A stretch of 30,457 bases of DNA, taken from IMG/VR virus record IMGVR_UViG_3300025853_000420, positions 1 to 30,457 of that record, one strand, 5' to 3'. Positions within the stretch are counted from its first letter, which is position 1, and each line of letters begins with the position of its first letter. The notes beneath the pieces are model-generated. The model saw only the letters and a program-made list of their open reading frames with translations. It was not told where the DNA came from and did no database searches. This document shows, in pieces, positions 1-30,457 of the stretch. Origin of the DNA: a virus. The position numbers and the translations under genes are program-made.

Positions 1-258
1 ATATCGAATGGAACTACTTCCAATACCCCTGCGGTATGCAAATTAATTTTGTCGGTCAGACCGTTTGGGGAAGTATTCCAGTCAAAGGACGTTAAGTCTT
101 TGACAACAGGTATGCACATCGAAGAAACCTTTGCGGTTCCGCTAAAATTTGCAGAGAAGTCAGATATCGAAGTACGGGCAATATCGTCATCTGGTTCCGT
201 CGATTTCGACATTTCCGCAGCTTTTGAAATTGTCTATATCTGGAATGGAGATAACTAA
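1..258 (+). CDS. Tail-fibre/tail structural protein, C-terminal end (partial)
   Basis: The reading frame is open from base 1 and stops at 256-258, so this is the last 85 codons of a gene whose start lies outside the window. An internal TTG at 49 could be read as a start, but the frame continues upstream without a stop. The C-terminus (PLKF, then E-K-S-D-I-E-V-R, then a DFDISAAFEIV segment) resembles the beta-rich ends of tail or receptor-binding proteins in marine phages, where a PLKF-x-K-(T/S)-D-I-x-V-R motif precedes the final strand. This family assignment is from memory and not proven. The stop overlaps the next start by one base (TAATG), placing the gene in the same transcript as the lysis cassette. 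Confidence 0.5.
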   Translation: MSNGTTSNTPAVCKLILSVRPFGEVFQSKDVKSLTTGMHIEETFAVPLKFAEKSDIEVRAISSSGSVDFDISAAFEIVYIWNGDN

Positions 259-458
259 TGGCCGAGACTCATGCAAGCAAAGCGTTAAAGAAAATCGAGA
301 TTCATGAAGCTGAGTGCGCGTTGCGCTATGAAGCAATCAACAAGCGACTAGATTCAGGTTCTGAACGGTTTGATAAACTAGAGAAAATGATCTGGGGGAT
401 CTACCCCGTCATGATTACTTCCTTAATAGCCATTGTTGGCTTGGTGATATCTCAATGA
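258..458 (+). CDS. Small membrane protein, XhlA-like lysis accessory
   Basis: This 66-residue protein has a charged, helix-forming N-terminal half (about residues 5-43, probably an amphipathic or coiled-coil helix) and one membrane-spanning segment near the C-terminus (about 45-64, starting M-I-W-G-I-Y-P). That architecture matches the hemolysin XhlA type of phage protein, which attaches to the inner membrane and assists holin/endolysin lysis. It sits directly before a holin and an endolysin, overlapping the upstream gene by one base and the holin by four (ATGA), which supports a lysis role. A spanin subunit or second holin remains possible. No Rz/Rz1 pair is visible nearby. Confidence 0.55.
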   Translation: MAETHASKALKKIEIHEAECALRYEAINKRLDSGSERFDKLEKMIWGIYPVMITSLIAIVGLVISQ

Positions 459-928
459 AATTTGACGCAATCAAAGGATTAATCGGGGGTTTGGCACCAA
501 CTGTAGCGTCGGCCCTTGGAGGCCCGTTAGCAGGCGCTGCGGCGCAGTCGATTGCCTCTGCACTAGGTGTCGCCCCAGAGCCAAAGGCGCTTGAGAAAGC
601 CATTCAGAACGCTACACCAGAGCAGCTTGCGGACATCAAGAAGGCGGAGCTGGACTTTGAAGTTCGCATGAAAGAGCTGGATGTCGATATTTTTGAGTTA
701 GAGACTAAAGACACTCAAGATGCTCGCAAGAATTTCGCCAAGGATTGGACGGCGAAGATGATAGCTATTGTGATGGTGCTATTTTTTTGTGGTTACATCG
801 CAATGATCACAATCATGCCCCCTGAGCAAAACTCGATGGAGCTAATCAATCTTGTTCTAGGTTATATGGGCGGACTGGTCTCAGCGGTCGTTTCTTTTTA
901 TTTTGGTAGCAGCGCGAAGCAAGAATGA
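455..928 (+). CDS. Holin, three-transmembrane (GTA_holin_3TM-like)
   Basis: The 157-residue protein has a hydrophobic Gly/Ala-rich N-terminus (about 5-38), a long charged amphipathic middle (about 43-97), and two clear membrane segments (about 102-120 and 130-150). It ends with F-Y-F-G-S-S, a signature I associate with the 'holin of 3TMs, for gene-transfer release' family. A holin makes timed holes in the inner membrane that let the cytoplasmic endolysin reach the peptidoglycan. It lies between the XhlA-like gene and the endolysin with overlapping starts and stops, so the three are probably translated together. The family name is from memory; the lysis role is well supported by topology plus context. 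Confidence 0.78.
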   Translation: MKFDAIKGLIGGLAPTVASALGGPLAGAAAQSIASALGVAPEPKALEKAIQNATPEQLADIKKAELDFEVRMKELDVDIFELETKDTQDARKNFAKDWTAKMIAIVMVLFFCGYIAMITIMPPEQNSMELINLVLGYMGGLVSAVVSFYFGSSAKQE

Positions 929-1371
929 TGAAGACTAGCCAAGAAGGCATTTGCCTTATAAAAAAATTTGAAGGCTGTGAGCTGGAGGCTTATCAATGCT
1001 CAGCCAACGTCTGGACGATAGGTTATGGCCACACAAAGAATATCGTCAAGGGTGACACCTGCACCAAAGAAGAGGCAGAGCAGATCCTGACCGACGATCT
1101 TGAGGAGTTTGAGGGATACGTTAACAATCTGGTGGAGGCCGACCTCAACCAGAGCCAGTTCGACGCGCTAGTGGCTTGGACGTACAACCTTGGCCCTACA
1201 AACCTAAAATCCTCAACGCTATTGAAGCGGCTTAACGAAGGCGACATGGACGACGTTCCGCATCAGATTCGTCGTTGGAACAAGGCCGGGGGTCAGGTTC
1301 TGGACGGGTTGATTCGTAGACGCGAGGCGGAGGCCTTGTTGTTCAAGGGGGAAGCTTGGGAAAATGTCTAG
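925..1371 (+). CDS. Endolysin, GH24 lysozyme (T4/P22 type)
   Basis: This 148-residue muramidase cleaves the N-acetylmuramic acid-N-acetylglucosamine bond of peptidoglycan. The GH24 catalytic arrangement Glu-8 residues-Asp/Cys-5 residues-Thr is present exactly: E16, C25 and T31, within F-E-G-C-E-L and W-T-I-G-Y-G-H. Cys replaces Asp at the second position, as in many phage lysozymes. A further family feature is the A-W-T-Y-N-L-G segment followed by R-R-x-E-A near the end. No signal peptide or SAR anchor is visible, so export should depend on the holin encoded just upstream. The start ATG overlaps the holin stop (ATGATG), and the end overlaps the terminase start by 8 bases. Confidence 0.93.
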   Translation: MMKTSQEGICLIKKFEGCELEAYQCSANVWTIGYGHTKNIVKGDTCTKEEAEQILTDDLEEFEGYVNNLVEADLNQSQFDALVAWTYNLGPTNLKSSTLLKRLNEGDMDDVPHQIRRWNKAGGQVLDGLIRRREAEALLFKGEAWENV

Positions 1372-2848
1372 CCTCTCGCTCAAAGACTTTGAGATTCTAA
1401 GCGAGCAAGATCAAAACGAAGCCCTTGCGCTTTTGTCCCGCTACGATCAGATGGACAAGCAAGACAAGTGTCAGGGTGATTTCATCGAATTTGTTAAGCA
1501 TATGTGGCCCGAATGCATCCTCGGTCGCCACCATAAGATTATTGGCGACAAGTTTAACAAGATAGCTCAAGGCAAGCTAAAGCGTCTTATCGTTTGCTTG
1601 CCCCCTCGACACTCTAAATCAGAATTTGCCAGCACATATTTTCCTGCTTGGATGATGGGCCTGCGCGGTGATCTCAAGATAATTCAGACAACTCACACTG
1701 CCGAGCTTGCGGTACGGTTTGGTAGGAAGGTGCGGAACATCATCGACTCTGATGATTACTCTCAGGTTTTTCCTGAGCTACAGTTGCAGGCTGACAATAA
1801 GTCGGCTGGTCGATGGACGACCAATCAGGAGGGTGAATCTTTCTACGCGGGTGTAGGTGGCGCGATCACGGGACGTGGCGCTGACCTATTGATCATTGAC
1901 GATCCGCATTCAGAGCAAGACGCGATGTCGCCTACTGCGATGGAGTCGGCTTACGACTGGTACACCTCTGGGCCACGACAGCGTCTCCAGCCCGGCGGAA
2001 TTATCATCATAGTAATGACCCGCTGGTCAACCAAAGATCTCGTAGGCAAGGTTTTGAAGAAGCAGGGCGATGATCATGCAGATCAGTGGGAGGTTGTGGA
2101 GTTCCCAGCAATCATGCCCGAGTCTGAAACCCCCTTATGGCCGGAGTTTTGGAAAAAAGAAGAGCTTTTGTCGGTCAAGGCCTCGCTGCCGATAAGCAAG
2201 TGGAATGCTCAGTGGATGCAAAACCCCACGGCTGAGGCTGGCTCTATCGTGAAGCGCGAGTGGTGGCGTAAGTGGGAAAACGACTGGGTTCCTTCATACG
2301 AGTACGTTATCCAGAGTTACGATACTGCGTTTAGCAAGAAAGAGACTGCTGACTACTCTGCTATCACTACGTGGGCGATATTCCAGTCGCCAGACGAAGA
2401 TGTGCAAGCTATTATACTTTTGGACGCGAAGAGGGTCAGGTTAGACTTTCCTGAGCTAAAAAGGCTGGCCTACGAGGAATGGAAATACTGGGAGCCAGAC
2501 TGCGTGTTAATTGAAGCCAAGGCCAGCGGCACACCGTTGACCCAAGAGCTTAGAAGAATGGGCATTCCAGTCACAGCCTATACACCATCGCGTGGCCAAG
2601 ATAAGATTGCAAGAATGAACAGTGTTGCCCCGATATTTGAATCGGGGATGGTTTGGGCACCAGACGAAACTTTTGCGGATGAGGTTATCGAAGAGATGGC
2701 AAGCTTTCCGTTTGGGGATAATGACGATTATTGCGATTCGTCAACGATGGCGCTGATGCGGTTCCGTCAGGGCGGGTTTTTAAGCCTCCGCGACGATTAC
2801 CCTGAAGAAGCTGAGTTTTTGAGGCGTGACAGACAGGTATACTACTAA
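1364..2848 (+). CDS. terL: Terminase large subunit (DNA-packaging ATPase and nuclease)
   Basis: At 494 residues this is full length for a large terminase, the motor that cuts concatemeric DNA and pumps it through the portal. The N-terminal ATPase shows a variant Walker A (PPRHSKS, residues 80-86), Walker B with catalytic acidic residues (LLIIDD, 175-180) and a coupling motif M-T-R-W-S (218-222). The C-terminal RNase H-like nuclease has its acidic residues in S-Y-D-T-A-F (D320), L-I-E-A-K-A-S-G (E384) and D-D-Y-C-D-S (D458). This resembles the psiM2_ORF9-type terminase C-terminal domain. There is no recognisable small terminase next to it: the endolysin is immediately upstream and the portal immediately downstream, overlapping by one base. 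Confidence 0.96.
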   Translation: MSSLSLKDFEILSEQDQNEALALLSRYDQMDKQDKCQGDFIEFVKHMWPECILGRHHKIIGDKFNKIAQGKLKRLIVCLPPRHSKSEFASTYFPAWMMGLRGDLKIIQTTHTAELAVRFGRKVRNIIDSDDYSQVFPELQLQADNKSAGRWTTNQEGESFYAGVGGAITGRGADLLIIDDPHSEQDAMSPTAMESAYDWYTSGPRQRLQPGGIIIIVMTRWSTKDLVGKVLKKQGDDHADQWEVVEFPAIMPESETPLWPEFWKKEELLSVKASLPISKWNAQWMQNPTAEAGSIVKREWWRKWENDWVPSYEYVIQSYDTAFSKKETADYSAITTWAIFQSPDEDVQAIILLDAKRVRLDFPELKRLAYEEWKYWEPDCVLIEAKASGTPLTQELRRMGIPVTAYTPSRGQDKIARMNSVAPIFESGMVWAPDETFADEVIEEMASFPFGDNDDYCDSSTMALMRFRQGGFLSLRDDYPEEAEFLRRDRQVYY

Positions 2849-5352
2849 TGGCTATTGAAAAAAGAGGTTTAGGCACCGAAGACAATCCTGACGTTATGCC
2901 AACTGGCAGCGCAATGGAGATCGAGCCAGAGATGACTCGGAACGATGAGATTCGCAATGCAGCAGAGATACTGGTGCGCGAAGAAGAAATTCTTGTTGAT
3001 GACGAGATCGACGAAGAGGAAGAGCAGATAGCTACCGATTTCAACGCAAACTTGGTTGATTTCATTTCAGACAGCGACTTATCCAAGCTCGCCAGCGACG
3101 TAATTGGTTCGATCAAAGCCGATAAAGAAAGCCGATCTGAGTGGGAAAAGACATATACGGATGGCTTGAAGTATCTGGGCATGAAGTTTGATGATTCCCG
3201 CAGCCAACCTTTTCAGGGGTCTTCTGGGGTTATTCACCCGATATTGGCTGAATCTGTCACGCAGTTTCAGGCTCAGGCTTACAAAGAGTTACTGCCAGCC
3301 AAAGGGCCAGTTAAGACCGAGATCGTGGGAGTCCGCAGCCCAGAGGTCGAGATGCAGGCTGGTCGCGTTCAAGACTTCATGAATTACTACATCATGAACA
3401 TCATGCAAGAGTACGATCCAGAGTTGGATATGCTGCTGTTTTACCTTCCACTCGCAGGCAGCGCCTTCAAGAAGGTCTACTTCGACACAGGCATAAGCCG
3501 TGCGATGAGCAAGTTTATTGAACCCCAAGACCTCATTGTGCCCTACGAAGCTACCGATCTTTTCAGTGCGGAGCGCGTGACCCACGTCCTAAACATGAGT
3601 CGGAACGAAATCAAGAAGCAACAGGTCAACGGGTTTTACGCTGACGTGGAGTTAAAAGGCGGTTCTGTCAGTGTATCTAAGAGTGATATTGAAGAGCAGA
3701 TTGATGAGATTGAAGGCATGGAGCCTTCGTACCAAGAGGATCGTGACCACGTCATCTACGAGACCCATACCATCTTAGACATCCCCGGCTTTGAAGATGT
3801 CGGTGAAGATGGCGAACCTACAGGATTAAAACTGCCTTATATCGTCACAATTGACGAGGGATCTCAGAAGGTCTTGTCGATTCGTCGAAACTACGTTGAG
3901 ACAGACCCTCGCAAGGCTAAAATCAACTTTTTCGTGCAGTACAAATTCTTACCGGGCCTCGGCTTTTATGGTCTAGGCCTAAGCCATATGATTGGCGGCA
4001 TATCCAAGTCAGCCACATCAATCCTAAGACAGTTGATCGATGCAGGCACCTTGGCTAATCTTCCGGCAGGCTTTAAGGCTCGCGGGATGCGTATTCGAGA
4101 CGAGGACAATCCACTCCAGCCCGGAGAGTTTAGGGATATTGATACGACAGGCGCGTCTCTACGAGAAAATCTGATACCACTGCCGATCAAAGAGCCATCC
4201 AATGTGCTCATGCAGCTATTAGGGCTGCTTGTAGAGTCAGGTAAGCGGTTTGCAAGCATTGCCGATATGAACGTGGGCGACATGAACCAAGCGATGCCTG
4301 TGGGCACTACGGTGGCTCTACTAGAGCGTGGCACCAAGGTTATGTCGGCAATTCACAAGCGATTGCATTACAGCCAGAAGCTTGAGTTTCAGTTGCTTGC
4401 CAAGGTGTTCGCGGAGTATTTGCCTCCAAATTATCCTTATGTGTCAAAGAATGGCCCACAAGAGATTATGGGGCAGGATTTTGACGGTCGGGTTGACGTA
4501 ATACCCGTATCTGACCCCAACATATTCAGCCAGAGCCAGCGAATCACCATGGCTCAAGAGCTACTTGCCATGGTTCAATCTAACCCTGAGATTCATGGCC
4601 CTACGGGCATATACGAAGCGTATAGACGAATGTACGCGGCCCTTGGGGTTGATGACATTGACAGCCTTATACAGCCCCCACCTCCACCACCACAGCCTAT
4701 GCCAGTGGACGCGGGAATCGAGAATAGTGCGTTCTTGATGGGTCAGCCCGGGCAGGCTTTCGAGCCACAGAATCACCAAGCTCACATTGACGCTCATAGG
4801 TCTCTATTCTTGACCGATGTGGTCAAGCAGAACCCTCCGCTGCAAGGCATGATCATTGGTCATATGATGCAGCACTTACAGTTCATGGCTGGGCAGATGG
4901 CTCAGAGCCAGATCCCACCAGAGCTGAACCAGCAGATACAAGAGATGCAGGCCGCGCAGCAATCTGGTCAGGTTCCGCCCGATCAGTTGCAGCAGCAGCA
5001 GAGCCAGATTCAGATGCAGATAGAGCAACTGTCGTCACCAATCTTGGCTCAGTTGACGCAAGAGCTTCTTGAGTCTATCGGTCAGGGTGATGAGACCGAT
5101 CCTCTGGTTCAAATTAGGCAGCAAGAGTTGATGCTGAAGGAAAAAGCAATCGACTCAGAGAATGAGCAGTTTGAAGCAAAACAACAGCAACGTGCTGAGG
5201 AAAAACTTTTGGAGAATGAAATCGCTAAGCAGCGTATGAATATCCAAAGGGAGGTTGCTGATGATAAGCTAGACGTAGCTATCCGCCGTCTAGATCAACA
5301 GGCAGATTTAAAGCTGCTTGACATGCAAAACAAAAACATGGGAGGCCGATAA
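2848..5352 (+). CDS. Portal protein
   Basis: This 834-residue protein follows the terminase directly, as portals usually do. It should form the dodecameric ring at one capsid vertex through which DNA enters and leaves. A recognisable block around residues 123-160 (GSSGVIHP then an A-E-S-V-T-Q-F-Q-A-x-A-Y-x-E-L-L-P-A-K-G-P run) matches a large portal family of marine and P22-like podoviruses. The first ~70 residues are acidic. A proline run lies near residues 609-617. After it comes a long Gln/Glu-rich, probably helical region to the end (about 650-834), plausibly the barrel or crown that projects into the capsid. The length is typical for this family and the assignment is secure from context and motif. 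Confidence 0.9.
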   Translation: MAIEKRGLGTEDNPDVMPTGSAMEIEPEMTRNDEIRNAAEILVREEEILVDDEIDEEEEQIATDFNANLVDFISDSDLSKLASDVIGSIKADKESRSEWEKTYTDGLKYLGMKFDDSRSQPFQGSSGVIHPILAESVTQFQAQAYKELLPAKGPVKTEIVGVRSPEVEMQAGRVQDFMNYYIMNIMQEYDPELDMLLFYLPLAGSAFKKVYFDTGISRAMSKFIEPQDLIVPYEATDLFSAERVTHVLNMSRNEIKKQQVNGFYADVELKGGSVSVSKSDIEEQIDEIEGMEPSYQEDRDHVIYETHTILDIPGFEDVGEDGEPTGLKLPYIVTIDEGSQKVLSIRRNYVETDPRKAKINFFVQYKFLPGLGFYGLGLSHMIGGISKSATSILRQLIDAGTLANLPAGFKARGMRIRDEDNPLQPGEFRDIDTTGASLRENLIPLPIKEPSNVLMQLLGLLVESGKRFASIADMNVGDMNQAMPVGTTVALLERGTKVMSAIHKRLHYSQKLEFQLLAKVFAEYLPPNYPYVSKNGPQEIMGQDFDGRVDVIPVSDPNIFSQSQRITMAQELLAMVQSNPEIHGPTGIYEAYRRMYAALGVDDIDSLIQPPPPPPQPMPVDAGIENSAFLMGQPGQAFEPQNHQAHIDAHRSLFLTDVVKQNPPLQGMIIGHMMQHLQFMAGQMAQSQIPPELNQQIQEMQAAQQSGQVPPDQLQQQQSQIQMQIEQLSSPILAQLTQELLESIGQGDETDPLVQIRQQELMLKEKAIDSENEQFEAKQQQRAEEKLLENEIAKQRMNIQREVADDKLDVAIRRLDQQADLKLLDMQNKNMGGR

Positions 5353-5693
5353 TGCCTGACTTAATATCATCAACAAGCTATGTAAGAAAAAGAATTGAAG
5401 AGCTGCGTGAAAGAAAAAGACTTGCCCGTGACGTAGAAGCTGCTCTTGAAGAAAAAAAAGTTAAAGACGCTGAAGAGAAGAAGCAAAAAAGCGATGCGCG
5501 AATTGCAGCCAAGCTGGCTAGACTCTCTGGATCTGAAGCTCCCGCAGAAAAAGCGCCTGAGCCTGAAGAGGCCAAGGCCGAAGAGCCTGTAAAGGTTCAG
5601 GAAGAAATTGCAGTAGAGGAAGAGCCTGTTATCAAAAAGGCTCCAAAGAAATCTTCTGCGAAAAAGCAAACCGAACAAACTGAGGAAGAATGA
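5352..5693 (+). CDS. Charged coiled-coil protein, function unknown
   Basis: I do not recognise this 113-residue protein. Residues about 8-60 are a Lys/Glu/Arg-rich helix that should form a coiled coil. The rest is a low-complexity tail of Ala, Pro, Lys and Glu, with alternating acidic and basic blocks (K-K-A-P-K-K-S-S-A-K-K near the end). It sits between portal and capsid-assembly genes, overlapping the portal stop by one base (TAATG) and the next small gene by one base. A portal- or head-associated role is inferred from position only. The gene contains an A8 run near 5451-5459, but the downstream frame remains coherent and no frameshift is needed. Confidence 0.72.
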   Translation: MPDLISSTSYVRKRIEELRERKRLARDVEAALEEKKVKDAEEKKQKSDARIAAKLARLSGSEAPAEKAPEPEEAKAEEPVKVQEEIAVEEEPVIKKAPKKSSAKKQTEQTEEE

Positions 5694-5863
5694 TGAAAGA
5701 TTTAAGCAGAGTTAAAAAGGTTGACTCGCCAAAGAAGAGCATCAAATCAATACCCACCGACCCAGCCTTGGTTCGTCGGACAATGGGCGGAAAGATAAAA
5801 GTCATCAAGGCTCGGGGAGCTGGCGCAGCCACTCGCGGATTTGACTTTCATGAGAAAGTGTAG
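5693..5863 (+). CDS. Small basic protein with RGAGAATRG motif
   Basis: This 56-codon gene starts at the ATG overlapping the previous stop (TGATG) and ends at TAG 5861-5863, which overlaps the next GTG start. The protein is strongly basic (many Lys and Arg in the first 40 residues) and ends with K-A-R-G-A-G-A-A-T-R-G-F-D-F-H-E-K-V. Similar Gly/Ala/Arg 'RGxGAAxRG' C-termini recur in small proteins of marine podoviruses, where they are annotated only as hypothetical. Its place in an unbroken chain of overlapping head genes supports it being real despite its size. A nucleic-acid-binding or capsid-internal role would fit its charge but is not shown. Confidence 0.7.
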   Translation: MKDLSRVKKVDSPKKSIKSIPTDPALVRRTMGGKIKVIKARGAGAATRGFDFHEKV

Positions 5864-6045
5864 TGGATGATATAAATCTAGGCTCTCGCCTAAAAAGAGT
5901 AATGGGCGAGAGGCGGGAGCTTATCCGCGAGGTCTTGATGGATGGAATGTTAAAAGATATAGAACATTATAAATCTTTGCAAGGCGAGCTAACTGTTATA
6001 AACTTGGTGGAGGAAGTAATCAGAGAATTCTACAAGGAAATCTAA
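5863..6045 (+). CDS. Small helical protein, function unknown (GTG start)
   Basis: This 60-residue protein is predicted here to start at the GTG overlapping the upstream TAG by one base; the nearby ATG at 5867 is out of frame and stops at once. It is mostly helical and charged (R-L-K-R-V-M-G-E-R-R-E-L-I-R-E-V-L-M-D-G), with no membrane segment or known motif. The stop is directly followed by the start of the GroES-like gene. Both the tight packing between neighbours and the sensible amino-acid composition support it, but I can name no family. Confidence 0.62.
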   Translation: MDDINLGSRLKRVMGERRELIREVLMDGMLKDIEHYKSLQGELTVINLVEEVIREFYKEI

Positions 6046-6465
6046 ATGACAACCTCTATAACAGAATCCGCTTACGTCTCAAGCGACGAACGTGTTCTTG
6101 ATCCAACCCTGCTTGAAAAATCCGCCATCGAGAGAATGCCTAGCCCTTCTGGGTGGCGCATGCTGGTTCTGCCCTACCAAGGCAAAGCCAAAAGCGAAGG
6201 CGGCATCCACCTCCTGAAAGAAACGGTAGACCGAGAGGCTTTAGCCACGGTGGTCGCTTATGTTGTAAAGATGGGGCCACTCTGCTACGGAGACACTGAA
6301 AAGTTTGGAGACAAGCCTTGGTGCGAAGAAAAGCAGTGGGTGCTAATCGGTCGTTATGCTGGAGCTAGGTTCAAGCTTGAGGACGGCGGCGAAGTCAGAA
6401 TAATCAATGACGACGAGGTCATTGGCACAATTATAGACCCAGACGACATAGTGAGCTTCACATGA
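6046..6465 (+). CDS. GroES-like co-chaperonin (phage Cpn10)
   Basis: The 139-residue protein has a GroES/Cpn10 core from about residue 33 to 131. A strand with G-W-R-M-L-V-L-P is followed by a flexible segment K-A-K-S-E-G-G-I-H-L-L (47-57), equivalent to the GroES mobile loop with its G-G-I-V-L contact for GroEL. Next come a T-V-V-A-Y-V-V-K-M-G-P strand and I-G-R-Y-A-G-A-R-F-K (101-110), matching the F-G-K-Y-A-G region, and an end N-D-D-E-V-I-G-T-I. It differs from bacterial GroES by a ~30-residue N-terminal extension and an insertion around 80-97. Such proteins cap host GroEL to fold phage proteins, as T4 gp31 does for its capsid protein. Its position between portal and scaffold fits a capsid-folding role. 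A good AAGGA ribosome-binding site precedes the start. Confidence 0.83.
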   Translation: MTTSITESAYVSSDERVLDPTLLEKSAIERMPSPSGWRMLVLPYQGKAKSEGGIHLLKETVDREALATVVAYVVKMGPLCYGDTEKFGDKPWCEEKQWVLIGRYAGARFKLEDGGEVRIINDDEVIGTIIDPDDIVSFT

Positions 6466-7418
6466 TAGAAAATCAAAACGCAGAGCAGATGGAAGAGGAA
6501 CAAGTTTCTATTGAGGTCACCGAAGACCCGGTAGAGGGATCTGGTGGCGGTGACGGCGATGAGCTTGAAAACTATACCAAGTCGGTTTCTAAAAGAATTA
6601 ACAAGCTCAACCAGAGACATCGGGAAGCTGAGCGAAGGGCGCAGCAGCTTGAGCAGATTGCCTTGCAGAAAGAGGCTGAGCTTCAGCAGTATCGGCAGTA
6701 TTCGGTTCAACAGTCTAATACTGTTTTAGCCAAGGAAGAGGAGGCTATAGCTTCCAAAGAGTCTCAGATCGATGACGTTTACCGCAAGGCGGTTGAAAGT
6801 GGAGACGCGGATCTCATCACCAAGGCCTCTAAGCTCCAGAATGATATTGCTATTCAGAAGGAAAAACTTCGTGTAGCAAAGTCTCGGCAAAGGGCTGCTC
6901 AGGAAGAGTCTTACCAATCCCAAGGTAACGAACAGATAGTTAATTACCAACAGCAACAGCGGGTTCAGCAAGAGGTTACGCCAACAGAAGATGCGTTGGA
7001 ATGGCACGAAAGGAACCCTTGGTACGCGAATCAGGACAGCGAAGATGACATGAAGGCGACCCAGTACGCCTACTATGTTCACTACAATCTGGCCAACGAA
7101 GGCTTCGACGTTGGTTCTGACGAGTATTACGAAGAATTGGACAGCCGTGTCGGTACGGTTTATCCTCACACTAAGAGCGCCAGTAATGGCAACTCGAAGA
7201 CCGTTCAAAGTGGAAGCAGACCCGCTGTGCAAAGAGTCGCTTCAGCTACCCAAGGTGGTGGTCGGTCAAAAACACAAGGCAAAAAGAATGGCGTGAGCTT
7301 TTCTAAGTCTGAGCTGGAGCGACTCAGGAGCCTCAAGCCGCATAATATGTCTGAAGAGGCATGGTTGCAGCGAGTGGCAAAAGAGAAGCAAAAAATTGCA
7401 TCAAGAGAGGCAAGCTAA
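6462..7418 (+). CDS. Scaffolding-like coiled-coil head protein
   Basis: This 318-residue protein is rich in Gln, Glu, Arg and Lys. It has an acidic N-terminus (residues 1-35), a long heptad-like helix from about 38 to 175 (containing R-H-R-E-A-E-R-R-A-Q-Q-L-E-Q), a less charged aromatic segment (about 182-230), and a basic Ser/Gly/Lys-rich C-terminus. A soluble, helical, low-complexity protein just before the capsid genes is the usual profile and position of a phage scaffolding protein, which guides procapsid assembly and is then removed. The basic C-terminus would be the coat-binding end, as in P22 scaffold. No protease motif is apparent. The function is inferred from profile and order, not from a specific motif. 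Confidence 0.75.
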   Translation: MIENQNAEQMEEEQVSIEVTEDPVEGSGGGDGDELENYTKSVSKRINKLNQRHREAERRAQQLEQIALQKEAELQQYRQYSVQQSNTVLAKEEEAIASKESQIDDVYRKAVESGDADLITKASKLQNDIAIQKEKLRVAKSRQRAAQEESYQSQGNEQIVNYQQQQRVQQEVTPTEDALEWHERNPWYANQDSEDDMKATQYAYYVHYNLANEGFDVGSDEYYEELDSRVGTVYPHTKSASNGNSKTVQSGSRPAVQRVASATQGGGRSKTQGKKNGVSFSKSELERLRSLKPHNMSEEAWLQRVAKEKQKIASREAS

Positions 7419-7419
7419 A

Positions 7420-7893
7420 ATGGCAGAAATAAAAGCAAACGCACGTTCATCCCGTGATTCGCAGTCACACGATAATCAGACTCGCAGGAAACCATGGCGA
7501 CCAGTACGGTCACTTGAAACTCCCCCTGCACCGGCAGGTTATACCTACAGGTGGATAAGGGAGTCCATGTTGGGACAAGAAGATCGAGCTAATGTCTCGC
7601 GTCGAATCAGAGAGGGCTGGGAACTCGTAAGAGGAACCGAATTGCCGCCAGATTGGCGTTCTTTACCAACGATGGATAGTGGCCGACATGAAGGCGTGGT
7701 CTACAACGAAGGGTTGCTATTAGCGAAGATCCCTAATGAAACGGTTGAAGAGCGCAGAACCTATTATCGGGCGAAGAGCAAACAAGCTACGGATGCATTG
7801 GACAACTCAATGTTCAACGAAACCCGTGGTGATAGCCGTTACGTTAAATATGATCCTCAGCGCGATAGCAACGTCACATTTGGACGTAAATAG
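7420..7893 (+). CDS. Conserved phage protein between scaffold and capsid genes
   Basis: The preferred start is ATG 7420 (157 residues): a GAGAGG Shine-Dalgarno element lies just upstream. The longer frame begins with a TTG at 7396 inside the scaffold gene. Landmarks include P-W-R-P-V-R near residue 25, P-A-G-Y-x-Y-R-W-I-R-E near 39, a D-R-A-N-V-S-R-R-I-R-E-G-W-E-L-V-R stretch, and D-S-G-R-H-E-G-V-V followed by L-L-L-A-K-I-P-N-E-T. I recognise this as a conserved uncharacterised family found next to capsid genes in marine podoviruses. A capsid-associated function is likely from position, but the biochemical role is unknown. The end (V-T-F-G-R-K) is also typical of that family. Confidence 0.75.
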   Translation: MAEIKANARSSRDSQSHDNQTRRKPWRPVRSLETPPAPAGYTYRWIRESMLGQEDRANVSRRIREGWELVRGTELPPDWRSLPTMDSGRHEGVVYNEGLLLAKIPNETVEERRTYYRAKSKQATDALDNSMFNETRGDSRYVKYDPQRDSNVTFGRK

Positions 7894-7904
7894 AGGTATT
7901 CAAA

Positions 7905-8489
7905 ATGGCGAATAAAGACGCTGCATTTGGAATGAAGCCGGTCAGAATGATCGGTGGCGCACCTTACACTGGCGGTCAGAGTCGATATCGTATTGCTGCG
8001 AATTATGGAACTTCCATTTTTCAAGGCGATATGGTTGCTCAGGTCACTGGAGGTACGGTGGAAGTACACGCTGACGGAGGCACTGTGCCTGTAGTTGGTG
8101 TTTTTAACGGTTGCCAGTACACAGACCCCACCAGTGGTGAGCAAGTTTACAGCAACTACTACCCTGCAAGCACTAACGCCGCAGACATCATCGCTTTTAT
8201 CATTGATGATCCCGACGTGGTTTACGAAGTGCAAGCTGATGACACGTTTCCAATTACCGACCTGTTTGGCAATTTTGATATCGTGTACACCACTGCGGGT
8301 AGCACTTTGACTGGTATTTCTGGCGCTGAGCTTGACGTAACCACTGGTGCTACCAACACGAACCTGCCGATCAAAGCGATCGACATTTCGGAAGATCCGA
8401 ACAACTCGGACACGGGCGCTGCAAACACTAACGTGTTAGTAGTAATTCAAAACTCAATCTTCGGCGTTAAAGGCGCTGGCTTAGCATAA
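7905..8489 (+). CDS. Capsid-associated structural (decoration-like) protein
   Basis: This 194-residue protein is rich in Gly, Thr, Val, Ala and Asp and poor in Lys, a beta-strand composition typical of virion surface proteins. It lies immediately before the major capsid gene with a good AGAGG ribosome-binding site and a 12-base gap to the stop of the previous gene. N-terminal F-G-M-K-P-V-R and a central G-V-F-N-G-C-Q-Y-T-D segment are features I associate with a widespread small structural family adjacent to phage capsid genes. A capsid decoration or stabilising role is the best guess; a minor head protein is the alternative. No catalytic motif is present. Confidence 0.7.
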   Translation: MANKDAAFGMKPVRMIGGAPYTGGQSRYRIAANYGTSIFQGDMVAQVTGGTVEVHADGGTVPVVGVFNGCQYTDPTSGEQVYSNYYPASTNAADIIAFIIDDPDVVYEVQADDTFPITDLFGNFDIVYTTAGSTLTGISGAELDVTTGATNTNLPIKAIDISEDPNNSDTGAANTNVLVVIQNSIFGVKGAGLA

Positions 8490-8500
8490 GGAGCTAAATA

Positions 8501-9418
8501 ATGGCTATTTCAAGAGCACAGCTCGCTAAAGAACTGGAGCCGGGGTTAAACTCCTTATTCGGCATGAGCTACGACAGCTACGACCGCCAGTATGAAGAAA
8601 TCTTTGCTATTGAAGACTCACAGCGAGCCTTCGAGGAAGAGGTTTTGATCACTGGTTTCGGCGGAGCGCCAACTAAAACCGAAGGTCAGGGCGTACAGTT
8701 TGACAACGCTTCTGAGTCTTACACTGCTCGCTACACGCATGAGACCGTGGCTTTGGCATTTTCTTTGACCGATGAAGCAGTAGAAGATAATTTGTATGAC
8801 TCGCTCGGCAAGCGATACGTGAAGGCTTTGGCCCGATCTATGGCTAACACCAAAGAAGTCAAAGGTGCAGATGTACTGAACAATGCGTTCGATACTAACT
8901 ACACTGGCGGCGACGGTGTAACATTGATTAACACGGCACACCCTCTAGCGGGTGGCGGCACTGCTGCAAACCGTGCTACCTCAATGGCTGACTTGAACGA
9001 AACGTCTTTGGAAGATGCGTTGATTGATATCAGCACATTTACTGATGACAAGGGTCTTACGATCTCTGTTCAAGCATCAAAGCTTGTCGTACCACCTCAG
9101 TTGGTTTTTGTTGCTGACCGTATCCTGAACTCAACTTTGCGTTCTGGTACTGCCGACAATGACATCAACGCTGTACGCAACACGGGTGTATTGCCCGGTG
9201 GCTACACGGTCAATCATTACCTGACTGACCCTGATGCCTTCTTCTTGCTGACTAGCGTCACCGACGCTGGCGAAGGCTTGAAGATGTTCCAACGTACTGC
9301 GATGGAAACCACAATGGAGCCAGACTTCACGACTGGCAACATCCGGTATAAAGCGCGAGAGCGTTACTCTTACGGATGGAGTGATTGGCGTGGAATCTAC
9401 GGCAGTCAAGGCGCTTAA
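8501..9418 (+). CDS. Major capsid protein (HK97 fold, Mu gpT-like)
   Basis: The 305-residue protein has the length, composition and position of a tailed-phage coat protein. It has a helical N-terminus (MAISRAQLAKELEPG), a long middle with an E-x-A-V-E-D-N-L-Y-D-S-L-G-K-R-Y-V-K-A-L-A-R-S-M helix, an N-T-A-H-P-L-A-G-G-G motif, and L-V-V-P-P-Q-L-V-F-V-A-D-R-I-L. These match the Mu major head subunit gpT-like branch of the HK97 fold. The ribosome-binding site (AAGGAG, 7 bases before ATG) is the strongest in the head module, as expected for the most abundant protein. Transcription is closed off just downstream by a strong terminator. There is no sign of an N-terminal delta-domain or protease partner; assembly probably uses the separate scaffold. 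Confidence 0.88.
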   Translation: MAISRAQLAKELEPGLNSLFGMSYDSYDRQYEEIFAIEDSQRAFEEEVLITGFGGAPTKTEGQGVQFDNASESYTARYTHETVALAFSLTDEAVEDNLYDSLGKRYVKALARSMANTKEVKGADVLNNAFDTNYTGGDGVTLINTAHPLAGGGTAANRATSMADLNETSLEDALIDISTFTDDKGLTISVQASKLVVPPQLVFVADRILNSTLRSGTADNDINAVRNTGVLPGGYTVNHYLTDPDAFFLLTSVTDAGEGLKMFQRTAMETTMEPDFTTGNIRYKARERYSYGWSDWRGIYGSQGA

Positions 9419-9436
9419 TTGTTTCACATGAAACAA
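9419..9436. promoter_or_regulatory. parS-like palindrome after the capsid gene
   Basis: The sequence TTGTTTCACATGAAACAA starts on the first base after the capsid stop codon. Its arms TTGTTTCA and TGAAACAA are perfect 8-base inverted repeats around a central CA. The inner 16 bases match the bacterial chromosome-partition site parS (TGTTTCACGTGAAACA) at 15 of 16 positions, differing only in the centre (CG becomes CA). It may be a ParB-type protein-binding site, an operator for another dimeric regulator, or, less likely, part of the terminator that begins 5 bases downstream; the 2-base loop makes a poor RNA hairpin. Confidence 0.45.
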
Positions 9437-9440
9437 TGAA

Positions 9441-9467
9441 AGAAGGGGGCATTAGCCCCCTTTTTTT
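9441..9467 (+). terminator. Rho-independent terminator of the head operon
   Basis: An 8-base-pair GC-rich stem (AAGGGGGC / GCCCCCTT, 9443-9450 and 9455-9462) with an ATTA loop runs into a seven-T tract, the standard form of an intrinsic terminator. It ends rightward transcription after the major capsid gene. Read leftward, the same stem is followed by TTCTTTC, so it can probably also stop transcripts of the two leftward genes arriving from the other side. Confidence 0.9.
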
Positions 9468-9484
9468 ATGCCGCCTTTTTGTTA

Positions 9485-9718
9485 TTAAGGCGCGTATGAG
9501 ACCTTCTGAACTGAGGCTCGGATGCCTTCCCAGCCTGTTTGCGCGATCCTCACCGCTGTTGCTGCTTGGGCGCGGGTAGCCTTTACACCCAACTCGTCAG
9601 CAGCAAACTCTGCGGCTTCTTGAAAAGCTCGCTTCCAACAGCAACTGAACTCGTATGAAGTTAAAGCGGCTTCTGCCATTTGCTGAATTTCCCACTGCGA
9701 TAGATATTCTGTTTTCAT
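9485..9718 (-). CDS. Small leftward protein, function unknown
   Basis: This 77-residue protein is encoded against the direction of the surrounding late genes. The ATG at 9716-9718 has a clear upstream GGGAGA ribosome-binding site on the minus strand. The protein is helical and Ala/Glu-rich with two adjacent cysteines (F-S-C-C-W-K-R-A-F near residue 24) and no membrane segment; I do not recognise a family. It lies 20 bases downstream of another small leftward gene and shares its promoter. The pair looks like a 'moron' cassette inserted between structural genes, expressed independently, possibly early, to act on the host or on late-gene control. That role is inference from layout. Confidence 0.65.
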   Translation of the reverse strand: MKTEYLSQWEIQQMAEAALTSYEFSCCWKRAFQEAAEFAADELGVKATRAQAATAVRIAQTGWEGIRASVQKVSYAP

Positions 9719-9732
9719 CTACTTCTCCCTTG

Positions 9733-9759
9733 GGCGGCTTATGCCGCCTCGTTTTTTTT
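9733..9759 (+). terminator. Second rightward terminator
   Basis: A 6-base-pair GGCGGC / GCCGCC stem with a TTAT loop (9733-9748) is followed by TC-G and then a tract of eight T residues (9752-9759). It would stop any rightward transcripts that leak past the first terminator. The hairpin overlaps the stop codon of the leftward gene at 9739. In the leftward direction it has no T tract and should not block the leftward transcript. Confidence 0.65.
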
Positions 9760-9930
9760 GAAATTGTCAGCTAAATCTTTGATCGCGTTGCTTCTTATTT
9801 GCTTGTAGTATTGCTTCAGTTCTTCGCATCGCATGATCATAGATTTCATTTGAAATGCTTGAACGCCTACTTCTTTTGCCATTCTATCGATCAAAGCGTT
9901 TTCAATTGTTTCTAAAATTTGCTGTTCCAT
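9739..9930 (-). CDS. Small leftward helical protein, function unknown
   Basis: The chosen start is the ATG at 9928-9930, which has GGAG ten bases upstream; the frame itself extends further but without a supported start. The 63-residue product (M-E-Q-Q-I-L-E-T-I-E-N-A-L-I-D-R-M-A-K-E-V) is charged and predicted helical throughout, and ends in a Lys/Asn/Glu tail. No DNA-binding or enzymatic motif can be identified with confidence. It is the first gene of a two-gene leftward unit with a near-consensus promoter 34 bases upstream, so it is probably made by host RNA polymerase soon after infection, independently of the late genes. Confidence 0.68.
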   Translation of the reverse strand: MEQQILETIENALIDRMAKEVGVQAFQMKSMIMRCEELKQYYKQIRSNAIKDLADNFKKNEAA

Positions 9931-9963
9931 CTTAATGCTCCGTTTGCGTTGTTGATGTCCTTT

Positions 9964-9991
9964 ATTATACTGATCCCGTGTCGATGTGCAA
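9964..9991 (-). promoter_or_regulatory. Sigma70-type promoter for the leftward gene pair
   Basis: On the minus strand TTGCAC is followed after 16 bases by a perfect TATAAT. The start of transcription would fall about 25 bases before the ATG of the 9739-9930 gene. The -35 and spacer (19 bases, 9973-9991) match the promoter region at 30053-30071 at 16 of 19 positions, including an unbroken CGACACGGGAT. AT-rich sequence upstream (TTTATTT repeats) could serve as an UP element. Confidence 0.75.
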
Positions 9992-10023
9992 CAATGTATA
10001 CACAAATAAATCGAAATAAATGA

Positions 10024-10140
10024 ACTTTTTTTTACTGCCCAGTTGTCATAGACTGTAGGTCTGAGATAAACCCAGCCCCAGCGACTGGCTCAGCAGACGT
10101 TTACGAAGACTCTGGGGCGAATCCTTTCGTAAAGAGGTAA
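10024..10140 (+). other. Start-less coding-like stretch (possible gene remnant)
   Basis: Between the leftward promoter and the next structural gene an open frame of 38 codons runs to a TAA at 10138-10140, seven bases before the next ATG. It has no ATG, GTG or TTG start in frame. The last ~24 residues look like ordinary protein sequence (ending A-D-V-Y-E-D-S-G-A-N-P-F-V-K-R). It may be the surviving 3' end of a structural gene whose beginning was replaced when the leftward cassette arrived, or chance. A GCCCCAG / CTGGGGC inverted repeat lies inside the stretch. Confidence 0.3.
10043..10070 (+). promoter_or_regulatory. Candidate rightward promoter for the post-capsid genes
   Basis: TTGTCA (5 of 6 to the -35 consensus) and GATAAA (4 of 6 to the -10 consensus) are separated by 16 bases. 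Because two terminators lie upstream, the genes from 10147 onward need a restart of transcription, and this is the best candidate in the gap. It is a moderate match only. Confidence 0.35.
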
Positions 10141-10146
10141 TAACTA

Positions 10147-10656
10147 ATGTCACAAACAACATTCTCTGGCCCAGTACGCTCGCTTGGTGGCTTCATCACC
10201 GCAGGCGTAAACAGCAGCATCAGCTTATCAGCAGACACCACGCTTACCGTGGCGGCTCACGCTGGCAAGATTATTTTGCTCAACGACGCAGACGGTAAGT
10301 TCACCTTGCCATCTATCGACTCCAGCACTCCCGCTGACCCAACGTCTCCAAACCAAGGCAACAACATTGGCGCGTCTTTCTTTTTCTACATTGAAACCGC
10401 AGCCACTGACTTGGACATCCTTACCGATGGCACTGACAAGTTTAAAGGTGCAGCGATAGTTGCTGTCGATGACGGCGCGAAAAAAGCTTTCTTCCCTGCT
10501 GCCGCAAATGACGTAATGACTTTCAACGGCTCAACCAAAGGCGGTTTGGTCGGCAGCGTCATTCAGGTAACAGCAATTGATACAGCCAGCTACCTTGTAC
10601 ATAACACCTTGCTGCTTGGTTCAGGAACGATTGTTACGCCTTTCGCTGACGCTTAA
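10147..10656 (+). CDS. Conserved phage structural protein, post-capsid
   Basis: This 169-residue protein begins M-S-Q-T-T-F-S-G-P-V-R-S-L-G-G-F-I and continues with strongly beta-type sequence, including L-T-V-A-A-H-A-G-K-I-I-L-L-N-D-A. I associate the 'SGP(V/I)(R/K)S' N-terminus and this strand pattern with a conserved uncharacterised protein encoded just after the capsid gene in marine podoviruses. It has no catalytic motif or membrane segment. A GAGG ribosome-binding site lies upstream. It is the first gene after the non-structural island and probably heads a new transcript. A virion component is likely from composition and position; its exact role is unknown. Confidence 0.7.
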   Translation: MSQTTFSGPVRSLGGFITAGVNSSISLSADTTLTVAAHAGKIILLNDADGKFTLPSIDSSTPADPTSPNQGNNIGASFFFYIETAATDLDILTDGTDKFKGAAIVAVDDGAKKAFFPAAANDVMTFNGSTKGGLVGSVIQVTAIDTASYLVHNTLLLGSGTIVTPFADA

Positions 10657-10678
10657 TCCACAGAATAGGAGATAGGCA

Positions 10679-11083
10679 ATGGCAGATGCAGTAACTAGCC
10701 AAACCATTCAGGATGGAGAGCGTAAGGCTGTCCTTAAATTCACTAACATTAGTGACGGAACCGGAGAGGCAAATGTAGTCAAGGTTGATGTTTCAGCCTT
10801 GACCACTAACTCTGCGGGTAAGGCTTGCACCAAAGTTACAGTTGCCAAGATATGGTGGCAGTGTGTTGGGATGGGGGTCGAGCTGTTGTGTGATGCAACG
10901 GCAAATACCCTAATCATCGGCTTGTCACCAGATAGCAATGGCTTCCACGATTACTCTGACTTTACCGGCATTCCTAATAATGCTGGCAGTGGTGTGACTG
11001 GGGACATTCTATTCACGACAATTGGCGCAAGCAGTGCAGATACTTATACTGTCATTTTAGAAGTCATAAAAGAGTATGCTTGA
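10679..11083 (+). CDS. Conserved phage structural protein
   Basis: This 134-residue protein is preceded by a strong AGGAGATAGG ribosome-binding region. It is rich in Thr, Val, Gly and Asp with a predicted beta-strand pattern and a central aromatic segment (K-I-W-W-Q-C-V-G-M-G). The phrase I-S-D-G-T-G-E near residue 25 and the N-T-L-I-I-G-L-S segment are features I recall from hypothetical virion proteins of marine phages. It overlaps the start of the next gene by one base (TGATG). No enzymatic function is suggested; head completion or decoration are possible roles, not demonstrated. Confidence 0.68.
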   Translation: MADAVTSQTIQDGERKAVLKFTNISDGTGEANVVKVDVSALTTNSAGKACTKVTVAKIWWQCVGMGVELLCDATANTLIIGLSPDSNGFHDYSDFTGIPNNAGSGVTGDILFTTIGASSADTYTVILEVIKEYA

Positions 11084-11376
11084 TGGCTACCACCTCTGAC
11101 GTAGAACGGTTAAAGAGCGGACGGCTGCGGTATCGCGGCCAGACGTTCCCCGGCTATAACAAGCAGGTTCGCACTTCTGGAGAGAGCAAAAAGTTCAAGG
11201 TTCTAGCCAAGAAGGGCGATCAGGTGAAGGTGGTTCGCTACGGCGACAGCAACATGGAAATCAAGCGAGATAACCCAGAGCGCCGACGCAATTTTCGGGC
11301 AAGACACAATTGCGATGCGGTTCAAAAGAAAAAAGACGTTTTCACGGCTTCTTACTGGTCGTGTAAAAATTGGTGA
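11083..11376 (+). CDS. DUF5754-like basic protein (RARHNC...YWSC motif)
   Basis: Start ATG 11083 overlaps the previous stop; a TTG one codon earlier is less likely. The 97-residue protein is basic. It carries a distinctive C-terminal block, V-R-Y-G-D-S-N-M-E-I-K-R-D-N-P-E-R-R-R then N-F-R-A-R-H-N-C-D then Y-W-S-C-K-N-W, found in many phages and, as DUF5754 if I recall the name correctly, in giant viruses. Conserved His and two Cys (H-N-C and W-S-C) could bind metal or form a disulfide. The function is not known. Its recurrence in virion gene clusters and its charge suggest a role inside the capsid or in DNA contact. Confidence 0.72.
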   Translation: MATTSDVERLKSGRLRYRGQTFPGYNKQVRTSGESKKFKVLAKKGDQVKVVRYGDSNMEIKRDNPERRRNFRARHNCDAVQKKKDVFTASYWSCKNW

Positions 11377-11382
11377 CCTAAT

Positions 11383-12306
11383 ATGAGCTTTGCAGCACCT
11401 ATAGAGTTTTACGAGCGGCAGGAAAAAATAAAAGCCAGCCCCCTTTATCCGCAAATTCAGTACATGAATTTGCAACTAAACCAGATGCAAGAGGGCACCC
11501 CTCAGTATGAGGCGCTCAAGGCAAAACTCTTTGCCATGCAAGATCAAGCGGCTGGTGGAATGGCTCCGCAGCAGCAAATGCCACAAATTCCCGGCAGGTC
11601 TGGCGGTATTGAGGGTTTGGCAGAAATGCTGCAAAGGCTGCAAGGCGGACAAAGAAGCCCCGGGCAGTACCCAGATACTTACCCGGTGCCTAGCACGGAC
11701 GACATGATCATTGAATTCCCAGTGCCAGATAGCCGACCTTCGCCGCCTATTGGCTTTCCCGGATTTCCAGAGAAACTTCCAAAGAAAACCTTCCCTGACT
11801 ACATAAAGACAGGACAGGGCAGAAGGTTGCCGCCAAGCCCTCCTATCTTAGATGATATTTTTGGCCCAGAGGGTCGAATACCTCCCCGCGATGATCGCAT
11901 CCCAATGATGCGAACCAACGACTTTCAAGACCGAAATAGAAACGGCGTTGACGATAGGGACGAAAGAGGTGGGCGAGGCAAATTCAGAAGGATTCCAAGC
12001 CGCAGGATAAAAGATTCTTACCGACGAAGGGGCGGTTTAGCAGGTCGGATTGCAGAGCTTGCTGAGCAGATGCGAGGCCGAGAAGAGATGCCTAGACCCC
12101 GTGGAGGGATGTTTGGAGACCTCATGCGCCGAATACAGTCGGAACGAGATCAGCCGCGCATGGAGGCTCTCATGCAAAACATGCAAGCGCCGCCTCCTGA
12201 GCAATACTTTGCGGAAAGAAATCGACGAATGAGACAAGCGCCTGACATGGAGCAAATCAGAAGGCAGTTAATTCAGAACATTAACTTTCGGGATCTTGGC
12301 ATCTAA
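11383..12306 (+). CDS. Pro/Arg-rich protein with an EF-hand-like loop
   Basis: This 307-residue protein is not recognised. It has a helical N-terminus (1-60), a proline- and glycine-rich middle (60-170), and a very Arg-rich C-terminal half (165-300, many R-R and R-G pairs) that is probably disordered or nucleic-acid binding. Residues 183-194 form D-R-N-R-N-G-V-D-D-R-D-E, which fits the metal positions 1, 3, 5 and 12 and the glycine at 6 of an EF-hand or thrombospondin type-3 calcium loop; Asp instead of a hydrophobic residue at position 8 makes it atypical. GGTGA precedes the start. It ends one base into the next gene. Confidence 0.65.
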   Translation: MSFAAPIEFYERQEKIKASPLYPQIQYMNLQLNQMQEGTPQYEALKAKLFAMQDQAAGGMAPQQQMPQIPGRSGGIEGLAEMLQRLQGGQRSPGQYPDTYPVPSTDDMIIEFPVPDSRPSPPIGFPGFPEKLPKKTFPDYIKTGQGRRLPPSPPILDDIFGPEGRIPPRDDRIPMMRTNDFQDRNRNGVDDRDERGGRGKFRRIPSRRIKDSYRRRGGLAGRIAELAEQMRGREEMPRPRGGMFGDLMRRIQSERDQPRMEALMQNMQAPPPEQYFAERNRRMRQAPDMEQIRRQLIQNINFRDLGI

Positions 12307-13919
12307 TGGCTATCTCTGACGATTTACAAGCAGCCCAAGACGAATACGGTAGCTCAGCATCCCCCTATGCAAGTCTGAGTGAGTATTTGATGCAGCGCCC
12401 TGCTTACGACAGGGGCGCTAGGGCTGCGCCAGCGGCTCCGACGATGAGAACGCTTGACGCTATTACTCCTGACACTGACCAGTTGCTGGCTGAGCAGTAT
12501 GAAAAGATTATGGCTGAGCAGAGAGAGGCTCAAGAGGCATCTGCGGCGGCTCGTCAGACGGAAATTGACAGCCTAAGAGACCTGTTGAGAGAAGAGCTTG
12601 CCACGTCAGAGCAGGCGGCTCTGGGCGAGAGGTCTGAGCTTTCCAAGTCTCTTGAGGCGCAAATAGAAGATATGCGTCGTGGCGTTGACGCAGAAACCAT
12701 GGATCTTCGCCAAGCTGGACTCGACGAGAGGGCTGCGCTTGCTCGTCAGATTGAAGAAGGCGACAAGTTGGTTAGAGAGGCGCAGGTTCAGGCCATTGGC
12801 GACTTGGAAGACCGGCAAGGTTCTTTGGTTGGCGATCTTAAAGAAAGAATAGGCTCTTTATCTTCTGATCTTTCTAGCATCAATAGCGTGATTGATCAGA
12901 ATTATTCTGAATTGCTTAACATTCAAGAAACCTCGTCAGGTGCTACTCAAGAGCAAATATCCGGCATAAACCAAGAGCTGGAATCATTAAGCGGTACTCA
13001 GTCGGAAATTGACACGCTAAACCAGCAGCTTGAAACCTTGTATGAAGATGTAGAAGCTGGAAATGTTGATCAATCTGAATTGTTGCGTGGAGAGGTTTCC
13101 GACCTAATTGCTGGTTTAGAAGGCAAGATAAGCGGCATTCAAGACAACCTTGGTGCCCTGCCAATCGACCAGATTCAGGCAGAGCTTGCCACAGTCAACG
13201 ATCAGACTGCTGCTTTTCAACAAGCAATTGATATTGCTGGTACAGAAAGAACTGACCTCGCCGCAAGAATAGAGGCGTTGCAGGCCGCTGGATTGACCCA
13301 AGATGACCTGTCTGGCTTGTCTGAGTCGATTGCAAGCCAAAGGCAGACGGACATCACTTCAGCTCTAGACCCTGTACAACAGCAGATTGAGGCGCTTCGC
13401 GGCCAGATACCCGGAGAGGTTGACACCGAGGCATTACGCAAACAAATTACCGAAGACATCATGGCTCAAATGGCTAATCAAGCGCCTCCCGCTGGAGGGG
13501 GCACTGGCGACACCGACACAGATGTAGATGTTGGCGACGTTGTTGTTGAACCCAGCCCCGGGTTTAGCGGAACACCTTATGAAAACTTTATGGGCGGTTT
13601 CATTCCCGGCGCAGGGCAATCCTATGACGCAGGCGTAAACTACGGGCCGTCAGCGTCCGAAGCGGCTGGCTTTAACCCTGCCGGCGGAGGCTCAATGGGC
13701 AGAGGCAATCAAAGCATTGTAGATAATTCTGGTTATCTTGACTTTTATAATCAACAAACTTTAAATCCAGTTTCGCCCGTAAAAACAGGCAACATGCCCG
13801 GCGGCGGAGTTGGTTCAGGGTATGTGAAGACTGGCGCTCCAATTGCCTACAATCAAGGGCCGTTTCAGGCTCAGAAATTTAACACCAACCTTTTTAATAA
13901 AGGAAGTTTTGGAATGTAA
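12306..13919 (+). CDS. Long coiled-coil protein with Gly-rich C-terminus
   Basis: This 537-residue protein has a variable N-terminus (1-55), then about 340 residues of almost continuous charged helix (about 55-395) with repeated E-x-x-I-x-x-L patterns expected of a long coiled coil. After a Gly/Asp-rich linker (about 395-415) comes a Gly/Pro/Asn/Tyr-rich tail to residue 537 ending N-L-F-N-K-G-S-F-G-M. It has no enzymatic or membrane motif. A fibrous virion protein or an internal core protein would both fit. It is longer than typical scaffolds and lies downstream of the capsid gene, which argues against a second scaffold. The start overlaps the previous stop by one base. Confidence 0.68.
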   Translation: MAISDDLQAAQDEYGSSASPYASLSEYLMQRPAYDRGARAAPAAPTMRTLDAITPDTDQLLAEQYEKIMAEQREAQEASAAARQTEIDSLRDLLREELATSEQAALGERSELSKSLEAQIEDMRRGVDAETMDLRQAGLDERAALARQIEEGDKLVREAQVQAIGDLEDRQGSLVGDLKERIGSLSSDLSSINSVIDQNYSELLNIQETSSGATQEQISGINQELESLSGTQSEIDTLNQQLETLYEDVEAGNVDQSELLRGEVSDLIAGLEGKISGIQDNLGALPIDQIQAELATVNDQTAAFQQAIDIAGTERTDLAARIEALQAAGLTQDDLSGLSESIASQRQTDITSALDPVQQQIEALRGQIPGEVDTEALRKQITEDIMAQMANQAPPAGGGTGDTDTDVDVGDVVVEPSPGFSGTPYENFMGGFIPGAGQSYDAGVNYGPSASEAAGFNPAGGGSMGRGNQSIVDNSGYLDFYNQQTLNPVSPVKTGNMPGGGVGSGYVKTGAPIAYNQGPFQAQKFNTNLFNKGSFGM

Positions 13920-13921
13920 CT

Positions 13922-14284
13922 ATGGCTTCTTCTGCCCCTAAAAATGTAGCCAATCCTAGTCTTTACGCCAAAGCTAAGGCTAAGGCCAAGGCTAAGTTTG
14001 ATGTTTACCCGAGCGCATATGCAAACGGCTGGATGGTTCAGGAGTACAAGCGGATGGGTGGAAAATACAAAGGCGCTACTGGCGGCGACGTGAGCTTAGA
14101 TCCGAAGAAAAGCGATCTTGATAATGACGGCAAGCTAAGCCGTTACGAGCGTAAGCGCGGCACCGCTATCGCCAAGAGTATGGCAAAGAAAATGAACATG
14201 GGCGGAACGGTGATGGTTCAGGGTCGTGGCTGTGGCGCTATCATGCCAAAAAAGCAAAAGAAGACGCGAGTGCCCCGTGGCTAG
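13922..14284 (+). CDS. Small basic protein with a canonical EF-hand loop
   Basis: This 120-residue protein starts with an Ala/Lys repeat region (A-K-A-K-A-K-A-K-A-K, about 16-25), then a segment N-G-W-M-V-Q-E-Y-K-R-M-G-G-K-Y-K known from small marine-phage proteins. Residues 65-76 read D-L-D-N-D-G-K-L-S-R-Y-E, a textbook EF-hand calcium loop: Asp at 1, 3 and 5, Gly at 6, Leu at 8, Ser at 9, Glu at 12. The C-terminus is M-N-M-G-G followed by a G-R-G-C-G-A-I-M-P-K-K block rich in Lys and Arg. It is the first of three tandem small basic genes and overlaps the next by 8 bases. Its role is unknown; a calcium-dependent virion component is possible. Confidence 0.7.
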   Translation: MASSAPKNVANPSLYAKAKAKAKAKFDVYPSAYANGWMVQEYKRMGGKYKGATGGDVSLDPKKSDLDNDGKLSRYERKRGTAIAKSMAKKMNMGGTVMVQGRGCGAIMPKKQKKTRVPRG

Positions 14285-14588
14285 AACTGGGCTAAAGAAA
14301 TGGTTTAGCGAAGATTGGGTAGATATTGGCGCTCCAAAAAAAGACGGTAAATACCAACAATGTGGCCGAAAAAGCGCATCAAAAAAAAGTGGCAGGTCAT
14401 ACCCAAAGTGCGTTCCAGCGGCAAAAGCGGCAGGCATGACGGAAAGTCAGAAGAAAAGCGCAGTGGCGCGAAAAAGATCTAAGAGACAAGGTGTTGGCGG
14501 AAAGCCTACAATGGTCAAAACATTTGCCGCTCGCGGCGGATCAATTAACAAGAAACCCGGTAATTCCGGTTTATTTGGGAGGCGATAA
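14277..14588 (+). CDS. DUF5872-like small basic protein
   Basis: The likely start is GTG 14277, overlapping the previous gene by 8 bases, giving 103 residues (M-A-R-T-G-L-K-K-W-F-S-E-D-W-V-D-I-G). The N-terminal block W-F-x-E-x-W-V-D-I, followed by D-G-K-Y-Q-Q-C-G-R-K-S-A and Y-P-K-C-V-P, matches a small Cys-containing family seen in phages and large DNA viruses that I believe is DUF5872. The remainder is Lys/Arg-rich and ends N-S-G-L-F-G-R-R. The conserved C-G-R and Y-P-K-C cysteines may pair or bind zinc. The function is unknown. The ribosome-binding site is weak, so translation probably depends on coupling to the upstream gene. A longer reading to 14226 is possible but would sit deep inside the neighbour. 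Confidence 0.65.
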   Translation: MARTGLKKWFSEDWVDIGAPKKDGKYQQCGRKSASKKSGRSYPKCVPAAKAAGMTESQKKSAVARKRSKRQGVGGKPTMVKTFAARGGSINKKPGNSGLFGRR

Positions 14589-14953
14589 TGAAGATGAAGG
14601 CAAAAGGGTACAGTCTTGGTGGTGCTCCGAAAACACGCGCACAGCGTCGATCTACGTTGAGCCGAGCGCAAAGAAATTTGCTCGACTCAGTGCAAGGCGC
14701 AGAGGGAACCAAGCAACCTACTAGCGTTATTCAAGACCTGTCTGATCAGTACGGCTACAAGCCCGGAAAGAGAGCGGGTGCTAGAGGCCGAGGCCGGAAT
14801 AAGGCAACCCCTCCCGGGATGAATATGGGCGGAGCTGCAATGAAGACCAAGGGTTACGCTAAAGGCGGTGCCGCAATGAAGACCAAAGGCGCAGCGAAAG
14901 GTGGAATCAAAAAACCATCTTCCAAAAAGACGGGATTATTTGGTCGTAGATAG
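14588..14953 (+). CDS. Small Lys/Arg/Gly-rich repeat protein
   Basis: This 121-residue protein is very basic. After an N-terminal half rich in Arg and Gln comes a G-K-R-A-G-A-R-G-R-G-R-N-K stretch, then M-N-M-G-G, then two copies of a 12-residue unit (G-G-A-A-M-K-T-K-G-Y/A-A-K), and the terminus K-K-T-G-L-F-G-R-R. The M-N-M-G-G and G-L-F-G-R-R elements are shared with its two upstream neighbours, so the three genes look like shuffled modules of one type. GGGAGG six bases before ATG is a good ribosome-binding site. Such proteins could package with or condense DNA inside the head, but this is inference from charge. Confidence 0.65.
   Translation: MKMKAKGYSLGGAPKTRAQRRSTLSRAQRNLLDSVQGAEGTKQPTSVIQDLSDQYGYKPGKRAGARGRGRNKATPPGMNMGGAAMKTKGYAKGGAAMKTKGAAKGGIKKPSSKKTGLFGRR
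14828..14899 (+). repeat. Two 36-base in-frame tandem repeats
   Basis: Units 14828-14863 and 14864-14899 are each 36 bases and encode G-G-A-A-M-K-T-K-G-(Y/A)-A-K. The middle GCAATGAAGACCAA is identical while the flanks differ mainly by synonymous changes. A partial third unit (GGTGGA) follows. The pattern indicates in-frame expansion of a Lys/Gly module in the small basic protein. Confidence 0.85.
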
Positions 14954-15651
14954 TGGCCTACCTTCAGAGCAATATCCCTCACTTTAAGTGCTGGGTGCGG
15001 AAGGAGTACACGCATAACCATGAGAAGTATCATGGTGAGTTCATCCACGCGATGGCGATTGCTGTAACGACCATGCCAACTCGATGCTTGTCGTTTCAGG
15101 TAATCTTTACAGGGGCCGAAACATACGACGATGACAGCGAGCAAAACGTACATGGAGGAGCAATGTGGGCGAGGATGCCGATCACGGCTTTGGTCGCTGA
15201 CACGCCACTTGACGATTGGCCTGAAGCAATGCCTGTCTGGGCTTGTCAACCTTGGGATTGCAGTTCTTATAATCACGCTACTTACGTGCTTGACCGCTGC
15301 ACACCTTGCCCTTGGCTTGCTAAGATCGATGGCGAATTTTATCCAGCAAAGTATTATTTTACAGTGGATTATGCAGAAAATGAGATAGCGGATGATCCAG
15401 CTCAACACAAGCAAAGCCATATTTTAGAGTTGCTTGATGCTGGTGAGTGGACGGGCAACATCGTTGCTTTACCCAATAACAGAGTACGGGTGACGCACCC
15501 TGCTTGGTTTGAGGCTGGGGATGGTGCCCCAGACTTTAAGCCTAGTCAGCATATCCACTACTCGAAAAGTGATTTAGACTATACTCTTGACGTAAATCAG
15601 GTTTTTAACAACCTATACGCGGGTGACGAAGATGGCGGTAAGCGGAAGTAA
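14953..15651 (+). CDS. Conserved marine-phage protein (GTG start)
   Basis: This 232-residue protein starts at the GTG that overlaps the preceding TAG by one base; the first residues A-Y-L-Q-S-N-I-P-H-F-K belong to the conserved family N-terminus, which supports this start. The sequence is rich in Trp, His, Cys and Pro, with blocks E-Y-T-H-x-H-E-K-Y-H-G-E-F, H-G-G-A-M-W-A-R-M-P, Q-P-W-D-C and F-Y-P-A-K-Y-Y-F-T-V-D-Y. I recognise it as a highly conserved but uncharacterised protein in marine podoviruses, always near connector genes. The His/Cys/Trp content suggests a compact, possibly metal-binding fold; no active site can be named. It overlaps the start of the connector gene by 20 bases. Confidence 0.75.
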   Translation: MAYLQSNIPHFKCWVRKEYTHNHEKYHGEFIHAMAIAVTTMPTRCLSFQVIFTGAETYDDDSEQNVHGGAMWARMPITALVADTPLDDWPEAMPVWACQPWDCSSYNHATYVLDRCTPCPWLAKIDGEFYPAKYYFTVDYAENEIADDPAQHKQSHILELLDAGEWTGNIVALPNNRVRVTHPAWFEAGDGAPDFKPSQHIHYSKSDLDYTLDVNQVFNNLYAGDEDGGKRK

Positions 15652-16327
15652 AGATTTTGAATTAGACGTAGCAGACTATGTCGAAGAAGCGTTTGAGCGT
15701 TGTGGCTTGGAGCTTCGCACGGGCTATGATTTGAAAACCGCAAACAGGTCTTTGAACCTGATGCTTGCAGAGTGGGCCAACCGTGGCTTGAACCAGTGGA
15801 CGATCAATCAAAAAACTTTGGCCATGGTCAAAGACACCACCTCCTACACCATTGACGCAGTCACCCCAACCGCGACTATCGATGTCCTTGATGTCTTTAT
15901 TCGGGAAACGATCGGAGGCGTATCAACAGACGTGCCGATGACCCGCATGTCTCGGTCTGAATACGCCAATATGTCGGTCAAATCCAGCACGGGCAAGCCT
16001 AACCAGTATTTTGTGGACAAGCAGATTAGCCCGACCATCACGGTTTGGCCTGCACCTGACCAGAACTCTAAGTACGACATTTACCTTAACGTCTTGAGCC
16101 GTATGGATGATGCCGATGCTGGAGCGAATACACTGCAAATACCTTTTCGGTTTTATCCGTGCCTAGCCGCAGGTTTGGCTTACTACTTGGCCATGAAGCG
16201 AGCGCCTGACAAGGTACAGATGCTCAAAGCGTTGTACGAAGAAGAATTTCAGCGAGCACTGTCGCAAGACGAAGACAGAGCGTCATTTAGGGTAGCCCCT
16301 GATTTACGTGGCTACACGATAGCATAA
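15632..16327 (+). CDS. Head-tail connector, P22 gp4-like tail accessory factor
   Basis: ATG 15632 is preferred to GTG 15623 because GGTGA lies five bases upstream, giving 231 residues. Features include an N-terminal V-E-E-A-F-E-R-C-G segment, A-N-R-S-L-N-L-M-L-A-E-W-A-N-R-G-L-N-Q-W helix, a beta-rich centre, and a C-terminal helical pair (A-A-G-L-A-Y-Y-L-A-M-K then L-Y-E-E-E-F-Q-R-A). This pattern is that of the gp4-like tail accessory/adaptor family, which binds below the portal and closes the packaged head. Its place just before other connectors and the nozzle-like protein fits. The D-R-A-S-F-R-V-A-P tail is typical of the family. Confidence 0.8.
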   Translation: MAVSGSKDFELDVADYVEEAFERCGLELRTGYDLKTANRSLNLMLAEWANRGLNQWTINQKTLAMVKDTTSYTIDAVTPTATIDVLDVFIRETIGGVSTDVPMTRMSRSEYANMSVKSSTGKPNQYFVDKQISPTITVWPAPDQNSKYDIYLNVLSRMDDADAGANTLQIPFRFYPCLAAGLAYYLAMKRAPDKVQMLKALYEEEFQRALSQDEDRASFRVAPDLRGYTIA

Positions 16328-16650
16328 TGGCTTATGCGTCGAACAAGAGGGCATACGGAATCTGTGACATATCAGGATTTCGTTATCGCCTAAAAGATAT
16401 GAAGATGACTTGGGATGGCCTTTTAGTTGGGCCAGACCAATGGTCACCAAAACACCCGCAGCTTATGCCCAAGCCTGCGCCCTTTGACCCGCAGGCATTG
16501 CAGATCACAAGGCCAGACCAAGCTGCTGATGGGAACGATAACAATTTTTTCACCGTCTACACCAATGTGGGAGATGGAATTTTGGGCACAACTTTGCAAA
16601 CTTTTGGAATAACCTGTAGTGTTGGTACTGTGGAGGTAACTACGTCATGA
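16327..16650 (+). CDS. Small connector-region protein, degenerate zinc-ribbon family
   Basis: This 107-residue protein belongs to a phage family whose members often read C-D-x-C-G-F-R-Y near residue 13 and V-C-P-E-C-W near 38, i.e. a zinc ribbon. Here the same frame is kept (Y-G-I-C-D-I-S-G-F-R-Y-R-L and G-L-L-V-G-P-D-Q-W-S-P-K-H-P-Q) but three of the four cysteines are lost, so it should not bind zinc in the usual way. The K-H-P-Q, F-D-P-Q-A-L and R-P-D-Q motifs that follow are family features. It lies between two connector genes, overlapping both neighbours, so a neck or head-completion role is likely. Confidence 0.7.
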   Translation: MAYASNKRAYGICDISGFRYRLKDMKMTWDGLLVGPDQWSPKHPQLMPKPAPFDPQALQITRPDQAADGNDNNFFTVYTNVGDGILGTTLQTFGITCSVGTVEVTTS

Positions 16651-17297
16651 GCTTCACTTTAGCAACGCTTAAATCGACCGTGCAGGATTACTTGCAGGTT
16701 AATGAAACCACGTTCAACAACAACCTGAACACGTTTATTCAGGAGTCTGAAAGCCGAATCTTCAAGATGGTTCAGCTCCCAGAGCAAAGAAAAAACGTGC
16801 AGGGTACGTTGACTGCGAGCAATCGGTTCTTGGCTACGCCGAGCGATTATTACGCACCGTTTTCGTTAGCGGTCATTGACGGCAATAACAAGTACCATTA
16901 TCTGGATTTCAAGCACCCATCATTCATCAAGGAATACAGCCCGATCACGACGACAACTGGTCGGCCAAAGTATTACTCTCTGTTTGATGAGGCAGCATTT
17001 GAGCTGTCGCCTGTGCCAGATTCTGGTTACACGGCAGAGCTGCACTACCTGTACAAACCAGCGTCTTTGACGGCTGGCAGTGATTCAGGTACGACACTTC
17101 TGTCTACGGATCACCCTGATCCATTACTGTACGGCACCTTGGTTGAGGCTGCTGTGTTTCTCAAGGAAGCTCCTGACGTAATAGCCAACTTCGAGGCTCG
17201 TTTCAAGGAAGGCATATCTAGGATGAAGAATCTTAGCGAAGGCCGTGGAACCCGAGACGAGTACAGGTATGACTTATTACGAACAGGGGTGACCTAA
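16647..17297 (+). CDS. Adaptor/connector protein (SU10-adaptor-like)
   Basis: The 216-residue protein has an N-terminal helical part with N-N-N-L-N-T-F-I-Q-E-S-E-S-R-I-F-K and a beta-rich middle with A-T-P-S-D-Y-Y-A-P-F. These are followed by Y-Y-S-L-F-D-E-A-A-F-E-L-S-P and a C-terminal helix (E-A-A-V-F-L-K-E-A-P-D-V-I-A-N-F-E-A-R-F). This is the organisation of the phage adaptor family represented by SU10, which extends the portal and contacts the tail. GGAGG precedes the start, and ATGA couples it to the previous gene. The naming of the family is from memory; the connector role is well supported by neighbours. Confidence 0.78.
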   Translation: MSFTLATLKSTVQDYLQVNETTFNNNLNTFIQESESRIFKMVQLPEQRKNVQGTLTASNRFLATPSDYYAPFSLAVIDGNNKYHYLDFKHPSFIKEYSPITTTTGRPKYYSLFDEAAFELSPVPDSGYTAELHYLYKPASLTAGSDSGTTLLSTDHPDPLLYGTLVEAAVFLKEAPDVIANFEARFKEGISRMKNLSEGRGTRDEYRYDLLRTGVT

Positions 17298-18020
17298 TTG
17301 GAACCAATAAAAGAGTTAGAAGGTAAAAAGGTAGCGATTATAGGCTTGGGCGCAAGCCAGATCGATTACGTTATAGGAAAAGAAAACAGCGTCGAGTGGG
17401 ACGAGGTCTGGGTCATTAACTCTGCCCTATCCGTCTTTGAGTGCGATAGGGTCTTTATGCTTGACCCGGCAAGCCGTTTTCTTGACACCGAAGATGCGGG
17501 AAACCAAACGGAGGTTATGAGAAAACTACTGCCGAAGTTTGAAAAGCCGATTTATACGTGCGAGCTAGATGACCGAGTACCGGCGTTGGTTGAGTACCCT
17601 CTAGAAGAGGTCATCAAGGATCAGCGTTGCGCTTACATGAACACAACGGTTGCTTACTCGCTGGCTTTTGCGGCGTATAACAAGGTCGGTTCTGTTGACC
17701 TGTTTGGGATGGATTTTAGCTATAAGAATAACTTGCACTTTGCTGAAGCTGGCAGGGCATGTTTAGAGTTCTGGATATGCAAGATGATTGCCATTGGCAT
17801 AAAGGTTGGGGTTAGCCCAAGGTCGTCGTTGCTAGACCAGAACGTGCCCCTTCAAGAGAGGCTTTATGGATACCACCGACTGGCTAATCCAAAGGTGGCA
17901 ATGCCAAACCCAGAGGGTGAGTGGGTTGTTTGTGATCGGTCTGAGTTGGCTCAGATGGTCAAGAAGCACAATCTAGAGACGGTGGAGTTGCCGTCATCAC
18001 CAGAACCGTACAAGGGGTAG
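17298..18020 (+). CDS. DUF115/MAF-like Rossmann-fold protein in the tail module
   Basis: The start is TTG 17298, right after the previous stop, with AGGGGTGA about eight bases upstream; there is no ATG near the N-terminus. The 240-residue protein opens with a beta strand and glycine loop K-V-A-I-I-G-L-G-A-S (11-20). It then has D-E-V-W-V-I-N-S-A (35-43), A-Y-M-N-T-T-V-A-Y-S-L-A-F-A (112-125), V-D-L-F-G-M-D-F-S-Y (133-142) and A-G-R-A-C-L-E-F-W (151-159). This pattern resembles DUF115/MptE- and motility-associated-factor-type proteins, related to sialyltransferase-like nucleotide-binding folds. A glycosyl- or pyrophosphate-transfer activity is possible but unproven. The Y-G-Y element near 189-192 is common in its phage relatives. 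Confidence 0.7.
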   Translation: MEPIKELEGKKVAIIGLGASQIDYVIGKENSVEWDEVWVINSALSVFECDRVFMLDPASRFLDTEDAGNQTEVMRKLLPKFEKPIYTCELDDRVPALVEYPLEEVIKDQRCAYMNTTVAYSLAFAAYNKVGSVDLFGMDFSYKNNLHFAEAGRACLEFWICKMIAIGIKVGVSPRSSLLDQNVPLQERLYGYHRLANPKVAMPNPEGEWVVCDRSELAQMVKKHNLETVELPSSPEPYKG

Positions 18021-18024
18021 TCAT

Positions 18025-18309
18025 ATGTCGCAGGGAGATTTTCAGTTAGGACAGGTAATGGTTTCTACCACCGACAATCGCGGCCATGACGTGGATTTTT
18101 GGGCAAAAGAAACAACGAAAAAGATACTAGGTATTTCGGAAGAGGCAGCGCCTCACATTCGTTTGCAGGCGGAGGCTTTCCGAGATCAAGTTTATACCTT
18201 AATATGGATGGGTATGAAAAACGCTGTAGCTTCTGACCGTGTAACAATTAGAGGCTTATTAGCATCTCAAGGGCATGAAGACATGGCAAAAATAATCAAG
18301 GAGCTTTGA
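18025..18309 (+). CDS. Conserved small phage protein, function unknown
   Basis: This 94-residue helical protein has an N-terminal T-T-D-N-R-G-H-D-V-D-F-W-A segment, then H-I-R-L-Q-A-E-A-F-R-D-Q-V-Y and a C-terminal S-D-R-V-T-I-R-G-L-L-x-x-Q-G-H-E-D-M-A-K-I-I. I recognise the N-R-G-H and G-H-x-D-M-A-x-I-I elements as a conserved hypothetical family lying beside connector and tail genes in marine phages. Two helices with conserved Arg/Asp suggest a small assembly or chaperone-like protein, but no function is established. AGGGG-type spacing precedes the ATG, and the next gene starts two bases after its stop. Confidence 0.7.
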   Translation: MSQGDFQLGQVMVSTTDNRGHDVDFWAKETTKKILGISEEAAPHIRLQAEAFRDQVYTLIWMGMKNAVASDRVTIRGLLASQGHEDMAKIIKEL

Positions 18310-18310
18310 C

Positions 18311-18739
18311 ATGGCAATCACCAGTGCGATTCCTACCAGCTTTAAGCAAGAGTTGCTAGTAGGTACACATAACTTTACAGCCTCTACCGGAGACGCATTT
18401 AAGCTTGCGCTTTACACGTCTAGCGCGACTTTAGGCGCTGCGACTACGGCTTTTACCACAACCGGCCAAGCTAGTGGCACAAACTATACGTCGGGCGGTG
18501 GAACCATAACATCGGTTACCCCAACCACTAGCGGGACGGTCGCCCTGTGTGATTTTGCCGACAAAACTTTTGGTACGGCAACAATCACGGCGAGGGGCTG
18601 TATGATCTACAATGACACCCAGTCGGACAAGGCTTGCGCGGTAATCGACTTCGGTGGCGACAAGACCAGCACTGCTGGCGACTTCACCATCGTCTTCCCT
18701 AGCCCAACGGCTACCGGCGCGATCATACGGTTGGCGTAA
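18311..18739 (+). CDS. Conserved Thr/Ala-rich virion protein
   Basis: This 142-residue protein has an AAGGAG site eight bases before its ATG. It is built almost entirely of Thr, Ala, Gly and Ser beta-type sequence. Typical blocks are S-F-K-Q-E-L-L-V-G-T-H-N-F, F-K-L-A-L-Y-T-S-S-A-T-L, A-S-G-T-N-Y-T-S-G-G-G-T and G-D-F-T-I-V-F-P-S-P. This is a very common small structural family in tailed phages, found near tail or head-decoration genes; I cannot say whether it sits on the head or tail. No membrane, catalytic or metal-binding motif is present. Confidence 0.75.
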   Translation: MAITSAIPTSFKQELLVGTHNFTASTGDAFKLALYTSSATLGAATTAFTTTGQASGTNYTSGGGTITSVTPTTSGTVALCDFADKTFGTATITARGCMIYNDTQSDKACAVIDFGGDKTSTAGDFTIVFPSPTATGAIIRLA

Positions 18740-18745
18740 TGGCTC

Positions 18746-20644
18746 ATGCCGCTACAGACACTAGATTTTCAACCCGGCATCGACAAGGAAGGTACTGATT
18801 ATTCAGCAAAAGGCGGCTGGGTAGATGGTAACCTCGTTCGGTTTAGAAAGGGCCGAGTCGAGAAGGTTGGTGGCTGGCTAAAGCTGGGCACCAACTATTA
18901 CCTCGGCGTGGGTCGGGCGCTGCACTCTTGGATTAGTCTTGGGGGTGTGCGCTACCTCGGTGTTGGTTCTACGTGGAAGTATTATATCGAAGAAGGCAAC
19001 AGCTACTACGATATAACCCCTATCAGAGCGACAACATCTGCTGGCGATGTTACCTTTGCTGCAACCAACGGCTCATCCACAATCACGGTGACCGACACCG
19101 CTCACGGCGCGGTTAACAATGACTTTGTTACCTTTAGCGGCGCAGCATCTCTAGGCGGCAATGTTACTGCAACGGTTCTGAACCAAGAGTATCAGATATC
19201 TCTGGTTACCAGCCCTAACACCTACGAGATCACTGCTAAGGATACCTCTGGCGCAACAGTTACCGCAAACGCATCCGATAGCGGCAACGGCGGCGCTAGC
19301 GTGGTTGGCGCTTATCAAATTAACGTAGGCCTAGATACTTTCGTAAAGTCGTCAGGCTGGGGCGTTGGTACTTGGGGCGCAGGCGGATTTGGCTCTGCGT
19401 CATCAATCAGTTCAGTAAACCAGCTTAGGCTGTGGACGCACGACAATTACGGCGAGAACCTGATCATCAATCCTCGCGGCGCTGGGATCTACCGATGGGT
19501 TGAGAACAGCGGAACCAGTATCAGGGCGCAAGAGCTTTCTCAGGTTAGCGGTGCCAACTTGGTGCCTACCGTCGCCTTGCAGGTAATTACCTCAGAAACC
19601 GACCGTCATTTGGTGGTTCTGGGCGCAGACCCAATATCAGGTATCAGCAGGACTGGCGTGATTGATCCGATGTTGGTGGCATTTTCCGATCAAGAGAATG
19701 ACTTGGACTTTGAGCCAACAGCAACCAACACGGCAGGATCTCTACGATTATCCTCTGGCTCTTTCATCGTTGGCGGCATCAAGTCTCGCCAAGAGATCTT
19801 GATCTTTACTGACACCAGCTTGTACAGCATGAATTTCATTGGGCCACCACTGACCTTTGCTATTAATTTAATTAATGAAGGTTCTGGCCTGCTCTCACCG
19901 AAGTCTGCCGTCAATGCGCCAAACGGCGTATTTTATGCCAGCAAGACGGGCTTTTACTTCTACAGCGGCTCAGTCAAGAGACTGCCATGCACCGTGCAAG
20001 AGTATGTCTTTGAGGATCTAGATCTAGACCAAGCGTTCAAGTGCCATATGGGTGTGAATACCGAGTTTAGCGAGGTCTGGTTCTTCTATCCAAGCCTACA
20101 GGACGGCACTGGCGAGATTAGTCGTTACGTGATTTACAACTACGAGGAGAATCATTGGTCAATTGGTTCTCTGACCCGTTATGCATGGCTTGACGCAGGC
20201 ATCGAGGATTTGCCCTATGCCACGGCAACCAGCAGCTCTCAGCAGTGTGTCTTTGAGCATGAGACTGGCTTTGATGACAACCAAGACGCAATGACTGATG
20301 TCTACATTGAGAGCGCGGACTTGGATATCTCTTCTGGCGATTCGTTTACCTTTGTCAAGAATATCATCCCAGATATGAAGTTTGTCACTCAGAGCGGCGT
20401 AAGCGTGAACCCTGCAATGAATATCGTGCTGAAGAGCCGAGACTATCCCGGGCAGAGCCTGACAACGGACTCAACCAGTCAGGTTACCCCGACAAGCACC
20501 TTCAGCAATGTAAGAACCCGGGCGCGACAGGTAGCGTTTCGGTTTGAAAGTGATGATGATAATAATGCTGCCGACCAAAAAGGCTACAAATGGCGGCTTG
20601 GATCGACAAGAATTGATATGCAACCGAGCGGCAGACGTGCATGA
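18746..20644 (+). CDS. Tail nozzle-like protein (P22 gp10-like)
   Basis: The 632-residue protein begins P-L-Q-T-L-D-F-Q-P-G-I-D-K-E-G-T-D-Y, a start characteristic of phage tail-hub/nozzle proteins with a beta-propeller core (the P22 gp10 type), and continues with G-G-W-V-D-G-N-L-V-R-F-R-K-G-R-V-E-K-V-G-G-W. An inserted beta domain lies at about residues 105-195 (T-I-T-V-T-D-T-A-H-G... Y-E-I-T), a module found in many phage tail proteins. Later blocks (H-W-S-I-G-S-L-T-R-Y-A-W-L-D-A-G) are typical of the propeller. Together with the two connectors upstream it would build the short non-contractile tail. Its end overlaps the next start (ATGA). Confidence 0.82.
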   Translation: MPLQTLDFQPGIDKEGTDYSAKGGWVDGNLVRFRKGRVEKVGGWLKLGTNYYLGVGRALHSWISLGGVRYLGVGSTWKYYIEEGNSYYDITPIRATTSAGDVTFAATNGSSTITVTDTAHGAVNNDFVTFSGAASLGGNVTATVLNQEYQISLVTSPNTYEITAKDTSGATVTANASDSGNGGASVVGAYQINVGLDTFVKSSGWGVGTWGAGGFGSASSISSVNQLRLWTHDNYGENLIINPRGAGIYRWVENSGTSIRAQELSQVSGANLVPTVALQVITSETDRHLVVLGADPISGISRTGVIDPMLVAFSDQENDLDFEPTATNTAGSLRLSSGSFIVGGIKSRQEILIFTDTSLYSMNFIGPPLTFAINLINEGSGLLSPKSAVNAPNGVFYASKTGFYFYSGSVKRLPCTVQEYVFEDLDLDQAFKCHMGVNTEFSEVWFFYPSLQDGTGEISRYVIYNYEENHWSIGSLTRYAWLDAGIEDLPYATATSSSQQCVFEHETGFDDNQDAMTDVYIESADLDISSGDSFTFVKNIIPDMKFVTQSGVSVNPAMNIVLKSRDYPGQSLTTDSTSQVTPTSTFSNVRTRARQVAFRFESDDDNNAADQKGYKWRLGSTRIDMQPSGRRA

Positions 20645-20952
20645 GCAGGCTGCTTGAGACAAGATTACCCTTCTCTTTGGGGGAATCTGTCAGCTCAGAA
20701 ACTTTTAATCGCTTGGTTCGCATTCTAGAATTGAACCTTGGGGCGGTGGATTTTACGATCTCGCCTCATTTTAACGCTGACGAGATTAGCGAGCTTCAAT
20801 TTGCAACGGGTAGTATAATCTTCAATACTACTAACCAAATACACCAAGCGTTTGACGGTAATAGTTTTAGAGACCTCTATAGCCATCAAACCTACCCTTC
20901 AGGCCAAGCGATTACGGCTTCAGTTGGGAATGTAACAGTGAGTACACCCTAA
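20641..20952 (+). CDS. Small tail protein after the nozzle
   Basis: This 103-residue protein starts inside the stop of the nozzle gene and ends one base into the next gene. N-terminal L-P-F-S-L-G-E-S and a following R-I-L-E-L-N-L-G-A-V-D-F segment, then E-L-Q-F-A-T-G-S-I-I-F-N-T-T-N-Q-I-H-Q-A-F-D-G, resemble a conserved short protein in marine podoviruses located directly after the nozzle gene. The second half has the 'N-T-T-x-x-x-x-x-F-D-G' pattern often found in fibre or tail-tip attachment segments. A tail-fibre adaptor is plausible; nothing in the sequence proves it. Confidence 0.65.
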   Translation: MSRLLETRLPFSLGESVSSETFNRLVRILELNLGAVDFTISPHFNADEISELQFATGSIIFNTTNQIHQAFDGNSFRDLYSHQTYPSGQAITASVGNVTVSTP

Positions 20953-23075
20953 TGGATGAAATGCTACAAAACCGTATTAAAGGCCTTCTAGGCGGCGCGG
21001 ACATGCCAAACTTGGTGACGACAGGCATGCCCTCTGATTCTGAGTTATCAGAGTATTCCTCGGTTTCGGTTCTGCCTGAGTCGCAAAGCGGAGATATGGT
21101 CGAGGGTAAGGATTACCTGAACATTGGCGGTCAGTTCTTTTGGCCTTGGGAGCTGGAAAGCGCCCTGCCAAACGGCTTTAGTGACACTAGGGCCATCTCA
21201 AGGTTTCTTGAGTCCCTGCCAGAAAAACCTGCCATCAAAGAATTGCAACGGCTGAAGGGTATCGTTGGGCAGGGCGACATGGTTTCTGATGATGAATATC
21301 GCAAGAATAAATCAAAAAAGCTCCGCGATGCATTTAACAAAAAACAAATGCGTAGGACTGCTGATCTCGCCATGGGCGGCATGGGTAGAGGCGCAATCTC
21401 AGATGCCGATATGAAAGAGTTTCGCGGCATGGCTGAGGGCGGAGAAGTCGATCAAGGAGAAATGATGATGGAGTCATCACCAAACGCTGATCTAGAGCAG
21501 ACAATAATGATGCTCATGCAAGAGCAACAGATGACCGATGACCCAGACGAGCAAAAATCTTTGCAGGCTGCGGGTGAAAACTTACAAGCCGCAGCGCAAG
21601 CCCCAATGGCAGAGCAGGCGGCAATGCTTGCAGCAGAAGGCCGTAACGGCGACACAAGGCTTGCCCACCTTCGGGTTGGCGAGGTGGTTCTACCCCCAGA
21701 AGCGTTCGAGGACGAGCAGTTCGAGAGCATGGTTGGTGCCAAGTTTAAAGAGCTAGACCTAGACCCAGAGCAGTACGTTGTAGGCGGCGGGATCGCAAGC
21801 TTAAACCCAATTACTGGCCTAGAAGAGTTCGGCTGGTTCAAGAAGACGTTTAAGAGTCTGAAGAAGGTTGTTAAGAAGGTTGCGCCAATTGCAATGTTTA
21901 TCCCCGGAATCGGCACCGCGCTCGGCGCTGCACTCGGCGGTATCGGCGGCTTAGCTGGCGCAGGCATGGCTAAGATTGGATTGGGAGGCCTAGCAAGCAC
22001 GATCGGTGGCGGTCTTAGCACCGCTTTAGGCGGACTCGGGTCTTTAGGAATACCGGGAATCTCTCCGATAGCTGGCGGCGCTGTTGCTGGCGGATCAGGG
22101 TCTGTACTTTCCACAATCGGTGGCGCTCTAAGAAACCCGCTTGCTGGCGGAGTGTTTGGCGGAGCTGGTTCGACTTATGGTGGCCTTGATCCAAGCGTGG
22201 CGGGAAACCAAGATTTCTTTAGAAGGACTTTGGATAAGTTCGTGAGTGCAGCGCCCAAAAACACTGCGGAATCCATTCAAAAAATGTTAGACGAGGGCGT
22301 GTCTCCAGAAGATATTGCAAAGCAGCTTGAAACCCAGCAGCCGGGGATTCTTCAGCAGTTTATGAGCGGCGTAGGCGGCATGCTAGGCATGGGCGCTGGC
22401 GGCGGCGGAATCGGAAGCCTGTTACCTCTACTCGCGGCGGGTGGCCTTGGCAAGCTGGCTTATGATGAAGCCAAAAACATGAGGGGCGTACCGTTAACCC
22501 CGCTTACTCAGGAGGGTTCTACAGGTCGTTACAACATTGAAGCCGAGATTGCTCGGCGCTCAGGTCAACCTGCCCCTAACCCTGTCGAGTTTGGTTTACT
22601 CCCAGCAGGCACTTTACCCCCGCTTAGCGGCGGCAGGGCAACCCCTGAGACCGTTGCGGCAGATCCCGTAGGTGTTGCAGACCCTGCGATGGAAGAAGTT
22701 CCCGTCGCAGCCAGATACGGCGGCGCGATCATGTCAGCTAGAAATGGTGGGTACGTTATGCCCATGGCTTACAAGAAGGGCGGCAACGTGTCTACCGAAG
22801 ACTTTGAGCGCATGAATGGCGGCATCAACGGCGAGGGCACAGAAACCAGCGATGATGTCCCAGCCATGCTGTCAGACGGCGAGTTTGTCATGACAGGCCA
22901 AGCGGTCAGGGGTGCTGGCGCTTTTGACTTAGCACAAGGGGATGGCGGGATCATTACGCTGACACCAAACGGCAGTGAAAGCCGTGACGGTGGCACAGCA
23001 CTTATGTACGAAATGATGGACTTGTTTGCCGAGTTTGCAGATAAGCCCAAGTCAAAGAGGGGGAAGGCAGCATGA
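20952..23075 (+). CDS. Gly-rich internal-virion/ejection-type protein
   Basis: This 707-residue protein has a charged N-terminal third. A short strand motif L-A-H-L-R-V-G-E-V-V-L-P-P-E-A-F (about 238-253) precedes a basic stretch with K-T-F-K-S-L-K-K-V-V-K-K-V and then about 100 residues of Gly/Ala/Ile/Leu-rich membrane-like sequence (about 304-405). Near the end is D-D-V-P-A-M-L-S-D-G-E-F-V-M-T (about 634-648), then V-R-G-A-G. Both short motifs occur widely in internal or tail-tip proteins of marine phages. The hydrophobic Gly-rich core could insert in the host membrane during genome delivery. This role is inferred from composition and position after the nozzle; no lytic enzyme domain is seen. 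Confidence 0.62.
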   Translation: MDEMLQNRIKGLLGGADMPNLVTTGMPSDSELSEYSSVSVLPESQSGDMVEGKDYLNIGGQFFWPWELESALPNGFSDTRAISRFLESLPEKPAIKELQRLKGIVGQGDMVSDDEYRKNKSKKLRDAFNKKQMRRTADLAMGGMGRGAISDADMKEFRGMAEGGEVDQGEMMMESSPNADLEQTIMMLMQEQQMTDDPDEQKSLQAAGENLQAAAQAPMAEQAAMLAAEGRNGDTRLAHLRVGEVVLPPEAFEDEQFESMVGAKFKELDLDPEQYVVGGGIASLNPITGLEEFGWFKKTFKSLKKVVKKVAPIAMFIPGIGTALGAALGGIGGLAGAGMAKIGLGGLASTIGGGLSTALGGLGSLGIPGISPIAGGAVAGGSGSVLSTIGGALRNPLAGGVFGGAGSTYGGLDPSVAGNQDFFRRTLDKFVSAAPKNTAESIQKMLDEGVSPEDIAKQLETQQPGILQQFMSGVGGMLGMGAGGGGIGSLLPLLAAGGLGKLAYDEAKNMRGVPLTPLTQEGSTGRYNIEAEIARRSGQPAPNPVEFGLLPAGTLPPLSGGRATPETVAADPVGVADPAMEEVPVAARYGGAIMSARNGGYVMPMAYKKGGNVSTEDFERMNGGINGEGTETSDDVPAMLSDGEFVMTGQAVRGAGAFDLAQGDGGIITLTPNGSESRDGGTALMYEMMDLFAEFADKPKSKRGKAA

Positions 23076-24838
23076 GCATATTAACCCCAGCTCAGCTTGC
23101 TCGCGTTAGGCGGTTTGAAGAAGGCGGATCAACTGGCGATACAACGACGACCCAGCCTTACGTCTCTGGCGTAACCAAGACCGAGACCCGAATAGATCCG
23201 ATAACCCAACAGCTATTGTTTGGCTTAGACGGTCAGGGCGGCTTTATCCCGGGAGCGTTCCGTGCGGCAGAGCGCACCTTCTTCGATGAAGAGGGGCGAC
23301 CGATTGTCATACCGCAAGAGATTGCAGGCTTCAGCCCAGACCAGATCAGGGCTATGGAAATGGCCAGAGCCAATGTTGGCGTACAACAGCCATTCATCGA
23401 CGAGGCGATGCGGAGAGGCCAACAAGGTATCGGTTCTATTGAGCGAGGCTTGGCGGATCAAGCCGTAGCCTCTCAGCAGGCTCTACAGGCCCAGCAGGAA
23501 GGCGCTAGGTTCGCACTCGACCAAAGAGATCGAGGCTTGATGGAGTCTCTCAGAGGCACTCAGGAGGGCCGTGGACGGGCCATTGCCGCAGAAGAGCGTC
23601 TGCGTGGAGACATAAGCGACCTATCCCGCCGTGGTATAAGAGATACACAAAGATTTGGCATGGACTTGGCCAGTGCTCGACAGCAGGGCAGAAGGTCATA
23701 TGACGAGTTCGGGCGCGATATCACGGATACTTTAGGCATGGGTATGTCAGAGGCCCAAAGGTATCGTAGCGGACTTGGTGAGTCTCAAGAGCTGCTTCGT
23801 GGCACTGCTGACAAAGAGTTTGACGTTGCATCAGCAACAGCCAAGTACCAAGACCCTTATGAGGATCAAGTCGTTCAGCAGATGATCGAAGATGCTAGAG
23901 AGGGCTTGGCCAAGCAGGATACGGCTCAGCTTGCTAGAGATATTCAAACCGGCGGACAGTCGGCCTTCGGCTCTAGGGCAAGGCTAACCGGCCAAGAGAG
24001 AGCCGAGGCAATGGGCAGGGGCTTGGGCAAGGCGATCGGTTCTTTGCGCTCACAAGGCTTTCAGCAGGCTCAGCAGACGGCAATCGGCGAGGACGAAAGG
24101 CAAAAGCAGGCAGCTAGAGCGGCTTCTTCTGGTCTTGCAAGCTTGCAGGGTCAATCTTATGGCGCAGGTAGAGACGTTACAGGCCAGATGGCTCAGGCGG
24201 CTGGGCAGAAGCTCAGCGCAGGCCAAGGCTATGGAAATCTACTCCAGCAAACCGCTCAGGCTCAGTTGGGCGCTCAGCAGCAACTAGGCGGTCAGTTAGG
24301 CCAGATGGCGCAGCAACGATACGCGGCTGGCACTGGCTTAGGTCAGACATTGTCTGGCTACGGTCAGCAGAGCGCGGCAGCAAGACAGGCGGCAGGGCAG
24401 ACAGGAATGAACGTAGCAGGCACTCTCGCTGGCCAGTACGGCCAAATCGGAGCGCAGCAAGCGGCTGGAGGTCAGGCACTTGGTCAGGCTCAGACGGGCT
24501 ATGGCGGCTTCCTAAGTGGCCTTGGCAGTCAGGCTCAGCAGGCAGGCGCTCAGGATGTCGCTGCAATGCAGGGCATCGGAAGCATGGCCCAGCAGAACAG
24601 GCAGGCACAGCTTGACGCGCAACGCGCTGGATTATTGCAAGCACAGCAGGCACCTCTGGCTCAGTACCAAGCCCTGATGCCATTTGTGAGCATGGCTCCA
24701 TCAGGTCAGACGCAGTTTCAAACTAACTTTGGGCCTCCCCCGTCTGCTTTACAGGCAGGTGTTGGGACGGGGCTTGCAACGGTAGGTGCGCTAGGCAATT
24801 ACTACAACCCGTCTAGCCAGCTTTCTGGGAGTCGGTAA
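23072..24838 (+). CDS. Gln/Ala/Gly-rich internal-virion protein
   Basis: This 588-residue protein begins with an N-terminal motif A-Q-L-A-R-V-R-R-F-E-E-G-G that also appears, in varied form, in the next gene. Residues about 100-330 are charged helix with many Arg/Gln. A K-Y-Q-D-P-Y-E-D-Q-V-V-Q-Q-M-I-E segment, followed by G-G-Q-S-A-F-G-S-R-A-R-L, is a hallmark of a common family of phage ejection or core proteins. From about 360 to 545 the sequence is a low-complexity run of Gln, Ala and Gly with an irregular repeating pattern. It should be a long helical, DNA-ejection core component. ATGA links it to the upstream gene. Confidence 0.65.
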   Translation: MSILTPAQLARVRRFEEGGSTGDTTTTQPYVSGVTKTETRIDPITQQLLFGLDGQGGFIPGAFRAAERTFFDEEGRPIVIPQEIAGFSPDQIRAMEMARANVGVQQPFIDEAMRRGQQGIGSIERGLADQAVASQQALQAQQEGARFALDQRDRGLMESLRGTQEGRGRAIAAEERLRGDISDLSRRGIRDTQRFGMDLASARQQGRRSYDEFGRDITDTLGMGMSEAQRYRSGLGESQELLRGTADKEFDVASATAKYQDPYEDQVVQQMIEDAREGLAKQDTAQLARDIQTGGQSAFGSRARLTGQERAEAMGRGLGKAIGSLRSQGFQQAQQTAIGEDERQKQAARAASSGLASLQGQSYGAGRDVTGQMAQAAGQKLSAGQGYGNLLQQTAQAQLGAQQQLGGQLGQMAQQRYAAGTGLGQTLSGYGQQSAAARQAAGQTGMNVAGTLAGQYGQIGAQQAAGGQALGQAQTGYGGFLSGLGSQAQQAGAQDVAAMQGIGSMAQQNRQAQLDAQRAGLLQAQQAPLAQYQALMPFVSMAPSGQTQFQTNFGPPPSALQAGVGTGLATVGALGNYYNPSSQLSGSR

Positions 24839-26230
24839 ATGGCCATATCAAGAGCGCAGTTAGAACAGCAGATCCAACGGCTTGCTGACGGCGGGACGGC
24901 TGATCCTTTGAAGACCCCCGAAGTGGTTTCAGAGACCGAAGTTTTGGAGGTTGAGCCAGAAGCTCCAGAAACAACCGTTGATCCGATGCAGGCGCAAATT
25001 AACGCTATGCTGGCGGCTATGAGGCCAAAAACCCCGGAGCCTTTTGATTTTGACAAGAGTTACAAAAAGTACGCTGAGCGGTTGAAGCCGTATTTTTCTC
25101 AGTCAACGCGCCCAACTTTTTATGACTTGGCCTCCGATATAGGCGCAGCAATGCTTTCTGCTGACCCAACGGCTGGCGCGTTCCGCAGTGCGGGAGTTGG
25201 CTTTTCTAACTTCAACGATCGGCTTCGGAAGTCTAAAGAAAGCAGGATCGCGCTTGATCGACAGGTCGGCTTGCAGGCAATGCAGATGGCTATGGCTGAC
25301 GAGAAGTCTGCAAAAGATTATCTGAACAAGATCGAGCTTGAAAGAATAAAGCTTGCTAACAAACCGTATGATCCAATAATTTACGAAGTGCCTACAGAAG
25401 ACGGCGGGGTAAAAACTGTAGAAGTGAACCCAAGTAATCAATTTGAAGTTGCAGCTATCAGGATGATCCCGGGCGCTAAGCAAATCAAGCTCCCGACGTC
25501 TACCGTTAGTGTTGATAGCAGGGTCATGCCTCCTTCGACTAGAGAGAAAAAAGCCGGAGAGGCTTTAATCGAGTTAGAAGAGACATGGATTAAAGATGCC
25601 TCGACTGCTGTTTCTCAGAACCAGTTAACGAATCAATTCATGTTGCAACTCGCTAGACTTGGCCCAGAAGGTTGGGGGCGGATAGCGACTGGCACCCTAC
25701 CTGCTAGGCAGGTTTTGAGCGAGCTTGGTGTTAGGGCGGACGAAAATCTCGATGATCAACAGCTCGCGCTGACCTTGGGCACCAGAATAGCAATGGGATT
25801 AATTGGCGAAACCAAAGGCGCGATCACAGAAATGGAGATGAGACTGTTTCTTGCCGCGTCCCCAACGCTTTCTTCCACCTACAACGGCGCAATGAAGCAG
25901 GCGGCTTTTTTGCAAAGGATCGCCAATTTAAACATAAAGAAGGCTGAGGATTACAATAAGGCCGTTGCAGAAGGGCTTTTGAAGGATGCGGAAACTGATT
26001 CTGATAAACTTCGGCTGGCCCAAGGGTGGGAGCTTTCTTGGCGGCAAAAGCCTGAGAACCAATTCTTAACGGCGGAAGAAAGGTCTGAATTGCAGGCTTT
26101 GGCATCACAAGAGCCTGAAGCCGCGAAAGCCTTTAGGGAGAGTTTCTTTGCTGATATGAAAACTTCGCCCTCGGTAAATACTGACTTATCTAGTATTACT
26201 ATTCAAAAAGTTCCGAAGTCGGGGGAATAA
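24839..26230 (+). CDS. Internal-virion protein, helical
   Basis: This 463-residue protein starts M-A-I-S-R-A-Q-L-E-Q-Q-I-Q-R-L-A-D-G-G, with the first eight residues identical to those of the major capsid protein. An acidic, Pro-rich linker (20-50) is followed by F-D-F-D-K-S-Y-K-K-Y-A-E-R-L-K-P-Y and a segment L-A-S-D-I-G-A-A-M-L-S-A-D-P that I have seen in internal proteins of marine podoviruses. The rest is helical with few Cys. The gene begins immediately after the previous stop and is followed directly by the largest internal protein, so it is presumably part of the same ejection complex. No enzymatic site is visible. Confidence 0.62.
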   Translation: MAISRAQLEQQIQRLADGGTADPLKTPEVVSETEVLEVEPEAPETTVDPMQAQINAMLAAMRPKTPEPFDFDKSYKKYAERLKPYFSQSTRPTFYDLASDIGAAMLSADPTAGAFRSAGVGFSNFNDRLRKSKESRIALDRQVGLQAMQMAMADEKSAKDYLNKIELERIKLANKPYDPIIYEVPTEDGGVKTVEVNPSNQFEVAAIRMIPGAKQIKLPTSTVSVDSRVMPPSTREKKAGEALIELEETWIKDASTAVSQNQLTNQFMLQLARLGPEGWGRIATGTLPARQVLSELGVRADENLDDQQLALTLGTRIAMGLIGETKGAITEMEMRLFLAASPTLSSTYNGAMKQAAFLQRIANLNIKKAEDYNKAVAEGLLKDAETDSDKLRLAQGWELSWRQKPENQFLTAEERSELQALASQEPEAAKAFRESFFADMKTSPSVNTDLSSITIQKVPKSGE

Positions 26231-28831
26231 ATGCCTGTAAAGATTAATTACAACAATGACGGGATTTTTTACGAAGTTGAAGACGACGTTACGGAAGAGG
26301 ATTTAGCAAACACCCCTGAATTTGTTGAGTTACACAGAAGCAACATGCTGGCTCAAACGTCTCAGCTCGTTGCACCTTCCCCTAGAGAGCAGGCTCTTTT
26401 AGAGCGAGAAAAAAACAAATCTGGTGTCGGGATGGCGTTGCTTCAGGGCATGTCAAACGATCAAGGTTACCAGACAGCTTGGCTTGCTCAGCAGCGATTC
26501 CCAGAGCTAGTTGAGAGGGGCATAGACCCAGTTGACTTTTACTTCTTAGATGAAGACGAAGATATTGCCTACATAGATCCATACACCAACAAGCCAGTAA
26601 AGGAATTTCGGGATAGCCTTCTGGTTGACTCAGCCAGATGGGCAGGGCCGACAGCACAATTTTTAGCTGAACTTGGTGGTGGTACGTTAGGTTTGGTTGG
26701 TGGCGCATTTTTAGGTGCGGCGACAACTGGGAACCCTGTTGGCGCTGTCGCAGGCGCTATGGGAGGCGGAAGCTCGGGCACCGCAGCCGCTGGCGGCACG
26801 GCTTACGCAGGCAGGGCGGGGATATCTGCCATGTTTGACGGGCCTCCCTTGAAAGTCTCTCAGCTAAAAGATGACCTGATGGTAAGCGCGGCTTTTGGCG
26901 CGTTACCGTTCGGAACCAAGGCAGCTCAGCTTGCTGGTAATGCGTTTAGAACCACGTCAAAGAAGTTTCCCGGCGGGGATGGCCGTACTGCCTTGCAGAC
27001 TATTTTGACAGACGGTGGCAATACCGTTGATGAAAAGATTGCGTTTGCAAAAGAAAAGTTCAACGTAGACCTTACAAGAGCAGAGGCTCAAGGGATCATG
27101 TCAAATGCTGGGCAGATTCAGCGTTACCTACAGATGCAGCCCGGGTCACAAAAGCTTTGGGACTTTTACCACAACCGACAATTACAGGTTGAGGAGGCCG
27201 CTGATGTTTTCTTCGATGAGATACTTCGGGGTAAATACCTGCAAGAACTGAAACAAGCCCGGCTTTCGGGTAGGACGGCTTTAGACCCAGAGTCAGATCT
27301 AGCTAAGGCTGCTGACGAGGTGTTGAAGAAGCTTGCGGCTAAGCGTCAGGAAAGAGCAGGGGTGGTGTACAAGAACGCTTTTGATCTAGACATACCCATT
27401 GATGTTTCTGACATTGTGACAAAGCTTGAGGCTGAGTTGGGAGACGCAAATCTTCGGGGTGAGGCTCGGCGCGTTAAGCAGGCGATGGTTGATGCGCTTA
27501 CCGACTTTACTGGCTTCTCCCCCAATCGAGTACCTATCAAGGGCGCTAATCGAGCCGAGATCGGGCTTAAAGATAACACTGAGATGCTACATAACGCCCT
27601 AACCAACGATTTCAGGCCGCTCATCGAGGGTCTTACTAAAGATGGGCAGAAAGGATTAAAGCGAGAGGTTAGCCAGATCAGGGCGCAGGTTTCTGAGCGA
27701 TTAAAGGTTGCTAACCCAGAATATGCCAGAGCTGCTGCAATCTACGACCCCTCAAAGGGTCACCTTCAGGCTTTAGAGCGTGGCGTTGTTAGGAGTTTTG
27801 CAGAGGCGGCTGAGTTAGGCGGAGAAGCTGCGGCAAGGATAACTAAGCGGTTGTTTAACGGTACGGCTAAGCCTAAAGATATTAGAGATCTTAGACGACT
27901 TATCCAGACCCAAGACCCGCAGGTTTGGCAGAACATCAAGGGCACATGGCTACGCACACAGTTTGACGATGCAATTACATCGAGCATCAACCCTCTAGGT
28001 GTTCAGAATAAATTTTTGTCTAGGCTCGGGATTCGTGGAAAGGTGATGATGGGTCGCGGTGGAGCTAAGGCCAGAGGCACAAAGGCAAAGGTCTTTGAGG
28101 CTATGATGGAGCCGCAAGAGTTAGAGAATTTTGTTGATCTTGTCGAGATGATGCAGGCAACAAGTTACATTGCTACGCAGAGTGGATCTCCAACACAGCC
28201 GCTGTTGGCGCTCAGAAACTTCCTAGAGAAAGACGTTACTGGCGGTGGTCGAATTGCGGCCAATGCACTCAGGGCTGTCGTGGAGATTCCCCAGAGAATC
28301 GCAATCCGTGGCTTTGATGACACCATGGCAGCTACCCTTGGCTTTCAGAGAGAAGCTTATGAGGACAAGCTCATTGAGGCGCTAATAGATCCCAAGGTGG
28401 CTGGAGAGTTGGCGGCACAAATAGATGCGGTAAAGCCCGGCGTTTATTTCGTCACTCAGGCGGTTTCTCGCGGCGCTACAGATGTTTTTGATCAGCTAAC
28501 AGATGAAAGCTTCAAGCCTGATAAGGTCAACCCAAGAACAGGTCAATTAGAGCGAGGCGTTCAAGGCGCAAGGATGATTGAGAGCGCCAAAGAAGTGACC
28601 AACCCAAAGGCTCCAGCAGATCCAAAGCCTTCCATCCTAGACAGCATGTATGTGCCAGATGTTGGAATGGATTCGCCTGCATTTGAACCGCTATCACAGA
28701 GGCCATCAACGGCTCCAGCAATGGGAAAGATAGATCCAGCGATGTCTCCTACTATTCTGCCCTCAGATAAGGACAGGGAGCTTGCTATGCGGCTCAGAGG
28801 GCCATTAGGCGGGATCGCTTCCCTCGCCTAG
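26231..28831 (+). CDS. Largest internal-virion protein (ejectosome candidate)
   Basis: At 866 residues this is the largest protein of the window. The N-terminal ~120 residues are acidic. A Gly/Ala-rich hydrophobic region (about 137-187) could insert in a membrane. Most of the rest (200-780) is amphipathic helix with many Lys/Arg/Glu. A disordered Pro/Ser-rich tail includes S-I-L-D-S-M-Y-V-P and P-T-I-L-P-S-D-K-D-R-E-L-A-M-R-L-R-G, elements common at the ends of large marine-phage internal proteins. This profile matches the big core proteins of T7-like and related podoviruses that are ejected into the cell envelope. No transglycosylase or protease motif can be pointed out. Its end overlaps a leftward gene by 27 bases. 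Confidence 0.66.
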   Translation: MPVKINYNNDGIFYEVEDDVTEEDLANTPEFVELHRSNMLAQTSQLVAPSPREQALLEREKNKSGVGMALLQGMSNDQGYQTAWLAQQRFPELVERGIDPVDFYFLDEDEDIAYIDPYTNKPVKEFRDSLLVDSARWAGPTAQFLAELGGGTLGLVGGAFLGAATTGNPVGAVAGAMGGGSSGTAAAGGTAYAGRAGISAMFDGPPLKVSQLKDDLMVSAAFGALPFGTKAAQLAGNAFRTTSKKFPGGDGRTALQTILTDGGNTVDEKIAFAKEKFNVDLTRAEAQGIMSNAGQIQRYLQMQPGSQKLWDFYHNRQLQVEEAADVFFDEILRGKYLQELKQARLSGRTALDPESDLAKAADEVLKKLAAKRQERAGVVYKNAFDLDIPIDVSDIVTKLEAELGDANLRGEARRVKQAMVDALTDFTGFSPNRVPIKGANRAEIGLKDNTEMLHNALTNDFRPLIEGLTKDGQKGLKREVSQIRAQVSERLKVANPEYARAAAIYDPSKGHLQALERGVVRSFAEAAELGGEAAARITKRLFNGTAKPKDIRDLRRLIQTQDPQVWQNIKGTWLRTQFDDAITSSINPLGVQNKFLSRLGIRGKVMMGRGGAKARGTKAKVFEAMMEPQELENFVDLVEMMQATSYIATQSGSPTQPLLALRNFLEKDVTGGGRIAANALRAVVEIPQRIAIRGFDDTMAATLGFQREAYEDKLIEALIDPKVAGELAAQIDAVKPGVYFVTQAVSRGATDVFDQLTDESFKPDKVNPRTGQLERGVQGARMIESAKEVTNPKAPADPKPSILDSMYVPDVGMDSPAFEPLSQRPSTAPAMGKIDPAMSPTILPSDKDRELAMRLRGPLGGIASLA

Positions 28832-29077
28832 CATTGGTAGGTCTGGCTCGGCTGGGGTGGCGATAATCATTGCGCCACTGACGTTCCAGTCGAAGTCATA
28901 GCCCATATGATAGTCACCCTCAACGTCGATCATCAGGTTGCGACTACAGAGCCGTAGGAGCGCGGCTTGTTGGTGTAAGGTCATCCTACCAAACAGGTCG
29001 ATAACTTCCTTAGACTCTGCCACAGGGCGGTAGGATTGAGGAATCTGGGTCGGCTTTCTCTTAAATAAATTTTTCAA
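28805..29077 (-). CDS. Small leftward protein coupled to the RHH gene (TTG start)
   Basis: This 90-residue product starts at TTG 29077, with TAGGA seven bases upstream on the minus strand. That start overlaps the TGA of the ribbon-helix-helix gene (TTGA), which indicates translational coupling. The N-terminus is basic (K-N-L-F-K-R-K-P), followed by a helical part with L-H-Q-Q-A-A-L-L-R-L-C and a C-terminal A-T-P-A-E-P-D-L-P-M-L. I do not recognise the family. It lies head-to-tail against the last ejection-protein gene, sharing 27 bases with it on the opposite strand. A role as partner or antagonist of the RHH protein is possible from the gene arrangement, but there is no direct evidence. Confidence 0.65.
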   Translation of the reverse strand: MKNLFKRKPTQIPQSYRPVAESKEVIDLFGRMTLHQQAALLRLCSRNLMIDVEGDYHMGYDFDWNVSGAMIIATPAEPDLPMLGEGSDPA

Positions 29078-29250
29078 TGATTATTCCTATCGAACAGGTC
29101 GTCGTGCTTCTGCTCAATCATGAGTTGCAACTGGCTGATTATTGTTCGTCGCTCTCGCGCACAGATGTCGCGTAGCCTCTCGTATGTTTCGAGGTCAATC
29201 GCCAGCGACTTTCTTTTTCTGTCTAACGCTGCTTGGTCTTCGGTTTCCAT
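29074..29250 (-). CDS. Ribbon-helix-helix (Arc/CopG-like) DNA-binding protein
   Basis: This short gene (58 residues) has ATG at 29248-29250 with AGAG seven bases upstream. Residues about 13-48 have the ribbon-helix-helix form: a basic beta strand R-K-S-L-A-I-D-L, a turn with E-T-Y, helix A E-R-L-R-D-I-C-A-R-E, the turn R-R-T, and helix B I-I-S-Q-L-Q-L-M-I-E-Q. RHH proteins are small dimeric repressors that insert the paired strand into the DNA major groove and often control their own promoter. It is transcribed leftward from the promoter region it shares with the divergent oxygenase gene, so it is a good candidate regulator of both. Its TGA overlaps the next TTG start. Confidence 0.72.
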   Translation of the reverse strand: METEDQAALDRKRKSLAIDLETYERLRDICARERRTIISQLQLMIEQKHDDLFDRNNH

Positions 29251-29269
29251 GACGGATCTCTAATTGATA

Positions 29270-29305
29270 TTGAGCAATTGTATAGGATTGTATATCATTG
29301 CACAA
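29270..29305. promoter_or_regulatory. Interlocked divergent promoters with an ATTGTATA direct repeat
   Basis: Rightward: TTGAGC, 17 bases, TATCAT (29270-29298) for the oxygenase gene. Leftward: TTGTGC at 29305-29300, 17 bases, TACAAT at 29282-29277 for the RHH gene pair. The -10 element of each lies inside the spacer of the other, so both polymerases cannot bind at once. The octamer ATTGTATA occurs twice (29277-29284 and 29287-29294), centred 10 bases apart on one face of the helix, which could be an operator for the small repressor encoded next door. Confidence 0.5.
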
Positions 29306-30019
29306 ATGTATGAAATGAAAAATTATATGTTGTCAATGCAGTCGCATTGGATGGTCAACCAGCCGCTCTACAAGGCGGTTCAGGCGACCGTTCCGATGAT
29401 TGCTGAATTCAGGGCAAGGGATGGCAGGGAGCGCCTACAGAAGACTCCTGTGTCTCGGCTATGCAAGAAGGTCTTTCCCGAGGTGTACAAGGTGCCGTTG
29501 TTCCGAAGGCAGTTCTGCAAGATGTTGGTCGAAGAAATCAAGCAAATGGAGCAGGAGATACCCTTTGAGCCAAATGAAGCTGAGGACGAGCTGAGGCAGA
29601 TCCCTGAGATTGTGCTGCAAGAGCATGTGCCTGAGCTGTACCGCACGATGTGGTTTGTCGTGCAGAACGTGCTGAACCCGATTTTTAATACGCTGTACCA
29701 CAGGGATTGCCGAGACGTTTCTTCGATCCAGATTGCTAACTACAACCCCAAGGATAAGCAGAAAGGCGCGTGGCATCACGACGAGAGCGCCGACATCAGC
29801 GTGGTGGTTCCCCTCAACACCGATGAGTACAAGGGTGGTGGCACAGAGTTTCATCGCCACGGCATCCTGAATCCGCTGCCCAGTGGACACGCATTGATAT
29901 TTCCTTCCTTCACCAACCTGCACCGTGGCCTAGCGGTAGAGAGCGGCGACCGATACTTATTGGTTTTCTGGCTGCACGATAAGAAGCGGCTTATCGAGAG
30001 ATACAACAGTTTGGAATGA
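29306..30019 (+). CDS. 2-oxoglutarate/Fe(II)-dependent oxygenase (hydroxylase-like)
   Basis: The start is uncertain. The frame runs from a TTG at 29264, but five in-frame ATGs follow (29306, 29315, 29327, 29336, 29351) and none has a strong ribosome-binding site; 29306 (237 residues) is used here. The catalytic core is of the prolyl-4-hydroxylase-like family. It has W-H-H-D-E-S, which supplies the H-x-D iron ligands, V-V-V-P-L-N, then N-L-H-R-G as the distal His ligand and, ten residues on, the Arg of G-D-R-Y-L-L-V-F-W that binds 2-oxoglutarate. All required residues are present. The substrate could be a nucleic acid base, a protein side chain or a small molecule. The N-terminal ~150 residues are unrecognised and helical. 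Confidence 0.83.
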   Translation: MYEMKNYMLSMQSHWMVNQPLYKAVQATVPMIAEFRARDGRERLQKTPVSRLCKKVFPEVYKVPLFRRQFCKMLVEEIKQMEQEIPFEPNEAEDELRQIPEIVLQEHVPELYRTMWFVVQNVLNPIFNTLYHRDCRDVSSIQIANYNPKDKQKGAWHHDESADISVVVPLNTDEYKGGGTEFHRHGILNPLPSGHALIFPSFTNLHRGLAVESGDRYLLVFWLHDKKRLIERYNSLE

Positions 30020-30053
30020 CCTGCAAATAGTTACATTTATTTGCATAAAAGTG

Positions 30054-30082
30054 TGTACAACGACACGGGATTGTGCGATTAT
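30054..30082 (+). promoter_or_regulatory. Extended -10 promoter carrying the shared CGACACGGGAT motif
   Basis: TGTACA (4 of 6) and GATTAT (4 of 6) are spaced by 17 bases, with TG one base before the -10 element, which can compensate for weak hexamers. The 19 bases at 30053-30071 match the leftward promoter at 9973-9991 at 16 positions. Like that one it has a TTTATTT-containing AT-rich stretch upstream. It probably starts the early/metabolic transcript that runs out of the window. Confidence 0.5.
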
Positions 30083-30083
30083 T

Positions 30084-30120
30084 CCTTTTGTCGGGGGCGC
30101 TTGCCCCCATAACCAAAAGG
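30084..30120 (+). ncRNA. 5' leader hairpin covering the ribosome-binding site
   Basis: An inner stem GGGGGC / GCCCCC with loop GCTT (30093-30108) is enclosed by an outer stem CCTTTTG / CAAAAGG (30084-30090, 30114-30120). The 3' arm of the outer stem contains AAAAGG, most of the Shine-Dalgarno element of the next gene. There is no following T tract, so it is not a terminator. It may control translation start or RNA stability. Confidence 0.6.
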
Positions 30121-30125
30121 AAAAC

Positions 30126-30457
30126 ATGATGGCAAGACACACACACAGAGGAACCTGCCAAGTATGCGGTTCAGTGCAGGCGGTTAACAACAAGACTGGC
30201 ATGATTGCTAAGCACGGCTACACCGTCGATTGGGGGATGTTTCAGGGCGAGTGCCCGGGATCGAATGAGCTTCCGATTGAGAAGAGCCATAAGCTAACAA
30301 CTCAAATCATCAACTCCATTCAAGGCCAACTTGCTGGCATGAAGTTGCTCGACCTCAAACTCTTCCTCCTCAGCGACGAAGAGTTTCGAGCTGCTCGCAA
30401 AAACAACCTCCAGTATCAAGCAATGACCGATCACGTTGCCTCTCTTCGCAAGTTGAT
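30126..30457 (+). CDS. Cys-containing (zinc-ribbon-like) protein, truncated by window end
   Basis: The first 110 codons are present; the frame is open at the window edge. Two consecutive ATGs at 30126 and 30129 are available; the second has the better distance (7 bases) to AAGGA. An N-terminal C-Q-V-C pair (residues 11 and 14), then H30 in K-H-G-Y-T-V-D-W and C43 in G-E-C-P-G-S, suggest a small zinc-binding site of the C-C-H-C kind. This H-G-Y...G-x-C-x-G pattern occurs in several uncharacterised phage and proteobacterial proteins. A coiled helix with L-L-D-L-K-L-F-L-L-S-D-E-E-F follows. It is preceded by its own promoter and a structured leader. Confidence 0.72.
   Translation, partial: MMARHTHRGTCQVCGSVQAVNNKTGMIAKHGYTVDWGMFQGECPGSNELPIEKSHKLTTQIINSIQGQLAGMKLLDLKLFLLSDEEFRAARKNNLQYQAMTDHVASLRKL

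Follow-up and report, generated by a model that had tools for sequence, protein, structure and literature searches.

The textbook example of a phage replacement for GroES is gp31 of bacteriophage T4, which is usually explained by the size of the capsid protein; the mobile loop of the gp31 type is the longer one (22 versus 16 residues). T4 gp31 folds gp23 (PMC3012670), is devoid of roof loops and serves a capsid protein of 56 kDa (PMC6318259). Closer to the locus described here are phages in which the same gene is annotated in the same place, namely the pelagiphages HTVC023P and HTVC027P, phage DSL-LC04, cyanophage MinM2, roseophages and Caulobacter phages. HTVC023P-type phages have 13 core genes, one of which is co-chaperonin GroES (PMC9599517), CRP-901-type genomes have been drawn with it (PMC10149686), and GroES in another marine phage has been discussed (PMC4294664). 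For phages that carry GroES only, host GroEL as the partner is the usual arrangement (PMC7185714).

Relatives of the window phage

We analysed a stretch of DNA of 30,457 nucleotides from a marine phage, hereafter the window, whose groES gene is a new sequence of this already known kind. The GroES proteins of the HTVC023P-type pelagiphages (HTVC023P gp36; HTVC027P) are homologous to that of the window and about 50% identical to it, and in HTVC023P the genes run from terminase to capsid in the same order, again with a small open reading frame (ORF) before GroES; the window phage differs from this type in its distinct sequence and in a GC content of 50%. The GroES of DSL-LC04, a freshwater phage recorded from a gammaproteobacterium, is 48% identical and lies in the same order (portal, small ORF, GroES, scaffold, capsid), although its N-terminus is longer than that of the window protein. 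A close variant of this gene order is found in MinM2, Caulobacter phage RW and the Manatee Spring phages. The large terminase subunit (TerL) of the window is 58-63% identical to those of the HTVC023P group and DSL-LC04, which places the window phage in or beside the HTVC023P group.

We also considered assigning a host from the genome contigs that hold relatives (L084-L089). These 6 contigs bear 5 unrelated labels (Pelagibacter, Gammaproteobacteria, Dehalococcoidia, Sphingobacteriales and Maricaulis), which suggests that phage contigs were binned with unrelated genomes, and therefore no host is given for the window phage.

A GroES-like gene in the head module

The earlier note had placed a GroES-like co-chaperonin between the portal gene and the scaffold and capsid genes, and this position holds. 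The features of the head module, all on the plus strand, are as follows.

1364-2848, plus strand: terminase large subunit (phrog_38, E 8e-108)
2848-5352, plus strand: portal protein, 94 kDa (phrog_1216, E 6e-39)
5863-6045, plus strand: 60-aa helical-hairpin protein, a conserved companion whose stop codon abuts the groES ATG
6046-6465, plus strand: groES-like co-chaperonin gene, 139 aa, 15.5 kDa (phrog_3188, Cpn10 relatives, AF2 model)
6462-7418, plus strand: putative scaffold protein, 318 aa, 36.1 kDa, acidic and coiled-coil-like, its start overlapping the groES stop
7396-7893, plus strand: 165-aa head-module protein (phrog_36003, E 8e-32), syntenic in relatives; its start may be downstream of 7396
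7905-8489, plus strand: 194-aa head-module protein (phrog_37556, E 2e-33)
8501-9418, plus strand: major capsid protein of the gpT / Phage_capsid_4 type, 305 aa, 33.2 kDa (PF25209, E 8e-16; phrog_371, E 6e-27)

With a 113-aa ORF between the portal gene and the 60-aa ORF, the window thus follows the HTVC023P-type order of terminase, portal, small ORF, GroES, scaffold, two genes and gpT-like capsid. The ORF at 6462-7418 matches phrog_28737, a family of unknown function (E 7e-23), and is regarded as a putative scaffold gene from its position.

The groES ORF begins with an ATG that has AAGGA shortly upstream, and its stop overlaps the next ATG by ATGA. Relative to close relatives, in those comparisons where dS could be estimated, its dN/dS is 0.04-0.07, and such low values point to a real gene under strong purifying selection. 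On the single window sequence, Pfam Cpn10 remained below threshold (16.8 bits, cut-off 21.1), and phrog_3188, annotated as co-chaperonin GroES, matched with an E of 4.3e-12. When 59 diverse relatives were examined, all 59 matched Cpn10 at E<=0.01 (best E 6.6e-17) and all matched phrog_3188 too, while the family profile found solved GroES/Cpn10 structures at E values from 1e-23 to 8e-9. By this homology, which is far beyond chance, the product is assigned to the GroES/Cpn10 co-chaperonins, as had been proposed from the letters of the window. The top match of a first phmmer search, an Aureispira grappling-hook protein, was dismissed because the hit arose from repeats and contained no single stretch of significance.

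Anatomy, mobile loop and predicted structure

Segment lengths were obtained by aligning the window protein with E. coli GroES and T4 gp31 and counting residues by hand. Two segments of the groES product are referred to below.

Residues about 30-131: Cpn10 core
Residues 44-60: mobile loop, with the motif G52-G53-I54-H55-L56

The window protein shares with E. coli GroES and Pfam Cpn10 the fold, the mobile loop, the roof-region Tyr and the segment lengths, whereas identity to E. coli GroES is about 20%, the protein is longer by 29 N-terminal and 8 C-terminal residues, and it is encoded without groEL. About 29 of the added residues extend the N-terminus and 8 the C-terminus; of the others, 4 directly follow the mobile-loop triplet and 1 lies close to the end. 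The claim that the protein is longer than bacterial GroES therefore stands for its N-terminal extension; a large internal insertion, also claimed, was ruled out by the count, which gives some 5 internal residues in all, and the C-terminal extension had gone unmentioned.

In the alignment, KSEGGIHL falls exactly over KSAGGIVL of E. coli, so that GG-I-H-L corresponds one-to-one to GG-I-V-L and the motif read earlier as a mobile-loop signature does occupy the mobile-loop position. The middle residue of the triplet is His in the window protein, as is common among close relatives. Nearly all members of the window, HTVC023P, DSL-LC04 and CRP-902 groups retain Gly-Gly-(I/V/L)-x-L, the last position of the motif is mostly Lys in the MinM2 group, and Gly-Gly followed by a hydrophobic residue is present in essentially all marine relatives. 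This conservation bears on the idea that the protein has become a GroES-fold component of the head, for example a plug or decoration ring, with loss of GroEL binding. The gene does sit inside the head operon, and the relatives carry extensions at both termini to which no role has been assigned; however, nearly all members retain the loop motif, which is known to mediate GroEL binding, and loops that have degenerated are seen chiefly in the distant Alcaligenes-phage-type clade, so that we regard such a change of role as highly improbable. In that clade (L402-L451, e.g. L418:3835-4173) the mobile loops are longer as well as more degenerate, and they are possibly fitted to other GroELs or heading toward a gp31-like loop.

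The AlphaFold (AF2) monomer model shows a confident barrel, with pLDDT of about 90-95 in the core blocks, a less certain loop and helix 58-67, and an N-terminal extension of low confidence. The 4 extra residues after the triplet are modelled, with modest confidence, inside helix 58-67. When the model was searched with Foldseek against the PDB, GroES/Cpn10 structures came out on top (E from 4e-6 for 4pj1 to 8e-4; 1aon, E 1e-4), with TM scores by target of about 0.6-0.77, and the gp31 structure 1g31 was much weaker (E 0.039). The GroES beta-barrel is thus present in the prediction, nearer to GroES than to gp31. Among viral models the best structural match was to 'Co-chaperonin GroES [uncultured virus]' entries (BFVD A0A221S*; 53% identity). 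We take these entries to come from the virioplankton chaperonin survey of Marine et al. 2017 (ISME J; cited in PMC7185714), in which viral chaperonins were reportedly prevalent.

Comparison with T4 gp31

As in the window, a phage Cpn10 has been proposed in T4 to serve the capsid protein via host GroEL. T4 gene 31, however, lies outside the head-gene cluster, next to rIII, 31.1 and cd, whereas the window groES is inside the head module. The suggestion that the window phage widens the GroEL chamber amounts to a gp31-like cage, enlarged for an oversized phage protein. The protein is indeed longer than GroES, and the residues added after the mobile loop, modelled in helix 58-67, might have a small effect on the cage. 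Nevertheless, (i) the roof segment, measured between G77, the conserved Gly that follows the loop, and the conserved Tyr of the roof region, counts 27 residues, the same as in E. coli GroES, while gp31 has lost the roof loops, (ii) the capsid protein and the putative scaffold, at 33.2 and 36.1 kDa, are well under the 56 kDa of gp23, (iii) the 94-kDa portal protein greatly exceeds what either cage could hold, and (iv) no sequence similarity to gp31 was detectable with the HMM of the window family. Chamber widening is hence unsupported, and we give an enlarged cage a very slight chance. Because the capsid and scaffold proteins are small and the roof segment is of normal length, the rationale developed for gp31 does not transfer to the window GroES.

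Linkage of GroES to the capsid block

A homologue of the window capsid protein is carried by all 15 phage records that the window GroES matches. A search with the capsid protein led to 21 records, and the 12 that represent distinct lineages were searched whole; Cpn10 scored above the Pfam cut-off in every one (12/12), and Cpn60 was found in none (0/12). By comparison, an E. coli GroES query matches 117 of 50,697 phage records. In counts that include related genomes and are not independent events, GroES was found within 5 kb upstream in all 31 viral contigs that were fetched by a divergent capsid query alone and had sufficient upstream sequence, and a scaffold relative directly follows GroES in 383 of 391 GroES loci. 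Since the linkage spans a wide divergence, with identities down to 29% for the capsid protein and to about 25% for GroES, long-term selection for the GroES-capsid pairing is the simplest reading. In a limited literature search we found no statement of a near-obligate link between GroES and this capsid family. What is new here, namely the occurrence of Cpn10 and the lack of Cpn60 in the 12 representative records together with the recovery of GroES by the capsid query alone, supports a dedicated lid on host GroEL for head proteins.

In roseophage CRP-902 the small ORF, GroES, scaffold, two genes and capsid form one block, and the terminase and portal genes are many genes away. Such behaviour has to be set against the view of the phage protein as a general booster of, or substitute for, host GroES, that is, as the product of an auxiliary gene that sustains overall folding in infection and has no dedicated client. 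Its GroES core and mobile loop are intact, as that view would have it, and T4 gp31 can replace GroES generally (PMC6318259). Yet the gene keeps its fixed slot before the scaffold gene, moves with the capsid block in CRP-902, and is a core gene (PMC9599517), whereas an auxiliary gene is typically found at varying positions and in only some genomes; we therefore consider a general booster unlikely.

Co-divergence was uninformative as to the client. Pairwise GroES distances track those of the capsid protein and of the portal protein equally (rho 0.79 each; partial 0.38 versus 0.35), and therefore this test does not favour the capsid protein over the portal protein.

In two of the 12 representative records the Cpn10 gene has another location. 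Methanomicrobiales virus vir526 (BK063670.1, 1027-1383), recorded from a methanogen, has a groS upstream of the terminase, apparently of a different Cpn10 lineage. In MW202601.1 the Cpn10 gene is located at 13798-14013 and is not part of the head module, so that it may have been relocated or acquired independently.

The companion 60-aa ORF

HMM relatives of the 60-aa ORF lie immediately upstream of groES in 360 of 418 loci, and 30 of 38 members of the family match phrog_32603, of unknown function. The product is modelled as a two-helix hairpin (AF2 pLDDT 90.7), and its dN/dS against the closest relatives is about 0.08. Its Pfam matches were single and inconsistent, and were set aside as chance. 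Where the portal gene is elsewhere, this ORF stays with the GroES/capsid block. No comment on the small upstream protein was found in a limited literature search. It may be, though we hold this to be rather doubtful, that in this widespread capsid lineage something other than size makes the small, 33-kDa capsid protein strictly dependent on a dedicated Cpn10, and that the hairpin protein is a third partner, for example an adaptor in client delivery or assembly. If true, the 60-aa protein, Cpn10 and the scaffold and capsid proteins would constitute a phage folding cassette.

Proposed function

The reading that we prefer is that the phage Cpn10 probably acts as a lid on host GroEL, made from the head operon and joining or replacing host GroES so that a head protein can fold. 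The partner would have to be the host GroEL ring because the relatives carry no phage Cpn60. Seven copies of the phage GroES would assemble into a lid of the usual kind on the GroEL of the infected host; with late expression the phage protein would join or replace host GroES, and an abundant head protein of the phage lineage would then fold inside the closed cage. Among the candidate clients the major capsid protein ranks first, followed by the scaffold or the 194-aa protein, and the head operon would supply GroES in step with its client. Whereas the homology, the predicted fold, the conserved loop, the lack of a phage Cpn60 in relatives and the linkage are results of the present analysis, the heptamer, the binding to GroEL, the client and the insufficiency of host GroES are what we infer.

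The dedicated cap for host GroEL put forward in the earlier note is thus well supported by the GroES fold, the conserved loop, the absence of Cpn60 from related phages and the linkage to the capsid block, and the alternative of a widened chamber finds no support. A counterpoint to a dedicated lid is that a capsid protein of 33 kDa should fit an ordinary cage. A private lid might plausibly serve to match the supply of GroES to heavy capsid production, or it might be called for by a feature of the client other than its size.

In a whole family of phages with small capsid proteins, which is common in the sea and includes pelagiphages, roseophages, cyanophages and Caulobacter phages, a phage-encoded GroES is retained in tight linkage with the capsid block. 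Capsid size is unlikely to be the reason for a private GroES in these phages, and therefore they could show what besides size causes a capsid protein to depend on a private chaperonin lid. The question is testable in members that are in culture, such as HTVC023P and Caulobacter phage RW.

Other genes of the window

Two genes outside the head module were observed in passing. In the structural region, a 240-aa protein (17298-18020, plus strand) has a start that looks Rossmann-like by eye only, and it has no match in Pfam or PHROG. Near the window end, the gene at 29264-30019 (plus strand) encodes a 2OG-Fe(II) oxygenase-like protein (PF13640, E 1.5e-7).
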